Assembly (NCBI GenBank): GCA_943331445.1
Contig: CALQLO010000012.1
Location: forward strand, 1 to 62,198
Reading direction: 5' to 3'
Length of the DNA stretch: 62,198 bases
Source of the DNA: Akkermansia muciniphila
GTDB lineage: Bacteria; Verrucomicrobiota; Verrucomicrobiia; Opitutales; UBA953
Part shown: positions 1 to 62,198 of the stretch, piece by piece
How the letters are laid out: the number at the start of each line of letters is the position of its first letter
Position numbering within the stretch: position 1 is the first letter of the stretch
Program-made: the position numbers and the translations under genes
Notes under the pieces: model-generated
Told to the model about the DNA's origin: nothing
The model's input: only the letters and a program-made list of their open reading frames with translations
Databases searched by the model: none

Positions 1-319
1 ATCGAATCCGGAACACCCCCGAAATGAGACGTCGGTCATTTGCGGGATCCGACTGAGAAGGAACGCTATCTATTATCCTCATTCGGCCGGGAATGTCAAG
101 GGGGGCAGTCTCGTAGGTGGAGGCGGTTGGCGGTTGGCGGTTAGAATGAACGACAAAGCAGGAGGTGGAGAGGTTGGGGATGGTGGGCTTAGTGAATATT
201 GAGCTTCAGGGTTTGGCGGTGTGAGGTCTTTTCCTATCCGCTAACCGCCAACCGCTAACCGCTTTGGCGCGAAAATACTCTTTCCCCATGCGTCGCGCTC
301 GGGATAGTCGACTTCGTCC
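1..319. other. non-coding stretch with a repeat pair
   Basis: No convincing gene lies here. The only structure I see is the inverted repeat pair at 122-263, listed separately. The short minus-strand reading frame at 206-421 runs through the repeat and into the AEC permease gene, so I do not count it. The first 110 bases show no tRNA-like fold or clear promoter. Confidence 0.6.
122..263. repeat. paired GCGGTTGGCGG repeat, copy 1
   Basis: The left arm (122-144) is three head-to-tail GGCGGTTGG-type units. The right arm (232-263) is the inverted version and reads CCTATCCGCTAACCGCC followed by AACCGCTAACCGCT. About 87 bp lie between the arms. The same arrangement, including the CCTATCCGC edge of the right arm, recurs inside the cys operon at 57983-58131. 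This looks like a small non-coding, MITE- or REP-like element. No open reading frame or transposase is associated with it. Confidence 0.75.
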
Positions 320-1276
320 ATGAATGTCTTCTCCGCCGACGTCGCGCTGGCCATCACCCGTCTCGGGCTGCTGATCCTGCTCGGCTGGTTTATGGCACGT
401 CAGGGTTGGGTCGGCGCGCATGCACGTCAGCCGCTGATGCGCATGATCATCTGGGTCTTTTTCCCAGCCATGATCTTCTCGCGCGTGAGCGGTAATCCGC
501 TGATCGCTTCGGGCCCGCAGGCTTTGCTGTATCTTGGTGCGGGCTTCCTGATGATCGTGACGGGCTACGCCGTCGCGACGGCCATCGCTTCACTCTTTAA
601 GGTCCCAGCCGGCAAGGCGCGTCGCACCTTTGCCTTCTCGGCCGGCGTCAATAACTTCGGCTACCTCGGCATCCCGGTCACGGCCGCGTTGTTCGACAAG
701 GACGTCGTCGGCGTGCTGTTGGTGCATAATGTCGGCGTCGAGGCGGCAGTCTGGACGGTTGGGGTGGCGATGCTTTCCGGCGAGTCCCTGCGCCACGGCC
801 TAAGGAAGCTCTTCCAGCCGATGACCGTCGCGCTGTTCGTGGCCCTAGCCATCAATTTCGCCGGCTTTGGGAAAAGCGCCGCCATCGTCTTCGCCAGCGA
901 CCTTTGCCTCGCGGTCGGTGATTGCGCCATCCCGATTGGGACGCTGCTCACGGGCATCTACCTGCACGAGATCATTAAAGACTTTCGCCTAGTCTCGGAC
1001 GCTCCAGCCTCCTTCGGCGTGATGGCCGTTCGCTGGTTGCTGATGCCGCTACTTGTCCTGGCTGCGGCAGGCTGCTTGGTGACCGATCCTTCCTTGCGCA
1101 AGGTGATGTTGGTGCAGGCGGCGATGCCTTGCGGCATCTTCACCTTCCTAATCGTTGAGATGTTCAAGGGCGACGTACTGGTTTCCCTGCGTTGCTCCGT
1201 CATAACGATGCTTTGTTGCCCGTTGGTGACGCCGTTGTGGCTTTATCTAGGGTCACGCTGGCTGACCCTGGGTTGA
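320..1276 (+). CDS. AEC-family (auxin efflux carrier-type) permease
   Basis: A 318-residue, very hydrophobic protein with about ten membrane segments and the two-half layout of AEC/BASS-like permeases. Residues near 35-55 (QPLMRMIIWVFFPAMIFSRV) and the FAFSAGVNNFGYLGIPV segment near 105 match the conserved N-terminal helix and the asparagine/glycine-rich crossover region of AEC transporters. The family exports or imports small organic anions such as malate or auxin-like acids; the substrate here cannot be told. The start is the ATG at 320; no Shine-Dalgarno is visible. It lies just downstream of a repeat pair and 50 bp before a lipoprotein operon on the same strand. Confidence 0.8.
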   Translation: MNVFSADVALAITRLGLLILLGWFMARQGWVGAHARQPLMRMIIWVFFPAMIFSRVSGNPLIASGPQALLYLGAGFLMIVTGYAVATAIASLFKVPAGKARRTFAFSAGVNNFGYLGIPVTAALFDKDVVGVLLVHNVGVEAAVWTVGVAMLSGESLRHGLRKLFQPMTVALFVALAINFAGFGKSAAIVFASDLCLAVGDCAIPIGTLLTGIYLHEIIKDFRLVSDAPASFGVMAVRWLLMPLLVLAAAGCLVTDPSLRKVMLVQAAMPCGIFTFLIVEMFKGDVLVSLRCSVITMLCCPLVTPLWLYLGSRWLTLG

Positions 1277-1326
1277 GCGTAATCTTTACTTGCGGGCATC
1301 CCCGACTAATCTCGCTGTCTGTCCCT

Positions 1327-2706
1327 GTGCGCATCCTGCTCGTCATCCTTGCCGCCGCCTTAGCGGGTTGCGCTACCTATGTCGAAAAGGACCCACGTGT
1401 CCGTGCCTTCGGCGAAGAGGCTGAGTTTGAGACTGCCGCCCAAATTGCCAAGGCGGCGGGGGTGGATACGCCTAAGGACATGCTGGTCTGGAAGCTGGAC
1501 GAGGCGACGGCGCTTCGGGCCGGCGGTAAGTTAAAGGAAAGTTCGAAGGCGTTCGAAGATGTGGAACAGGCTTTTCGGACGGAGGAAGATCAACCAGGCT
1601 TTTCGATCTCGGGCTCCGCCGTGGCGGCTTTCAGCAACGGCTATGCGCAACCGTACCGCGCTAAGCCTTACGACCGGATCTATGCCTCGACCTATCAGGC
1701 TCTGAACTTCCTCGAACTGCACGACTTCGCCGCGGCCCGTGTGTCTATGACGCGTCTTCGCTTCGTGCAGGAATCCTTCGGAGCCGGCCAACTTTACGTC
1801 ACGCCTAAGTCGGCCAAATCACAGTATGATTTAGCTAAGGCCGACCAGGACGAACGCACTAAAGATGGGTTGAGTCAGTTGCAGGAGAATCTTGATGGTT
1901 TGACCAAAGGCGGAACTTATGATGACGCCTTCAGTCACTGGCTGCAGGGCATGTTCTTCCTTCGGCTGGGTGACGGGGTTTCTGATTTAGAAAAAGCACG
2001 GAAGGAGTTTACCGCTGCCGTTGGTTTGAATTCCAAGCAGCTGGTCTTTAAGCGTGACCTCAAAGATTGTACCGGAACGGTCGAAAATCAGGGCAGGGTG
2101 GTCTATGTAATCGCGGAGACCGGCATGTGTCCTGAGTGGCATGAGCAACGGGTGGATATACCGCTCTTCGTGGTGTCGTCCCGCGTCCCGTATGTCGGGG
2201 TGGCTTTACCGGCCCTCCGGCCCTCGGGTTTACATTATAATTTGAAGTTACAATTGGACGGCCAGAATGTGGCATTAGAACCCGCCGGCCGGCCGGACTC
2301 GCTCATCGCCAAGCATTTTGAGGCAGCCCTCCCGAGTTTAAAGGCGCAGGCTTTTACTTCCGCCGCCGTCAAAGCCACGGCCAGTTACCTAATCAATAAA
2401 TCGTCAGAAGAGGCTGCAAATCGCCCTAATAGCGGTACGGGGGCGGGTCTTTGGGCGTTGGCGACGAAGATTGGTACTGGGTTGTACGCTTATAAATCCA
2501 CCAAAGCTGACCTGCGCAATTGGACGCTCCTGCCCGCCGCATTTTCAGTCGCCCGGCTTGATGCCCGGGTAGGCCAGAAGCTAACCGTCCCGGGCCACCC
2601 TGAGGCGACCTTGGTCCTGCCCGAAGGCAAGGTTCTGCTTGTAAGCATCAAGTCCACGCAGGAAAATCGTCCAATCGTCCTCCGCTGTACCACTCTCGTC
2701 CCATGA
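1327..2706 (+). CDS. COG3014-like lipoprotein, first gene of an LpoB cluster
   Basis: The open frame begins at 1192, inside the preceding gene. The GTG at 1327 gives a proper lipoprotein signal peptide, with hydrophobic LLVILAAALAGC followed by acylated Cys, so I take it as the start (459 aa). The rest is soluble, helical and TPR-like in feel (residues about 20-250), followed by a C-terminal beta-rich part. It resembles the COG3014 lipoproteins encoded beside ycfL and lpoB homologues. Its stop overlaps the next ATG by 4 nt, so the three lipoproteins are probably co-translated. Biochemical function is unknown; a role in activating peptidoglycan synthesis is inferred only from its neighbours. 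Confidence 0.7.
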   Translation: MRILLVILAAALAGCATYVEKDPRVRAFGEEAEFETAAQIAKAAGVDTPKDMLVWKLDEATALRAGGKLKESSKAFEDVEQAFRTEEDQPGFSISGSAVAAFSNGYAQPYRAKPYDRIYASTYQALNFLELHDFAAARVSMTRLRFVQESFGAGQLYVTPKSAKSQYDLAKADQDERTKDGLSQLQENLDGLTKGGTYDDAFSHWLQGMFFLRLGDGVSDLEKARKEFTAAVGLNSKQLVFKRDLKDCTGTVENQGRVVYVIAETGMCPEWHEQRVDIPLFVVSSRVPYVGVALPALRPSGLHYNLKLQLDGQNVALEPAGRPDSLIAKHFEAALPSLKAQAFTSAAVKATASYLINKSSEEAANRPNSGTGAGLWALATKIGTGLYAYKSTKADLRNWTLLPAAFSVARLDARVGQKLTVPGHPEATLVLPEGKVLLVSIKSTQENRPIVLRCTTLVP

Positions 2707-3134
2707 AGAAAATCACCCCTCTCCTCGCAATCGGTTTCCTGACTGGTTGCACGTCCATCATCCAGACGGGTGACCGTATCGAGCGAGGCCTGACTCCGCC
2801 GGATGCCGTGAACTACGCCACGACACGCCCAGAGGGCGGCTTCACGCCGCAAATTACTGATAACCGTTTCGGTAACAAGATCGAGCTACTCGCGGCCCGC
2901 AAGTCCAAGACCGATGGGGGCTACGCCCGGGTTCAGTGGGACCTGCGCAATGGTTCGTATATTGGTCAGACCGCTAACATCAGTTTTGAATGGTTGGGCT
3001 CCGATGGCTCGGTGACTGAGAGTCAGCCTAATTGGATTACCACCCCGCTTGAGCCTGGTGCGCTCACGACCGTGACCGCCACGGCCCTTAAATCGACGTC
3101 CGTCGAATGCCGCCTCCGTATCCTCTCTCGATAA
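2703..3134 (+). CDS. YcfL-like (DUF1425) lipoprotein
   Basis: A 143-residue protein with a lipobox (FLTGC, Cys16), so an outer- or inner-membrane lipoprotein. Residues about 45-140 form a beta-sandwich-like domain with the pattern seen in YcfL: a variable-sequence stretch, then polar strands ending in a VECRLRI edge strand. ycfL sits next to lpoB in enterobacteria, and the same order holds here: the lpoB-like gene follows 9 nt later. The stop of the preceding lipoprotein overlaps the ATG. Molecular role unknown even in E. coli. Confidence 0.65.
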   Translation: MKKITPLLAIGFLTGCTSIIQTGDRIERGLTPPDAVNYATTRPEGGFTPQITDNRFGNKIELLAARKSKTDGGYARVQWDLRNGSYIGQTANISFEWLGSDGSVTESQPNWITTPLEPGALTTVTATALKSTSVECRLRILSR

Positions 3135-3143
3135 AACCACCCT

Positions 3144-3683
3144 ATGAATAAACTCTTCCTCCTCGCCTGTGCCGCCCTCATCGTCGGCTGCGACACCCCC
3201 GCCACCTACAAGGACCCGAACGGACGCGATCTCGTCGTCAGTCTGGAGAAGGTGAATATCCAGGACTTCGCCACGGCAGGCTCCTTGATGTTACAGTCTA
3301 TGGTCAGCTCCCCGGCCTTTTCGAAAGGCGCGCCCGTCCTGCAGTTGGGCATGATTACGAATGACACCGCCAATAATTTCGACACGAGCCTGCTGCTATC
3401 GAAGCTGACGGTTCCGCTCGTCAATGCTGGCCGGGTGACCCTCCTGGAGAATGACGCCGTGGCTAATGCGGCTCGTGCCGCCTCGGGTTCTAGTGCCAAC
3501 GTGCCGAAAGCCGAATACGTCCTCAAGGGCAAGATCCTCGAAGACCGAGCCAACGCTGGCAGCACCCGCCAGAACTCATACATCTTCCAGTTGACCCTGG
3601 TGGAGGTGAAACGAAGCGTCGCGGTCTGGACTGAAGAAAAGATCGTCACCAAGCAGGGGTCAAAGAACTCCATCGGCTTCTGA
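3144..3683 (+). CDS. lpoB: penicillin-binding protein activator LpoB-like lipoprotein
   Basis: A 179-residue lipoprotein (lipobox ALIVGC, Cys16). The body matches the LpoB/YcfM domain: the VNIQDFATAGSLMLQSM helix, VLQLGMITNDTANNFDTSLL, then the strand YVLKGKILEDR and the C-terminal LTLVEVKRSVAVWTEEK. In gammaproteobacteria LpoB reaches from the outer membrane to stimulate the transpeptidase/glycosyltransferase PBP1B. Whether a PBP partner exists here is not visible. It is the last gene of the lipoprotein trio; two terminator-like hairpins follow (3689-3711 and 3715-3746). Confidence 0.75.
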   Translation: MNKLFLLACAALIVGCDTPATYKDPNGRDLVVSLEKVNIQDFATAGSLMLQSMVSSPAFSKGAPVLQLGMITNDTANNFDTSLLLSKLTVPLVNAGRVTLLENDAVANAARAASGSSANVPKAEYVLKGKILEDRANAGSTRQNSYIFQLTLVEVKRSVAVWTEEKIVTKQGSKNSIGF

Positions 3684-3688
3684 TATAC

Positions 3689-3711
3689 CCTCGCCAGTCG
3701 AGCGAGGTTTT
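3689..3711 (+). terminator. hairpin plus short T run after lpoB
   Basis: Arms CCTCGC (3689-3694) and GCGAGG (3702-3707) with a 7-nt loop, followed by TTTT. It lies 6 nt after the lpoB stop. The stem is short, so it may be a weak terminator that acts together with the next hairpin. Confidence 0.5.
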
Positions 3712-3714
3712 CCC

Positions 3715-3746
3715 AACCTGCATTCCTCCGGATGCAGGTTGATTTT
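3715..3746 (+). promoter_or_regulatory. hairpin enclosing the ATG of the FAD oxidoreductase, followed by a T run
   Basis: The arms AACCTGCAT (3715-3723) and ATGCAGGTT (3732-3740) pair perfectly over 9 bp with an 8-nt loop. The right arm begins with the start codon of the next gene, and GATTTTTTG follows directly. It therefore looks like an intrinsic terminator for the lipoprotein operon, and in any transcript that passes through it could hide the start codon. Confidence 0.55.
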
Positions 3747-4784
3747 TTGATTATTGGCCAAGGTTTGGCGGGCTCTTTGCTCGCCAAGGAATTGTTGCGT
3801 CGCGGCCGCACGGTACGCGTCGTGGATGATGGCTGGAGGTCGGCTGCTTCTCAGGTCGCAGCCGGCTTAATGACCCCGCTGACGGGACGCCGTTTCTCCC
3901 TGACCAAGGATTACCCTACGTTATTCGAGCGTGCACGTGAACACTTAACGCCACTGGGCGTTTTTCACCCCTTGGACGTTTACCGATTGTTCGTTGATGC
4001 CGAGCAGAGGGCCCGAGGATTGAAGCGGACGGAATGTGCTAGCTGCCGCCCATTTATCGCTCGAATCACCGAGTCGAAGGGTGAGTTAGATCCGGAGCTG
4101 ACGGATGGTTTCGGGGGTGCTCTCATGCATGGTGCCTGGGTTGATTTACCTAAACTGCTCGCCGATGTGCGGCGCGAACTCCACGCGGCGGGCTGCTTGA
4201 TCGAGGCGACGTTTGAGCCCTCCGAGGCAACGTCGGCGGCGGCGGGCTTGAGTTGGCGCCATAATCTTTACGGGGCGATTGTGTACTGCGATGGGTATAA
4301 GTCTGCCCTGCGAGGGCCGTTTACTTATCTGCCCTGGCAGCCGGCCAAGGGGGAGGTGCTTACGTTATCGTCGGATGCACCGCAGAAGCCCTATGTCCTG
4401 AATCGTGAGGGTTGGGCGTTGCCGTTGGGCGATGGCCGCTGGCGTACAGGAACCAACTGGCAGTGGGATCAGCTGGATGAGACTCCATCTCAGGCCCAGC
4501 AGGATAAACTCTTGGCGAGGTTTCGCGGCTATTTTACTTCATTGGTGCAGGTGGATGTCATGGATCATTCGGCCGGAGTGCGCCCATGTACGGCGGACAA
4601 TCGTCCGTTCCTGGGTACTCACCCGAGTGAGCCTCATACGCACATCTTCAATGGACTTGGCCCGCGCGGGACGGTTTGGGCTCCGAGTCTAACGACACAG
4701 ATGGCGGACTATTTAATCGAAGGGAAGGACTTGCCAGAGGAACTTTCGATCAACCGACACCCGCCAGCTGCGAGCGGCGCGTAG
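3732..4784 (+). CDS. FAD-dependent oxidoreductase (DAO family)
   Basis: A 350-residue soluble enzyme. The N-terminus carries the Rossmann FAD-binding motif FLIIGQGLAGSLLAKELLRRG with the acidic VVDD end of strand 2 (residues 4-33). The C-terminal part (GVRPCTADNRPFLGTH, then NGLGPRGTVWAP, about 285-325) is the usual second FAD-contact region of the D-amino-acid/glycine-oxidase-like DAO superfamily. The amine or amino-acid substrate is not predictable. The start must be the ATG at 3732, since any later start would remove the first FAD strand; this ATG lies in a hairpin. It converges with the next gene, 17 bp away. Confidence 0.75.
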   Translation: MQVDFLIIGQGLAGSLLAKELLRRGRTVRVVDDGWRSAASQVAAGLMTPLTGRRFSLTKDYPTLFERAREHLTPLGVFHPLDVYRLFVDAEQRARGLKRTECASCRPFIARITESKGELDPELTDGFGGALMHGAWVDLPKLLADVRRELHAAGCLIEATFEPSEATSAAAGLSWRHNLYGAIVYCDGYKSALRGPFTYLPWQPAKGEVLTLSSDAPQKPYVLNREGWALPLGDGRWRTGTNWQWDQLDETPSQAQQDKLLARFRGYFTSLVQVDVMDHSAGVRPCTADNRPFLGTHPSEPHTHIFNGLGPRGTVWAPSLTTQMADYLIEGKDLPEELSINRHPPAASGA

Positions 4785-4801
4785 TCCCTCGTGGCAGGCG
4801 C

Positions 4802-5872
4802 TTAGCGCTGGAGCTCGCAGAGAATCGTCTTACGGCCTCGCACCAAACCCTCGAACGCGACGGCGGCGGCGACGCCTTGGCTGGCGACAGCGGCGTATTG
4901 TCCGCCGACGGCATAAGTTTGGGGAGCGGCGTTGCCTCGTTGAAGCATCAAGGAGCCTTTCGACTCCCAGAATACCAGCGGCGTCTTGCCGACGAAAGTA
5001 GCCACCGGCTGGGCCGCCGCATCAGCGACCTTACGTTCGATTGTAGGATTCTCACTCGAGAATACGGTCCGAAGGCGTTTCCAAACCGGCAGACCTTGGC
5101 TGTTTTGGTCATAGGTCAGGCCGCCGCCATCCATGGGGCACGCGTTGAGCATCCAAGAACCTTGGCCCAATTTGCGAGGAGGCGAGAAGCTAACGCCGTC
5201 CTTTGTCTCCGTTAGGTAGAGGTCGCGGGCGCCCTGAAGTAAGTTGCGCCACATAATGCCGATACGGCCATCTGGGGCGAAGGCTACGCTGGGCGCGCAG
5301 CATTGGCAGATGGGGCCTTCTGGTGAGGCGTAGACCAAACGATCTTCCCCCCAATGGAGGCCGCCGTCTTCGGAGAATTTCCCCCACAGGCTCATCTTGC
5401 CTGTTCGCAGATCCAGCCAAGTCAGGCCGATGCGATTCTGGCCGTTGCCTGCCAAGGCATGCAGGCCTTCGCGGGCGGAGAGCGGGACTTGGTTCAAGGC
5501 CGGCTGCTCCTGCCATTGGGCTCCGTCCAGCGAAGTCCACGCGTGGACATTACCGTCAGCATGCGAGATGGCGGTAATGAGAAGCAGATTTTTGGTGACG
5601 GCGATACGGGGTCCGCGGCGCATGCCGAGGGCGAGTTTATCCAAGGTAGCGATGCGGTTAGGGGTACTGAAGGAGGCGCCATCTTTCGAAGTTACATAGA
5701 AGAGGGCGCTGCCCTGTCCGAAGACCAGGTGGATGCGGCCATCGGTACTCAGGGCGACTTGAGGTTGGATGGCGCCGTTAAAATCAGCCGGGACAACTTC
5801 GATGGGCGCGGCAAAGGCGAACGTCAGACCTAAGATGCTCCCCGTCAGTAAACCAAGGAGCGCGCGCTGCAT
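4802..5872 (-). CDS. secreted sialidase-like beta-propeller protein
   Basis: A 356-residue protein with a cleavable signal peptide (LTFAFAAPIEV, cut near residue 22). The repeats look like BNR/Asp-box blades of a six-bladed sialidase-type propeller: KDGASFSTP, LDGAQWQEQ, EDGGLHWGE and KDGVSFSPP. A CQCCAPS cysteine cluster lies near residue 190. Catalytic residues of true sialidases cannot be identified, so exo-alpha-sialidase activity is not claimed. It may bind or cleave exported polysaccharides. It sits 1 nt after aroQ on the minus strand and is probably co-transcribed with it. Confidence 0.6.
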   Translation of the reverse strand: MQRALLGLLTGSILGLTFAFAAPIEVVPADFNGAIQPQVALSTDGRIHLVFGQGSALFYVTSKDGASFSTPNRIATLDKLALGMRRGPRIAVTKNLLLITAISHADGNVHAWTSLDGAQWQEQPALNQVPLSAREGLHALAGNGQNRIGLTWLDLRTGKMSLWGKFSEDGGLHWGEDRLVYASPEGPICQCCAPSVAFAPDGRIGIMWRNLLQGARDLYLTETKDGVSFSPPRKLGQGSWMLNACPMDGGGLTYDQNSQGLPVWKRLRTVFSSENPTIERKVADAAAQPVATFVGKTPLVFWESKGSLMLQRGNAAPQTYAVGGQYAAVASQGVAAAVAFEGLVRGRKTILCELQR

Positions 5873-5873
5873 C

Positions 5874-6350
5874 CTATTTCTTTTTCGCCGCAGTCTTCTT
5901 CTTGGCCGGGCTAGCTTTGGCGGCGGAAGAGACGAGATGGTCGACGGCGAGTAGGTAACCCGAGAGGCCGAGTCCAGTAATCACGCCTTCACAGGCGGAG
6001 GCCGTAACGGACTTGTGGCGGAACTCCTCGCGCTTGTAGATATTCGAAATATGGACCTCAACGGCCCGCATGCCGCTGCCGGCGATGGAGTCGCGGAGGG
6101 CGACCGAGACGTGCGTGTGGCCACCCGGGTTGATCACTAGGAATTTCACTCCCTTGTCGGCCCACTTCGCAATCGTGTCGATGATTTCGCCTTCGTGATT
6201 GGACTGGAAGAAACGGGTCTTCGCGCCGGCGGCTTTGGCGTGCTTCTCGATGAGCTTCTCGAGGTCGCCGAGTGTCTGGGTGCCATAGACCTCCGGCTCG
6301 CGCTTGCCGAGTCGGTCGAGGTTGGGGCCGTTGATGACGCCGATTTCCAT
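5874..6350 (-). CDS. aroQ: type II 3-dehydroquinate dehydratase
   Basis: Converts 3-dehydroquinate to 3-dehydroshikimate in the shikimate pathway. The ATG at 6350 gives the canonical N-terminus MEIGVINGPNLDRLG; a longer frame to 6392 adds unrelated residues. Expected residues are present: Arg17 and Tyr22 (KREPEVYG), Asn74 (INPGGHTH) and His100 (VEVHISN). The protein (158 aa) carries a C-terminal tail beyond the usual end, rich in Lys, Ala and Pro (SPAKKKTAAKKK), which the enzyme does not need and which may bind nucleic acid or another polyanion. Confidence 0.92.
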   Translation of the reverse strand: MEIGVINGPNLDRLGKREPEVYGTQTLGDLEKLIEKHAKAAGAKTRFFQSNHEGEIIDTIAKWADKGVKFLVINPGGHTHVSVALRDSIAGSGMRAVEVHISNIYKREEFRHKSVTASACEGVITGLGLSGYLLAVDHLVSSAAKASPAKKKTAAKKK

Positions 6351-6404
6351 GTCGATAGGTGTAAGCGGTCCGGCCGGACGGGCAAGACGCAATGGGCGAG
6401 CTCT

Positions 6405-6854
6405 TTATGGGAATAACAGGTCGACCAGACCTCTGCGTCTGGGGAGGTCAGGCATCCAACTCACCCACTCGTGGTGGCCGGTCCCGATGCTGACGGCGAG
6501 GAGGAACAGGATGGCCGCGAAAAAGAAGAACATGAGCACCCCGAACCCGTAGACGACTCGGTATTGCCTGCGCAAGGAACGTGCGGCCGGGTCGGGGGAC
6601 TCCTTTGACAAGGACAGTGCGCGTAAGGCGGAGACGAAGATCCGGCCAGCCCCCGCCGAGGCGCCGGCGACGCCTGCCAGCAATGCCATCACGAAGCAGT
6701 CGAGGTACCAATCCCCGCTTAGCGGACGTTTCTCGACCATCGAAACGACGAGTAGTACGCCGAAGGCGAGGGCGACGGAACCGCCGATATGTCGCAAAAA
6801 CCGGGTGAGGCTTTCGCGGGACGGATCATCTTCCTCGGATGTGAGCATCCACAT
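6405..6854 (-). CDS. small membrane protein, unknown function
   Basis: A 149-residue protein with three likely membrane segments: about 25-43 (GGSVALAFGVLLVVSMV), 53-75 (FVMALLAGVAGASAGAGRIFV) and 103-123 (VYGFGVLMFFFFAAILFLLAV). An acidic N-terminus and a short basic loop lie before the third segment. I recognise no family. Alternative ATG at 6848. It is upstream of aroQ on the same strand, 54 nt away, and may be in the same transcript. Confidence 0.5.
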   Translation of the reverse strand: MWMLTSEEDDPSRESLTRFLRHIGGSVALAFGVLLVVSMVEKRPLSGDWYLDCFVMALLAGVAGASAGAGRIFVSALRALSLSKESPDPAARSLRRQYRVVYGFGVLMFFFFAAILFLLAVSIGTGHHEWVSWMPDLPRRRGLVDLLFP

Positions 6855-7064
6855 GGGTCCATGGTTTTCTCCGAACGGGTTTTTTCAAAACAAAAAGGGC
6901 GACCCGTTGCGGAGCCGCGCTTGGTCTGGCCCGGCCAGATCTTGCACCGATTTCCATGGAGAATGACTAGGGGCTCGCATGGCTGGGGTAAGATGGGATT
7001 CCGCCAAGTTCCAAGCCGCTAGAGTTTTGACAGGTCTTCAGTGCTATGGTTAAATGAAGTGATG

Positions 7065-7451
7065 ATGTCTCTAGCGTCTCTCTGTTGCGTCCTTTTCGCG
7101 GCCGTAGACCAGCCGCCTTTGCGTGTGTTCGCGCCCACTGAGCAGGTAGCAAAGGTCACCGTGGGGGAGACTTTTGAGGTCGCCTTGATCTGCAATCCGA
7201 GCACCGGTCGATACTGGGAGGCCGTGGGGATTCCTGCCGGCTTAGAGCAGGTAGGCCAGTCCAAGAACGAGGCTGTGCCTCAACTTTATCCATTGAAGGT
7301 GATACCGAGCCGCCCGCGTATTGGCGCACCTATGTTGAGTTTTTTTACTTTCCGGGCAAAGTCCGCCGCTGAAGGCGCCATTTCCTTCAGGATGGCCGAC
7401 CAATCGGGATTCCAGACCGCCGAAGTTAAATTCGTCGTCCAGAAGAAATAA
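7065..7451 (+). CDS. chagasin-family (I42) cysteine protease inhibitor, exported
   Basis: The frame is open from an upstream ATG at 7041; paired ATGs at 7062/7065 put the signal peptide (MSLASLCCVLFAAVDQ) at the N-terminus, and I chose 7065. The mature part contains the chagasin signature CNPSTGRYWE, equivalent to NPTTGY-W, which is the loop that enters the active site of papain-like proteases, followed by the strand-rich GAPMLSFFTFRAKSAAEG and a final SGFQTAEVKFVV strand. Such inhibitors in bacteria are periplasmic or secreted. Orphan gene, with a bidirectional terminator directly after its stop. Confidence 0.7.
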   Translation: MSLASLCCVLFAAVDQPPLRVFAPTEQVAKVTVGETFEVALICNPSTGRYWEAVGIPAGLEQVGQSKNEAVPQLYPLKVIPSRPRIGAPMLSFFTFRAKSAAEGAISFRMADQSGFQTAEVKFVVQKK

Positions 7452-7480
7452 AAAGCCCTCGGATAGTCCCGAGGGCTTTG
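7452..7480. terminator. bidirectional intrinsic terminator
   Basis: Arms AAAGCCCTCGG (7452-7462) and CCGAGGGCTTT (7469-7479), an 11-bp perfect stem with a 6-nt loop. A and T runs flank it, so it can serve both the chagasin-like gene on the plus strand and aconitase on the minus strand. Confidence 0.85.
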
Positions 7481-7501
7481 TTTGGCGTTCGGCCGTAATC
7501 C

Positions 7502-10195
<2,694 letters not shown>

Positions 10196-10260
10196 GGTGA
10201 GTTGTGGGTAAAGGGAGAGGAGTGTGACGGTGGCGGTCGGGCAGGTAGCCAAAAGCAAAG

Positions 10261-10289
10261 AAGGCGGTCGGGGCAAGCCCGACCGCCTT
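10261..10289 (-). terminator. intrinsic terminator after the peroxiredoxin gene
   Basis: Perfect 12-bp stem AAGGCGGTCGGG (10261-10272) with CCCGACCGCCTT (10278-10289) and a 5-nt loop. On the minus strand it is followed by a T-rich CTTTGCTTTT. It separates the peroxiredoxin gene from acnA. Confidence 0.85.
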
Positions 10290-10309
10290 CAAATAAGCCT
10301 GATTAACGC

Positions 10310-10795
10310 TTAGGCTTCGACGGCCTTCTTGATCTTGGCGAAGTTCGGCATCGAGGCCGGGTCGCGCTTCACTTCGGAGTGGATCACGTTACCAGCCTTG
10401 TCGGCCACGAAGACCGAGCGCTTGGCGACATTGAGCAGGCTCGTCTTTTCAGGAATGACGCGGGTGTCCTTGACCTTAAAGGCCTTGATGGCGACCCGAT
10501 TGAAGTCGGAGACGAGGGTGAGGGTGATACCTGCCTGTTTGGCCCAAGCTTCCTGGGCGAAGGGGCTATCGACGGAAATGGCGATGATATCGGCACCCAG
10601 CTTCTTATATTCGTCGAGCAGTCCGCTAACCTTGCAGAGCTCATCGGTGCAGAAGCTCGTGAAAGCGAGAGGAACAAAGAGAATCACGGTCTTTCCCTTG
10701 CCGACGTTACGGCGCAGGTTGACGTCCACCAGTCCGGCGTCGGTCTTCTGCTTGAGGGTGATTTCAGGGAGGGGCTGGCCGATTTTCAGGGGCAT
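10310..10795 (-). CDS. peroxiredoxin (AhpC/TSA superfamily, PrxQ/AhpE-like)
   Basis: A 161-residue thioredoxin-fold peroxidase. The active-site block is VPLAFTSFCTDELC, with peroxidatic Cys49 preceded by the Pro and Thr of the PxxxTxxC motif. Cys54 gives a C-x4-C spacing as in atypical two-cysteine PrxQ-type enzymes. The conserved Arg that activates the thiolate is less certain. It reduces hydrogen peroxide or alkyl hydroperoxides using thioredoxin-like donors. Single-gene unit: strong terminator downstream and a 127-bp gap upstream that should hold the promoter. Start context is CCCCTACCCACCTCAAACC before ATG, C-rich. Confidence 0.85.
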   Translation of the reverse strand: MPLKIGQPLPEITLKQKTDAGLVDVNLRRNVGKGKTVILFVPLAFTSFCTDELCKVSGLLDEYKKLGADIIAISVDSPFAQEAWAKQAGITLTLVSDFNRVAIKAFKVKDTRVIPEKTSLLNVAKRSVFVADKAGNVIHSEVKRDPASMPNFAKIKKAVEA

Positions 10796-10922
10796 GGTTT
10801 GAGGTGGGTAGGGGTTCGGGCACTAAATTGGCCCTTTTTTCATGGCATGCAAGGAAGGAGGCGGAAAAATGGCATTATTGACCACTTTTCTTGCTCTTTA
10901 GCGGGTTTGGGCGGATTAAAGC

Positions 10923-11819
10923 CTAAATCTGCCCTGAATCCTGAGCTAAACCTAGCCTGCGGAACCATTTTCGCTGTTTTCGGACAAGCGCCCAGGTGTC
11001 CAGGTTGATGCGTTCGACTAATCCTTCGAGGGCAACGCGCTTGCCACCCTGCAGCCAGTCCATGGTGGCGCGATAACCCACGGCACGAGCCGAGGCTAGC
11101 TCGGGGTCAAGATTGAGCCCTATGAGGCGTTCGGACTCCATGATGAGCCCTTCACTTATCATGCTCTGGGTGCGGAGGGCTATCCGCGTGCGGAGATCGG
11201 CGTCCGGGCGCTCGAGTAGCTCAAAGGTTACCGAGTGATCGGCGAAAGGCCCCTTGCGGCCGAGGAATTCGTCGCGGAGCGCATCGAGGGTGCGGCCAGA
11301 GGCGAGTCGACGTTCCAAGGCTTTGGCGACGCGGATGGGGTTTTGTTGGTCGAGCCAGTCCGGCAACTTCGTGCCTTCGACCTGGCGCAGGCGATGGAGG
11401 AGGGGTTCGATGCCTTGACGCTGCAGGGTGCGCACCTCGGCGGTGATGGCTTCGCTGATGGGCAGTTCATCGGTGACCGGACCAAAAAAGGCCGCGAGGT
11501 AGAAGCCGCTCCCGCCGGTGACAAGGATGCGATTCCCTCGCCCGTGAGCCTCGGCAATCGCTTGGCGCGACATATCAATAAATTGGGAAACAGAATAGCG
11601 CTCCGACGGCTCGACGAGGTCGAGTCCGTGATGACGTACCCGGCGTTGTTGCTCGACCGTTGGTTTCGCTGAACCGATATCCATGCCACGGTAGACGCAG
11701 ACGGAGTCACAGGAGAGAATCTCCGCGCTGTTTTGTTCTGCCCATGATAACGCCGCCTCCGTCTTGCCGACCGCCGTCGGCCCCGTCAGCACATGAATCG
11801 CTGGCGCACTTGAGGTCAT
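10923..11819 (-). CDS. miaA: tRNA dimethylallyltransferase
   Basis: Transfers dimethylallyl to A37 of tRNAs that read UNN codons. P-loop GPTAVGKT lies near residue 12-19, followed by the signature ILSCDSVCVYRGMDIGSAKPT (DxxQxY-type region, here DSVCVY) and the VTGGSGFYL block. 298 aa from the ATG at 11819, normal for the family. The start overlaps the cdsA stop by 1 nt (TGATG), so translation is probably coupled. Last gene of the uppS-cdsA-miaA run. Confidence 0.93.
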   Translation of the reverse strand: MTSSAPAIHVLTGPTAVGKTEAALSWAEQNSAEILSCDSVCVYRGMDIGSAKPTVEQQRRVRHHGLDLVEPSERYSVSQFIDMSRQAIAEAHGRGNRILVTGGSGFYLAAFFGPVTDELPISEAITAEVRTLQRQGIEPLLHRLRQVEGTKLPDWLDQQNPIRVAKALERRLASGRTLDALRDEFLGRKGPFADHSVTFELLERPDADLRTRIALRTQSMISEGLIMESERLIGLNLDPELASARAVGYRATMDWLQGGKRVALEGLVERINLDTWALVRKQRKWFRRLGLAQDSGQI

Positions 11820-12676
11820 CAACCGACGGTCACCTTTGTGAGTCCGTGTAGTAAAAGGTACGCGACAGGTGCCACGAGCAGGAGCGAATCAATCAAATCA
11901 AGTGCACCCCCTATACCTGGGATTGATGCGCCGGAATCTTTAACGTCAGCTCTTCGCTTCAGGTAAGATTCCACGAGGTCAGATGGAATGCTGAGGGTGG
12001 CCAGCGGGATTGAGAAAAGGGCGGCGCTAAGCAGGTTGAAGTGGAATCCGGTCAGCCACTGGTTCATCGCAGCAGCACCGCTTACGCCAATAATCATCGA
12101 GAAAACGATGCCGCCAAGACATCCCTCCCAGCTCTTGGCTGGGCTGACGTTTGGGGCAATTTTATGTCGGCCGAAAGGCGTTCCGATGAGTAGCCCGCCG
12201 ACGTCAGTGAACTTGGTCGTAGCGACGGCCCAGAGGGCAAGCCAAAGTCCGAACTTACTGTCCTGAGTCTTCCATTTGGCAAAATCGACGAGGAAGCAGA
12301 GTAGGAAGGGTACGTAGAGCACACCGAAAACTGTGGAAAAGCGAAGGACCCATTCGCGATTCTCGAGCGGACGTGCCAGTAAGGAAAGGAGTACTGCGAC
12401 CCAAGCAAGGGCGAGGTAATTAGCGAGGGGGGTAATCTCGATCAGACCTAGGAAGACCGCGGTCATGAGCACGCCTCCGGCGAAGAGGCCGGCTCCGATG
12501 CGAGGTGTTGCGCCCGTTTTTTCAAGAATCCGATAAAGCTCGTATTGGGCGGCGAGGCCGAGGCTTAGGGCTAGTAGGAAGCCGCCAAGTTGGGCCACAT
12601 CGTATTTCCCGAAGACGAAGATGATAAAACCGACGATTACCCAGAGTCCGATGGTGCTTAGCGCGCGGTCTCTCAT
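11819..12676 (-). CDS. cdsA: phosphatidate cytidylyltransferase
   Basis: Makes CDP-diacylglycerol from phosphatidate and CTP in the inner membrane. 285 aa with about eight membrane segments. The C-terminal CDP-alcohol-forming signature lies near residues 165-205: TKFTDVGGLLIGTPFGRHKI then SPAKSWEGCLGG, and later DLVESYLKRRADVKDSGASIPGIGGALDLIDSLL. Its ATG overlaps the uppS stop by 4 nt. uppS-cdsA is a widely conserved envelope-lipid pair. Confidence 0.94.
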   Translation of the reverse strand: MRDRALSTIGLWVIVGFIIFVFGKYDVAQLGGFLLALSLGLAAQYELYRILEKTGATPRIGAGLFAGGVLMTAVFLGLIEITPLANYLALAWVAVLLSLLARPLENREWVLRFSTVFGVLYVPFLLCFLVDFAKWKTQDSKFGLWLALWAVATTKFTDVGGLLIGTPFGRHKIAPNVSPAKSWEGCLGGIVFSMIIGVSGAAAMNQWLTGFHFNLLSAALFSIPLATLSIPSDLVESYLKRRADVKDSGASIPGIGGALDLIDSLLLVAPVAYLLLHGLTKVTVG

Positions 12677-13434
12677 GCTTGGGCGGGGGTTTGGATTTGT
12701 TCGCGTGTCTTGCCGAAGCGTCGCTCGCGTTTGGAATATTCTGTCAGTGCCAGTTGGAGCTGCTGCTTATCGAAGTCTGGCCAGAAAACAGAAGCGAAGA
12801 CGATCTCGGCATACGCGGATTGGAGGAGGAGAAAGTTGCTGAGGCGGAATTCCCCGGAGGTACGGATGATCAGGTCAGGGTCAGGCATGCCCGAGGTCTG
12901 CAGGTGTGATTCGAGTACGTCCCAGGTGATTTCTTCGGGCTTAATTCGACCGGCGAGGGCATCGGCGGCAAGCGCTTGGGCAGCACTGACGATTTCCTGC
13001 CGTGCACCGTAATTCAGAGCAACCACCAGATTGAAGGCGGTATTATTTTTGCTGGATTCGATGACGTCTTCTAGTGGCTTCCGGACAAATTCTGGTAGGG
13101 CGGAAAGTTCGCCGATCACGCGTAGGCGGACGTTACGACGTTCCAATCGCGCGAGGTGCGCACGGAGAATCCATTCCCCCAATTTAAAAAGCCCGCTGAC
13201 CTCGTCCGGTGGGCGCTTCCAGTTTTCCGCGGAGAAAGCGAAGACCGTCAGGGTGTTGACGCCGAGGTCGATGCAGGAATCGATGGTCTCGATGAGGCGT
13301 TCCGCACCGCGGCGATGTCCTTCAAGGCGGGGGAGGTTTTTAGCGGCGGCCCAGCGCCCGTTGCCGTCCATGATGATCCCGATGTGCTTCGGGGGCACGG
13401 GGTTGACGGTAATAATGGGCGCGGGGGACGACAC
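12673..13434 (-). CDS. uppS: undecaprenyl diphosphate synthase (cis-isoprenyl transferase)
   Basis: Condenses isopentenyl units onto farnesyl diphosphate to give the C55 lipid carrier for peptidoglycan. Family motifs are clear: HIGIIMDGNGRWA (catalytic Asp near residue 23), LTVFAFSAENWKRP, and the C-terminal PDLIIRTSGEFRLSNFLLLQ. In the last motif the usual W or Q positions are partly changed but RxSGE-RxSNF is kept. 253 aa. The start is a GTG at 13434 in the context GCGCCCTAGTG. Confidence 0.94.
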   Translation of the reverse strand: MSSPAPIITVNPVPPKHIGIIMDGNGRWAAAKNLPRLEGHRRGAERLIETIDSCIDLGVNTLTVFAFSAENWKRPPDEVSGLFKLGEWILRAHLARLERRNVRLRVIGELSALPEFVRKPLEDVIESSKNNTAFNLVVALNYGARQEIVSAAQALAADALAGRIKPEEITWDVLESHLQTSGMPDPDLIIRTSGEFRLSNFLLLQSAYAEIVFASVFWPDFDKQQLQLALTEYSKRERRFGKTREQIQTPAQA

Positions 13435-13479
13435 TAGGGCGCAGAATGTCCGACCTGCCTCGTCTCTGGCAATCGTGAA

Positions 13480-13941
13480 TCAGCGTTCGTCGGCGGCGAC
13501 CATGACGCCAGGGAAGCCGGCGTTCCGGGCGAGCTCGCAGACTTCGAGGAAACTTTGCATCGTCAGGGCGGCATCAGCCTTGATCAAGACGGGTCGAACC
13601 GAGCCGCCTGCCGCGGCCACTCGGACGAGTTCGGCATTCAGTCCCTCACGGTTCACCACGCGCCCCGCAACGACGAAAACTCCGGTGCCGCGGGCTGACA
13701 CGAGGGTAACGGTCAGGGAGGTGCGGGCTAAATCGCCGATGGCCGTCTTCGGGGTGTTGAGGTTACGCGATACGGCCGGGACACGTTGATCAAAGCCCAC
13801 GTACATACCTGGGGCGAAGACGAATTCTGCCGAGATTGCGTAGATGAGGGCGGCGCAGACTAAGGCCAGTGCGAGCGGGACTGCATCAATCCCAGTTTCG
13901 GGTCGCCTTACCTTAGCCAGGACTCCCAGCGGGGTTTGCAT
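13480..13941 (-). CDS. ExbD/TolR-like protein lacking the membrane aspartate
   Basis: The ATG at 13941, 1 nt after the exbB-like stop, gives 153 aa; the longer frame reaches into the upstream gene. One membrane helix (about 20-42), then a periplasmic domain ending in LIKADAALTMQSFLEVCELARNAG, the typical C-terminal ExbD/TolR block. In ExbD the helix starts with a PFiD pattern whose Asp (E. coli Asp25) carries protons. Here the aligned stretch is VPLALALVCAAL, with Leu at that position. The nearest acid, Asp in GIDAVP, is 5 residues earlier. So it may be a non-motor variant. Adjacent ExbB-like and TPR genes define a three-gene unit. Confidence 0.75.
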   Translation of the reverse strand: MQTPLGVLAKVRRPETGIDAVPLALALVCAALIYAISAEFVFAPGMYVGFDQRVPAVSRNLNTPKTAIGDLARTSLTVTLVSARGTGVFVVAGRVVNREGLNAELVRVAAAGGSVRPVLIKADAALTMQSFLEVCELARNAGFPGVMVAADER

Positions 13942-13942
13942 C

Positions 13943-14578
13943 TCAGGGTTTAGGTTTTTCTTCCGGCAGTTCGTGGCGGACGAAAGTGATGATTGAATGG
14001 GCGGCAATTTCCATCTCTGTCACGATGGAGCGGACGCGACCAATAAGAAAGTGGTGGGCCATAGAGCAGCCAGCTGCAATGACGAGGGCGAAGCCGGCGG
14101 TAGAGAGGGCGGCTTGCACATCCAGGAGAAGGTGGTCTGCGGCAGCGTAGACGCTACCATCCCGGAGTGCAGTGGCTAAATGGAAACCGGAGAAGATTGC
14201 GCCGGCGAGGCCAAGCAGGGGGGCGACCCGGCCAATAGCGGCAATGGTCCCGAGGCGTCGTTCGAGCACCGGAAGTTCGAGTAAAGCGGCTTCAGTGGCG
14301 GCAGCCCGCATGGCATCTTCTCCGCTGGCGGATCGAAGTAGGGCGGCTTTGACCACGCGAGGCACGGGTCCAGGAGATTCTTCGCAGGCCGCAAGTGCTT
14401 CGAGTGGCCGCCCTGCTCGGAGATTATTTCGCACCCCTTCGATAAAGTCAGAGGAAAGCACTAAGCCGCGATGGAGGAACATCGCACGCTCCACGACAAA
14501 GACCAAGGCAAGGAAGGCCAGGATTAGAAGCAGCCAGACGAAGGGACCCGCATCGAAGGGGAAGGTGAAATCTCTCAT
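13943..14578 (-). CDS. ExbB/TolQ/MotA-family proton-channel protein
   Basis: A 211-residue protein with three membrane helices: about 8-28, 110-135 (GRVAPLLGLAGAIFSGFHLAT) and 155-175 (AALSTAGFALVIAAGCSMA). The ELPVLERRLGTIAAIGRVAPLLGL segment and the AL-STAGFALV segment are the family signature that lines the channel. Family members couple proton flow to work across the periplasm, with ExbD/TolR inside the ring. The ATG overlaps the stop of the TPR gene by 4 nt. With an ExbD that lacks its Asp, normal coupling is uncertain. Confidence 0.85.
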   Translation of the reverse strand: MRDFTFPFDAGPFVWLLLILAFLALVFVVERAMFLHRGLVLSSDFIEGVRNNLRAGRPLEALAACEESPGPVPRVVKAALLRSASGEDAMRAAATEAALLELPVLERRLGTIAAIGRVAPLLGLAGAIFSGFHLATALRDGSVYAAADHLLLDVQAALSTAGFALVIAAGCSMAHHFLIGRVRSIVTEMEIAAHSIITFVRHELPEEKPKP

Positions 14579-17364
14579 TGGGGCTTGGGCGGATTGGACG
14601 ATGAATTGCGAAGGGTCGCAAGTTTGCTTTCTGCTGTCGCTTGGCCGGGAAGGCGCAATTGGTTACCGGAAAGTCCTTGATTGACCGTCACGAGAATCTT
14701 GTAAGCGGCCATAGCCTCTTCCCTGTCGCCGTCTTGTTCGCAGATTTCACCCATTAAAAGGATGGAACGGGTTAACCAAAGGCGGCCTTCGGAGGATAGC
14801 TTTTCCGCGGTATCTGCAGGGGACGGACTCGTGGTACGCAGCGTGGCAAGAGGGCGAAGTAATACTTTGCGTGCTTCCAGTCGGGTGGCTTTGGCGTCGA
14901 AGGCGGCTTCGGCTTTGGCGCGCTCAATGAGGGCCAGGGACCATTTGTACCATGCTTCGATCCGGATATCATCGGTGTCCTTGGCCCAAGCTTCCGCGAC
15001 GCGTTCATAAGCGGCAGCGGCCCGGGCGGCTTTTTGCCGATCAAGCTGCCCGTTGCGGTCGCGCCGTAGTTCTGCGAGGCCAAAAATTGAGTCAGCCCGC
15101 GCCATTTCGGCTTGAGGGCGGCCCGCGTCTGTGGGCTTATCGCGAATAAGTCCATCGAGCACGAGCAGGGCTTTGTCGAACTGGCCCAGTGACCGCAGGA
15201 TCTCCGCGCGGCGAAGGGAGACGCGGAAGAGCAGGGGGCTGCGGGGAAAGGTGTCCGTGAACTTCTCCAAGAGCTCGACGGCATCTTTGAGTTTCGATTC
15301 ACCATCGTGCGGAGCCTGCAGCGCGGCTTGCTCCGCCGCTTCATAGAGCCCGAGTGCGGCGAATTCGGCGAGCGCCGTTTCGCCTTTAAAGTCTTTGGCC
15401 AAGGCTTCGAAGCGGGTCTGCGCTTCCGCATGCCGGCCGTTGGATGCTAAGTGGCGTCCCTCCACGAGATAGGAGGCGGCGGCGGCGGGGACTTTACCGT
15501 ATTTCTTGCGGAGGGCCACGAGCTCATCGAGGCCTTTTGCCGAGCCGGCATCTAGTTTGGTGCGTGCCTTGAGTAAGGCTACATGGCCGCGGAGTTCGGG
15601 AGCTGATTTCCGCAGGTCTGAAGTGGCTTCGGCTGGCAGGTGTTCCAACTTGCTGTCGATGCCATCGGCGAGTCGCGCCGCCTGGGGAGTGTCTCCCGCG
15701 GCGATGGCGATGAGCGCCTTCTGCCAATCAAAGCGAAGGGCGAAATCGATTTCAGCGTTCTCAGTGAGCGGAGCAAGTCGGGTGAGCAGTTTGGCGGCAT
15801 CGCTGGCGTGGTTGGCTTTCCGGGCGTCTTCAGCCAGATTCCAGATGGCGGTCCAGATTGGCCGCCGCGTCTGCGTTCGGTTGGAGCGGGCAGTTTCTTC
15901 GATCACGACACAGGTTTTGGTCCATGAGGCGATATCCTCGTTGGTTTCCAGGAGGCAAAGAATGCGTTGATGGAAGGCCGCTTCGGCAATCTTGATGTCG
16001 GCGGCGTCTTTCTGCAGGGCGGCGTAGGCTTTTTCGGCTAGCACAAAATCCTTCGCTAAGAACAGGCAGTCGGCGGCGGCGATACGCAGTTGCGCACGCT
16101 CGGGTTCGACGCTGCTTTCGGCTAGGGTGGTAAGATGCGTGGCGGCGAGGCGGAAAGAGCCGTCGCCCCAGGCGGCGATGGCGAGGGTGCGGACGGCTTC
16201 GCGGGCCAGCGGGCTGGCCGGAACATCCTTGAGTAAATCTTCGGCTGCTTGGCGGGCTTTTTCACGATTCCCGGCGAAGAGCATCAACTGGGCGCGTGCC
16301 AGATGGATGGAATCAAGAACCTTAATGTCGCGCGGGCAGTAAAAGGAGAGTTGTCCTTCATTTCGGCGTGCCAGAAAGTCGTTTACTTCGTTGGCGACCG
16401 ACTTGGGGTCTTCGATCCGGGCTTTGGGGTTATTCGCATCGTCACGCGGATCAGCGGCTGAGACGAGGGCGCGCAAGGCAGCTAATCTTACCGAAGTATT
16501 TGCTTCATTCTTCGCGGCTTCCTTCAGTCTTTCACGCCCGCGAACGGAGTCTTGGCCGAGGATGAGGCCAGCGAGTAGGTCCGCTTCGGCCTGTCGTGCC
16601 GGAGCGAGGGTGCCGGCGGAAGCGAGGGCTTGGGCGGCGCCTTTGGTGTCTTGCAGGTGAGCGTATGCGAGTGCGAGGTTGCGGGCATACGCAAAGGCGA
16701 GTGGCGTGCCTTGGGCTGCCGAGGCGAGCTCTCGAAGTGCGTCTAAGGACCGTTGGTCAACCTTTCCGGCGACGATGGATGCGCGATACCCGAGGATTTC
16801 GATGCGTTGACGTTGTTCTTCGGAGACCGCTGTCCGGGTGACTGCTTCGAGGCTAAGGTTGGCGTTCAGGTTGTCCCCGGCGGCCGCGGCAATCATCCAT
16901 CGTAACGCATGGCCCCAGGCAATCTCTGCGGGCGGCAGGGCGGCAAGGTCGAGTTCGTTCGAGAGAATGCGTGCGTTATCGGTATCGTTCTCGAGCAGCG
17001 CCACCATCGCTTCACGCAGATTCCGCCGGGCGGATTTTGGGAGAAATTTGAGGGTGGATTTAGCTTCGGCGGTGCGGGTGCGTTCGATGTACGCGGCTGA
17101 AAGGCCAAGTCCGGCTTTCTCTTTATCGGTGTCGCTTAGTTTCGGGTCGGCGAGTAGTTGGCCGTAGAAAGTCGAGGCAGTCGAAGAGAGGCCGGCGGCC
17201 AAGGCCTGCTCGGCCAGACCCATCAAGGTCCGGCGGTCCGGCAACTCCCCCGGACGGAGCGGGGCGTTAGCCGTGATTAAATTTGGAGGGAGATCTTGAG
17301 ATGCGCCGACTGCCGGCCAGAGACTGGCCAGGGCAAAGAGGGCTACCAAGGTGAACCGCGACAT
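14575..17364 (-). CDS. large exported TPR-repeat protein linked to ExbB/ExbD
   Basis: A 929-residue protein with an N-terminal signal peptide (FTLVALFALASLWPAVGAS). The rest is an alanine-rich all-helical array of tetratricopeptide-like repeats, for example AERALAYAHLQDTKGAAQAL-like units, LAEFAALGLYEAAEQAAL and SLRRAEILRSLGQFDKALLVLDGLI. No catalytic domain is seen. It should be a periplasmic or outer-membrane-associated scaffold. Its stop overlaps the exbB start, so the ExbB/ExbD pair probably serves this protein. Function unknown; I cannot name a characterised homologue. Confidence 0.7.
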   Translation of the reverse strand: MSRFTLVALFALASLWPAVGASQDLPPNLITANAPLRPGELPDRRTLMGLAEQALAAGLSSTASTFYGQLLADPKLSDTDKEKAGLGLSAAYIERTRTAEAKSTLKFLPKSARRNLREAMVALLENDTDNARILSNELDLAALPPAEIAWGHALRWMIAAAAGDNLNANLSLEAVTRTAVSEEQRQRIEILGYRASIVAGKVDQRSLDALRELASAAQGTPLAFAYARNLALAYAHLQDTKGAAQALASAGTLAPARQAEADLLAGLILGQDSVRGRERLKEAAKNEANTSVRLAALRALVSAADPRDDANNPKARIEDPKSVANEVNDFLARRNEGQLSFYCPRDIKVLDSIHLARAQLMLFAGNREKARQAAEDLLKDVPASPLAREAVRTLAIAAWGDGSFRLAATHLTTLAESSVEPERAQLRIAAADCLFLAKDFVLAEKAYAALQKDAADIKIAEAAFHQRILCLLETNEDIASWTKTCVVIEETARSNRTQTRRPIWTAIWNLAEDARKANHASDAAKLLTRLAPLTENAEIDFALRFDWQKALIAIAAGDTPQAARLADGIDSKLEHLPAEATSDLRKSAPELRGHVALLKARTKLDAGSAKGLDELVALRKKYGKVPAAAASYLVEGRHLASNGRHAEAQTRFEALAKDFKGETALAEFAALGLYEAAEQAALQAPHDGESKLKDAVELLEKFTDTFPRSPLLFRVSLRRAEILRSLGQFDKALLVLDGLIRDKPTDAGRPQAEMARADSIFGLAELRRDRNGQLDRQKAARAAAAYERVAEAWAKDTDDIRIEAWYKWSLALIERAKAEAAFDAKATRLEARKVLLRPLATLRTTSPSPADTAEKLSSEGRLWLTRSILLMGEICEQDGDREEAMAAYKILVTVNQGLSGNQLRLPGQATAESKLATLRNSSSNPPKPQ

Positions 17365-17417
17365 TAGCCCGACTATGGCTGTGCCAAGGCGTCGGGCAAG
17401 AGGCGAGTGCCGAGTCC

Positions 17418-18635
17418 TCAGGCCTTGTCTAAACCGAAAGCCGTATGCACCGCACGGACGGCCGCGTCCGCCTTGGCAGGGTCGAGGGCCACCGAGATCT
17501 TGATTTCGGAGGTGGTGATCAGCTCGCTGTTCACGCCCACCGACGACAAGGCCTTGAAGAGAGTGCCGGCGACGCCAGGGTGGGAAATCATGCCGACTCC
17601 GACGATGGAGAGTTTGGAGATTTCGCCGGCGGAGCGGACCGAGCCGGAGCCAAGTTTCTTAAGGGTCTGGCCAACGACGGATTCGACTCGGGAGTACTGG
17701 TCAGTGGTCACCGAGAAGGTTAGGTTGGCTTTGCCGTCCTTCCCCAGGTTCTTGATGATCATGTCGACGCTCAGGCCAGCCTCGCCGAGGTCGTCGAAGA
17801 GGGCAGAAAGGGCCTGGGGGTTATCAGGGAGGTCGTTGACCGTGACGCGAGTCTGCAGGCGGTCGAGGGCGACGCCGGCGATCACGGCGTCTTCAAGGGT
17901 TTTGTCGATGGCTTTCACGATGGTTCCGGGTTGGTCGTTAAAGGAGGAACGGACCTCGAAGGGCACGTTGTATTTCTGGGCGAACTCGACGGAGCGAGAT
18001 TGCATGACCTTGGAACCGCTGGAGGCGAGTTCGAGCATCTCCTCGTAGGAGATTTCATGGAGCTTGCTGGCCGAAAGGACGATGCGCGGGTCGGCGGTGT
18101 AGACGCCGTCTACATCGGTAAAGATTTGGCAGAGGTCCGCTTTGATCGAGGCGGCTACGGCGATGGCAGTCAGATCCGAGCCTCCGCGGCCAAGGGTGGT
18201 GATTTCGCCCGCTTCGGTACAGCCTTGGAAGCCGGCCACGACGACGACTTTGCCTTCATCCAATCGCTGTAATAAGTCGCCGCCGGTGATGCGGGTGATG
18301 CGGGCGCGGGTGTGGATGTCGTCCGTGAAGATGCCGGCCTGGGCGCCCGTGCGCGATACGGCGGGTACCCCAATGGCGTGCAAGGCCATGACGGTCAGGG
18401 CGATGGTTTCCTGTTCGCCCACGGTCATCAGGACGTCCATCTCGCGTTCGTCGGGGAGCTTGGAGAGGGCTTTGGCGCGAGCGATGAGGTCATTGGTCAC
18501 CCCGCTGCGGGCGGAGACCACGACTACCAGGCGGTTACCCTTGGACCACTGTTCCTTGATTTTTGCCGCGACATTCTGAATACGGTCAACGTTGCCGACG
18601 GAAGTTCCGCCGTATTTTTGGACAATGAGGGCCAC
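17418..18635 (-). CDS. lysC: aspartate kinase
   Basis: Phosphorylates L-aspartate, the first step to lysine, threonine and methionine. 405 aa, the length of the monofunctional class. N-terminal signature VQKYGGTSVGNVDRI (residues 4-18), catalytic GRGGSDLTAIA near 170, then FTDVDGVYTADPRIV. Two C-terminal ACT domains (about 265-400) should bind lysine and/or threonine for feedback inhibition. The start is a GTG at 18635. It follows hom by 6 nt. Confidence 0.95.
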   Translation of the reverse strand: MALIVQKYGGTSVGNVDRIQNVAAKIKEQWSKGNRLVVVVSARSGVTNDLIARAKALSKLPDEREMDVLMTVGEQETIALTVMALHAIGVPAVSRTGAQAGIFTDDIHTRARITRITGGDLLQRLDEGKVVVVAGFQGCTEAGEITTLGRGGSDLTAIAVAASIKADLCQIFTDVDGVYTADPRIVLSASKLHEISYEEMLELASSGSKVMQSRSVEFAQKYNVPFEVRSSFNDQPGTIVKAIDKTLEDAVIAGVALDRLQTRVTVNDLPDNPQALSALFDDLGEAGLSVDMIIKNLGKDGKANLTFSVTTDQYSRVESVVGQTLKKLGSGSVRSAGEISKLSIVGVGMISHPGVAGTLFKALSSVGVNSELITTSEIKISVALDPAKADAAVRAVHTAFGLDKA

Positions 18636-18641
18636 CGGAAG

Positions 18642-19973
18642 TTAGGATTCGGGAGAAAAGATGCGGAGCACGACCGGCTCCTCGAGCACCGTCTTGAGGC
18701 GGCGCAATTCTGTCAAGACTGCGGACATCTTGCGTTCGCTGACCGGGTAGGTCGAAAGGGTGACGGTACCGCGGCCTTGGTTGGGGTGTTCGTACTGAAT
18801 GACACGCGCGATCGAGACCTTATGTTTGGAGAAGATTCGGTAGATGCCTTCAGAGACGCCGGCCTTGTCGAGTAAGGACAGGCGAAGGTAGAAGGGGGAG
18901 ACGATCTCGTCGAGGTCCGCCATGCGGAGGCCGCGGCCGATTTTCTCGCGCGTGTTCAGTGCGTCGGCCGAAAGGGCCTGGGGGATGGCCCCGGTGAGAG
19001 CCGCAATCGCATCGACAATGTCGCCGATGACGGCGGAAGCGGTAGCGTCGCCACCTGCGCCGCGACCCGTGAGGGTGGTAGCACCGACGACATCTCCGCG
19101 GAGGGTGATACCGTTGTTGACGCCCGAGACACGAGCTAGGATATCGCGATTAGGGACGAGCGAGGGGTACACGCCGACGGTCATCCAGTTGGCCTTGAAG
19201 TCGCGGCGAATGACGGCGAGGTGCTTGAGGGCAAAGCCGAAGCGGCGGGCGAAATCAATGTCCGCTGGGCCGATCTTGCGGATGCCTTCGACGAGCGTGC
19301 GGGACGGGGGTGCCCACTTGCCGTGCGCGAGCCAGGCGAGGATGGAGGCCTTGTGGAAGGCATCGATGCCGTCGACGTCGAGCGTCGGGTCGGCTTCGGC
19401 GTAGCCAAGCTCTTGGGCTTCCTTGAGGGCGTCAGCGAACGAGAGGCCATCTTCGCCCATGCGGGTGAGGATGTGATTACAGGTGCCGTTAAGAATGCCG
19501 ACAATGAGTTCGAAGCGATTCGCGACGAGGCCTTCGCGGATGGCCTTGATGATGGGGATGCCTCCGGCGACGCTGGCTTCAAATAGGAACTGCCCACCAT
19601 GCTTGCGCACGGCCTCAAAGATTTCCGGGCCGTGTTCGCAGAGGAGTGCTTTGTTGGCAGAGACGACGACTTTACCGAGGCGGAGGGCGCGCAGGGTGAG
19701 TTCGCGTGCCTTCGTGGTGCCTCCGATAAGTTCGCAGACCACGTGGACCTTGGGGTCGTCGATAATCTCGTTCGGATTCTTGGTGAGCTTGGAGGGGGCG
19801 ATTTTGACCGCGCGCTTCTTTTTGAGATCACGGACGGACGCCTTACGCAGGTCGAGCTTTACGCCGAGGCGCGATTCAAGGTCGGTTTGCTTTTCATGCA
19901 GGTGTTTCCAGACGCCTTGGCCGACGGTGCCGAAGCCGAGGATGCCGATGCCGATGGTGCGTGGGGCGGTCAT
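18642..19973 (-). CDS. hom: homoserine dehydrogenase
   Basis: Reduces aspartate semialdehyde to homoserine. 443 aa with a Rossmann start (IGILGFGTVGQGVW), the central ILNGTCNHILTRM and AEADPTLDVDGIDAFHKASILA catalytic region, and a C-terminal ACT domain (about 360-440; GVSEGIYRIFSKHKVSI). Gap to lysC 6 nt, to plsY 10 nt. Confidence 0.95.
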   Translation of the reverse strand: MTAPRTIGIGILGFGTVGQGVWKHLHEKQTDLESRLGVKLDLRKASVRDLKKKRAVKIAPSKLTKNPNEIIDDPKVHVVCELIGGTTKARELTLRALRLGKVVVSANKALLCEHGPEIFEAVRKHGGQFLFEASVAGGIPIIKAIREGLVANRFELIVGILNGTCNHILTRMGEDGLSFADALKEAQELGYAEADPTLDVDGIDAFHKASILAWLAHGKWAPPSRTLVEGIRKIGPADIDFARRFGFALKHLAVIRRDFKANWMTVGVYPSLVPNRDILARVSGVNNGITLRGDVVGATTLTGRGAGGDATASAVIGDIVDAIAALTGAIPQALSADALNTREKIGRGLRMADLDEIVSPFYLRLSLLDKAGVSEGIYRIFSKHKVSIARVIQYEHPNQGRGTVTLSTYPVSERKMSAVLTELRRLKTVLEEPVVLRIFSPES

Positions 19974-19983
19974 TGCGAAAAGG

Positions 19984-20622
19984 TTAGGCTTTTTTGACGA
20001 AACGATTTTCAGTTCCGTTTAGCAGTCGTCCGATGTTGGAACGGTGCGTCCAGAGGTTGAAGGCCGCAATGGCGGCGGCGAAAACGAATTCAGGCTGGCT
20101 GAAGCTCAGCTTTGAAAAGAGCGGGAGCAACCAGCAGCTCAGCGGAAGCGAAATCCCTAGAGCGATTGAGGCGAGGGAGACGTAGCGGGAGACCAGGAAC
20201 ACAAGGGCCCAGATAGCAGCGCCGATGAGAATCGGGACCGTCAGCAGTACGAGCAGGCCGCCGATGGTAGAGGCTACGCCCTTGCCGCCCTTGAACTGAA
20301 GGAAGCAGGAGAAGCAATGGCCAAGCAGGGTGCCCACGAAGCCAGCGACACAGATCAGGAAGATGACTTCCTGGCCGCTGTGGCTATTCTTGGAGATAAG
20401 GAGGTAGGGCAGGCCGGTGCCGACGAAGCCCTTCAGGACATCGAGGGCGAAGACGAGATTGCCGGGGCCCTTGCCGAGCACGCGCTTAACGTTGGTCGCT
20501 CCGGGGTTACCAGAGCCTTCCTTCAGGATATCGATGCCATGCTTCTTCGCCACAAGCACGGCGAAGTTGACGGAACCGATGAGGTAGCCGAGTAAGGCAA
20601 AAATTCCGATAGCCGCGAACAT
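19984..20622 (-). CDS. plsY: glycerol-3-phosphate acyltransferase PlsY
   Basis: Transfers acyl from acyl-phosphate to glycerol-3-phosphate, the first step of phospholipid synthesis, in the inner membrane. 212 aa, about five to six helices. The three active-site loops are present: GSVNFAVLVAKKHG then GSGNPGATNVKRVLG, and GHCFSCFLQFKGGKGVAST, plus a third loop near WTHRSNIGRL. It sits between serA and hom, an odd place functionally, but with gaps of only 3 and 10 nt, so co-transcription is very likely. Confidence 0.95.
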   Translation of the reverse strand: MFAAIGIFALLGYLIGSVNFAVLVAKKHGIDILKEGSGNPGATNVKRVLGKGPGNLVFALDVLKGFVGTGLPYLLISKNSHSGQEVIFLICVAGFVGTLLGHCFSCFLQFKGGKGVASTIGGLLVLLTVPILIGAAIWALVFLVSRYVSLASIALGISLPLSCWLLPLFSKLSFSQPEFVFAAAIAAFNLWTHRSNIGRLLNGTENRFVKKA

Positions 20623-20625
20623 CGC

Positions 20626-22230
20626 TTAGGCGTCGATCAACTTGGCGCTGACGATTGCTGGGTTGCGGAGAATCTCAGCGATGGCAGCGGCCCCGGGAGC
20701 GGTGTCGAGTTGGTAGACAGCGAGAGCGTTGGATCCGCCAGTGCGACTGAGGGCCATGTTGGCGATATTCACGCGTTCCTTGGCGAGTAGGCTGCCGAGG
20801 GCCCCGATGATGCCGGGCTGATCCTGATTTTCGATGAGGAGAAGTTTGCCTTCAGGGACGAACTCGAGAGTGCGGCCATTAATGGAAACGATCCGAGGCG
20901 ACTGGGCCTTGCCGAGGACGGTGCCAGCGACAGAGACAGACTTGCCGCCTGCGAGGACAGCCTCGACCAGGATGAGTTCTTTGTAGTCAGCTTCGGCGGA
21001 CGAGCGAACGGTCTGCACTTCAACGCCAAGTGCCTTGAGCTTGCCAGGGGCGTTCACGTCGGTGACGCCTTCGACGATGCCACGCAAGTAGCCGCGCTGG
21101 ATGGCGCGGGCGATGGCGTTGGCACCCTGGTCGGAGCCCGTGCCAAACGTGGTAAGGCGGAGGGATTCGATCCGTCCCGGGGCGGCGAGCTGGCGGGCGA
21201 TGGCACCGAGTTTCTGCGCAAGGGCGAGGAAAGGCTTGATGGCAGCGAGCGTCTGGGAGTCGACGGAAGGTAGGTTGACTGCATTGGCGGGCGAGCCGCC
21301 GCCGAGGACCGTGATGGCGGCTTCCGCAACTTCGACGCCGACATTCTCCTGAGCTTCAGCCGTCGAGGCGCCGAGGTGAGGGGACAGGTGTGCTTTCGGC
21401 AGAGAGCGCAGGGGATGGTCTTTGGCGAGGGGCTCTTCGACAAACACATCGAACCCGCAACCGCCACACTGTCCGGATTTCAAGGCTTCTGAGAGGGCGG
21501 CTTCATCCACGATGCCACCGCGAGCACAATTCACAATCTTCACGCCCTTCTTCATCTTGGCGAAGGCGGCGCTGTCGACCATGCCTTCCGTGGCGCCCTG
21601 TTTACCTTTCTCAATGAGAGGCATGTGGACGGTAATGTAGTCGGAGAGGGCGAAGACTTCGTCGAGGGTCGCAATCGAGACGCCCAAGGCCTTGGCACGT
21701 GATTCGGTCAGGTACGGGTCGTAGGCCAGGACCTTCATGCCAAAGGCGAGGGCACGCTTGGAGACTTCGGCGCCGATGCGGCCGAGGCCGAGCACGCCGA
21801 GGGTTTTGCCGAAAAGTTCGGAGCCTGAGAGGCTTTTGCGATCCCATTTGCCTTCGCGCATGGACTGGACGGCTTCCGGTACGGGGCGGGCCAGAGAGAG
21901 GAGGTGGGTGAAGGTCAGCTCGGCCGTTGCGATGGTGTTGCCCGAAGGGGTATTCATCACGATGACCCCACGCTCGGTGGCGGCATCGACGTCGATGTTG
22001 TCGACGCCTACGCCCGCACGGCCGACGCAGACGAGGCGATGGGCGGCGGCGAGTACTTCCCGGGTGATCTGGGTCTCGGAGCGCACCAGGATGGCATCCA
22101 CGTCCGCAACGAGGCTGAGGACCTGTTCCGGGGTAGAGCCGTAGGCTTCAACGACCTCATAGCCCGGCTGGGCTTTGAGGAGGGCGACTCCGGTGGGTGA
22201 GATTTTGTCGGCGACGAGTACCTTGGGCAT
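20626..22230 (-). CDS. serA: D-3-phosphoglycerate dehydrogenase
   Basis: Oxidises 3-phosphoglycerate, the first step of serine synthesis. 534 aa, the long type with catalytic and NAD domains (residues 1-310), an intervening domain (about 320-450) and a C-terminal ACT domain (about 460-534) for serine feedback. NAD motif GLGRIGAEVSKRALAFGMKVLAYDPY; catalytic Arg in VNCARGGIVDEAAL and His in LSPHLGASTAEAQ. First gene of a serA-plsY-hom-lysC operon. Confidence 0.95.
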   Translation of the reverse strand: MPKVLVADKISPTGVALLKAQPGYEVVEAYGSTPEQVLSLVADVDAILVRSETQITREVLAAAHRLVCVGRAGVGVDNIDVDAATERGVIVMNTPSGNTIATAELTFTHLLSLARPVPEAVQSMREGKWDRKSLSGSELFGKTLGVLGLGRIGAEVSKRALAFGMKVLAYDPYLTESRAKALGVSIATLDEVFALSDYITVHMPLIEKGKQGATEGMVDSAAFAKMKKGVKIVNCARGGIVDEAALSEALKSGQCGGCGFDVFVEEPLAKDHPLRSLPKAHLSPHLGASTAEAQENVGVEVAEAAITVLGGGSPANAVNLPSVDSQTLAAIKPFLALAQKLGAIARQLAAPGRIESLRLTTFGTGSDQGANAIARAIQRGYLRGIVEGVTDVNAPGKLKALGVEVQTVRSSAEADYKELILVEAVLAGGKSVSVAGTVLGKAQSPRIVSINGRTLEFVPEGKLLLIENQDQPGIIGALGSLLAKERVNIANMALSRTGGSNALAVYQLDTAPGAAAIAEILRNPAIVSAKLIDA

Positions 22231-22321
22231 GGCGATGTGGCGTGGAAAGTTTGCGTGGAGTCATAAATGCCCACCCACGGTAAAGGCAAGCACCTACCCC
22301 CGCCCGGCTGTCATAGAAGCA

Positions 22322-24373
22322 TCAGAGCCGACGATGGGCATAATCCGCCAATTCGTAGCAATCCGGGCTCATTTCTTCCAGAAAACGGCAGGGGTCGAGG
22401 GGGCGGTAGCCTTCCCCTGAAACGGCGAAGCGGGGGGCGAAAAGGAAGAGCAAGTTCTCCGCGCGGGTGCAGGCCACGTAGAAGAGCCGGCGTTCCTCTT
22501 CCACGTCTCCTTCGTCGATGGCGCGGCTCAGCGGTAAAAGCCCATCGGCAACCCCCAGCAGGAAGACAATCGGGAACTCCAGGCCTTTGGATTGGTGAAT
22601 CGTCGTGAGGCGCAGCATGTCCTCCTCGGGTTCAGCTTTCTTGTCTGAAGACTCTCCATTTAGGAGCGCCACTTGGGCGACGAGGTCGCCAACGTCTTCA
22701 AATTTTGAAGCGAAGCCAATCAGGCCTTGGAGGTCCTGCTCTCGATCGCGCCAGTCCGGGAAAATGGTTTTGATGAAGCCGCCGTACCAGCCCTCGATGC
22801 AGACGCGTACGGTTTCCGCCGGAGTTCTCGCTACCTTGATGGAATGGGCATCGGAGGCGGCGACGAAGAGGTCAGGGGCTGGGGCCGTCGGGCCAGGTTT
22901 AGCTTTGGCGGCCTCCAGTCCTTCCAGCATGTCTTCGAGCGTGATCGTCAGGTCTTTGAAATCGTCCTTCGCGGATTCGGGTACGCGCTTCAGGACGGCG
23001 TCAGCCCGCAGGGCGCGAACCATTCCGCGGCCTTCGGCTTGTTCGATTTCGCGGGCGGCTTTACTGATCTTATCGGCAGCGACTGGGCCGACCTTTGGCA
23101 ACAAGCAGAGGATGCGAGAGAGCGCGACTTGGTCGAGAGGGTTATGGACGAAGCGAAGTTGCGCGAGGATGTCCTTCACATGGATGAGGTCAAAGAACTT
23201 ATGACCGCTGGTAATGACGAAGGGTACGCCTAAGGCATTCAGTTCCATCTGTAATTCAAGTGACTGGTAGTGCGCGCGGTAAAGGACGTGGATATCGGCG
23301 AGCGCATGCCCGTCCTGATGGAGTTGGAGGATTTTTCGACCGACGAGTTTGGCTTGCTGTGAGGTATCGCCGACCGTGAAGACCGTGGGTTGAGGGCCGC
23401 GCTGTCGAACGGCTTTTAGTCGCCGATCGAACCCCTCGATCTTCGGGCGATGACTCAGGATTTCGTTCGCGAAGGCTAAGATTTCCGGCGTGGAACGATA
23501 GTTGGTGTCAATGGTGTGGATCAGCGTGCCTGGGTGGCGATTCGGGAAAGCGACGATGTTCTCCCAGTCGGCACCACGCCACGTGTAGATACACTGCGCG
23601 TCATCGCCCACAGCCATGATCTGGTGTTCACTCGCCAGCAGATCGATGATGCGGCTCTGCAGTCGATTCGTATCCTGAAACTCATCAACGAGGATGTGGC
23701 GGAAGCGTTGCCGATAGTGGGCGAGGGCGGCCGGGTCGTTTTCGAGGATATAAAGCCAGAGGCTCAGTAGGTCGTCGAAGTCGCAGAGGTTTCGCTCTTT
23801 TTTCGCGGCCTCGTAAGTGGTGCAGAACTGCATCAGCTTCTCTGGGCCGCCTTTCATCCAATCGAGACGTTCGGTGAGGACGTCTTGTAGGGGGCGGAGG
23901 GTATTTCGAGCGTGCGAATAGGCGTCGAGAATGACTGCGGCCTTCGGATTGGTCTTGTCCTTGATGAAGGCCCCGTCGACCTGCTTCACGATCTCGGAGA
24001 AGAGCTGCTCAGATTCTTTCTGGTCCAGGATCGTGAAATCCGGTGAACGCGAGGCCACGGCGGCATTGCGGCGCAGGATGCGTTGGCCGATGGAGTGGAA
24101 GGTGCCGCCCCAGAATTGACCGCGGGGCACCCCCGTCAGGTCCTCCACGCGCTCCAGCATCTCCTTGGCGGACTTATTGGTGAAGGTTAGCAGGAGGATG
24201 TCCCATGGTCGGGCACCTTGATGGAGGAGCCAGGCTACCCGGTAGGTCAGGGTGCGCGTCTTTCCTGAGCCGGCACCGGCAAGGACGAGGGCGGGCCCGC
24301 GAGGAGAGGTGACCGCGGCGTACTGCTCGTCGTTGAGCTCGGCACGGAAGTCGACAGGAGGCAGTCCTTCCAC
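22322..24373 (-). CDS. UvrD/Rep-family ATP-dependent DNA helicase
   Basis: A 683-residue superfamily 1A helicase. Q-motif LNDEQYAAV, Walker A AGAGSGKT (residues 32-39), Ia TFTNKSAKEM, Walker B ILVDEFQDTN, motif III GDDAQCIYTWRGA, motif IV TIDTNYRST, motif V TTIHQSKGLEFPIVFL and motif VI RRLFYVACTRAENLL are all readable. Probably DNA repair (PcrA/UvrD/Rep-like); which one cannot be settled. The start is a GTG at 24373. It follows lipA by 3 nt. Confidence 0.93.
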   Translation of the reverse strand: MEGLPPVDFRAELNDEQYAAVTSPRGPALVLAGAGSGKTRTLTYRVAWLLHQGARPWDILLLTFTNKSAKEMLERVEDLTGVPRGQFWGGTFHSIGQRILRRNAAVASRSPDFTILDQKESEQLFSEIVKQVDGAFIKDKTNPKAAVILDAYSHARNTLRPLQDVLTERLDWMKGGPEKLMQFCTTYEAAKKERNLCDFDDLLSLWLYILENDPAALAHYRQRFRHILVDEFQDTNRLQSRIIDLLASEHQIMAVGDDAQCIYTWRGADWENIVAFPNRHPGTLIHTIDTNYRSTPEILAFANEILSHRPKIEGFDRRLKAVRQRGPQPTVFTVGDTSQQAKLVGRKILQLHQDGHALADIHVLYRAHYQSLELQMELNALGVPFVITSGHKFFDLIHVKDILAQLRFVHNPLDQVALSRILCLLPKVGPVAADKISKAAREIEQAEGRGMVRALRADAVLKRVPESAKDDFKDLTITLEDMLEGLEAAKAKPGPTAPAPDLFVAASDAHSIKVARTPAETVRVCIEGWYGGFIKTIFPDWRDREQDLQGLIGFASKFEDVGDLVAQVALLNGESSDKKAEPEEDMLRLTTIHQSKGLEFPIVFLLGVADGLLPLSRAIDEGDVEEERRLFYVACTRAENLLFLFAPRFAVSGEGYRPLDPCRFLEEMSPDCYELADYAHRRL

Positions 24374-24376
24374 GGC

Positions 24377-25264
24377 TTAGCGGATGGGGCGCTGGCGGCG
24401 ATCCATCAGGCTGAACTTGGAGACCTGTTCGTCCGCCTTGTAGGAAGATCGCACCAAGGGGCCGGACTCGACGTGCTTAACGCCGACTTCAAGCGCCATG
24501 GCTTTCCATTCCGCAAATTCATCCGGGTGCACCCAGCGATCAATCGGAGCGTGTTCCTTGCTGGGCGAAAGGTACTGACCGATCGTGAGAATGTCCACTT
24601 GGGCGGCGGCGATATCCCGGATGAGCTGGGCGACTTCTTCTTTGCGTTCGCCAATGCCCAGCATGATGCCGGTCTTGGTCACGAAGTCGCGTGACTTGGC
24701 GTGCTTCAGGACCCAGAAAGACCGATCATACCGGGCGGTCTTGCGCACGGGGCGCTGTAAGCGTTCGACGGTTTCGAGGTTATGATTCAGAATGTCGGGC
24801 CGGGCATCGAGTAGCGTATCGAGGTGCACCTGTTCGCCGCGGAAGTCGGCAGGCAGGACTTCGATGGTCGTCGCGGGGTTGCGGTGGCGGGTGGCCCGAA
24901 TGGTGGCGGCCCAGACTGAGGCGCCGCCATCCTTAAGGTCGTCGCGGGCAACAGAGGTGATGACCACGTGCTTCAGTTTCATCTGCGCGATGGATTCGGC
25001 TACGCGGGCGGGTTCGCCGAGGTCGAGTTCGCTCGGGCGGCCGGTCAGGACGGCGCAGAAGGTACACGAGCGGGTACAGACGTTGCCCAGGATCATGACG
25101 GTGGCCGTGCCGCGAGACCAGCATTCGCCCATGTTCGGGCATTGGGCAGACTGGCAAACCGTGTGGAGTTTGTGCTCGTCGACGTTCTTCTTGGTTTCCA
25201 GGAAGTCGGGACCGCTCGGAAGCTTGGCGCGAAGCCAGTCGGGTTTACGGGCGGACTCAATCAT
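24377..25264 (-). CDS. lipA: lipoyl synthase (radical SAM)
   Basis: Inserts two sulfur atoms into octanoyl groups on lipoyl domains. 295 aa. Auxiliary cluster cysteines Cys37, Cys42 and Cys48 (CQSAQCPNMGEC), radical-SAM cysteines Cys63, Cys67 and Cys70 (CTRSCTFC), and the C-terminal GPLVRSSYKADE serine motif are all there. Start context TTGACCCCCCTCC directly before ATG. It heads a lipA-uvrD transcript. Confidence 0.96.
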   Translation of the reverse strand: MIESARKPDWLRAKLPSGPDFLETKKNVDEHKLHTVCQSAQCPNMGECWSRGTATVMILGNVCTRSCTFCAVLTGRPSELDLGEPARVAESIAQMKLKHVVITSVARDDLKDGGASVWAATIRATRHRNPATTIEVLPADFRGEQVHLDTLLDARPDILNHNLETVERLQRPVRKTARYDRSFWVLKHAKSRDFVTKTGIMLGIGERKEEVAQLIRDIAAAQVDILTIGQYLSPSKEHAPIDRWVHPDEFAEWKAMALEVGVKHVESGPLVRSSYKADEQVSKFSLMDRRQRPIR

Positions 25265-25316
25265 GGAGGGGGGTCAACATTGCGGTCTCGGCCCTTTTTT
25301 CAACCTAACAAACAAG

Positions 25317-25348
25317 AAGGGGTGCTCTCCTCCCGGAAAGCACCCCTT
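25317..25348 (-). terminator. intrinsic terminator after the TorF-like porin
   Basis: AAGGGGTGCT (25317-25326) pairs with AGCACCCCTT (25339-25348), with further partial pairing inside. On the minus strand a T-rich CTTGTTTGTT follows. It separates the porin from lipA. Confidence 0.75.
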
Positions 25349-25373
25349 TTGCTATGATGTTTTACCTTAAACC

Positions 25374-26006
25374 TTAGAAGGACTTCTTAACCGTGAAGGC
25401 CGTGATGCTGCCGGCGCCTTCAAGCTTGTTGTAGGCGACGCTGGCGTCGAAACCTAGAACCGGGTAGGTCAGGGCGAGCGCGTAGTCGTACTTGGAGCTG
25501 GCCTTGTCGGAACCGTAGTGAAGGCCGAGGTTGAGTCCCTTGACGGCGGCGATGTCGTAGCTGTAGTTGGCTTCGTAGTAGTAGTCGGACAGGGAGCCGG
25601 TGACACCACGGGAGGCCTTGAGTGTCAGGCCGGCGTAGGTCGCGGAGATGTTGGCTTCACCGCCAGTGGCGTTGGCCGAGGAGGCAGTGTAGGTGTAGTC
25701 GATGTAGCCCACCGAGACGTCGACGGCGCCGATCTTGAAGCCGTAGTTGGCGTAGAGGTCAATTTCCGTACCATCGCTGAGGCTTGAGCCCCAGACGCCC
25801 GCCGTGAGGCCGCTGACCGGGGTCTTGGTCAGATCAAAACCGCCCTGAATGGCGACGTGATTATTGTACGAGATACCGCGGAAGACGTAGTTGCTCGTCA
25901 GCGCGACATTGCCCGTGGTGGTGAACGCCGAGGCAGCGGCGGGCGCCGACTGAGCAAAGCTCGCGGCAGCGGTGAGGGTGAGGAGGGTGATGGTGGTGTG
26001 CTTCAT
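25374..26006 (-). CDS. TorF-family putative outer-membrane porin
   Basis: A 210-residue exported protein: signal peptide ending near SFAQSAPAAASA, then the TorF signature VALTSNYVFRGISYNNHVAIQGGFDL. Alternating strands with short turns suggest a small beta-barrel (DLYANYGFKIGAVDVSVGYIDY and so on) ending in aromatic FTVKKSF, the usual C-terminal outer-membrane signal. Function of the family is uncharacterised. It stands alone between a terminator and a 134-bp upstream gap with repeated CTAAA elements. Confidence 0.8.
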   Translation of the reverse strand: MKHTTITLLTLTAAASFAQSAPAAASAFTTTGNVALTSNYVFRGISYNNHVAIQGGFDLTKTPVSGLTAGVWGSSLSDGTEIDLYANYGFKIGAVDVSVGYIDYTYTASSANATGGEANISATYAGLTLKASRGVTGSLSDYYYEANYSYDIAAVKGLNLGLHYGSDKASSKYDYALALTYPVLGFDASVAYNKLEGAGSITAFTVKKSF

Positions 26007-26042
26007 TGCACCACCGCTAATGCTAACTCTGTGCCAACGAGC

Positions 26043-26118
26043 CTAAAACTGAACTAAACAACGCTATTTCCCTAAAAACCAGCAGACCCCTGACTAAAAA
26101 TAAACCGTTGTGACTAAA
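26043..26118 (-). promoter_or_regulatory. possible regulatory region of the porin gene
   Basis: Upstream of the porin the AT-rich gap holds five [AC]CTAAA elements (near 26043, 26053, 26081, 26093 and 26113). Two are exact TGACTAAA octamers at 26091-26098 and 26111-26118, 20 bp apart. This would fit a tandem binding site, but I cannot assign a regulator or a sure promoter. Confidence 0.3.
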
Positions 26119-26140
26119 TTTAAGCGATGTCGCTCAATCG

Positions 26141-27577
26141 TTAACCCCCTAGTGCCGATTTGTAACTCACAACGTGGGCCGTGGCGGCTTTTGACCAACT
26201 GAACTCCATCTCCATGGCTTTTTTCTGCACAGCTTTGAATGATTCCGGCTGCTGGTAAAGTTCCAGGGCGCGCTGGATGGCCCAATCGATACCTACAACG
26301 TCGGCGTGTTGGAAGGTGATCCCAGTCCCGCCTTGCTTGCCATCCCAGGGTGAAACGGTGTCCGCTAATCCGCCCGTCGCTCGCACGACGGGAAGGGTGC
26401 CGTACGCCATGGAATACATCTGATTAAGTCCGCAGGGTTCGAATCGGCTGGGCATCAGGAAGAAATCGCTACCTGCCTCGATGCGGTGCGAAAGGCCATT
26501 GTCGTAGCCGATGCGGACGGCGCAGAGCTCAGGGAAGTCCGCGGCGAGTCGGCGAAATTCGTTTTCCAGTGCCGCATCCCCGCTACCGAGTAGTACGAAC
26601 TGGATCATGCCATCGCGAAGGTATTTGGGTAGCACCTGTAAGGCGAGGTCGAGTCCCTTCTGATCCCAGAGGCGGGAGACGACGCCGATCACGGGGAGCT
26701 TGCGGTCGGTGGCAAGGTTCAGCTCGCGGAGGAGGGCCTGCTTGCAGGCACTTTTGCCGCCGCTATCCTTGGCGGAGAAGCTTTTCGCGATATGTTTATC
26801 GTCGGCCGGATTCCATTCGTCGCGGTCGACTCCGTTGAGGATGCCAATCAAGTCCTGGCTGCGGCGCCGGACGACATCATCGAGTCCGTAGCCAAAGGCA
26901 GGCGTGAGGATTTCCTGAGCGTAGGTGGGGCTGACCGTGATGACGCGGTTGGCGTGGAGGATGCCACCCTTAAGGAAATTAACGCCTCCCAAGCACTCTA
27001 ACTCCATGGGATTCCAGAGAAACTCAGGCAAGCCGAGGTAACCCATAATGCGACGTGGATAGAGTCCTTGATGCTGAAGATTGTGGATGGTGATCACTGA
27101 GGCGCTTTGGCCAAGGGCGGATGACTTGAGCGTCGTATTGAGCAGGACGGGAATGAGGCCCGCGGTCCAATCGTGGCAATGGACGATGTCGGGAATCCAG
27201 TTGGTAGAAAGGCAGGCATCCAGCCCAGCTCGCCCATAGAACGCTGCCCGCTCCGCGGCATCTTCGCGGGTCGGATAGACTTCGCGACTTCCGTAAAAAT
27301 CTTCATGTTCAATGAACCAAGCATTAAATCCCTTGGCAACCGTGAGTGTCCGGACTCGGCAGGCCGCTTTCAGTGGGTCGCCGCCGACGCCTACTTTGAG
27401 CGATTCGATAAAGGTACTCATGCCCTCGCGGCCAGGGACAGAGCCGTAAAGAGGGGTGACCGCCCTGACTTCGTGCCCGAGCGCAGCCAGTGCCTTGCCG
27501 AGGGCTACCGTAGCATCCCCCAGCCCGCCCGCTTTGGACCAAGGAGCAAGTTCGGGAGTAACGAAAAGGATTTTCAT
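26141..27577 (-). CDS. glgA: glycogen synthase (ADP-glucose type)
   Basis: GT5-family glycosyltransferase that extends alpha-1,4-glucan from ADP-glucose. 478 aa. N-terminal SKAGGLGDATVALGKALAALGHEV (the KxGG glucan/ADP site, with Ala in place of Thr), middle VITIHNLQHQGLYP, and C-terminal SRFEPCGLNQMYSMAYGTLPVVRATGGLADTV all match GlgA. Last gene of a minus-strand operon, 3 nt after the exosortase. Its partner in storage metabolism, glgP, lies 10 kb away on the other strand. Confidence 0.95.
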   Translation of the reverse strand: MKILFVTPELAPWSKAGGLGDATVALGKALAALGHEVRAVTPLYGSVPGREGMSTFIESLKVGVGGDPLKAACRVRTLTVAKGFNAWFIEHEDFYGSREVYPTREDAAERAAFYGRAGLDACLSTNWIPDIVHCHDWTAGLIPVLLNTTLKSSALGQSASVITIHNLQHQGLYPRRIMGYLGLPEFLWNPMELECLGGVNFLKGGILHANRVITVSPTYAQEILTPAFGYGLDDVVRRRSQDLIGILNGVDRDEWNPADDKHIAKSFSAKDSGGKSACKQALLRELNLATDRKLPVIGVVSRLWDQKGLDLALQVLPKYLRDGMIQFVLLGSGDAALENEFRRLAADFPELCAVRIGYDNGLSHRIEAGSDFFLMPSRFEPCGLNQMYSMAYGTLPVVRATGGLADTVSPWDGKQGGTGITFQHADVVGIDWAIQRALELYQQPESFKAVQKKAMEMEFSWSKAATAHVVSYKSALGG

Positions 27578-27580
27578 CGG

Positions 27581-28606
27581 TCAGGAAAGGGGGTCGCGCG
27601 TTCGGCCGATGCGGTTGAGCAACGGGATACAAGCAATCAGGATGCCAAGAGCCGCAATCATGGCGATGTTGCCGGCCAGATCGTGCACGGTGCCCAACGC
27701 AGAAAAGCCAACTTGCCCGTGCTCGATGCCATTCCAATCGCGGTCGAGTGATTTCGAGCCGTGGTTGAGTGCCTGTAATGTAAGGAAGGTATTCCGACCA
27801 ATATTGAGCAAGATGGCGGTGAGTCCGGATAGGCCAATCATAGCCGCCCGGCGTAGCAAAGCGGCCGGGAAACCGCCCTCGATGGCGACGGAGCCTAGGA
27901 AGCAGCCGGCGAACACGCAGGCCGAGAGCGATCGAATGCCGGAGCAAGCTTCGGCTACGCCGACGGCGTCGCCATTCGGGAAAACCAAAGTATTACCACT
28001 GACGCGAATGCTGTGGCCGGTGGCGCGCATGATGCCGGTGACGATTTCCGTGACGTCGCTCAGGAGGGCGTTTTTAATCTGGTTGTCGACGAGGTAGAGG
28101 AAGGGGCCGGAGATTAGCCACACCCCCGCCGGAAAAAGCATCAAGCCCACTGCCAGCCAGCGGGAGTGAGCGGTCGGCGTGGTGTCTTCTGGTCCGCGGA
28201 CGGAGAGAAAGGTCACGGCTAAGGCGGTGCCAGTAAGACCGAACGCGATGGCCACGGTAGGTCCGACGCCCGTACCGAAGATAGCGCGCGAAACCACGCC
28301 GCAGGCGAAGACGACGACGGAGCCAAAGGCCGTGGTTTGGGCGAAGAGGAGTGCGAATCGCGATGCGGGTGCAGACAGCTGGGACCGACTACCCGTGAGG
28401 AGGGCGCGAAGATCATCCCAGCGATCCCACAGGACGTAGGCGGAAAAAAGCGGCACAAGGTAACCAAAGCTGTAGTCCTCTTTGGTGCTCCAGATGGCCC
28501 ATTGATCCCAGGTGGCGAGGGTCGCCATGCCGACGAGCAACCAACCCAACCCGCGAGTAGTGGGGTCGATCGGCAACGACGACCGGTCCTGGCTTACCGC
28601 GGGCAT
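27581..28606 (-). CDS. exosortase / archaeosortase family transpeptidase
   Basis: A 341-residue integral membrane protein with about eight helices. The active-site triad of exosortases is readable: Cys221 in AEACSGIRSLSA, Arg271 in LLNIGRNTFLTL, and His308 in GTVHDLAGN. These enzymes cleave C-terminal PEP-CTERM-like tails of exported proteins during surface attachment. I found no PEP-CTERM target in this window. The start overlaps the stop of the ABC ATPase (TGATG), placing it in the Yej-type transporter operon. Confidence 0.88.
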   Translation of the reverse strand: MPAVSQDRSSLPIDPTTRGLGWLLVGMATLATWDQWAIWSTKEDYSFGYLVPLFSAYVLWDRWDDLRALLTGSRSQLSAPASRFALLFAQTTAFGSVVVFACGVVSRAIFGTGVGPTVAIAFGLTGTALAVTFLSVRGPEDTTPTAHSRWLAVGLMLFPAGVWLISGPFLYLVDNQIKNALLSDVTEIVTGIMRATGHSIRVSGNTLVFPNGDAVGVAEACSGIRSLSACVFAGCFLGSVAIEGGFPAALLRRAAMIGLSGLTAILLNIGRNTFLTLQALNHGSKSLDRDWNGIEHGQVGFSALGTVHDLAGNIAMIAALGILIACIPLLNRIGRTRDPLS

Positions 28607-29403
28607 CAGAACCGAGGCACGGCGGCCAGAAGGGTCTTCGTGTACGCTTCGCGTGGGTTACCGAGAATCTCCGCCGGTGTACCCTGTTCGACGATTCGCC
28701 CCTTCGACATCACCAAGATCTGGTCGCTGACGTGTTCGACAACCGCGAGGTCATGCGCAATAAAGAGGTAGGTGAGACCGAGTTGTTCCTGGAGGTCCTG
28801 GAGGAGGTTGACGACTTCTGCCTGGACGGAGACATCCAAGGCCGAAACGGGTTCGTCGCAGATAATAAGTTCTGGCTGCACGGCGAGGGCGCGGGCGATA
28901 CCAATCCGCTGACGCTGGCCGCCGGAGAATTCATGCGGATGCCGGTTGAGATGTTCGGCGGGAAGTTGGACGCTGCGAAGGAGTTCCGCACACCGATCTT
29001 TACGGTCGTTGCGAGACATCTGGGGGAAGTGGATTTCAAGCGGCTCGGAGAGGATGCTCAGAATATCGGCCCGGGGGTTGAGTGAATTATACGGGTCCTG
29101 AAAGATCATTTGGATCTTCTTGCGCCATGGGTGGAACGCCGTGTTGGACATTTGGCCGATATCGACGCCCTGATAGATAATATTCCCCGCGGTCAACGGG
29201 GCGAGTTTCACGATGGCCCGGCCGGTAGTGGTCTTGCCCGAGCCAGATTCACCCACGAGGCCGACCGTCTTGCCTTTCGGGATGACGAACGAGATGCCGT
29301 CGACAGCTTTTTTGGGTGCGGCGGTTTGCCAGAACCATGGGGCCCGGCCCGGGTAGTGGACCGAGAGTCCGCGGACTTCGAGGAGGTTGGCGGGGGTGCT
29401 CAT
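28606..29403 (-). CDS. peptide ABC transporter ATPase (OppF/DppF type)
   Basis: The ATG at 29403 overlaps the preceding stop by 4 nt and gives 265 aa with a normal start ([19 protein letters not shown]); the frame to 29556 is an artefact. Walker [18 protein letters not shown]-loop region MIFQDPYNSLNPRADILSIL, signature FSGGQRQRIGIARAL, Walker B LIICDEPVSALDVS and H-loop FIAHDLAVVEH. A C-terminal EILGNPREAYTKTLLAAVPRF tail is typical of the oligopeptide class. Works with the other ATPase as a heterodimer. Confidence 0.92.
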   Translation of the reverse strand: MSTPANLLEVRGLSVHYPGRAPWFWQTAAPKKAVDGISFVIPKGKTVGLVGESGSGKTTTGRAIVKLAPLTAGNIIYQGVDIGQMSNTAFHPWRKKIQMIFQDPYNSLNPRADILSILSEPLEIHFPQMSRNDRKDRCAELLRSVQLPAEHLNRHPHEFSGGQRQRIGIARALAVQPELIICDEPVSALDVSVQAEVVNLLQDLQEQLGLTYLFIAHDLAVVEHVSDQILVMSKGRIVEQGTPAEILGNPREAYTKTLLAAVPRF

Positions 29404-30245
29404 GGGGAGACTTTTAATTCGTCCGTTAAGGTGGTGAGGCGGCGACGGCGCTGGCCTAGGCGTGGGATGCAGGCGATGAGTGCCCGCGTGTAGGGGTGCG
29501 CTTGAGTCTTCATGATTTCGCTGACCGTTCCGTGCTCGACGATGCGTCCCTTCCACATCACTTGGACGTGGTCGGCGAAATTCGCGACAATCCCGAAGTT
29601 ATGTGTAATCAGTAGGATACTCATGCCGCGCTCTCGGCGCAGGCGGGCGAGCAAATCCATGATTTCTTTTTGAATGGTGACGTCGAGCGCGGTGGTCGGT
29701 TCGTCGGCCACGAGGAGCCGAGGGTTGCAGGCGAGGGCCATCGCAATCATCGCCCGTTGCTGCATGCCGCCTGAAAGCTCGTGGGGGTATTGGTTCGCGA
29801 CGCGCTCGGGCTCGTTGATGTGAACTTCCTGAAGGGCACGGATGATCTCACCTTTGACATCGGTCACTTCCGGCCGATGAAGCGAAATCGCTTCGCCGAC
29901 TTGGAACCCTATCGTATAGACAGGATTAAGTGACGACCCTGGCTCCTGGAAGATGTAGGCGATCGAGCCGCCCCGGATTTTGGCGAGTTTATCCTCGGGG
30001 AGTCCCAGTAGGTTGACGCCGTCAAGGGTGACCGACCCAGTTACGGTGCAAGTCGGGGCAGGAGGCAGCAGGCGGGTGAGCGCCAGGGCGGAAACGGACT
30101 TGCCGGAGCCGGATTCGCCGACGACGGCGAGGACTTCGCCTGCGGCGATGGAAAAACTAACATCTTGAGCGGCGACAGTGGCGCGGTCACCCGCATGGAA
30201 GGTGATGCTGAGGTCCTGTACTTTCAGGAGGGGCTCGGCGGACAT
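29400..30245 (-). CDS. peptide ABC transporter ATPase (OppD/DppD type)
   Basis: 281 aa. Walker [40 protein letters not shown], signature [16 protein letters not shown], Walker [17 protein letters not shown] and [27 protein letters not shown]. In E. coli YejF these two ATPases are one fused chain; here they are two genes with a 4-nt overlap. A 48-nt gap separates it from the binding-protein gene. Confidence 0.92.
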
Positions 30246-30293
30246 GGGAGTGACGTTAGGTGAGGGGTGGGGCGAGGGGAAGGAAGAACGATG

Positions 30294-32177
30294 TCATTCG
30301 GTTCGCCAACGGTCCTCGATGATGGTCTTAGGGGCGCCCCGGACGACCCCGGCTCGGAAATCCTTGAGGTCTTTGTCGCGCTCCGAGGGCACCAGCCAGA
30401 ATAGCCCGTAGCTCTGGGGGTCTTCCGCTGATCGGACGTCAAAGCCTTCGGGGAATTTCACCCAGCCCCAATGGGCGAGGCGGTATCCAGGAACGCGGAA
30501 GCCAGGGATGAAGTCGGCGTTATCATGGATACGCTGCTGCATCTGATGGGAGAGTTTAATCATGTCCGGCTCCTCGGTGGCGGCCCGGAATTTATCAATG
30601 AGGGCAGAAAGTTCGGGGTCATCGATGCCGGTGATGTTATTAGTCTGACGTTTGGGGACTTTTCTTCCGTCCGCTAGTTTGTCGACGGCGTTGTCTCCAT
30701 GGTGTGACTCCCAGAGTGCTGGCAGACGGCCGGAGACGGACCAGGCCCAAAAGACGATGTCATGGTTCTTTTCCATGACCTTGCGGTACATGGTGGTATG
30801 CTCGAGGGTTTCTGGTCGGTATTCTAGGCCGCAACGGCGGGCCGACTCCACTAGGGTGGCTAGGTATTTACGACGATCCGAGGTATCGAAGGTCAAACGG
30901 AAGGAGAGGCGTTCACCTGCGGTGTTCATCAGGATGCCATCCGGGCCAGTCTGGGTGAAGCCAGCCTTGGCGAAGGCCGCTCGGGCAAGTTCGGGGGAGA
31001 ATAAGCGGGCCCGGATGGTCGGGTCGGTGTACTTGCCGAGTCCTTCACTGAATTGGTTGAGACGTTCGTAGTCCCCGCGATAGAATCCTTCGATGACGCG
31101 CTGGAAGTCGGTCGCGTGCTGTAGGCCGATCCGGATGTTACGATCGTTCAGCAGGGGTCGTTGGGTGTTGATATAAAGACCGTAAGGCGGGCGCGGGATG
31201 TCGTTGAAGAACTGTACCTTGGTGACGTAGCCATCGAGATAGGCTTTCTTCTCGTTGGTGCCGTACCAGTAGCGGGGCATACCGATGGGCATAAAATCAA
31301 TCTCTCCAGCGAGGAGCGATTCATAGGCACTGTCGATTTCGCGGATGACGGTGAACTCAATCGTGTCCGGGTTGTAGCGGTAGCGGTAATATTTACGATG
31401 ATCCCCCCACCAATCTTTTACGCGAGTGAGCGTCACGGACTTCTCCCGTTGGAAGCCTTCCTTCGTTACGTAGTACGGCCCCGTGGTGGGCTGGAATCGG
31501 TCGTTATAGGTTTTCTCGTAGGTGGGTCCGAAGTCCTTGAAGAAATTGCGCGGGATGGGGCGCAGTTCGCCCAGGTTCTCTAATTGCATCGGGCGTTTGC
31601 GGGGCGCCTTTACTGCGATCGTGTAATGATCAAACTTGGTAATGCCGCCCCACTCACGAGTGTAGTAATCCACATACCATTCGGCGTTGATCCAGGGTGA
31701 ACGGTAAAAGTAAAAGGCGAAGAAATAATCGTCAGCGGTGATGGGCTGCCCGTCCGTGAATTTGGCATTAGGGTCTAATTTGAAGTAGGCGGTCATACCA
31801 TCCGCGGACATCGCCCAACTGGTCGCTAAGGCTGGAATCGGTTCATCTGAATTGGGGTGAGAGGAGAGGAGGCCGAAGTCGTTGTTATCGTAAAGTTCGC
31901 CGCGGAAGCCATTATTCGCATTCGGCCCGACACGGCGGAGGGTAGGAGGTGTCGATGGTGTAAACTGCCGCAGGATGCCGCCACGCAATGCCCGTGGGTC
32001 GGCGAACTCTTTTTGCCCCGAGCCGTCATGCCAGGTCAGGTCTTTGGGCAGCTCGGCCGGAGTGGCGAAGCGGAAGAACTCCTTATGCTCGGCGTAATAC
32101 TTCGCGGCATTGGGATCCTGGAAGGTTTCGGCCTGGGCAACAGCCAGGGCGAAGAGAAGGGCGCAGAGGGTTCTCAT
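30294..32177 (-). CDS. YejA-like extracellular solute-binding protein, family 5
   Basis: 627 aa with a short signal peptide (LCALLFALAVAQAET). The body is a family-5 peptide-binding fold; the start of the mature protein (HEFFRFA-PAELPKDLTW, then RGGILRQFTPSTPPTLRRVGPNANNGFRG) and SWAMSADGMTAYFKLDPNAKF point to the YejA/microcin-C-type subgroup. It probably captures peptides or peptide-nucleotide antibiotics in the periplasm. Its start overlaps the stop of the permease gene by 4 nt. Confidence 0.85.
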   Translation of the reverse strand: MRTLCALLFALAVAQAETFQDPNAAKYYAEHKEFFRFATPAELPKDLTWHDGSGQKEFADPRALRGGILRQFTPSTPPTLRRVGPNANNGFRGELYDNNDFGLLSSHPNSDEPIPALATSWAMSADGMTAYFKLDPNAKFTDGQPITADDYFFAFYFYRSPWINAEWYVDYYTREWGGITKFDHYTIAVKAPRKRPMQLENLGELRPIPRNFFKDFGPTYEKTYNDRFQPTTGPYYVTKEGFQREKSVTLTRVKDWWGDHRKYYRYRYNPDTIEFTVIREIDSAYESLLAGEIDFMPIGMPRYWYGTNEKKAYLDGYVTKVQFFNDIPRPPYGLYINTQRPLLNDRNIRIGLQHATDFQRVIEGFYRGDYERLNQFSEGLGKYTDPTIRARLFSPELARAAFAKAGFTQTGPDGILMNTAGERLSFRLTFDTSDRRKYLATLVESARRCGLEYRPETLEHTTMYRKVMEKNHDIVFWAWSVSGRLPALWESHHGDNAVDKLADGRKVPKRQTNNITGIDDPELSALIDKFRAATEEPDMIKLSHQMQQRIHDNADFIPGFRVPGYRLAHWGWVKFPEGFDVRSAEDPQSYGLFWLVPSERDKDLKDFRAGVVRGAPKTIIEDRWRTE

Positions 32178-33466
32178 TGTTGGTTACGGCGGAGGTCGAA
32201 GGCATCCTGGAGTGCTTCGCCGACGGAATTGATCATGATCATCGTGCCGACGAGACAGAACAGGGAGGGGCCGAGAATCCACCACGCGTTCCAGTTCTCT
32301 TTGGCTTGGTGTAAGAGATCACCCCATGAAGGCTCCGTGGGCGGGAGGCCGAAACCGAGGTAATCGAGTGCCGAGAGGGAGAAGACGAGTCCGTGTAAGC
32401 TAAAGGGTAGGGTGGTCAGGATGACGGTTGCGCAATTCGGCAAAATGTGCCGCCAAATGATGCGCGCATGGCCGGCGCCTAGCGATTTTGAAGCGGTCAC
32501 GTAATCGCGGGCGGAGACTTGATACGCAGAGGCCCGTAACTGCTGGGCGAGGCCAATCCAGGAGAAGGCCACCAGAATCAGGATGAGAATCGCTAACGAT
32601 GGTTCGAGGAGGCTGGCCAAGAAGATGACCGCATAGAGGAAGGGAATGTTGGACCAGATTTCCATGGCGCGTTGCCAGAACATATCGAACCAGCCGCCGA
32701 AGTAGCCCATCGATGCGCCGAGAATCAGCCCGACAGCATAGACGCAGGGGAGGTAGATTAAGGCCGCCAGTAGGAGAATCCGGAAGCCGCCAAATAGACG
32801 GGCGACCATGTCATGCCCGGATTCATCCGTCCCAAGCCAATGTCCATCAAGGCCAGGCGGGCATGGGGAAGGAATCAGCGTGAAGAGTGCGCCTCGGGGC
32901 TGCCAGTCTGTCCGGTCGTTGGCTGGAAGGGTGAGGGTGACTTTATCGGCCGTAAGTTTGGCCCGAGCCACTCCGGCACCTTTTTCCATCAGTCGGGCAT
33001 CTCCGTTAAGATGACCGTTCGTGACCGTCCAGACTTGGTGGCGTGATCCGTCAGGATTAAGGCTAAAAATCCGCCCCTCCGCGATAATGCCCCGTGGGTC
33101 AGACCAGTTGCCCTGGCCGTCCTGTTGAACCATCGGAGCGACTTCGCAGACTTCGTCTGGAGCAAAGGGAACGATGGGCATTACCAGCCAGCCGCGCTTC
33201 GTGGCTTGGAGCTCTAGGGACAGTAGACGATAGTTAGGTTCCGCGATGGATGGGAGGCCCAGTTCCTTGCCGGAGATGAAGCCCGCAAAAACCGGGAAAC
33301 GCAGTTGATCGTCTATGCGCATCACAATCGGTCTTTTTCCCACGAGCAACGGACCTAGCACGGTCAACACGGCTAAGGTGATGAAGGAGATGAGTGACCA
33401 CCAACCCATCCGGTTGGCTCGAAAGCGCGCGAAGCGCTTGCGAGTGATTGGGTCGATGAGGTTCAT
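32174..33466 (-). CDS. peptide ABC transporter permease (YejE/OppC-like)
   Basis: 430 aa. One helix near residues 22-45, then an insertion of about 150 aa that includes GSRHQVWTVTNGHLNGDARL and is likely periplasmic, then the binding-protein-dependent permease domain from about 225. The permease coupling motif lies in YVTASKSLGAGHARIIWRHILPNCATVIL. The insertion between helix 1 and 2 is characteristic of YejE-type rather than plain OppC. Confidence 0.87.
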   Translation of the reverse strand: MNLIDPITRKRFARFRANRMGWWSLISFITLAVLTVLGPLLVGKRPIVMRIDDQLRFPVFAGFISGKELGLPSIAEPNYRLLSLELQATKRGWLVMPIVPFAPDEVCEVAPMVQQDGQGNWSDPRGIIAEGRIFSLNPDGSRHQVWTVTNGHLNGDARLMEKGAGVARAKLTADKVTLTLPANDRTDWQPRGALFTLIPSPCPPGLDGHWLGTDESGHDMVARLFGGFRILLLAALIYLPCVYAVGLILGASMGYFGGWFDMFWQRAMEIWSNIPFLYAVIFLASLLEPSLAILILILVAFSWIGLAQQLRASAYQVSARDYVTASKSLGAGHARIIWRHILPNCATVILTTLPFSLHGLVFSLSALDYLGFGLPPTEPSWGDLLHQAKENWNAWWILGPSLFCLVGTMIMINSVGEALQDAFDLRRNQQ

Positions 33467-34710
33467 GCCTTTTTATCGAACCGGATCCGCGGGTCGACGG
33501 CGGCGACGCAGAGGTCGGAGATGATATTACCTAACAGCATGGCGATGCTCGAAAGCGTGAGGAGTCCAAGGAAGACCGGGAAGTCACGGTGGACCAGTGA
33601 GTCATAGCCGAGCAGGCCCAAGCCTGGGATATTGAAGGTAACTTCTATGAGGAAGGACCCCGTAAGAAAGAAGCCGAGATTACCTCCGAAGGTCGCCGCC
33701 AGCGGGATGAGCGAGTTGCGGAGGGCATGGACGAAAACGATGCGCCCGTGGCTGAGGCCTTTGGCCTTGGCGGTCCGAACGTAATCTGCCGCTAGATTAT
33801 CGAGCAGTCCATTGCGGGTGAAAAGGGTGAGCGCCGTGAAGGCTCCGACCATCTCACAGGTGAGGGGGACGATGGTATGATGAAAGCGGCCCGCCCAGCT
33901 GAGGTGGGCCCAATCGAAGCCTTTAGTGGGGAACCAGCCCATCTTGAAACAAAGGAGCTGCAGCATCGCCACTGCGAGGATGAAGCCAGGGATGGAATAA
34001 AGGATGAAGAGGATCTGCGAAGATAGTCGATCAAACCAGCCATCCCGTCGCAGTGCTTTCGCCACACCGAGCGGGATGGAGATCGCATAGGCAAGGAATA
34101 GCGACCAACCGCCGAACCAAGCGGAAATCGGGAGGCGTGATTTGATCTCGTTCCAGACAGGCTTATCGCTTCCGGTGGAGTCGCCCAACTGACCTTGCAA
34201 CAGGCCGGAGTAGGCGTTGCGATAAACAAGTACGCGCACCGCCTTGTCAGCGTCATCGGGCAGGGGGGCGAGTTTAGCGTGCCAGTTTCTGCGCGGCAGG
34301 CCTTCGTCGGTGGTGGCTCGCAGGGCCTGATCCTTCTGGGTGACCTTGAGCTTGAAGGATTTTCCTGGATTGAGGTCATCGGCGACTTCGGCTTCGGCCT
34401 TGCCTTCCTTGTCTAGGCGGACCGTCGTCCAGTCGGCGGGGCCGGGCAGGGCGCCCAGCCAGATAGCGTAGGCTTCGAACATCGGTCGATCGAAGCCATA
34501 GCGTCGTTTGAGGTTATCGAGTTCCTCGGGCGAGGCTGGCCCTGACGGGCGGGCGGCGGAGCTGCGTTTACGGTCGGCCTGTTGACGTTCGGCGAGGGCC
34601 TGCTCGATTGGGCCGCCGGGGACGAAGCGAGTAAAGGAGAATGCTACTAGGGTGATGCCCACAAAGGTCAGTGGGACAAGCAGCAACCGTCTGAGGACGT
34701 AGTCGCGCAT
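33463..34710 (-). CDS. peptide ABC transporter permease (YejB/OppB-like)
   Basis: 415 aa, first gene of the operon. N-terminal helix (LLLVPLTFVGITLVAFSFTRFVPGGP), then a charged insertion of about 130 aa before the permease domain (about 190-415), as in YejB. Coupling motif near YVRTAKAKGLSHGRIVFVHALRNSLIPL. Start context TTGATACCCCGATG, with TTGACCCCCCTCGG about 40 nt upstream. Confidence 0.87.
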   Translation of the reverse strand: MRDYVLRRLLLVPLTFVGITLVAFSFTRFVPGGPIEQALAERQQADRKRSSAARPSGPASPEELDNLKRRYGFDRPMFEAYAIWLGALPGPADWTTVRLDKEGKAEAEVADDLNPGKSFKLKVTQKDQALRATTDEGLPRRNWHAKLAPLPDDADKAVRVLVYRNAYSGLLQGQLGDSTGSDKPVWNEIKSRLPISAWFGGWSLFLAYAISIPLGVAKALRRDGWFDRLSSQILFILYSIPGFILAVAMLQLLCFKMGWFPTKGFDWAHLSWAGRFHHTIVPLTCEMVGAFTALTLFTRNGLLDNLAADYVRTAKAKGLSHGRIVFVHALRNSLIPLAATFGGNLGFFLTGSFLIEVTFNIPGLGLLGYDSLVHRDFPVFLGLLTLSSIAMLLGNIISDLCVAAVDPRIRFDKKA

Positions 34711-34811
34711 CGGGGTATCAATAGGGCAATCACCGACCGAGGGGGGTCAATCCCGAAAGGCGAGGCAGAGACTCTGCTTGCACAATTAAGTCCGCCCCAC
34801 AGTCTGCGGCC

Positions 34812-37148
34812 GTGCCCCTACTTTTAAACGTCTTCACGACGATTGTACTTTTTGTGGTCAGTGCCTTAGCCGTCGTATTCGGTTTAGCGCTCCTCGTCTT
34901 TCTCATCGCCCTTGCCTGGCGGGCACCCCGCCGGCACGCCTCGATGTCCTTCGGCTACTGCGCCATGCAGACTTTCTGTCTGTTGGTGCTGCGCTGCCTT
35001 TATAGGATTAAAATACGGGGGATTGAGAATATTCCCATGGAGGGTCCAGTTTTGCTCCTCTCTAATCACGTCGCCTATGCGGACGTCTTGATTGTCGGGG
35101 TGCTTTCGCGCCGACCGGTGCGGTTTCTCTCCTGGGAAGGCTTTGAGCGTCAGAAGTTCCTAGGATTTATGTGCCGGATGATGGGGACGATTCCGGTTTC
35201 AGAAACCAAGGCGAAGGATGCTATTTTGAAGGCCGCTGAAGCCCTGAAAAAGGGCGAGGTGGTTTGTATTTTCCCGGAGGGTAGTCTGACTCGCAATGGC
35301 AGTTTGATGCAGTTGCGCAAAGGCTTCGAATTAATCGCCCGCCGCGGCGATGCGATCATCGTCCCGATTGCGATTGATGGCATGTGGGGGTCTTTCCTTA
35401 GTTTCAGTGGCGGTAAGTTCTTCTGGAAATTACCCCAACATTTTCCTCGGCCTATCGGCGTGGTCGTCGGCAAAGCTTATCCTGCATCTGAAAGTGCCCA
35501 CACCCGCTTACGATTGCTGGAGCTATCAGCCGAAGCTTTTGAGATGCGTCCTTCGCTGGAACGGCACTTGAGTCGCGAAATGGTTCGTGGTTTGTTGCAG
35601 AAGGGTAACTCCATCGCGCTGGTCGATCTGGCCGCTGGACGTCAAGAATTTGCGGCCTCGAACCTGCTGGCCTTGAGCTGGGCCTTTGCCGGCGAACTCC
35701 GTCGCCGGACCTCTAAGAGTCGTATCGCCATCGTCTTGCCTCCCGGGGTTGCGGCGGTTGTTGCCAATTTAGGCTGTCTCTTGGCCGATAAGATTCCCGT
35801 GAATCTGAACTTCTCACTCGGGAGAGAGCAGGCTGAGTCCTGTCTCCAGCGTGCTGAAGTCGATCTCTTGATTACGGCAGGTGCGTTTCGATCAAAACTA
35901 TCAGAACGTTCTCCGAATTTCCCATGGGGTGATCATGTCGTGGATGTCGCCGATTTCCTAACGTCGCATTCTCGCTTTAACCTCGCATGCCGGGCGCTGT
36001 TAATTCGGGCGCTCCCCGGGGTTTTGATTCCGTTATGCATGCGCCTGCCGAAACACGGCGGAGAGCTGGAGGCTGCCTTGCTTTTCACCAGTGGAAGCTC
36101 GGGTCAGCCTAAAGGCGTCCGTTTGTCACACCGTAACCTGCTCGCCAATCTTCGGCAAATTGAGAACGCGGAAATTCTCCCGGAAGAAGGCGTCTTCCTG
36201 AGTAGCCTCCCCGTGTTCCATAGCTTCGGCTTTACGATTGGGCTATGGTATTGCCTTTCCCGTTCGCCTCGTTTGGTGACCTTGCCTTCCCCTTTGGATT
36301 CTGCGGCAGCCGTGAAGGCTATTCGCGAGGAGAAAGTTACGGCCGTGGTTGGCACGCCCACTTTCCTGCGTCCCTATGTCAAGCGCGGTACGGCGGCAGA
36401 CTTTGCGACCCTCGAGTGGGCTGTAGTCGGGGCAGAGAAGTGCCCCAATGACCTTGTCGATGCCTTCCTTGATAAGTTGGAGACCCCGATTCTCGAAGGC
36501 TATGGTATCACCGAGACCAGTCCGGTGCTTTCCGTGAACGTACCTGATCATTCTGACCCCGAGGAAGCCCCGAATGGCGTCTGGGTCGGAACGGTACGTG
36601 GCTCGGTCGGCCGTCCAGTGATCGGTGTGGCGATTCGCTTCCTCGATCCGGTAACGGAAGCAATTTTACCTTGTGGCCAGGTTGGCTTGTTGGAGGTCCG
36701 CGGGGCTAATATTTTCATGGGCTATCTGGATTCCGTGCAGACGGCTAAGGCGATGACGCCTGACGGCTGGTACCGCACCGGAGACCTTGGCCGCATGGAT
36801 GACGACGGCTTCCTGCACCTTGCCGGCCGCCTCTCGCGGTTCTCCAAGATCGGGGGCGAAATGGTCCCTCATGGTACGGTCGAGGACGCCCTCCGAAAAG
36901 TCCTAGGGCTAATTTCTTCCATGGAGGTTAAAATCGCGGTCTCCAGCGCCGAGGAGTCGGCCAAGGGCGAACAGCTCGTTGTCTTGCATGTCGACGATAT
37001 CGATATCGAAGCGGTTCGGAATGCCTTGGCAGCGGAAGGCCTAGCCAATCTCTGGATTCCCAAGGTGTTCAAGAAAGTACCCGTCATCCCGATTTTAGGC
37101 ACGGGTAAGCTGGATTTAAGCAAGTTGAGGGAGATGGCACAGGGCTGA
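34812..37148 (+). CDS. acyltransferase / acyl-ligase fusion (Aas-like)
   Basis: 778 aa with a GTG start. Residues 8-35 form a membrane helix. Residues about 70-230 are a PlsC-type acyltransferase (H86xxxxD91 in NHVAYAD; FPEGSLTRNG). Residues about 260-775 are an AMP-binding acyl-CoA/ACP ligase domain (LLFTSGSSGQPKGVRLSH, then ILEGYGITETSPVLSVN, and GWYRTGDLGRMDDDGFLHLAGR). It resembles the E. coli Aas enzyme, which re-acylates lyso-phosphatidylethanolamine with activated fatty acid. Divergent from the Yej operon with 101 bp between. Confidence 0.87.
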   Translation: MPLLLNVFTTIVLFVVSALAVVFGLALLVFLIALAWRAPRRHASMSFGYCAMQTFCLLVLRCLYRIKIRGIENIPMEGPVLLLSNHVAYADVLIVGVLSRRPVRFLSWEGFERQKFLGFMCRMMGTIPVSETKAKDAILKAAEALKKGEVVCIFPEGSLTRNGSLMQLRKGFELIARRGDAIIVPIAIDGMWGSFLSFSGGKFFWKLPQHFPRPIGVVVGKAYPASESAHTRLRLLELSAEAFEMRPSLERHLSREMVRGLLQKGNSIALVDLAAGRQEFAASNLLALSWAFAGELRRRTSKSRIAIVLPPGVAAVVANLGCLLADKIPVNLNFSLGREQAESCLQRAEVDLLITAGAFRSKLSERSPNFPWGDHVVDVADFLTSHSRFNLACRALLIRALPGVLIPLCMRLPKHGGELEAALLFTSGSSGQPKGVRLSHRNLLANLRQIENAEILPEEGVFLSSLPVFHSFGFTIGLWYCLSRSPRLVTLPSPLDSAAAVKAIREEKVTAVVGTPTFLRPYVKRGTAADFATLEWAVVGAEKCPNDLVDAFLDKLETPILEGYGITETSPVLSVNVPDHSDPEEAPNGVWVGTVRGSVGRPVIGVAIRFLDPVTEAILPCGQVGLLEVRGANIFMGYLDSVQTAKAMTPDGWYRTGDLGRMDDDGFLHLAGRLSRFSKIGGEMVPHGTVEDALRKVLGLISSMEVKIAVSSAEESAKGEQLVVLHVDDIDIEAVRNALAAEGLANLWIPKVFKKVPVIPILGTGKLDLSKLREMAQG

Positions 37149-37181
37149 CGCTGTTTTGGCTCGCTTGTGGCTTATGGTCGA

Positions 37182-39743
37182 ATGTCCTCATCTACGATCA
37201 TGCCGAAAAAGAAGAAGCCTGTGAAGAAGTCCGTCAAGGTCGCCAAGGTGCGCAAGTCGGCACCCAAACTGGCACCCAAGCCTAAACAGAAGCGAACCGT
37301 CGACACTGGTCCGGTCGCCGCTTTCCGGGATGCGATTCTCCGGCATCTTAAAAGCACCTTTGCTCGCGATCGAGTGACGGCTACCCGCAACGACTGGTGG
37401 ATGGCGACCTGTATGGCCGCCCGTGACCAAATGTTGGAGCGCTACATCGACACCCAGGCTCAGCACGCCAGCAAGAATATCCGCCGCGTTTATTATCTTT
37501 CCCTCGAATACCTAATGGGGCGCGTGCTCTCCAATAATTTGGTTAACCTTCAACTCAAGGATGTCGCCGCTGCCGCCTTAGCCGACCTCGGGCAGGATCT
37601 CGAATTGGTCGCGGATGAGGAAGCGGACATGGGGCTGGGTAACGGTGGCCTGGGTCGTCTGGCCGCCTGCTTCCTTGATTCCCTCGCCACGATGGACATC
37701 CCCGCCATCGGCTATGGCATCCATTATGAATTTGGTCTCTTTCGACAGACGTTCGCTCTGGGTCGCCAGGTCGAAGTCGCCGATAACTGGCTGGCCAACA
37801 ATAACCCTTGGTTGATCCGTCGTCCGAATTATCGCGTCAGTGTCCCGCTTTACGGTCGCGTCAAGCACAGCACGGATGATCGCGGCAACCATTCTGCTGA
37901 ATTGGTCGAGACCCGTAATCTCCTTGGCGTGCCGTGGGATATCCCCATCGCCGGCTTTGCGGGCAGCAGCGTCAACTTCCTCCGTCTTTGGGAATCTAAG
38001 GCCGCCTCGGAATTCGACTTCCGTGCTTTCGATCGGGGTGGTTATGTCGAAGCCGTGCACGAGCGCGACTCCAGTGAGATCGTCTCCAAGGTCCTCTACC
38101 CCAATGATAGCACCGAAAGTGGCAAGGAGCTCCGCCTCGTTCAGCAGATCTTCTTCGTATCCTGTTCGCTCCAGGACATTCTCCGTCGCCACCGCCGCCT
38201 GAATCCTGATTTCAGCAATTTACCAGCGAAGGCGGCCGTTCAGCTTAATGACACTCATCCCTCGATTGCGGTCGCGGAGTTGATGCGTTTACTGGTCGAT
38301 GGAGAGCGGATGAATTGGGACGAAGCCTGGGCGCTCTGCACTCAGGTCTTTAGCTATACCAATCACACTCTATTACCGGAAGCCCTGGAGACTTGGTCGG
38401 TCCCGCTTTTCGAGAAGGTCCTGCCGCGTCATCTGGAAATTATCTACGAGATCAATCGTCGTCACCTTGAGGAGGTCGATCGCCATTGGCCCGGGGATGA
38501 TGCCCGCAAGACCGAACTTTCCATTATTCAGGAAGGTTCTCCGAAGCGTATTCGCATGGCCCACCTTGCCGTCGTGGGTTCACACCACGTCAATGGTGTG
38601 GCCGAACTCCATACCCGTTTGATCCGCGCCCACCTGTTCCCGGGCTTCAATGAACTTTGGAAAGGTAAGTTCGTCAATGTGACCAACGGGGTTACCCCGC
38701 GCCGCTGGGTTCGCGGCTGTAATCCATCGCTCGGTGCGCTGTGTGATGAAGTCGCCGGAGCAGGGTGGGAGGCTGACCTGGGTCGCTTACGCAAGTTGGA
38801 CGCCTTAGCAGATCGCCCGGCTTTCCAGGAGCGCTTCCTGGCTATTAAACGTGAGAACAAGATTCGACTAGCGACTCGCATCAAGGAGCTCGTAGGCGTG
38901 GAGGTGTCGCCCGATGCGTTGTTCGACGTCCAGATCAAGCGTCTGCACGAGTACAAGCGGCAGCATCTTAACCTGCTTCACATCCTCTACCTTTACCGTC
39001 GGATTCTGAACGAGCCGAACGGTCACTTCACGCCTCGCGTATGCATCTTTGGCGCCAAGGCGGCCCCGGGTTACGCCCTCGCGAAGCACATCATCCATGC
39101 GATTAATCGGGTGGGGGATATCATCAATTCGGATGAACGTGTCCGTGGCCTCCTGAAGGTGGTGTTCTTGCCTGATTATCGCGTCTCCCTTGCGGAGCGC
39201 ATCATTCCGGCGGCCGACCTTTCGGAGCAGATCTCAACCGCCGGCAAGGAGGCTTCCGGCACGGGCAACATGAAACTCGCCCTCAACGGTGCGGTGACCA
39301 TCGGTACGTTGGACGGTGCGAATGTCGAAATCGCTGAAGAAGTTGGTTCGGAAAATATTTTCATCTTTGGTCTACAGGTGGAAGAGGTCGAAGCTCTCTG
39401 GGCTCAGGGCTATAACCCGCGTGACGTGCTGGCCGCCGATCCAGAACTTGCTGGACTCTTGGATTGGCTTTGCTCCGACACCTTCACGCCAGAGCAGGCT
39501 GGTGCGCTCTCGCCCGTGGTGGATTCGTTGCTCGCCGGCGGTGACCCCTATCTCGTCCTAGCGGATTTCCGGAGCTACGTCGACGCACAGGCCAGGGTCG
39601 ATAAGGCCTTCCTGGACCGTCGCCGCTGGGCCGCCATGGCCATCCGGAATGTCGCCCGTTGCGCTAAATTCTCCTCGGATCGGTCTATCGCCGATTACGC
39701 CAAGCTCATTTGGAAGACCAAATCGCACCCAATTCCCCGATAA
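37182..39743 (+). CDS. glgP: glycogen/starch phosphorylase
   Basis: GT35 enzyme releasing glucose-1-phosphate from alpha-glucans. The PLP-lysine site is in [17 protein letters not shown], and N-terminal [28 protein letters not shown] and [15 protein letters not shown] fit the family. The ATG at 37182 gives 853 aa; 37167 (GTG) and 37200 (ATG) are alternatives, and none has a clear Shine-Dalgarno. A lysine/alanine-rich leader of about 35 residues ([18 protein letters not shown]) precedes the enzyme fold. No operon partner: 33 nt after the Aas-like gene, so possibly co-transcribed with it. Confidence 0.94.
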
Positions 39744-39786
39744 GAAGGGGTTGAGGTTTGGGGGCGAAGGCTCATACTCATGAGTC

Positions 39787-40638
39787 TTGCGTCTGCTTGC
39801 CCCCATTTGTTGTGCGTACCTCTGCGTGGCCCTTCATGCCTCGGCGGCGGCTTTGCCTGCAGGGGCTAAGCGGGCGGGTACGGTGATTACGGCGGAAGGT
39901 GGCGTCGACGGCGGCGTGCAAGTAATCCGCTATGATGCGGATGGTCGTCCCATGGATGGCTCGGCTCCGTCCAGGCCAGACCCGTCGCGACCTCTCGCAC
40001 CTAGCCCGCGTCCAGCGGCTCAGGCAAACGTGGCACCTGCTCCTGCACCCGCGAATAAAGAGATGCTGACCCCAGATGGACGTAAGCTTCCCTTTTCGAT
40101 GGACGGGCAGGGCGCTAAGAATGTCGATGGCAGCGTAGACTTTAATTCGGCGCTCCGGAAAGTCGGCAAAACCAGCGAGGCTTCCGAGAAGCGATTCGAC
40201 ACCACCATGGCCCCGGTCGGCAAGGAGCAGGTTTATTCACGTAACAACTTACTCACCTTGGATTCCTGGCATGGCCGCTACGATACCTTTGGCCGCAAGA
40301 AATCAGATATCGCTGTAGAGGATACGCTCGGCGCCCCCGTACAGACGAAGGACATGGTGCAGGTGAAGTCTATCGATCGAACGACGGCGGCGGTCAACGG
40401 ATCCAAGGCTGAAGTCAAAGCGTGGGAGCATCACATGGGGGTGGAAGCGAACGACCGCTACACTGGGGTGAAATCTTCATTGCAGGGTGTGCTGAATCCT
40501 AACCCTAAGACGGTGGACCAACTTTCGATGCAGGACATCAATCGCTTTCAGTTTCGTCGAAATCGTTCCGACGAGCCTGGACTGCCGACGGTCAAGCCGG
40601 GCTCAGATAGCGTGCAGACCAAGGGCGGCCTGAAGTAA
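39787..40638 (+). CDS. hypothetical exported protein
   Basis: 283 aa from a TTG start; the N-terminus (LLAPICCAYLCVALHASAAALPAG) looks like a signal peptide cut after ASA. The mature part is low-complexity and proline-rich (residues about 55-90), then contains a polar region with YDTFGRKKSDIAVEDTLGAP and FQFRRNRSDEPGLP. I recognise no domain. The frame shows normal codon use for the region, so it is probably real. It follows glgP by 43 nt on the same strand. Confidence 0.5.
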   Translation: MRLLAPICCAYLCVALHASAAALPAGAKRAGTVITAEGGVDGGVQVIRYDADGRPMDGSAPSRPDPSRPLAPSPRPAAQANVAPAPAPANKEMLTPDGRKLPFSMDGQGAKNVDGSVDFNSALRKVGKTSEASEKRFDTTMAPVGKEQVYSRNNLLTLDSWHGRYDTFGRKKSDIAVEDTLGAPVQTKDMVQVKSIDRTTAAVNGSKAEVKAWEHHMGVEANDRYTGVKSSLQGVLNPNPKTVDQLSMQDINRFQFRRNRSDEPGLPTVKPGSDSVQTKGGLK

Positions 40639-40717
40639 TTGGAGGGTTTTGGAGTCCGTTCAGACTTTTTTGCCTCGCAGGAAGGCATAGGTGTTTTAAT
40701 GCTTCATCCTTACCCCT

Positions 40718-41923
40718 ATGGGAGAAACTCCGAACAGACCCGCCAGCCCTGGCATCAGTGACCTTGAGGTCAAGGATGGCCAAATCATCTTTGATTCGGT
40801 GTGGTCTAGTCTGGAGCGCGAACTGGGTCGCGACAAGTTGGCCTTCCCGCGGGAAATTTTCTGGCTCAATGGTGCCCCGGGTGCCGGCAAGGGTACCAAT
40901 ACGGCGTTCATTCTGCAGTATCGGGATTACGGTGCCGACCCTATCGTGGTCAGTGACCTGCTCTCCAGTCCCGAAGCCAAGAAGCGTATCGATGCCGGGA
41001 TGCTTGTGGGCGATCGCGAAGTGGTGGAGATTCTTTTCCGTAAGTTGCTTGCCCCAGAATATATCAGCGGGGCGATTGTTGACGGCTTCCCGCGCTCGAT
41101 GGTCCAGGTGGAGTGCCTGAAGCACCTCTTCACAAAGCTGAATGATCTCCGCACGGAGTTCCGGGGCTCGGCCGAAGGTATTCGCTTTCCCAAGCCCCAC
41201 TTCCACATCCTCGTCCTGTTCGTCGATGAGAATGAATCCGTCCGCCGTCAGCTGAAGCGCGGCCAAGAAGCCTTGGCGCAAAATGAGAAAGCCCAACGCG
41301 ATGGCGGCCCCCTGGCCGAAGTACGCAAGACGGACCTTACGCCAGATGCCGCCCGTAATCGTTACCGCGTCTTCAAGGAGCGCACCTACGAGCCGCTCCA
41401 GTCTCTCCGCGACATTTTCCATTACCATTTCATCAACGCTCAAGGGACGCTTTCCGAGGTGCAGGCCCGCATCATCAAGGAATTGCAGTACCAGAGCTCC
41501 CTCGAGCTTTCGGAAGAGACTTACGACTTAATTTCACCGATTCCGCTGGCCTCCCAGATCGTCGAACATGCCCGTCAGGATCTCGTCCGTCGCCTAGATG
41601 ACTATGCTGATCGTAACGCGGAGACTTTCCGTCAGGTCATCGATTTGATCCAAGGAAAGTTCCTGCCGATTATCAAGGCGCACGCAATTTCCGGTCAGGC
41701 TCACGTTAATATCGAGACCACGGTCTTCGACGACACCCTGGCGATCTCGATGTTCATCGATATCTTCTCTGAGCGCGGTTTCCATGCCGTGGTCGATCAG
41801 CACCGGATCGAAATCCCCGAGACCATCGTGGCCGGGACGGGTAAGGTGATTACCCGCGTCAAGAAGGTCTGGCGCGTTTCGATTCGCTTCTCGGGTTCTG
41901 AAATCCGTCGCGGCGGAGCCTAA
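40718..41923 (+). CDS. adenylate-kinase-like protein with unknown C-terminal domain
   Basis: 401 aa. After a 45-residue leader, residues 48-260 look like a nucleoside-monophosphate kinase: P-loop NGAPGAGKGT (51-60), GDREVVEILFRKLL, and DGFPRS (122-127). Adenylate kinases are about 190-220 aa; the last 140 residues (EETYDLISPIPLASQIVEHARQ onwards) form an extra domain that I cannot name. Substrate may be AMP or another nucleotide. Start context TTACCCCTATG. It stands alone on the plus strand. Confidence 0.7.
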   Translation: MGETPNRPASPGISDLEVKDGQIIFDSVWSSLERELGRDKLAFPREIFWLNGAPGAGKGTNTAFILQYRDYGADPIVVSDLLSSPEAKKRIDAGMLVGDREVVEILFRKLLAPEYISGAIVDGFPRSMVQVECLKHLFTKLNDLRTEFRGSAEGIRFPKPHFHILVLFVDENESVRRQLKRGQEALAQNEKAQRDGGPLAEVRKTDLTPDAARNRYRVFKERTYEPLQSLRDIFHYHFINAQGTLSEVQARIIKELQYQSSLELSEETYDLISPIPLASQIVEHARQDLVRRLDDYADRNAETFRQVIDLIQGKFLPIIKAHAISGQAHVNIETTVFDDTLAISMFIDIFSERGFHAVVDQHRIEIPETIVAGTGKVITRVKKVWRVSIRFSGSEIRRGGA

Positions 41924-41924
41924 G

Positions 41925-43277
41925 TTACTTCCGGCTTAGTTGATTTGGGCCGATGAGGTTGTCGTCCCCGCTGACTTCTAGGGAGGGGGCGGGGCTACGC
42001 TTGTCCGCCGGGCGGTCGTCACGCAGAAGGTTGCCGCTTACGACGCTTTGCTTGGTGTTGGTCAGTCGCAGGGCGATGCCATCCGAATCGAGCACGCTGT
42101 TATTGGTAACTTGCAGGCGACGGCACTCCCTGATGTCGACGGCGGCATCTTTCTTCCAGACGCCGGAGACGATATTCCCCGAGAAGCTTGAGTCTTCGGT
42201 GCGGCTAATCACCACACCATTCTTCTCGGCGAGGTTGTATCCGTTGACGAGGTAGCGCGGGTTGCGATCGAAGTTGTTGCCCGTGACTAAGATATTGGAG
42301 CTGTCTTCGATTAATAGGTCGTGGCTAAAGCCCTCCCAGAAGGTGTTGGCTGAAATCGTGACCCCGCGGGCGTGTTTAATCTCAACGTTGACCTGCACAT
42401 CGCTAAAGACGTTGCCGATGATGGTCACATTGCCTTCCTGGGTGTGTTCCTTGCCGCCCCGCCGGATGAGGCTGGTATCATTACCGGCACCGACGATCCG
42501 AATATTAGCCGAATCGGCCGCGGTATGGGTGTGTTGTAATGTGCACCCGGTGATGGTGACTTCGCCGATGGAGCCCCCCCGGGAGTCCAGTTCCACATTA
42601 GCTGCGGGTGGGCCCTTCGGGTCATGGTTATATTCGATGTCGCAGGTACCAATTTGGACATTGCGGACATTGCCGCCACGCGAGACGACGCCGCCGCCGT
42701 GATTGTAACTAATATGGGTTCCGATGATGTTCGACTGATGCAAGTTCACGTTGTCGTAGAAGACGCCGATGCCCGAGTTATTGTAGAGGTTGGAGGCGCT
42801 GATGATGATGTTGCGATTCGACTTCGAGAGATGAATCGCGTGACGGCATTCGCGGATGAGGACGTGCTCAACCGTGAGCTGCATCACGCCCGTGGCTTCG
42901 ATGCCGTCCGCCTCGGCGTGGGCGCCGATGATCTCGATGCCCGCGACGGAAGGGGCGCGTTCGTTCTGCCAGACCTGTGGCTTGAAGTTCCAGGGGTCAG
43001 CCGACTTGCCATGCGTGCCGACGAAATGCAAGGCCGGGCCGGAGCCCGTCATGATGATTTGCGCGGTACCGTCGCTGGTGATCGCGGCGAAACCCGTTTT
43101 GGCCAAGTCGACGGTGACCGTCTTCGTCAGGCGGTAGCGGCCCTTCGGGAGGCGGACCGAACCCTGGCTATTGACGAGCTGCTGGAGCGCGGCGGTGTCA
43201 TCTGCTACCCCGTCGCCGACGAGCTTCTGGGCTGAGAGGAGGGTCGTGAGGGCCAGCAGCGTGAGCAGGGAGCGCAT
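41925..43277 (-). CDS. secreted right-handed parallel beta-helix protein
   Basis: The ATG at 43277 gives a signal peptide (SLLTLLALTTLLSAQ); the open frame to 43316 is not needed. 450 aa. The mature start GDGVADDTAALQQLVNSQGSVRLPKGRYRL is the classic pectate-lyase-3/glycoside-hydrolase-like N-terminus, and the rest is a series of beta-helix coils with Asn ladders (NIIISASNLYNNSGIG, NVTIIGNVFSDVQVNVEI, NILVTGNNFDRNPRYLV). It probably acts on an extracellular polysaccharide. It follows the esterase gene by 4 nt. Confidence 0.78.
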   Translation of the reverse strand: MRSLLTLLALTTLLSAQKLVGDGVADDTAALQQLVNSQGSVRLPKGRYRLTKTVTVDLAKTGFAAITSDGTAQIIMTGSGPALHFVGTHGKSADPWNFKPQVWQNERAPSVAGIEIIGAHAEADGIEATGVMQLTVEHVLIRECRHAIHLSKSNRNIIISASNLYNNSGIGVFYDNVNLHQSNIIGTHISYNHGGGVVSRGGNVRNVQIGTCDIEYNHDPKGPPAANVELDSRGGSIGEVTITGCTLQHTHTAADSANIRIVGAGNDTSLIRRGGKEHTQEGNVTIIGNVFSDVQVNVEIKHARGVTISANTFWEGFSHDLLIEDSSNILVTGNNFDRNPRYLVNGYNLAEKNGVVISRTEDSSFSGNIVSGVWKKDAAVDIRECRRLQVTNNSVLDSDGIALRLTNTKQSVVSGNLLRDDRPADKRSPAPSLEVSGDDNLIGPNQLSRK

Positions 43278-43281
43278 CCGC

Positions 43282-44157
43282 TTACTTCTTGGCGGAAGTG
43301 AGGTATCCCGAGGCATCCATCCACTCGGCGGCAGCCTTCAGCCAGCCATCGACGGGGAACTTCGTCTTGCGGGTGCCGAAGCCGTGACCGCCTTTGGAGT
43401 AAATATGAATTTCAGACGGGAGGTTCTGGCGCTTGTAGGCGAGGTAGAGTTCGGCGGCTTCAACGGGGTTATTGCCGTCGTTATGAGCAACCACGAAGAA
43501 GCAGGGAGGGGCATCCGCGGGCACGCTCACGCCTTCGGCGAAGTGCTTCTTGGTTTCTTTGTCGAGGAAGCCGCCACCATAGACAAAGAGCGTGAAGTCA
43601 GGACCACGGGGATCATCGACCCCGTCTTTCTGGGTATAGGTGCGGGCGGTGCGATCCCAGGAAGCGTGGCCTACGAGATTGGCTCCGGCAGAAAAGCCGA
43701 TGACGCCGACGCGCTTTGGATCTATATTCCACTCCGCCGCACGATGGCGGACGATGCCGAGTGCACGTTGCAAGTCTTGGACGGGATAGTTGGAAGGCAC
43801 GGCTTCATCGGACGTGGGTGTGCGGTAGCGCAGGAGAATGCCCGTGACGCCGATGCTGTTGAGCCATTCGCAAACGCCCGTGCCTTCATTCGTCGTGGAG
43901 AGGAACCAGTAACCGCCGCCAGGGCAGACGATGACGGCGGCGCCATTGGGGTTGGCGGCGGGGTAGACGGTGATCGACGATTCGGTGATATTCGTCTCGT
44001 GGCCAGTGTAGCTACCTTTGGGCCCGATGCGATCGGTGGTCGCTTTGGATGGTGCCACGCGAGCCCCGGGAACGCCCTCGGGCCACAGGGGGATGGAGTT
44101 TTCGGCAGCGCCTGCGGAAGTCGCGAAGGCCAGGAGGAGGAGCGGGAGGAGTCGCAT
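43282..44157 (-). CDS. exported alpha/beta-hydrolase (acetylxylan-esterase-like)
   Basis: ATG at 44157 with a signal peptide (LPLLLLAFATSAGAAENS), 291 aa. The family features are the oxyanion-hole strand CPGGGYWFLSTTNEG, the nucleophile motif GFSAGAN, an acidic residue near VVAHNDGNNPVEAAELY, and His in GHGFGTRKT. Such enzymes deacetylate plant polysaccharides. Together with the downstream beta-helix protein it looks like a small polysaccharide-degradation pair. Start context TCCTTACCCCGATG. Confidence 0.8.
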   Translation of the reverse strand: MRLLPLLLLAFATSAGAAENSIPLWPEGVPGARVAPSKATTDRIGPKGSYTGHETNITESSITVYPAANPNGAAVIVCPGGGYWFLSTTNEGTGVCEWLNSIGVTGILLRYRTPTSDEAVPSNYPVQDLQRALGIVRHRAAEWNIDPKRVGVIGFSAGANLVGHASWDRTARTYTQKDGVDDPRGPDFTLFVYGGGFLDKETKKHFAEGVSVPADAPPCFFVVAHNDGNNPVEAAELYLAYKRQNLPSEIHIYSKGGHGFGTRKTKFPVDGWLKAAAEWMDASGYLTSAKK

Positions 44158-44200
44158 CGGGGTAAGGATAAGACAGCACACCATCGGAGATGTGCCAAAC

Positions 44201-44228
44201 AAAGAAGCGGCCGGGTGGCCGCTTCTTT
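44201..44228 (-). terminator. intrinsic terminator after sod
   Basis: 12-bp perfect stem AAAGAAGCGGCC (44201-44212) with GGCCGCTTCTTT (44217-44228) and a GGGT loop. It ends the SOD transcript on the minus strand just before the esterase promoter region. Confidence 0.85.
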
Positions 44229-44251
44229 TAGGGAGGATTAGAGCTCTAAAC

Positions 44252-44986
44252 TTAGGCGGTCGCCTTGGTGTAGATTGCGTCGGCCTTCTTCCAATCAACA
44301 ATTTTCCAGAAAGCATCCACGTAGTCAGGGCGGCGGTTCTGATACTTCAGGTAATACGCGTGTTCCCAAACGTCCAAGGCGAGCACCGGGGTGCCGTTGG
44401 TATCGACGATGCCTTTCATGAGAGGGCTGTCCTGGTTAGGGGTTGAAACCACGGCGAGAGACTTGTCGGCCTTGACGATAAGCCAGGCCCAGCCGGAGCC
44501 GAAGCGAGTGGTCGCTGCGGCCTTGAAGGCAGCCTTGAGACCCTTTTCGCCTTCGAGACCGCCGAAGGTGCTCTGGATGGCGGCACCGAGGGCACCGACG
44601 GGTTCGCCGCCACCGTTAGGGGAAATGATGTTCCAGAAGAAGGTGTGGTTAGCGTGGCCACCAGCATTGTTGCGGACGGCGGTGCGGATCGACTCAGGAA
44701 CCTTGGAAAGGTCGGCGATGAGGGCTTCGACTTCGGCCGGGGCGCTGAAGCCAGCTTCCTTGGCGAGGGCGGCGTTCACGTTCGTCACGTAAGCATTGTG
44801 GTGCTTGCCGTGGTGGATTTCCATCGTCGCTTGATCGATGTGCGGCTCGAGGGCGGCGTGAGGATAGGGAAGGGGGGCGAGGGTGTAGCTCATGTGTTTG
44901 GTGGAAGTGGGTGCAGCGGAAAGGGGGGTGGTCGCGAGTGCAGCGGCGGCAAGGGAGGATTTCTGAAGGAAGTCTCGGCGGTGCAT
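44252..44986 (-). CDS. Fe/Mn superoxide dismutase with a Tat-type signal
   Basis: Dismutes superoxide. From the ATG at 44986 the protein is 244 aa and starts with a twin-arginine signal ([18 protein letters not shown]). Metal ligands His58 (HHGKHH), His114 (HANHTFFWN), Asp205 and His209 (DVWEHAYY) align with SodB/SodA. A later ATG at 44893 would give the ordinary cytoplasmic start [11 protein letters not shown], so two forms are possible. I prefer export because the RR-signal is intact. Fe versus Mn cannot be decided by eye. Confidence 0.88.
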
Positions 44987-45015
44987 GGCGTAAGAATGAT
45001 GAATTCCGACGGGGG

Positions 45016-45561
45016 TCAAGCCGGGGTGGAGGAATCACGTCCCCGCTTCATGTTGAAGTAGGCCTGGAGGATTTCGCGACAAGGATCCTCGAGTACGCCT
45101 TTGGCTACCTGGACGCGATGATTGAGCTTAGGTAAGGCATGGAGCTCCGTCGCCCCACCCATACAACCCATCTTGGGGTCACCCCATGCGTAGACTACCC
45201 GGCCCAGTCGACTCATGATGGTAGCCCCGGAGCACATCGGGCAGGGCTCCTTGGTGACGTACAGCGTGCACTCGTTTAGCCGCCAGTCTCCGATCTTCTT
45301 CGCGGCTTGGGTGATGGCGAGCATCTCGGCGTGTGCAGTCGGGTCATTGGCCCGTTCGACCTCATTGTGGGCCGCCGCGATAATCTCGCCGCCGCGCTCG
45401 ATGATGGCTCCGATCGGCACTTCATCGATGCGCCAAGCATCTACCGCCAAGTTGTAGGCCAGCGCCATGTAGAAGGCATCGTCCCGGTTGAGTTGCGAGG
45501 GACGCATCTTCTCGAACGGGCAAATGAGTCCAGGCCGGGGGGTGGGTGCGTCTCCTTCCAT
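45016..45561 (-). CDS. tadA: tRNA adenosine deaminase-type nucleoside deaminase
   Basis: Zinc-dependent cytidine-deaminase-fold enzyme; TadA converts A34 of tRNA-Arg to inosine. HAE at residues 77-79 ([10 protein letters not shown]), PCPMC at 106-110 (Cys107, Cys110), and DPKMGCMGG after it. The HAE and PCPMC motifs fit both TadA and guanine deaminase; I favour TadA. The ATG at 45561 gives 181 aa; 45507 is a shorter option that would remove 18 N-terminal residues. Divergent from infA with about 100 bp between. Confidence 0.85.
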
Positions 45562-45664
45562 GCGGCGAGAATTACCGCCTAAGACGTGGTGGCAAGAGGG
45601 GAGCAGGGCCTACTACGGTGATTGACTCCCCCATCCGTTGGGCATGGACTGCGGGCTACAAGGC

Positions 45665-45928
45665 ATGGCTGAAGAACCCGTTATCGAATTAGAAGGCAAA
45701 ATCCTGCAAGTGCTTCCTGGCACCATGTTCCGGATCGAGCTCCCCAATAAGCACGTCGTGCTGGGCCGGATTTCTGGCCGACTCCGCAAGAACTTCATCC
45801 GCATTAATCCTGGCGATCGGGTTAAGGTCGAAATGACCCCTTCAGATCTGACCACGGCCCGCATTATCTTCCGTCTCCGTGATACTGCTCCCCGTCCTCC
45901 CGGTCCCCCTCCCAAGCGTCGGTATTAA
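45665..45928 (+). CDS. infA: translation initiation factor IF-1
   Basis: S1/OB-fold factor on the 30S A site. The ATG at 45665 gives [19 protein letters not shown]; the frame from 45638 adds spurious residues. [29 protein letters not shown] and [19 protein letters not shown] are standard. Total 87 aa, about 15 more than the usual 72, with a basic, proline-rich tail ([11 protein letters not shown]). Confidence 0.95.
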
Positions 45929-45938
45929 GTTGGTTGTG

Positions 45939-45962
45939 AACCCGGTCCGCCGGGTTTTTTAT
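45939..45962 (+). terminator. intrinsic terminator after infA
   Basis: AACCCGG (45939-45945) and CCGGGTT (45950-45956) around a TCCG loop, followed by a T run. It isolates infA from cysK. Confidence 0.85.
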
Positions 45963-46020
45963 TGCAGAGGGTCCTTCGTAAATCTATTTAACATTACTTA
46001 ATTACTCATCATTAAACCCC

Positions 46021-46998
46021 ATGGCCATCTACAACAGCGTTCTCGACACCATTGGTCACACGCCCCTCGTGCGACTGAACAAGGTCACCGAAGGTCTTCA
46101 TGCCGAAGTCCTCGTGAAGCTTGAATTCTTCAACCCGCTCTCGAGCGTCAAAGACCGTATTGGTCGCGCGATGATCGACGCCGCCGAGCGTGATGGCCGC
46201 CTTAAGCCGGGCGGCACCATCGTTGAGCCCACTTCTGGCAACACGGGTATCGCCTTGGCCTTTGTGGCCGCCGCTCGCGGCTACCGCTGCATCCTCACGA
46301 TGCCCGAGACCATGTCCGTCGAACGCCGCGTACTCCTTCGCCTCCTTGGCGCGGAAATCGTGCTGACTCCTGGTGCGAAGGGTATGCGCGGTGCCATCGA
46401 GCGTGCCACGCAGCTTCGCGATGAAATTGGTGCCAATGCTTTCATGCCGATGCAGTTTGATAACCCGGCCAACCCCGAAGTGCATCGTCGCACCACCGCG
46501 GTCGAAATCTGGGAAGACACCGAAGGTAAGGTGGATGCCATCGTCGCTGGCGTCGGCACGGGCGGCACCATTACGGGCGTCGCTTCCGTCATCAAGGGTA
46601 AGAATCCGAAGTTCCGAGCGATTGCCGTCGAGCCAGTTTCTTCTCCTGTCATCACTCAGACGATGGCTGGTCAGCCCGTCCAACCTGCTCCTCATAAGAT
46701 CCAGGGTATCGGTGCCGGTTTCGTTCCGAAGAATTGCGACATCTCTCTGATCGACGAAGTCATCCAGGTCTCGAATGAAGACGCCTTCGCCACCGCGCAG
46801 GAAGTTTCCATTCGCGAAGGTCTTGCCGTTGGCATTTCCTCGGGTGCTAATATCTGGGCCGCCCTTCAGTTGGCCAAGCGCCCTGAGTACGCTGGCAAGC
46901 GCATCGTCACGATTGCCTGCAGCCCGAGCGAGCGCTACCTCTCGACCGCCCTGGCCGAGAAGGTCCGTGCCGAAGTCACCGCACTGACCGCTTCGTAA
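46021..46998 (+). CDS. cysK: cysteine synthase A (O-acetylserine sulfhydrylase)
   Basis: PLP enzyme that makes cysteine from O-acetylserine and sulfide. 325 aa. PLP-lysine in [14 protein letters not shown], the substrate loop [15 protein letters not shown], and phosphate-binding [15 protein letters not shown]. An AT-rich upstream stretch (about 45970-46016) probably holds the promoter; CCCC precedes the ATG. A strong terminator follows. It consumes the sulfide produced by the cys operon at 55-61 kb. Confidence 0.95.
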
Positions 46999-47020
46999 TC
47001 CGAAGCCGCAGCTCGTCCCG

Positions 47021-47051
47021 AAGGCCTGTGTCGCGAGACGCAGGCCTTTTT
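47021..47051 (+). terminator. intrinsic terminator after cysK
   Basis: AAGGCCTGTGTC (47021-47032) pairs with GACGCAGGCCTT (47037-47048) over 12 bp with one G-U, GCGA loop, then TTT. Confidence 0.85.
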
Positions 47052-47083
47052 GTTGGGGGCGTTCGCCGTATGGTGAACGCAAG

Positions 47084-47137
47084 GGTAGGGGCGGGGCTAC
47101 GCCACGCCCTAGGGCACGTCGTAGTCGTGCCCCTACC
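47084..47137. repeat. GGTAGGG repeat pair, abutting inverted units
   Basis: Starts GGTAGGGGC and ends GCCCCTACC. It comprises two palindromic units, with GGGCACG and CGTGCCC arms inside the second. It belongs to the same family as the copies at 48974-49003, 49011-49095, 53192-53221 and 54389-54490. A further separate hairpin, CCTCCGGCC...GGCCGGAGG, follows at 47136-47163. Confidence 0.65.
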
Positions 47138-47208
47138 TCCGGCCACCGTACGGCGGCCGGAGGGCCAGATCTACCTGATGCTTTCGCCTTGAAGCCTTTC
47201 CTGAATAA

Positions 47209-47224
47209 GTGAACATCCGTTCAC
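47209..47224. promoter_or_regulatory. LexA-type operator of umuDC
   Basis: Perfect 16-bp palindrome with arms GTGAAC (47209-47214) and GTTCAC (47219-47224) around a 4-nt ATCC spacer. GAAC-N4-GTTC is the core of the LexA box known from Gram-positive bacteria. It ends 3 nt before the umuD ATG, so bound LexA would cover the start of the transcript. No LexA gene is in the window. Confidence 0.7.
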
Positions 47225-47227
47225 TCT

Positions 47228-47659
47228 ATGCTGGATATGCGCACATTGCAGGGGTTCGAAGCCCGGCGGCCACTGGCCTTGCCGTTGCTGGAGAGTCGGG
47301 CTGCGGCCGGCTTTCCCTCTCCCGCGGATGATCACATGGAGCGGCGGCTCGACCTGAATGAACATTTGGTGCGCAACCCGATCTCGACGTTCTTTCTTCG
47401 CGTGGATGGCGATTCGATGTCGGGTGCGGGTATCATGACGGGTGACCTGATCGTCGTCGATAAGGCGGTCGCGCCTCGTCCAGGGACCATTGTCGTCGCC
47501 GAAGTCGGCGGTGAGTTCACGGTGAAGCACCTTGAGCGTGACAGCACTGGGGCTTGGCGTCTGCGGGCCGATAGCCCGCGTTGGCCTGGCTGGTCATTGC
47601 CTTTCACTCCTGAATGCCGTATCTGGGGAACAGTGGTCGCCGTCGTGCGCCGCTGCTGA
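47228..47659 (+). CDS. umuD: UmuD-like SOS mutagenesis protein (S24 peptidase)
   Basis: 143 aa. Self-cleaving partner of the Y-family polymerase. The cleavage site is Ala27-Gly28 (RAAAGFPSP), catalytic Ser63 ([11 protein letters not shown]) and Lys100 (GEFTVKHL), and there is no helix-turn-helix, so it is UmuD rather than LexA. ATG at 47228, 3 nt after the operator. The umuC ATG follows 4 nt after the stop. Confidence 0.9.
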
Positions 47660-47663
47660 CGCC

Positions 47664-48968
47664 ATGTTGCGAGCCCTTGCTGATTGTAATAATTTCTACG
47701 CCTCTTGCGAGCGTGCCCTCGACCCTTCGCTGATCGGGGTGCCCATCGTGGTGCTCTCGAATAATGACGGCTGCGTGGTCGCGCGCTCTTCCGAAGCCAA
47801 AGCGCTAGGTATTCCGATGGGGGCGCCCTATTTTGAAGTGCGCCGCACCTGCGAGGCGCATGGCATTCGTATCTTCTCATCAAACTTTGCCGTCTACGGA
47901 GAATTCTCCGAGCGGGTGATGGCGGCTCTGTCCGAGCAGGCCCGTGACCTCGAGGTGTATTCCGTCGACGAGGCTTTCTTGGGTTTTCCCGATATGCCAG
48001 ATGCGGATGCGCTGGCCTTAGGGCTCCGCATTCGGGCCGATGTGCTGCAACGCACCGATATCCCGATCTCGCTGGGGATGGCTCAGACCAAGGTATTGTG
48101 CAAGCTGGCTAATGAACGCGCCAAGGGCGAGAAGGCCAGTGGCGGCGTCATCGTGGTGCCGGCGGACCCCGCTGGGCGCACGGCCTTCCTGCGCGGGGTC
48201 GAAGCAGAAGATGTCTGGGGCGTCGGGCCAGGCCTGGCCTCCCGCCTTCGCTCACACGGTATTCTTTCCGCAGTGGACCTCGCCGAAGCCGAGCCATCCT
48301 TCATCCGACGTATCGCGGGTGTGGTCGGCGAACGCCTCGCCCTCGAACTACGTGGCATCTCTTGTCATGACATCGTCGAGGATGCTGGTCCGAGGAAAAG
48401 CGTGTTAGTTTCCCGCTCCTTTGGTCGACCGATCACCGACCCGCACGAACTGGCCGAGGCTATCGCGGCACATGCGGCCCGTGCCGCGGAAAAACTACGC
48501 GAAGACGGACTGATCGCCTCGTCTATCGTGGTCTTCATCCGGACTAACCAGCATCGTATCGACCAAGAGCAGTATCGTGGCGATGAACTCGAGCCGCTTG
48601 ATCCACCGACTGACGATGCACGCGCCATCTGCGCAGCGGCCTCGCGTGCGCTGGCTCGCATCCGTCGCGATGGCTATATGTATAAGCGGGCAGGGGTGAT
48701 GCTCCAAGGTTTGACGCCGGCCGACACGGTGCAGCCCTCGTTGCCAGGTATGGGCGGAGAGATTGATCCGACAAAAGATCGTTTGATGAAAGCCGTCGAT
48801 GCCTTGAATCATAAACTCGGTCGCGATGCGGTGCGTCTCGCCAGTACGGGCTTTGAGCGGGCGTGGAAGGGTAAGTCCGAGCTTCAGTCCGGAGCCTCGC
48901 TGACCGACCCCGAGCGTTTACCGAAGGCGAAAGATGGCCCCAAGCCGAGGATTAGGTTTCACGAGTGA
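47664..48968 (+). CDS. umuC: Y-family DNA polymerase V subunit UmuC
   Basis: Error-prone translesion polymerase. 434 aa from the ATG at 47664; the frame to 47532 lies inside umu[19 protein letters not shown] (metal Asp), [18 protein letters not shown], and the catalytic [10 protein letters not shown] are typical; the C-terminal QPSLPGM near residue 355 resembles a beta-clamp-binding motif, and [24 protein letters not shown] is typical of UmuC ends. Two-gene SOS operon with umuD. Confidence 0.93.
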
Positions 48969-48973
48969 GATGA

Positions 48974-49003
48974 GGTAGGGGCAGCACCGCGTGCTGCCCT
49001 AGG
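48974..49003. repeat. GGTAGGG-palindrome repeat, single unit
   Basis: Unit GGTAGGGGCAGCACCGCGTG... whose stem arms are GGGCAGCAC (48979-48987) and GTGCTGCCC (48991-48999), with CGC in the loop. It lies directly after umuC. No T run follows, so it is not a plain terminator. Confidence 0.7.
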
Positions 49004-49010
49004 GCTGCTG

Positions 49011-49095
49011 GGTAGGGCGGGCTCTCCGAGCCCGCCGCTGAAGCGGTATTCAGTGAGAATAATGTAACGGACGGCTCGGAGAGCCGTCCCTACCC
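49011..49095. repeat. GGTAGGG repeat pair with terminal inverted repeats
   Basis: Left unit 49010-49036 (GGGTAGGGCGGGCTCTCC then GAGCCCGCC) and right unit 49069-49095 (GGACGGCTCGGAGAGCC then GTCCCTACCC). The right unit is the inverse of the left with few changes. A 32-bp spacer holds a CCGCT-GA-AGCGG hairpin near 49034-49046. About 86 bp in all, MITE-like. Confidence 0.7.
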
Positions 49096-49167
49096 AGAAC
49101 TCCCTAGCCCTGATTGTATCCCTCCTTGTCCCGGGAACTTTCCCACGACATATCTGCTCTTACCCCT

Positions 49168-50679
49168 ATGAGTTCGCCCCGACTCGGTTTCCGCCATGTC
49201 CTGTTGGCCCTGGCTTCCTCCGTCACCCTTTGGGCGGCGCCTGTCGTGCAACCGGGAACCTTGGTTGGATTCGCCGAGCGCGACATCACACCAGAGGTCG
49301 GCATGGAAGTTCCGGGTAACTACGGCAAGGTCTACGCCAAGAAGATCCATGACGCCTGTAAAGTGCGGGTAAGTGTGTTGGACGATGGCAAGATGCGCGT
49401 GGCGCTCGTGGGGATTGATGCGCTTTTGATTCGTCGCGAAACCGTGCTGGAGATTCGCCAAAAAGTTAAAGCCGCCTGCGGCATCAGTGACGTGATGATC
49501 GGAGCATCGCATTCCCATTCCTCCGGCCCGATCGGGATGATCCTGCCCGGCGAGTTCGATCATGCTTCGGCGGAAATTCAAGACCTCGCCTACAAGAAAT
49601 CTTCCTGCGCCGATGCTGGCTATTTGCAGAAAGTCATCGCCGCCACCGTTGAGGCCATCGTGGCCGCCGATCAGGCTAAGGCTGCGGTTACCCTTGGTTT
49701 TGGTGTGGGACACGAAGATAAGGTAGCTTTTAATCGTCGCGTGCGGATGAAAAACGGCCTGACCTTTTCCCACCCAGGTAAGAATAATCCCGATAACCTT
49801 GAGTTCGCCAATCCGACGGATGATGAGGTAGGTGTGATCGGCGTATGGCAGCCTGACGGTAAGTTGGCAGGCTGCATCGTAAACTTTTCCTGTCATGCCA
49901 CGACGAATTCCGATGGGATTGGGGCGAACTGGATTCACTATACCGAGAAGGTGATCCAGGGTTATTACGGCAAGGATGCTAGGGTTGTGTTCCTCCAGGG
50001 TGCCTGCGGCGATGTGACGCAGGTCAACAACCTCGACCCCAAGGCTAATCCCGCCTCGGATGAATGGTCGCAATTTGTCGGTGGTCGCGTCGGGGCCGAA
50101 GCACTCAAGGTCTTGCTCAGCATGTCACAGACCCGGACCGCAGTGGTGCCTGTCGCCGCTAGCCAGAAGGTGTGGGATGTGGCCCGCAGATTGCCCGCTC
50201 CGGAACGCGTCCTGGCGGCCCGTGAACTCATTAAGGGTCCAGCCAGCCACCCCGATTGGGTCTGGGCCAAAGAGACCCTGCTTCTGGATGCGCTCATCGC
50301 TAAACGAAGTGATGTGCAGGTTGAAGTGCAGGCCATTCAAGTCGGCCCAGTGGTCTGCCTTTCGAATCCAGCAGAGTATTTCGTTTCTTACGGCCTCCAG
50401 CTCAAGAAGCGCAGCGGCTTTCCGATAACTTTTCCCGTGGAACTCGCCAATGGTTGCGTTGGCTATGTGCCAGACGAAGAGGCTTTCGGAGCGCACGGTG
50501 GTGGCTATGAGACGCGTCTGACCAGCTACAGCAACTTGGTGACGAATGCAGGGACTCAGTTTATGAACGCTGGACTCGAACTTGCCGCCCAAATGAAACC
50601 GTCACCGTTGCTGGAACGGCCAGTCGCTCCCGTGGGCAAGGCGTGGACGTACGGCAATCAACCCCCGCAGCTTAAATGA
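49168..50679 (+). CDS. neutral/alkaline ceramidase-like exported hydrolase
   Basis: The ATG at 49168 gives a signal peptide (VLLALASSVTLWAAPVV), 503 aa. Zinc-site motif IGASHSHSSGPIG with HxH, then NFSCHATTNSDG and GACGDVTQVNN, as in the N-terminal catalytic domain of neutral ceramidases. The true substrate is uncertain, since this family is expanded in PVC bacteria without proof of ceramide hydrolysis. Its stop overlaps the next ATG by 4 nt. Context TCTTACCCCTATG. Confidence 0.78.
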   Translation: MSSPRLGFRHVLLALASSVTLWAAPVVQPGTLVGFAERDITPEVGMEVPGNYGKVYAKKIHDACKVRVSVLDDGKMRVALVGIDALLIRRETVLEIRQKVKAACGISDVMIGASHSHSSGPIGMILPGEFDHASAEIQDLAYKKSSCADAGYLQKVIAATVEAIVAADQAKAAVTLGFGVGHEDKVAFNRRVRMKNGLTFSHPGKNNPDNLEFANPTDDEVGVIGVWQPDGKLAGCIVNFSCHATTNSDGIGANWIHYTEKVIQGYYGKDARVVFLQGACGDVTQVNNLDPKANPASDEWSQFVGGRVGAEALKVLLSMSQTRTAVVPVAASQKVWDVARRLPAPERVLAARELIKGPASHPDWVWAKETLLLDALIAKRSDVQVEVQAIQVGPVVCLSNPAEYFVSYGLQLKKRSGFPITFPVELANGCVGYVPDEEAFGAHGGGYETRLTSYSNLVTNAGTQFMNAGLELAAQMKPSPLLERPVAPVGKAWTYGNQPPQLK

Positions 50680-53186
50680 TTCGGTTGATATTACTTGTCA
50701 GTACGGCGGCACTGGTCGCTGCTCCGGTGCTCAGTCCGGTCAGTCCCGAAGAGGCGCTGAAGACCTTTGAAGTGGCGCCTGGCCTCAAGGTCGAACTGGT
50801 CGCGGGTGAGCCGTTGGTCGCCTCGCCTTGTGCCATGGCCTTTGACCGCAAGGGCCGGCTTTTTGTCGCCGAGAATCGCGGCTACCCCATCGGCCCCAAG
50901 GAAGGTCAGAAGCCTGCGGGTGTCATTGCGATGCTCGAAGATACCGATGGCGACGGCCAGATGGATAAGCGTACGGTCTTCGCCGATGGGCTGACTTTCC
51001 CCAATGGCGTGCTTCCTTGGAAGGGCGGGATCATCGTGACCTGTGCCCCCGACATTATTTTCCTGAAAGACAATAAAAGCACGGGCGTCGCCGATGAACG
51101 CCGTGTCCTGCTGACGGGATTCGCCACCACGGGGAGCACGCAGTTGCGCGTGAATGCTCCCACGATCGGACCCGATGGTTGGATCTACCTCGCTGCCGGC
51201 CTCAGCGGCGGGACGATTACTTGCCCGGAATATCCTGAGCGGCCTCCCTTTAAGATGACTTCAGACGTACGCTTCCATCCAGAGACGCTTGAGGTGCAAG
51301 CGGTCGATGGTCGCTCGCAATATGGCATGAGCTTCGATCGGGACGGCAACCGTTTCATCTGCATGAACCGGCTGCCCGTACAGCACGTTGTCTTCCAGTC
51401 TCAATGGTTGAAGCGTAATCCACGCCTGCCGTTCAGCGAGACCGTCGAAGATTGTAACGAACGTAACGCCTTCAACGGCATCAACGGAGGACATGACGGC
51501 GTCCGGCTCTTTCCGATTAGTTCCAATATCACCACGGCCGACGGCCATGCTGGCTCTTTTAGCGCTGCCTGCGCGGTCCATGTGTGGTTCGGGGGTGGAC
51601 TGACTCCTGAATGTCAAGATGCGGTGTTTTCCTGCGATCCGACGGGTAACCTCGTGCACGCGGATCGCTTGACCCGGAAGGGGGCGACCTTTGGCGCGAC
51701 GCCGCTATTTAAGAATCGGGAACTACTCGCTTCACGTGATGATTGGTTTCGTCCGGTCTTTCTGATGCACGGGCCAGATGGGGCTCTTTACATAGCCGAT
51801 ATGTACCGTAAGGTCATCGAGCACCCCGACTACCTGCCCGAAGAAGTGCGTAAGCATGCTGACTTCGATACCGGCAAGAACTCAGGGCGCATCTGGCGCG
51901 TTCGAGCGCTCAATCCCAGTCAGACGTCCGCGGCCGGCATGGATTTCACGGAGCGTCGACGCTTCCAGTCAGTCATTGCAATGGGCGATGAACAGTCACT
52001 GGTGGCTACGCGTAAGCTGGCCGAAGTCGTGGTGCGTGAAGCCGATGATAAATGGATGCGTAATGCGGTGTTGAGCGGCGTTCATGGACGGGAGAAAGCT
52101 TTCCTCGCGGAGCTCCTTACCGTTTTGCCTGCGGGTTCGAAGATTGGCTCGGGTTTAGCGGAAGTCTTTGGTTATATCGGTACCACGCTTGCCAAGCCGG
52201 CGGACCTCGAAGTCGCCACCAGCGCCCTCCCGGCCGTGAGGCTCGCTTTACTTTCTGGTTATCTCGCGACACCGGGACGTAAGCCCACGGGCTTACCCTT
52301 GGCGTTTCAGTCACTGTTGGATTCGTCTCCCAGCGTGGCGATAGACCGGAATCAAGACCCAGCAGAAAGGGCTGTCGCCGTTCGCCTGATGGCTCGTCTG
52401 CCTTGGGCGCGTTCGGGTGAAGCATTGCTCAAACTTGCTTTGGACGAAACCGCTCCCCAACTCGCAACCGCGGCACTCAAGGCCGTTGTCGCGTATCCCC
52501 AGGCCGAAGTTTCGGGAGTATTGCTCGCCAATTGGTCACGTTATACGCCGGCTCGTCGCGATGCCGTCCTCGGTGCCTTACTCGGTTCGCCCTACCATCT
52601 GAAGGGCGTCCTTGCCGCTGTCGAAGCGAAGCAGCTCCCAGCCAATGTTTTTACGGGGGTGCGTCGCCGGCAGGTGCTTGCCGCCAAGGACCCTGTCATC
52701 AAGGCCATGGCGGAGCGTCTACTGACCGTCTCGGCGCGTCCTGAGGCTTTGGCCGAAGCCAGTAAGGCTTTGGCGCTCACGCCGGCCCCCGCGAACGGAC
52801 GTTTGATCTTTAATTCACTCTGCTCCAGCTGTCACCGCTTAGAAGGGGCAGGGTACGCCGTCGGACCAGATCTCTACGACATCCGCCGGCAGGCCAAGGA
52901 GAACATCCTATTTCATATTGTTAATCCCGACGCCGAAATCGCCCCTGCTTTCACCGCGTACCTCGCCGAGGCTAAAGACGGCCGCATCCTCAGCGGTATC
53001 TTGGTCGGTGACACGCCCACCTCGATCACCTTACGTGGTCCCTTAGGCGTCGAAGCGATCCTGCTGCGTTCCGACCTCGCGAAACTCGAAGCTTTACCCA
53101 ATTCCTTGATGCCCACCGGACTTGAAGCCAGCCTTACCAAGCAGCAGATCGCCGACCTGTTGGCTTATCTTAAGGGGGAGAAGTAA
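50676..53186 (+). CDS. PVC-type haem-binding dehydrogenase
   Basis: 836 aa with a signal peptide (LILLVSTAALVAAPV). N-terminal propeller of the putative membrane-bound dehydrogenase family (PGLKVELVAGEPLVASPCAMAFDRKGRLFVAENRGYP; HGPDGALYIADMYRKVIEHPDY), a middle HEAT-like helical region (about 430-690), and a C-terminal cytochrome c site CSSCHRLEGAGYAVGPDL (near residue 710). This multi-domain layout is a hallmark of Planctomycetes and Verrucomicrobia. It probably oxidises sugars in the periplasm. Confidence 0.88.
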   Translation: MIRLILLVSTAALVAAPVLSPVSPEEALKTFEVAPGLKVELVAGEPLVASPCAMAFDRKGRLFVAENRGYPIGPKEGQKPAGVIAMLEDTDGDGQMDKRTVFADGLTFPNGVLPWKGGIIVTCAPDIIFLKDNKSTGVADERRVLLTGFATTGSTQLRVNAPTIGPDGWIYLAAGLSGGTITCPEYPERPPFKMTSDVRFHPETLEVQAVDGRSQYGMSFDRDGNRFICMNRLPVQHVVFQSQWLKRNPRLPFSETVEDCNERNAFNGINGGHDGVRLFPISSNITTADGHAGSFSAACAVHVWFGGGLTPECQDAVFSCDPTGNLVHADRLTRKGATFGATPLFKNRELLASRDDWFRPVFLMHGPDGALYIADMYRKVIEHPDYLPEEVRKHADFDTGKNSGRIWRVRALNPSQTSAAGMDFTERRRFQSVIAMGDEQSLVATRKLAEVVVREADDKWMRNAVLSGVHGREKAFLAELLTVLPAGSKIGSGLAEVFGYIGTTLAKPADLEVATSALPAVRLALLSGYLATPGRKPTGLPLAFQSLLDSSPSVAIDRNQDPAERAVAVRLMARLPWARSGEALLKLALDETAPQLATAALKAVVAYPQAEVSGVLLANWSRYTPARRDAVLGALLGSPYHLKGVLAAVEAKQLPANVFTGVRRRQVLAAKDPVIKAMAERLLTVSARPEALAEASKALALTPAPANGRLIFNSLCSSCHRLEGAGYAVGPDLYDIRRQAKENILFHIVNPDAEIAPAFTAYLAEAKDGRILSGILVGDTPTSITLRGPLGVEAILLRSDLAKLEALPNSLMPTGLEASLTKQQIADLLAYLKGEK

Positions 53187-53191
53187 GGCAG

Positions 53192-53221
53192 CCTAGGGCA
53201 GCACGCGGTGCTACCCCTACC
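53192..53221. repeat. GGTAGGG-palindrome repeat, single unit (inverted)
   Basis: Read from the minus strand it is GGTAGGGGTAGCACCGCGTG..., nearly identical to the unit at 48974-49003. It lies 5 nt after the haem dehydrogenase stop, between it and the Gfo/Idh gene. Confidence 0.7.
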
Positions 53222-53267
53222 TTGCGCTTGCGGGGCGAGAGGGGTGGAGTAGAAAAGGCATACCCCT

Positions 53268-54365
53268 ATGAGCCCTACTCGTCGTTCCTTCCTCGGTACC
53301 ATTGGCGGCTTAGCCGCTGGTTACGCCCTCGCCCCGGCACTACGCGCAGCGGAGGCCAGCGGTAAACCCCTCGGCTTGGCACTGTGCGGGCTGGGAGGTT
53401 ACTCCAACGGTGAACTCGCTCCCGCCCTACTGGAGACTAAGAACGTCAAACTCGTCGCCGCGATCACGGGCACGCATGCCAAAGGCGTGAAGCTGGCGAA
53501 GCTCCATGGCTTCGATGAAGCTAATATCTATGCTTATGACCAGTGGGACAAGGTCGCCGCCAATCCAGCGATTGATATTGTCTACGTGGTGACGCCTCCT
53601 GGCATCCACGCTCAAAATGTCATCGCGGCCTTCGGAGCGGGTAAACATGTCATTTGCGAGAAGCCGATGGCCACTTCGGTCGACGATTGCGATGCGATGA
53701 TCGCTGCGGGCAAAAAGGCCGGCAAGCGCCTAGCGATCGGCTATCGCCTTCACTACGATCCTTACCACCAGGAGCTCGTTCGTCTGGCTAAATCCCAGGA
53801 GTTCGGTCCGTTCATGAAGATGACGAGTGCGAACGGTTTCACTTTAGGACGTAAAGTTTGGCGGATTGAAAAGAAACTCGCCGGTGGCGGAGCCCTCATG
53901 GATATGGGCATCTACTCGATTCACGGTTGTTGCATGGCGGCCGATGCCAACCCCGTGGCCGTTACCGCCAAGGAACTCCCCAAGACGCGTCCGGAATTCT
54001 TCACCGAGGTGGAAGAGTCCATGGAAATCAAACTCGAGTTCGCCAACGGGGCGGTCGCCGACATCTGGACGGGCTATAACGCCAACCGTTCTGAGTTCTA
54101 CGCCGAGGCCGCCAAGGGCTGGTATAAGGGCGTTAGCCCGGTCTTTAGCTACCGTAAGCTGAACATCTCTACCTCGACCAAGGGCCGCCTAGACTTCGGA
54201 GTCTTCCGTCAACAGCAGCGCCACATGGACGGCGTGGCCGCAGCCTTCCGCGATAATCAACCCCTCGTCGTCACGGGAGAACTCGGCCGACGCGACATGG
54301 TCATTATCGGCGGTATCTACGAATCGATCAAGACGGGCAAGAAGGTCGAGTTGAAGTACGCCTGA
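53268..54365 (+). CDS. Gfo/Idh/MocA-family oxidoreductase with Tat signal
   Basis: 365 aa. Twin-arginine signal (TRRSFLGTIGGLAAGYALAPAL), then the NAD(P) fold LGLALCGLGGYSNGELAP, EKPMATSVDDCDAM, and the catalytic-region RLHYDPYHQEL. Such exported oxidoreductases often have tightly bound cofactors and act on sugars. With the two previous genes it forms a sugar-oxidation-like cluster. Context GCATACCCCTATG. Confidence 0.85.
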   Translation: MSPTRRSFLGTIGGLAAGYALAPALRAAEASGKPLGLALCGLGGYSNGELAPALLETKNVKLVAAITGTHAKGVKLAKLHGFDEANIYAYDQWDKVAANPAIDIVYVVTPPGIHAQNVIAAFGAGKHVICEKPMATSVDDCDAMIAAGKKAGKRLAIGYRLHYDPYHQELVRLAKSQEFGPFMKMTSANGFTLGRKVWRIEKKLAGGGALMDMGIYSIHGCCMAADANPVAVTAKELPKTRPEFFTEVEESMEIKLEFANGAVADIWTGYNANRSEFYAEAAKGWYKGVSPVFSYRKLNISTSTKGRLDFGVFRQQQRHMDGVAAAFRDNQPLVVTGELGRRDMVIIGGIYESIKTGKKVELKYA

Positions 54366-54388
54366 TTCAAGGTAGGGCCGAAGGCTTG

Positions 54389-54490
54389 AGGTAGGGACAG
54401 CACCATGTGCTGTCCTAATACCCTCTATATCGTGACGCGTTCCCGCGCTTACCTAAACTAACAAGGACAGTACGTGGTGCTGTCCCTGCC
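54389..54490. repeat. GGTAGGG repeat pair between Gfo/Idh and azoR
   Basis: Left unit 54389-54416 (GGTAGGGACAGCACCATGTG then CTGTCCTA) and inverted right unit 54463-54490 (AAGGACAGTACGTGGTGC then TGTCCCTGCCTT), 46 bp apart. The right unit runs up to the azoR stop codon at 54491. Confidence 0.65.
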
Positions 54491-55096
54491 TTACCAACTC
54501 TTGGCCAACTCGATGAGCTTCGCCGAGGCTACGGTCATGGCCTCGGCTCTTTCTTTGTCGCCGCTGTTCACGCCCTCAGCGTGTACGAAGGTGATATCGG
54601 TGATGCCGATAAAGCCGAGGATCTTGCGAAGATAAGGCTCTTGGAAGTCGTAATCCGTACCGGCGACAAAGCCGCCGCGGGAAGTGACGATGAGCGCTTT
54701 CTTGCCCTTCGCGAGCGGGACGACCCCGTCCTCGGTCAGTTTAAACGTCATATCTGTCCGGACGATTTGATCGATCCAAGCCTTGAGCGAGGCCGAGACG
54801 GTGAAGTTATGCATCGGCGAGGCGATGACGAGGGAGTCGCAGGCCAGGAGCTCAGCGGTCAGCTCATCTGAATGATGGAGGACGCCTTTCATGGCTGGAT
54901 CGTCATGGTCAGCGGCGGCATAAGCAGCGCCCACCCAGGCGTCGGAAATAAACGCGGGAGGGTGGTGACCGACGTCTCGGTGAATGACATGCAGGCCAGG
55001 ATGTTTCTCTCGCAGTGCCCCGATGAAAGTTGCGGAAAGTTTACGCGTGACGGATCGCACCGTGCGAGGGGAGGCGTCAATATGCAGCAACTTCAT
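54491..55096 (-). CDS. azoR: FMN-dependent NADH-azoreductase
   Basis: 201-aa flavodoxin-fold enzyme reducing quinones and azo compounds. The start KLLHIDASPRTVRSVTRKLSATF holds the FMN phosphate loop, then ASPMHNFTVSASLKAWIDQIVR and VTSRGGFVAG follow, as in AzoR. Start context CACAGCA before ATG. It stands alone behind the cys terminator. Confidence 0.88.
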   Translation of the reverse strand: MKLLHIDASPRTVRSVTRKLSATFIGALREKHPGLHVIHRDVGHHPPAFISDAWVGAAYAAADHDDPAMKGVLHHSDELTAELLACDSLVIASPMHNFTVSASLKAWIDQIVRTDMTFKLTEDGVVPLAKGKKALIVTSRGGFVAGTDYDFQEPYLRKILGFIGITDITFVHAEGVNSGDKERAEAMTVASAKLIELAKSW

Positions 55097-55172
55097 TGCT
55101 GTGACGCTATCTGGCCGTGTGGGCTAGTCAATGGACCCCGACGCCTTTGAGGGGCCTGCCGTAACAAAAACC

Positions 55173-55198
55173 AGGGCTAGGACTAGTTTCCTAGCCCT
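55173..55198 (-). terminator. intrinsic terminator of the cys operon
   Basis: AGGGCTAGGA (55173-55182) and TCCTAGCCCT (55189-55198), a 10-bp perfect stem with a 6-nt loop. On the minus strand it is followed by GGTTTTTGTT. It separates cysNC from azoR. Confidence 0.85.
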
Positions 55199-55233
55199 AG
55201 CCCTGTCTCTTGCCCTGTGTAGCTTCGGTTTAC

Positions 55234-57099
55234 TTAAACTTCCCAGTCTTCACCCTTACCCTGCAGGACCTTATCAATAGCTCCGAGGACCAGATCGACG
55301 GCTTCTTCGGTCGAGGTCTTGTCAGTTTTGATATGCACCTCGGGGGATTCAGGTGCTTCGTAAGGTGAGGAGATACCCGTGAATTCAGCAATCTCACCCC
55401 GACGGGCCTTGGCGTAGAGCCCTTTGACGTCGCGGGATTCGCAAACATCGAGCGGAGCATCCACGAAGACTTCGATGAAAGCGTGGTTGGCCAAGGCAGC
55501 ACGCGCTTTGGCGCGGTCGGCCGCCAGCGGGGCGATGAGGGTGACGAGGGTGATGTGACCCGTGCCGGCAAAGAGGCCGGCGACGGCGGAGGCCCGGCGG
55601 ACGCTTTCGGAGCGATCCGCCGCCGAGAAGCCGAGGTCGCGATTCAGCGAAACACGCAGATCGTCGCCATCCACGCGGATGACATTACGAGAGGCATCGA
55701 AAAGGCGACGTTCGACCGCTTCCGCGATGGTGGATTTGCCCGAGCCCGAAAGGCCGGTGAACCAAATCACGGCCGGTGGGTGCCCAGCTCGAGCATTGCG
55801 CTCGGTAGCGGTGACCTTGCCGGAAGGTGCGGATGATTGGGTGACGGCGTCGAGGATGATGCCGCCGCCATGGATGCGTCCGCCTTCTTCGAGGGCGAAG
55901 CGACCCGTAATTGGGCACTCGCTGTGCAGATCGAAGGCGATGTTGCGGGTGGCGCGGACGATGACTTCGCAGATGGAGTCGCGAGGGACGCTGGAGCCTG
56001 CTTTCGATTCCAGGGTCGAGGCGTCGGTGATCTTTTCAATCTTCGCGATCACGGCTTCGACGTTCTGAGTTAGCAAGCGGAGTCGATACGATTTATTTGG
56101 GACGAGGGGCTCCTTGCCCAACCAGAAGATGCGAGCGCGGAATTCGCGGCCAACACGGGGCTGGTGGTTCGGATGCGCAGCCACTTGACCACGTTCGACG
56201 AAAATCTGCTCGGAGAGGGTAACGCTGGCGGAACCGCCTGTGCCGACCACTGAACGGGATTCAGGCCCCGGCCAATCTTCAAACGTGCGAACGGTGCTGC
56301 GACGTCCACCTGGCTGGAAGATGAGCTCGTCGCCCGGACGGATAGCGCCCGCTTCGACGCGACCGGCGATAATGCGACGATGGTCGAAACGGTAGATGTC
56401 GGAGACCGGCAGGCGCAGGGGCAAGCCCGTGAGGTCATCCTCGTGGGCGAAGTTATCGAGGGCTTCCGTGACCGTCGGGCCTTTCCACCAAGGCATCTTG
56501 GCCGCGCGCTCGACGACGTTTTCGCCATGCTTGGCGGCAATCGGAATAAAGTGAACGGCGTTAAGGCCTAGGGTCTTCAGGAAGGCTGAGTATTCGACGA
56601 CAATTTTCTGGTAGGTGGATTCCGAGTGATCGACGAGGTCCATCTTGTTCACCAGAACGACGAGCTGCTTCACGCCTAGGAGGGAGAGTAAGAACGCGTG
56701 GCGACGGGACTGGTCCATGACGCCTTCTTTAGCGTCGATGAGCAAAAGGGCAGCGGAGGCGCTGGCGGCACCGGTCACCATGTTCTTGAGGAACTCCTTG
56801 TGGCCCGGGGCGTCGATGATTGCGTAAGCCCGCTTCTTGGTACGGAAGAAGATACGCGTCGTGTCGATTGTGATGTTCTGCTCCTGCTCTTCAATGAGGG
56901 CATCAAGCAGGAAGGCGTACTCAAATTCCATGCCTTCGATGGCACAGTTCTTACGGACCTGCTCAATCTTGCCGTTGGGCAGGGAGTCAGTGTCATTGAG
57001 GAGACGGCCGACGAAGGTGGATTTACCGTGGTCGACGTGACCGACGACGACAACGTGCATCTTGCGATGGTCTTCGACGGAGGGAAGGGAGGTGCTCAC
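55234..57099 (-). CDS. cysNC: bifunctional sulfate adenylyltransferase GTPase / APS kinase
   Basis: 621 aa. Residues 1-430 are Cys[10 protein letters not shown] (20-28), [22 protein letters not shown], then two beta-barrels. Residues 449-621 are CysC with Walker [10 protein letters not shown] and [22 protein letters not shown]. In APS kinases the loop usually reads ISP(F/Y)R; here it is IAPLA (522-526), losing the Ser, aromatic and Arg. Activity of that half is thus in doubt. With CysD it makes APS. Last gene of the cys operon. Confidence 0.94.
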
Positions 57100-57143
57100 T
57101 TGGAGGAAAATAGGTTAGAAGGTGATTGGTTTGGGCAGACGGC

Positions 57144-57965
57144 TCACATGAAGCCCTTGGCGCGGAGTTCCTGCATCGAATTACGGCCGACGTGGTCCTG
57201 GGCTCGGCCGGCACGTTCGCTGGTCTTGGTGAGTTTCAGTTCTTCGATGACTTCATCGATATTGCTGGCCGGGCTATCGACCGGGTGCGTGATTGGGTGG
57301 CAACCGAGGGAGCGGAAGCGCTTGCCGTTACGAGCGAAGTAAAGGGTGGGGTTCGGAATGTTCTCGCGGCGGATGTACTCCCAGATGTCGAGTTCGGTCC
57401 ATTCAAGGAGGGGCTGGACGCGGACGTGGCCGCCTTCGGGTGCGGTGCTGGCGAACTGGCCCCAGAATTCCGGCGGCTGATCCTTGTAATCCCAATTCCC
57501 TTCGGCGGAGCGAGGTGAGAACCAGCGCTCCTTGGCCCTGGTCGGGTCTTCGTCGCGGCGGATACCGGTGACGAGTGCATCCCATTTGAACTCATCGATC
57601 GCAGCCTTGAACGGGACGGTCTTGAGCTCGTGGGTAACGGTCACCGGGTCATGGGTCGAATAGCCGATGCCGCGACGGATGGCGTCTTCATTGACGCGAA
57701 CGATTAGGTCGATGCCATGGATGACCTTAGCCTTTTCACGGAACTCGTACATCTCCGGGAATTCATAGGTCGTATCGATGTGCAGGAGCGGGAAGGGAAT
57801 CTTACCGCAGAATGCTTTACGGGCGAGCCAGATGAGGACGTTGGAGTCCTTGCCCATGGACCAGGGCATGCAGACCGAGCGGAAGTTCGCGAAGGCTTCG
57901 CGGAAGACGTGAATGGACGTCTGTTCGAGGCGCGTGAGGTGGTCGTTTTGAGCGTTGCGGGACAT
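57144..57965 (-). CDS. cysD: sulfate adenylyltransferase subunit 2
   Basis: 273 aa from the ATG at 57965. The longer frame to 58166 only translates the repeat element. PP-loop CMPWSMGKDSNVLIWLARKAF with SMGKDS, then PLLHIDTTYEFPEMYEFREK and RDEDPTRAKERWFSPR. Adenylylates sulfate with CysN GTP hydrolysis. Gap to cysNC 44 nt. A 150-bp repeat lies between it and cysH. Confidence 0.94.
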   Translation of the reverse strand: MSRNAQNDHLTRLEQTSIHVFREAFANFRSVCMPWSMGKDSNVLIWLARKAFCGKIPFPLLHIDTTYEFPEMYEFREKAKVIHGIDLIVRVNEDAIRRGIGYSTHDPVTVTHELKTVPFKAAIDEFKWDALVTGIRRDEDPTRAKERWFSPRSAEGNWDYKDQPPEFWGQFASTAPEGGHVRVQPLLEWTELDIWEYIRRENIPNPTLYFARNGKRFRSLGCHPITHPVDSPASNIDEVIEELKLTKTSERAGRAQDHVGRNSMQELRAKGFM

Positions 57966-57973
57966 GCTGAAAG

Positions 57974-58131
57974 GAAGGTGGAAGCGGTTAGCGGGTGGCG
58001 GTTGGGAAAAGTGAAGGTGGAAGCGGTTGGCGGTTAGCGGTTGGGATGACAGTGGGACTAGAGGGACGGAGGGTGGTTGGATTTTGGAGGGTTTCCTATC
58101 CGCCAACCGCCAACCGCTAACCGCTAGCCGC
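57974..58131. repeat. paired GCGGTTGGCGG repeat, copy 2, inside the cys operon
   Basis: The left arm is a tandem duplication (57974-58007 and 58013-58046), each starting GAAGGTGGAAGCGGTT. The inverted right arm (58092-58131) reads TTTCCTATCCGCCAACCGCC then AACCGCTAACCGCTAGCC. It corresponds to copy 1 at 122-263. It lies between cysH and cysD, and the TAG stop of cysH (58124-58126) is inside it. The operon continues across it. Confidence 0.8.
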
Positions 58132-58846
58132 CCAGTCCTTTCTTCGTGCGGGTGTGGAGGCCGCATTCTTTCTTATCGAAGCCAGGCCAGCGTCCGCCGC
58201 GCTCATCGCCACCAGAAGTGGGCAGCGTGCATGGGTAGCAGCCGATGGAGCGGTACCCGCGATCGTGCAGGAGGTTATGCGGCAAGCCGTATTCCTTGAG
58301 GTAAGCCCAGACCTGATCGCGGCTCCAGTCGACGAGCGGGTTGAGTTTCCAGACGTCAGAATTATCCGGACGGGCGGCGAGCGAGAGTAATGGCGTCGCG
58401 GAACGCTCGGCGCTTTGATCGCGACGCATGCCGGTGATCCACAAATCGAGGTCGAAGAGTTTCTTACCAAGCGAATCCACCTTACGCAGTTCGCAGCACT
58501 TTTCTGGATCACGCTTCCAGAGTTCGGGGCCATGGGCGATGGCCTGTTGTTCAATCGTCTGCGCAGGGAGTACTTCCTCAACCTGGATGCCAAGGTGGGC
58601 TTCGAGCTTGGCCTTGAATTCAAGGGTCTCGGGGAAGAGCAGGCCAGTGTTGAGCGTGAAAGCCTGAAGAGGAAGGCCTGCGGTCTTGGCGAGGTGCAGG
58701 ATGACGATGCCGGCGGGCTGGAAGCTCGTGCCAATGCCCGCGCGGGGCCCGAAGGTCTCGTACGCCCAGCGCAGACGATCCACAGGCGCCAGCGTCGAAA
58801 GACGGGCGTCGAGTTCCGGAATGCGGGCTGGATCGAGTTCGGCCAT
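58124..58846 (-). CDS. cysH: APS/PAPS reductase, Fe-S type (CysH)
   Basis: 240 aa from the ATG at 58846. Thioredoxin-dependent reductase giving sulfite. Cys117-Cys118 (EKCCELRK) and Cys203-x2-Cys206 (GCYPCTLP), with the active Cys228 in KKECGLH. This four-cysteine set ligates a [4Fe-4S] cluster and marks assimilatory APS reductases, not the cluster-free PAPS reductases. The stop codon lies in the adjoining repeat. 8 nt after cysI. Confidence 0.92.
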   Translation of the reverse strand: MAELDPARIPELDARLSTLAPVDRLRWAYETFGPRAGIGTSFQPAGIVILHLAKTAGLPLQAFTLNTGLLFPETLEFKAKLEAHLGIQVEEVLPAQTIEQQAIAHGPELWKRDPEKCCELRKVDSLGKKLFDLDLWITGMRRDQSAERSATPLLSLAARPDNSDVWKLNPLVDWSRDQVWAYLKEYGLPHNLLHDRGYRSIGCYPCTLPTSGGDERGGRWPGFDKKECGLHTRTKKGLGG

Positions 58847-58854
58847 CGACTGAC

Positions 58855-60606
58855 TTAGGCGGCAGGAGCGGCAGGCCAGACCGCGGCTTGGTCGACCCAA
58901 TCGCCGAAGGCCTGACCGGCTTTACGTTCTTTGGCGTACTGCTTAAAGAGTTCGCCGATGAGTACTGGGATCTCGTCCGAGAGGGCGGATTCCTTCCAAA
59001 GACGAGCCAAGCGCGTGCCTTCGCGGTTACCGCCGAGCATGATGTTATACTTGCCGGGCGCTTTGCCCACGAGGCCGATTTCGGCGTTATAAGGACGGGC
59101 GCAACCGTTGGGGCAGCCAGTCATGCGGACGACGAGTTCTTCGCCGGCAATGCCCGCCGCGGCCTGACCTTCTTCCAGCTTCTCGAGGAACTTCGGGAAG
59201 ACGCGTTCGGACTCGGCGAGAGCCAGTCCGCAGGTTGGGAGAGCGGGGCAGGCCATCCCACGACCCTTAATCAGGCCAGGGTTGAAGACGATGGAGCAGC
59301 CGTGGTCATGCAGGATTTTCTCGATGGCTGCTTTGTCGGAGTCTTTGACGTCGGATAGAATCAAGTTCTGGGTGGCGGTGAGGCGGAAGGTTGGAGCGTA
59401 TTTCTCCGCGATAACGCGCAGGGCGGTCTTCAGTTTGTAGTCGCCGGCATCCTTGACGCGGCCGGTCTCGATGAAGAGGCCCAAGAACCAATCCCCGTCG
59501 AGCTGCTTGAACCAGCCGAAGGCATCGCCTTGGCCGCGGAAGAGGAAAGGCTTCGGCGCCGGGAGCGGGCCGCCAATGCGCTGGGCGAGTTCATGACGGA
59601 ACCATTCGACGCCTTTTTCTTGGAGCACATACTTGATACGGGCGTGCTTGCGATCCGTGCGGTCACCCCAATCGCGGTGGATGGCGACGACGGCAGCGCC
59701 GACGCTGACGACTTGTTCGCGGGTGATGAAGCCAATTACGTCAGCTAAGCGAGGGTAGGTCGCCTTGTTGCCGTGGGAGGTGCCGAGGCCGCCGCCGACG
59801 AGCAGATTATAGCCGATCAACTTGCCGTTTTCGACGATGGCCACGTAGCCCATGTCATTCGTGAAGATGTCCGTGTCGTTGTTCGGAGGAATCGCGAAAC
59901 CGGTCTTGAATTTACGAGGCAGGTAGGTTTTGCCGTAAAGGTGATCCACCGGGGCGCCGGAATCATCGGTATCGGCGGGCGGGGGCATGTACGGATTGGC
60001 CTGATCAACGGCGGCGCGAGCCTTGGCGATTTTGTCACCAAGACCGAGGTCGACTTGCACGCCATCGACCCAGATGGAATGGTAAGCGGTGGTGCGAGGG
60101 AGGAGGGCGCGCGTGATCGCGAAGGCATCTTCATCGACCTGCACGGCAATTGTGTCGACGGGCGGATTAGACGGAGCGGTGACATTGCGGTTAACGTCGC
60201 CGCAAGTAGCCAGGGTGGAGGAGAGGGCATCGTTGATTGATTTGATGAGCGAGCCGATGCCTTTCTGGAGCACGCCGTGGAACTGGAAGGTCTGGCGAGA
60301 GGTGATGCGAAGGGTGCCGTTGGCGAAGCGTCCGGAGAGCTCGTCGTAAACGAGGTATTGAGCGGCTGGGACGATGCCGCCCGTCTGGCGGGTACGCACC
60401 ATCACAGAGTATTCCTTGCAGGTCTTGCGCTTATCACGGTCGTCCTGCTGGTAGATGCCGTGGAACTTGATGAACTGCTCATCGTCGCCGCTGAAGCGAT
60501 CGGCTTCAGCGTTGGCCAGGGTTTCGCGGATATTTCCCGAAAGGTCGGGTTTATCGGCCTTAAGTAGTTCGTTCTTGGAGAGGGGCTTACCTGAGGGAGT
60601 GTCCAT
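58855..60606 (-). CDS. cysI: assimilatory sulfite reductase hemoprotein
   Basis: 583 aa. Six-electron reduction of sulfite to sulfide with siroheme and [4Fe-4S]. Cluster cysteines Cys453, Cys459, Cys498 and Cys502 (CPALPTCGLALAE; TGCPNGCARP) have the C-x5-C and C-x3-C spacing of CysI. No cysJ flavoprotein is next to it, so the electron donor is unknown. First gene of the operon cysI-cysH-cysD-cysNC. Confidence 0.94.
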   Translation of the reverse strand: MDTPSGKPLSKNELLKADKPDLSGNIRETLANAEADRFSGDDEQFIKFHGIYQQDDRDKRKTCKEYSVMVRTRQTGGIVPAAQYLVYDELSGRFANGTLRITSRQTFQFHGVLQKGIGSLIKSINDALSSTLATCGDVNRNVTAPSNPPVDTIAVQVDEDAFAITRALLPRTTAYHSIWVDGVQVDLGLGDKIAKARAAVDQANPYMPPPADTDDSGAPVDHLYGKTYLPRKFKTGFAIPPNNDTDIFTNDMGYVAIVENGKLIGYNLLVGGGLGTSHGNKATYPRLADVIGFITREQVVSVGAAVVAIHRDWGDRTDRKHARIKYVLQEKGVEWFRHELAQRIGGPLPAPKPFLFRGQGDAFGWFKQLDGDWFLGLFIETGRVKDAGDYKLKTALRVIAEKYAPTFRLTATQNLILSDVKDSDKAAIEKILHDHGCSIVFNPGLIKGRGMACPALPTCGLALAESERVFPKFLEKLEEGQAAAGIAGEELVVRMTGCPNGCARPYNAEIGLVGKAPGKYNIMLGGNREGTRLARLWKESALSDEIPVLIGELFKQYAKERKAGQAFGDWVDQAAVWPAAPAA

Positions 60607-60629
60607 GGGTTATTTAATACTTGATAAAA

Positions 60630-60658
60630 TTAGTAATGATTACATAAATAGCGGTCAA
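60630..60658 (-). promoter_or_regulatory. predicted cysI promoter
   Basis: On the minus strand TTGACC (60658-60653), a 17-nt spacer and TACTAA (60635-60630) resemble a sigma-70 promoter, 24 nt from the ATG. The 62-bp divergent gap is very AT-rich. A plus-strand candidate for the methyltransferase gene, TTGATA at 60621 with ATAAAT at 60644, overlaps it. Confidence 0.45.
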
Positions 60659-60668
60659 GTTTAAAGAA

Positions 60669-61436
60669 ATGGTAAACTGCGACATCGGCCGGGTGGCCTT
60701 CGTGGGTGCAGGACCGGGAGCCCCCGACCTGATCACCGTGAGGGGACTGCGTCTGCTGAAGCAGGCGGATGTAGTCATCCATGACTCCCTCCCTGGGGAT
60801 GCCCTTTTAGAGGAGATTCCAGCCACGACTAAGATTGTCCCGGTCGGCAAGCGCTGCGGCGTGCATTCTTCCACGCAGGATGAGATCAATGCCATCCTTG
60901 TTCACGAAACGAAGCAGGGGGGTCTCGTCGTGCGACTTAAGGGCGGCGACCCCGGCATCTTTGGTCGTCTGGGTGAAGAGATGGATCACCTCGCGGCACA
61001 CGGTATTCCTTTCGAAGTCGTGCCGGGTGTCACTGCTGCGACCGCTGCGGGCGCTGATGCGGCGTTCCCATTGACCCATCGCGGTAAGGCCGCTTCGGTC
61101 ACTTTTCTTACGGGTCACTGCGCGGATGGTACGGACCAGAATTGGAAAGCGCACGTCGAGACCGGTGCCACGCTTTGCCTTTACATGGGTGCGAAGGCGC
61201 TGCCGTCAGTCGCCGTGAAACTTATCACCGCCGGCGCGCAAGCCGATCTGCCGATTCGTCTTCTCTCCAAGGTCTCGCAGGACGGTTCCTCGGATGTACT
61301 CACGACGCTGACGGAGTTAGCTTCAGGCAAGATCGACGTCGCCACGCTACCCACGCCGCTCATCGCGGTGGTCGGCGCGGTGGTGGCTCCGCCTCGTCAT
61401 GCCAGCCTGATGGGCCGCATTGCGGCGTTTGCTTGA
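60669..61436 (+). CDS. cobA: uroporphyrinogen-III C-methyltransferase (SUMT)
   Basis: 255 aa. Methylates uroporphyrinogen III to precorrin-2 for siroheme. VAFVGAGPGAPDLITVRGLRLLKQADVVIHD, then VVRLKGGDPGIFGRLGEEM, VVPGVTAATAAGADAAFPLTHR and ATLCLYMGA are the tetrapyrrole-methylase motifs. Divergent from cysI, whose siroheme it helps make; a shared promoter region is likely. Confidence 0.92.
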   Translation: MVNCDIGRVAFVGAGPGAPDLITVRGLRLLKQADVVIHDSLPGDALLEEIPATTKIVPVGKRCGVHSSTQDEINAILVHETKQGGLVVRLKGGDPGIFGRLGEEMDHLAAHGIPFEVVPGVTAATAAGADAAFPLTHRGKAASVTFLTGHCADGTDQNWKAHVETGATLCLYMGAKALPSVAVKLITAGAQADLPIRLLSKVSQDGSSDVLTTLTELASGKIDVATLPTPLIAVVGAVVAPPRHASLMGRIAAFA

Positions 61437-61438
61437 GT

Positions 61439-62198
61439 TTAGTTCTTCTTCCAAGCCTTCGCTCGGAAGTAAAAGAACAGGCAGGCGAAGATCGCGGCCA
61501 TCCCGCCGAGCCAGAGCATGATGCGTTCAGGTGCGCCCATACTTTTCGGCAGGAGGGCGACCGTGATGACCGGCAGGATTCCCGTCAGGAGGATGGCTGC
61601 GATGACGATGTTCTTAGCCGTGTTAAAATTGGAGGTGAAGAGGTGACGTCGGAAGAGCAGTGTGGGTAGCGCGGGGTGCGTGCCGAGCAGCGGGCTGAGT
61701 TTCCAGTGGAGGCCAGCGGGTGCGTGTTCCTTCGCGATCATGGCGACATCGCCGTCGGATCCCGCGTGACGACCGGGGAGCAGGAAGAGCATCAGGATGA
61801 CGGCGTCGCCCTTGGCCTGTTGCAGTGCGTCTTCGAGCAAGGGTTCGTTAAAATTATACTCGGCTCCTTCACGGCGTTCCATCGAACAGGCGACCAGCTC
61901 TTCGTCCTTCAGACCGAGTTCGGTGCGGATGGCGCCGGCGAAGAAATTACGGCAGCGCGTCACCTCTTGGATGGGCGAGCCGTGGTCGCAGAGAAGTACC
62001 GTTCCGCTGCCCTTGGTCCAGCCGGTCGACTTCAAGTTATCGATCAGCATGCTCCTCAGTTCGGGTCCGAAGAGCGGTTCGCGAAGGCTAAGTTTCATTG
62101 CGCCTGGTTTGGCGTCGGCGAAAACCTTGGGGAGGTATTCCGTAATCGCGCGGCTAGGCCCGATGAAGAGAGGGAGTACGACGAGTTCGTCGATGCCG
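61439..62198 (-). CDS. CbiX-like sirohydrochlorin chelatase with C-terminal membrane anchor, partial
   Basis: The frame stays open to the window edge, so the N-terminus is missing; the part seen is about 252 aa. The upstream part near the edge reads LVVLPLFIGPSRAITEYLP, and later TVLLCDHGSPIQEVTRCR and LMLFLLPGRHAGSDGDVAMI match the two-half CbiX/SirB fold. The catalytic histidines are probably HG in CDHGSP and the AGSDGD loop. After residue about 185 two membrane helices follow (IVIAAILLTGILPVITVALL; IMLWLGGMAAIFACLFFYF), ending in KAWKKN. Stops 2 nt from the methyltransferase stop, on the opposite strand. Confidence 0.75.
   Translation of the reverse strand, partial: GIDELVVLPLFIGPSRAITEYLPKVFADAKPGAMKLSLREPLFGPELRSMLIDNLKSTGWTKGSGTVLLCDHGSPIQEVTRCRNFFAGAIRTELGLKDEELVACSMERREGAEYNFNEPLLEDALQQAKGDAVILMLFLLPGRHAGSDGDVAMIAKEHAPAGLHWKLSPLLGTHPALPTLLFRRHLFTSNFNTAKNIVIAAILLTGILPVITVALLPKSMGAPERIMLWLGGMAAIFACLFFYFRAKAWKKN

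Follow-up and report, generated by a model that had tools for sequence, protein, structure and literature searches.

GTAG-type REP elements, probable non-autonomous partners of RAYT transposases, in a Verrucomicrobiota genome and its genus

Within the window, the whole 62,198-nucleotide stretch of DNA that we analysed, eight hairpin units lie between 47084 and 54490, six of them forming three REPINs, or inverted pairs, and two standing singly (Table 1). Very probably they are GTAG-type REPs of four families, each the non-autonomous partner of its own RAYT (TnpA_REP). The likeliest agents of their spread are small single-strand transposases whose genes lie in other parts of the genome or in relatives. 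The RAYT/REPIN system is new to this genus, of a known kind, and unusually diverse within one genus. The first-pass annotation had proposed a single repeat family of MITE-like elements, with a REP-associated Y1 transposase as an example of what might move them in trans; that proposal is supported, with trans action probable, but we distinguish four families with four RAYT lineages, and the family D element is larger than a REP pair.

Each unit spans 26 bp (not the 28 bp originally given) and consists of GGTAG followed by two 9-bp stem halves around a 3-nt loop. The GT(A/G)G head and palindrome that characterize GTAG REPs are present, with GCAG replacing GTAG in the eighth unit; strict GGTAG units number 7, where 100 dinucleotide shuffles average 0.62 and reach 3 at most, and the 13 occurrences of GGTAGGG by itself compare with an expected 5.14. 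All five loci of GGTAGGG palindromic repeats noticed at first pass are present, with small corrections: three are indeed inverted pairs, but the pair at 54390 ends in CCCTGCC at its right rather than in the CCCTACC claimed. That no units lie elsewhere in the window is borne out by an unfiltered model scan, which returns exactly eight at 35.5–40.3 bits; the other 9 of the 17 matches listed score at most 15.3 bits, and five of those nine are the eight units read from the other strand. Stems differ between units, with pairing kept through compensatory changes: across ten units (the eight of the window and two from locus L001), 96.7% of 90 cells pair and 7 of the 9 stem pairs change on both sides, and none of 500 shuffles matches these stems on both measures. 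The three window pairs are close inverted REPs able to pair with each other, as in REPINs.

Table 1. Features of the window (z, DNA fold z).
Feature	Position	Strand	Remarks
Outer hairpin, left of D element	47059..47080	.	Read by eye against other D loci
~95-bp block, present here but not in two relatives	47061..47155	.	Alignment with L103 (G008) and L108 (G029); edges placed to within several bases
REP unit, family D (left type)	47084..47109	+	Identical to REP upstream of RAYT D, L096
REP unit, family D (right type)	47112..47137	-	Resembles, but is not identical to, REP downstream of RAYT D
Family D REPIN, 54 bp	47084-47109 + 47112-47137		z -4.00
Outer hairpin, right of D element	47138..47161	.	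Similar hairpins at other D loci
REP unit, family B, singlet	48974..48999	+	6 bases past umuC stop codon; identical to RAYT B REPs in L072, L073, L075, L091
REP unit, GGCGGGCTC stem, left half of 84-bp REPIN	49011..49036	+	
REP unit, GGACGGCTC stem, right half of 84-bp REPIN	49069..49094	-	REPIN z -6.53
REP unit, family B, singlet, one stem pair T-G in place of G-C	53196..53221	-	Orthologous B units in L128, L130, L134, L135, L140, L155
REP unit, family A, differing from exact consensus at one loop base	54390..54415	+	Stem same as RAYT A REPs, L066
REP unit, family A, GGCAG head, one stem mismatch	54465..54490	-	
Family A REPIN, 101 bp	54390-54415 + 54465-54490		z -8.30

Far from occurring only once or twice elsewhere, the repeats are spread genome-wide, with at least 180 model matches at E ≤ 10 (150 of 2,232 candidates scored) and 129 at E ≤ 0.01 under stricter filters, a copy number typical of GTAG REPs (often >100). 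The 47084 unit is absent among the matches listed. Exact copies number 22 for family A, 34 for B and 5 for D, the last representing at least four loci (two copies lie at contig ends with identical surroundings, and one is the RAYT D locus). Across the genus, repeats are present in 35 of 37 examined genomes. In a sample of 15 stretches of 20 kb, hand-chosen and in several cases for REP richness, so that density is not unbiased, 63 of 92 units fall in the 8.7% of sequence outside long ORFs and 29 overlap one; with long ORFs standing in for genes, the units are mostly extragenic, as is usual for GTAG REPs. Of the 52 cases in this sample where neighbouring units lie no more than 150 bp apart, 25 are heads-out, 21 tandem and 6 heads-in, and REPINs are therefore not the sole arrangement of adjacent units. 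This genome has the most B units per Mb, though no RAYT B was found in it; G007 has 16.1 A units per Mb and no RAYT A found, and G016 carries RAYT B, yet 9 exact B units.

The Y1-type (TnpA-REP) transposase predicted at first pass was found, as RAYT genes bracketed by REPs of their own family in this genome and in relatives. RAYT A, a 163-aa protein, came to light through A units 567 bp apart that enclose it here and in G011. In this genome it lies outside the window, between two inverted REPs of the 54390/54465 family, its stop codon touching one of them. It scores 77.1 bits against NCBIfam REP_Tyr_transpos (NF047646; curated cut-off 80 bits) and 16.5 bits against Pfam, under the cut-off of 23; PDB 4er8 is matched by RAYT sequence (E 1.7e-9) and is also the top fold match (E 6.1e-9). 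The HUH and tyrosine residues of such enzymes are in place, H70 and Y123 being invariant and H72 nearly so (R in L080) in an alignment of 27 proteins. Of the four window families, A and D have a RAYT bracketed by same-family REPs in this genome, and the other two were found with one only in relatives; the bracketing REPs are inverted at RAYT A and D here and at most, not all, RAYTs in relatives. Locus L093 is flanked by weak model matches only. Among 80 of 488 confirmed RAYT relatives, exact copies of the GGACGGCTC unit (49069) adjoin the RAYTs in L177, L182 and L208, and none has the exact GGCGGGCTC unit (49011) within one mismatch. In the same 80 of 488 loci, GTAG hairpins reach 3.19 per kb within 300 bp of the RAYT against 0.08 per kb beyond 700 bp, and 33 of the 80 have no strict GTAG hairpin within 300 bp.

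For family D, this genome has a RAYT D that adjoins a REP with the same sequence as the 47084 unit; further out, beyond the REPs of that locus, stand hairpins similar to the outer ones of the window element. Read by eye, hairpins like the left one occur left of the D unit in L279 and L280 and at RAYT D loci L096, L245, L249, L094 and L272; hairpins like the right one follow the right REP in L279 and L280 and at RAYT D loci L096, L094, L095 and L245. The D element looks like the RAYT D locus minus its gene, which hints at how a non-autonomous copy could originate.

RAYTs and REPs diverge in parallel. Protein distance between RAYTs tracks the stem distance of their flanking REPs (rho 0.857, n=27, 0 of 5,000 permutations), taken as the smallest distance between any flanking units, and does so by lineage (11 lineages, rho 0.647, 0 of 5,000 permutations). 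The 27 RAYTs come from 34 rows: L058, L079, L086, L088, L089 and L090 were excluded beforehand, L093 was left out as being without a strict unit, and L087 belongs to another genus. Stems change by paired substitutions between RAYT lineages, and the L066 and L071 RAYTs, at 62% protein identity, have an identical REP stem.

We infer the cleavage chemistry, the trans action and transposition itself. In the scheme proposed, each REP family has its own RAYT, an HUH Y1 enzyme; when the DNA is single-stranded the REP hairpin would fold, the cognate RAYT would recognize the GGTAG head and stem, and its tyrosine would cut near the hairpin foot and then rejoin the DNA. Paired inverted REPs would thereby be moved or copied in trans, mostly to intergenic DNA near gene ends, and where a RAYT is lost its REPs would persist and decay.

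The elements might instead be old relics whose places now change solely through recombination, gene conversion and deletion among copies, with no transposase currently at work and their RAYT domesticated for another job, an account that we consider unlikely while granting it some weight. RAYT A adjoins rdgB in 6 of 7 genomes at one copy per genome, in contrast to ordinary insertion sequences, whose transposase gene is mobile and multicopy, and a REP-bounded esterase gene is present or absent beside it. Comparison of orthologous sites (both neighbours within 700 bp; 19, 17, 14 and 18 of 30 loci kept, this genome included) also gives this account some footing, in that the same gap holds different families in different species and some unit-free sites, in L104, L107 and L108, retain a GGTAGGGACAG stub. 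Relatives with unit-free sites, which the first-pass reading called for, exist at all four intergenic regions, other families occupying three; at the fourth site, the L156 unit, a B unit broken by one base, was counted as none. Because the stubs persist, loss of the unit is possible, and a given unit-free site may have lost it or never had it. Against the relic account, a single 95-bp block, with no obvious target-site duplication at its edges (uncertain by several bases), explains the cysK-umuD difference from L103 and L108; 30 RAYT pairs less than 30% apart keep identical stems; and, with the exceptions given above, genomes that carry the cognate RAYT have more copies per Mb (p 4e-5 for A, 3e-4 for B and 5e-6 for D, values that are optimistic given related and in many cases incomplete genomes).

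That the hairpins are terminators or mRNA-stabilising structures selected at gene 3' ends, their spread being incidental, seems very improbable, although the window units sit in gaps 3' of stop codons and 38 of 54 placed intergenic units in the sample are no more than 100 bp from the 3' end of an ORF. No T run follows the window units, the GGTAG head is conserved though unpaired, and Rfam over 46000-56000 gives one match, which at 16.8 bits falls far short of the gathering score, 48. The absence or replacement of units at orthologous genes, together with stems that match those around RAYT genes, led us to reject this as the main explanation; a secondary RNA role is possible. The longer Y1 transposases L001 and L002, the sole two genes of this genome above the Pfam Y1_Tnp cut-off, were first taken up as the mobiliser, L001 also holding a GGTAG heads-out pair (L001:593-660), but were set aside as scarcely credible over their immediate flanks, inverted GGGGTCAG(A/G)CCG repeats of the type described for TIRYTs (PMC3733652).

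Probable mobilisation by cognate RAYTs places the repeats among known systems, as far as the cited accounts describe them. RAYTs with GT(A/G)G REPs, for example in Stenotrophomonas and E. coli (PMC2817692, PMC3686654, PMC8266576), share the HUH/Tyr protein, a gene between inverted REPs, an unpaired GTAG before the palindrome, parallel RAYT-REP divergence and REPs that outlast their RAYT; here, by contrast, the phylum is another, at least ten RAYT lineages occur in one genus, left and right REPs differ in several lineages, and D has hairpins outside its REPs. The REPINs of Pseudomonas fluorescens SBW25 (PMC3116915) are likewise inverted doublets with a spacer, in several families, each with a RAYT nearby, whereas some doublets here join unlike stems and the D spacer is 2 bp. 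Closest in phylum are the GTAG repeats reported in 2013 in Opitutus terrae (families 17, 19 and 20 are named), which share the GTAG type, coexisting families and dimers with 1-2 bp between partners; GTAG-20 is mostly GTGG, and the likeness is one of description (PMC3733652). The same source describes TIRYTs, a type of tyrosine transposase whose terminal inverted repeats contain GGGGWSAS; L001 and L002 look similar to these, being longer proteins with unrelated repeats and not the partner of the window repeats.

More broadly, and as a tentative though quite possible account, the genus may maintain ten or more RAYT lineages, every one with its own hairpin key, with left and right REPs that differ in some of them, and with four-hairpin compound ends in D that are common to its gene-less derivative; intergenic spots may be re-occupied time and again by different families, and new insulated families may arise by RAYT duplication and paired stem change. 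Published REP/RAYT work, to judge from the sources cited, concerns mostly Proteobacteria; a small-genome Verrucomicrobiota genus of many species, with sites where presence and absence are clear, makes specificity, mobile unit and turnover comparable across lineages, and stems identical at 62% RAYT identity, changed between lineages, provide a panel for how the enzyme reads its hairpin. If the account is true, RAYT duplication with paired stem change would generate mutually insulated element families within the genus.

The window carries eight copies of a 26-bp hairpin unit (REP), each with a GGTAG head (GGCAG once) followed by two matching 9-bp stem arms around a 3-base loop, and arranged singly or as inverted heads-out pairs (REPINs). 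In an unfiltered model scan of the window these eight score 35.5-40.3 bits, all other matches reaching at most 15.3 bits. Stem letters vary among copies yet pairing is kept: both sides have changed in 7 of the 9 pairs, and 96.7% of 90 stem cells pair over a set of ten units that includes two from L001, a transposase locus of the same genome, with 0 of 500 shuffles matching either measure. As single-stranded DNA, the REP pairs fold with z of -4.0 to -8.3. Within the 54390-54490 pair, positions 54426-54453 look like the remnant of a unit from a different family, GGTAGGGTCGGGACCGCGTCACGACC, which is found in two relatives' loci (L114 and L143).

Repeats and transposase genes of the host genome (G000)
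Feature	Location	Remarks
Heads-out REP pairs (three)	47084-47137; 49011-49094; 54390-54490	
Single REPs (two)	48974-48999; 53196-53221	
REP sites		four gaps: cysK-umuD; umuC-ceramidase-like gene; haem-protein gene-Gfo/Idh; Gfo/Idh-next gene
Longer Y1 transposase genes	L001:860-1940 (G000:C5); L002:1-770 (G000:C8)	inverted GGGGTCAG(A/G)CCG repeats on flanks
RAYT A	G000:C40:7485-7976	163 aa
RAYT D (second RAYT of G000)	G000:C32:16819-17247 (match)	

The unit is abundant in the host assembly (2.41 Mb, 83 contigs), with at least 180 model matches at E<=10; at E<=0.01, 35 of the 37 genus members scanned have matches, vs 1 of 20 genomes elsewhere in the order. A hand-chosen 362-kb sample holds 92 units; five first-order Markov controls gave 0, 0, 2, 1 and 0. 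Of the 92, 63 lie outside long ORFs, in 8.7% of the sampled sequence. Their spread is patchy: of 15 sampled 20-kb stretches (L282-L296), 8 have no more than one unit and the remaining 7 have 3 to 23. Within these stretches and the window, the bases after the stem depend on family, T following 22 of 22 A- or B-stem units and GT following GGCGGGTTG units (12/12) and GGGCGCGAC units (8/8), a pattern of possible relevance to where cleavage occurs.

A Pfam Y1_Tnp search of G000 returned two longer Y1 genes flanked by other repeats, in which they resemble TIRYTs, tyrosine transposases with terminal inverted repeats. Repeats like these also lie in the umuC-ceramidase-like gap of four relatives (L099, L103, L104, L105) and, degenerate, in L114. 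A REP-associated tyrosine transposase (RAYT) was instead located by geometry: in both G011 and G000, a 163-aa ORF is enclosed by two family A units whose starts are 567 bp apart. This protein, RAYT A, scores 77.1 bits against NCBIfam REP_Tyr_transpos, slightly below the cut-off of 80, and matches PDB 4er8 (TnpA_REP), a RAYT in complex with a REP hairpin, at E 1.7e-9; the predicted structure of the same protein from L157 (built with 40 natural relatives, pLDDT 87.2) likewise has 4er8 as its top fold match (E 6.1e-9). Among 27 RAYTs, Tyr123 and the first histidine of the HUH motif never vary, and the second histidine almost never does. RAYT A is flanked by two identical inverted REPs, one abutting its stop codon, and adjoins rdgB in 6 of 7 genomes, so that the enzyme gene appears stable and its small partners variable. 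At the G000 locus the downstream REP of RAYT A and a degenerate A unit enclose an esterase-like gene (L066:126-1498, G000:C40), and a protein match places this gene at RAYT A in G066 also; in L067, L068, L069 and L070, which lack it, flank, one REP and RAYT follow directly. A REP-bounded segment of ~1.35 kb beside RAYT A was gained or lost.

The window units were compared with the REPs beside such enzymes. The 54390 and 54465 units belong to family A, and the 47084 unit exactly matches the REP upstream of RAYT D. The 48974 and 53196 units are family B, whose enzyme was found in G001, G002, G016, G024, G029 and G034, and not in G000. Exact copies of the 49069 unit accompany RAYTs in L177 and L182 (both Opitutae) and in L208 (Spartobacteria); none of the 80 RAYT loci searched has the 49011 unit beside it. 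These loci, from named genomes, were kept from at least 488 relatives, which among the matches listed carry names such as Opitutae or Verrucomicrobia bacterium, many of them pointing to lakes. A strict GTAG hairpin lies within 300 bp at 47 of the 80 (on both sides at 38) and at none of the other 33, and hairpin density is 3.19 per kb near the genes vs 0.08 per kb far from them. RAYT protein distance follows stem distance among 27 RAYTs (rho 0.857, 0 of 5,000 permutations) and with one row per lineage (11 lineages, 10 of this genus; rho 0.647, 0 of 5,000), no stem differences occurring in the 30 RAYT pairs less than 30% apart. The RAYT of L093 (G007:C118) has no strict GGTAG unit alongside; on both sides the model finds just weak, inverted matches of 23.5 bits (694-719 and 1257-1282), so the REP of its lineage may differ in head or stem.

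Units are denser where the cognate enzyme is present. Exact 26-mers number 22 (A), 34 (B) and 5 (D) in G000 and occur in 40, 41 and 11 of the 55 genomes of the genus; median densities per Mb are 8.4 with RAYT A (n=7) vs 2.2 without (n=48; p 4e-5), 10.8 with RAYT B (n=6) vs 1.7 (n=49; p 3e-4) and 1.1 with RAYT D (n=6) vs 0 (n=49; p 5e-6), these p values and those for unit-bearing genomes alone (1.2e-4, 8.8e-4 and 7.6e-5) being optimistic because the genomes share ancestry and many lack part of their sequence. There are exceptions: G000 itself has the top B density (14.1 per Mb) although RAYT B was not found there, G007 (64% complete) has 16.1 A units per Mb with RAYT A not found, and G016, with RAYT B, has 9 exact B units.

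Of the 55 genomes, 43 have UmuC and 37 have Gfo/Idh (E<=1e-80) by search, and 30 loci of each were taken. Counting only loci with both neighbours in place, G000 included, a unit is present at 13 and absent at 6 of 19 cysK-umuD loci, 10 and 7 of 17 at umuC-ceramidase, 7 and 7 of 14 at haem-Gfo (one absence being a broken unit), and 10 and 8 of 18 between Gfo and the next gene. Some unit-free sites retain a GGTAGGGACAG stub, so units may have been lost as well as gained. Only B-type units occupy the haem-Gfo site among the loci compared. In L128 and L130 (G002, G064) this gap spans 592 bp vs 84 in G000, with ~508 extra bases before the B unit, on the haem-protein side; yet the Gfo/Idh proteins of G002 and G000 share 99% identity. 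The cysK-umuD gap has an A REPIN in L110, a B unit in L114 and further families in others; in L103, L107 and L108 it is unit-free and 137 bp long. The D element is shared there by G000, L098, L099, L102 and L112, and by L116 with a degenerate left unit. Aligned with L103 and L108, G000 has one additional block of ~95 bp, larger than the REP pair in that it includes hairpins outside each REP. By eye, similar hairpins also lie outside the REPs that flank RAYT D, and from these shared hairpins the window's D element looks like a RAYT D locus without its gene.

RAYTs studied so far cleave their cognate REP in vitro when it is single-stranded; the GTAG touches the enzyme and may steer site choice, to an extent that varies among groups (PMC8266576). 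By analogy, we infer that RAYT A and RAYT D would act in trans, each on its own hairpins. The main features are already known from other bacteria, where earlier work describes inverted REPs on either side of RAYT genes, their co-divergence, REPINs and REPs that outlive their RAYT (PMC2817692, PMC3686654, PMC3116915, PMC3733652, PMC6006769, PMC8266576). Among open-licence PMC papers, only PMC3733652 matched on Verrucomicrobia REPs and transposases; it reports that Opitutus terrae has GTAG repeats, with families existing side by side. Possibly new are the variety of these systems inside one genus and the compound D element.
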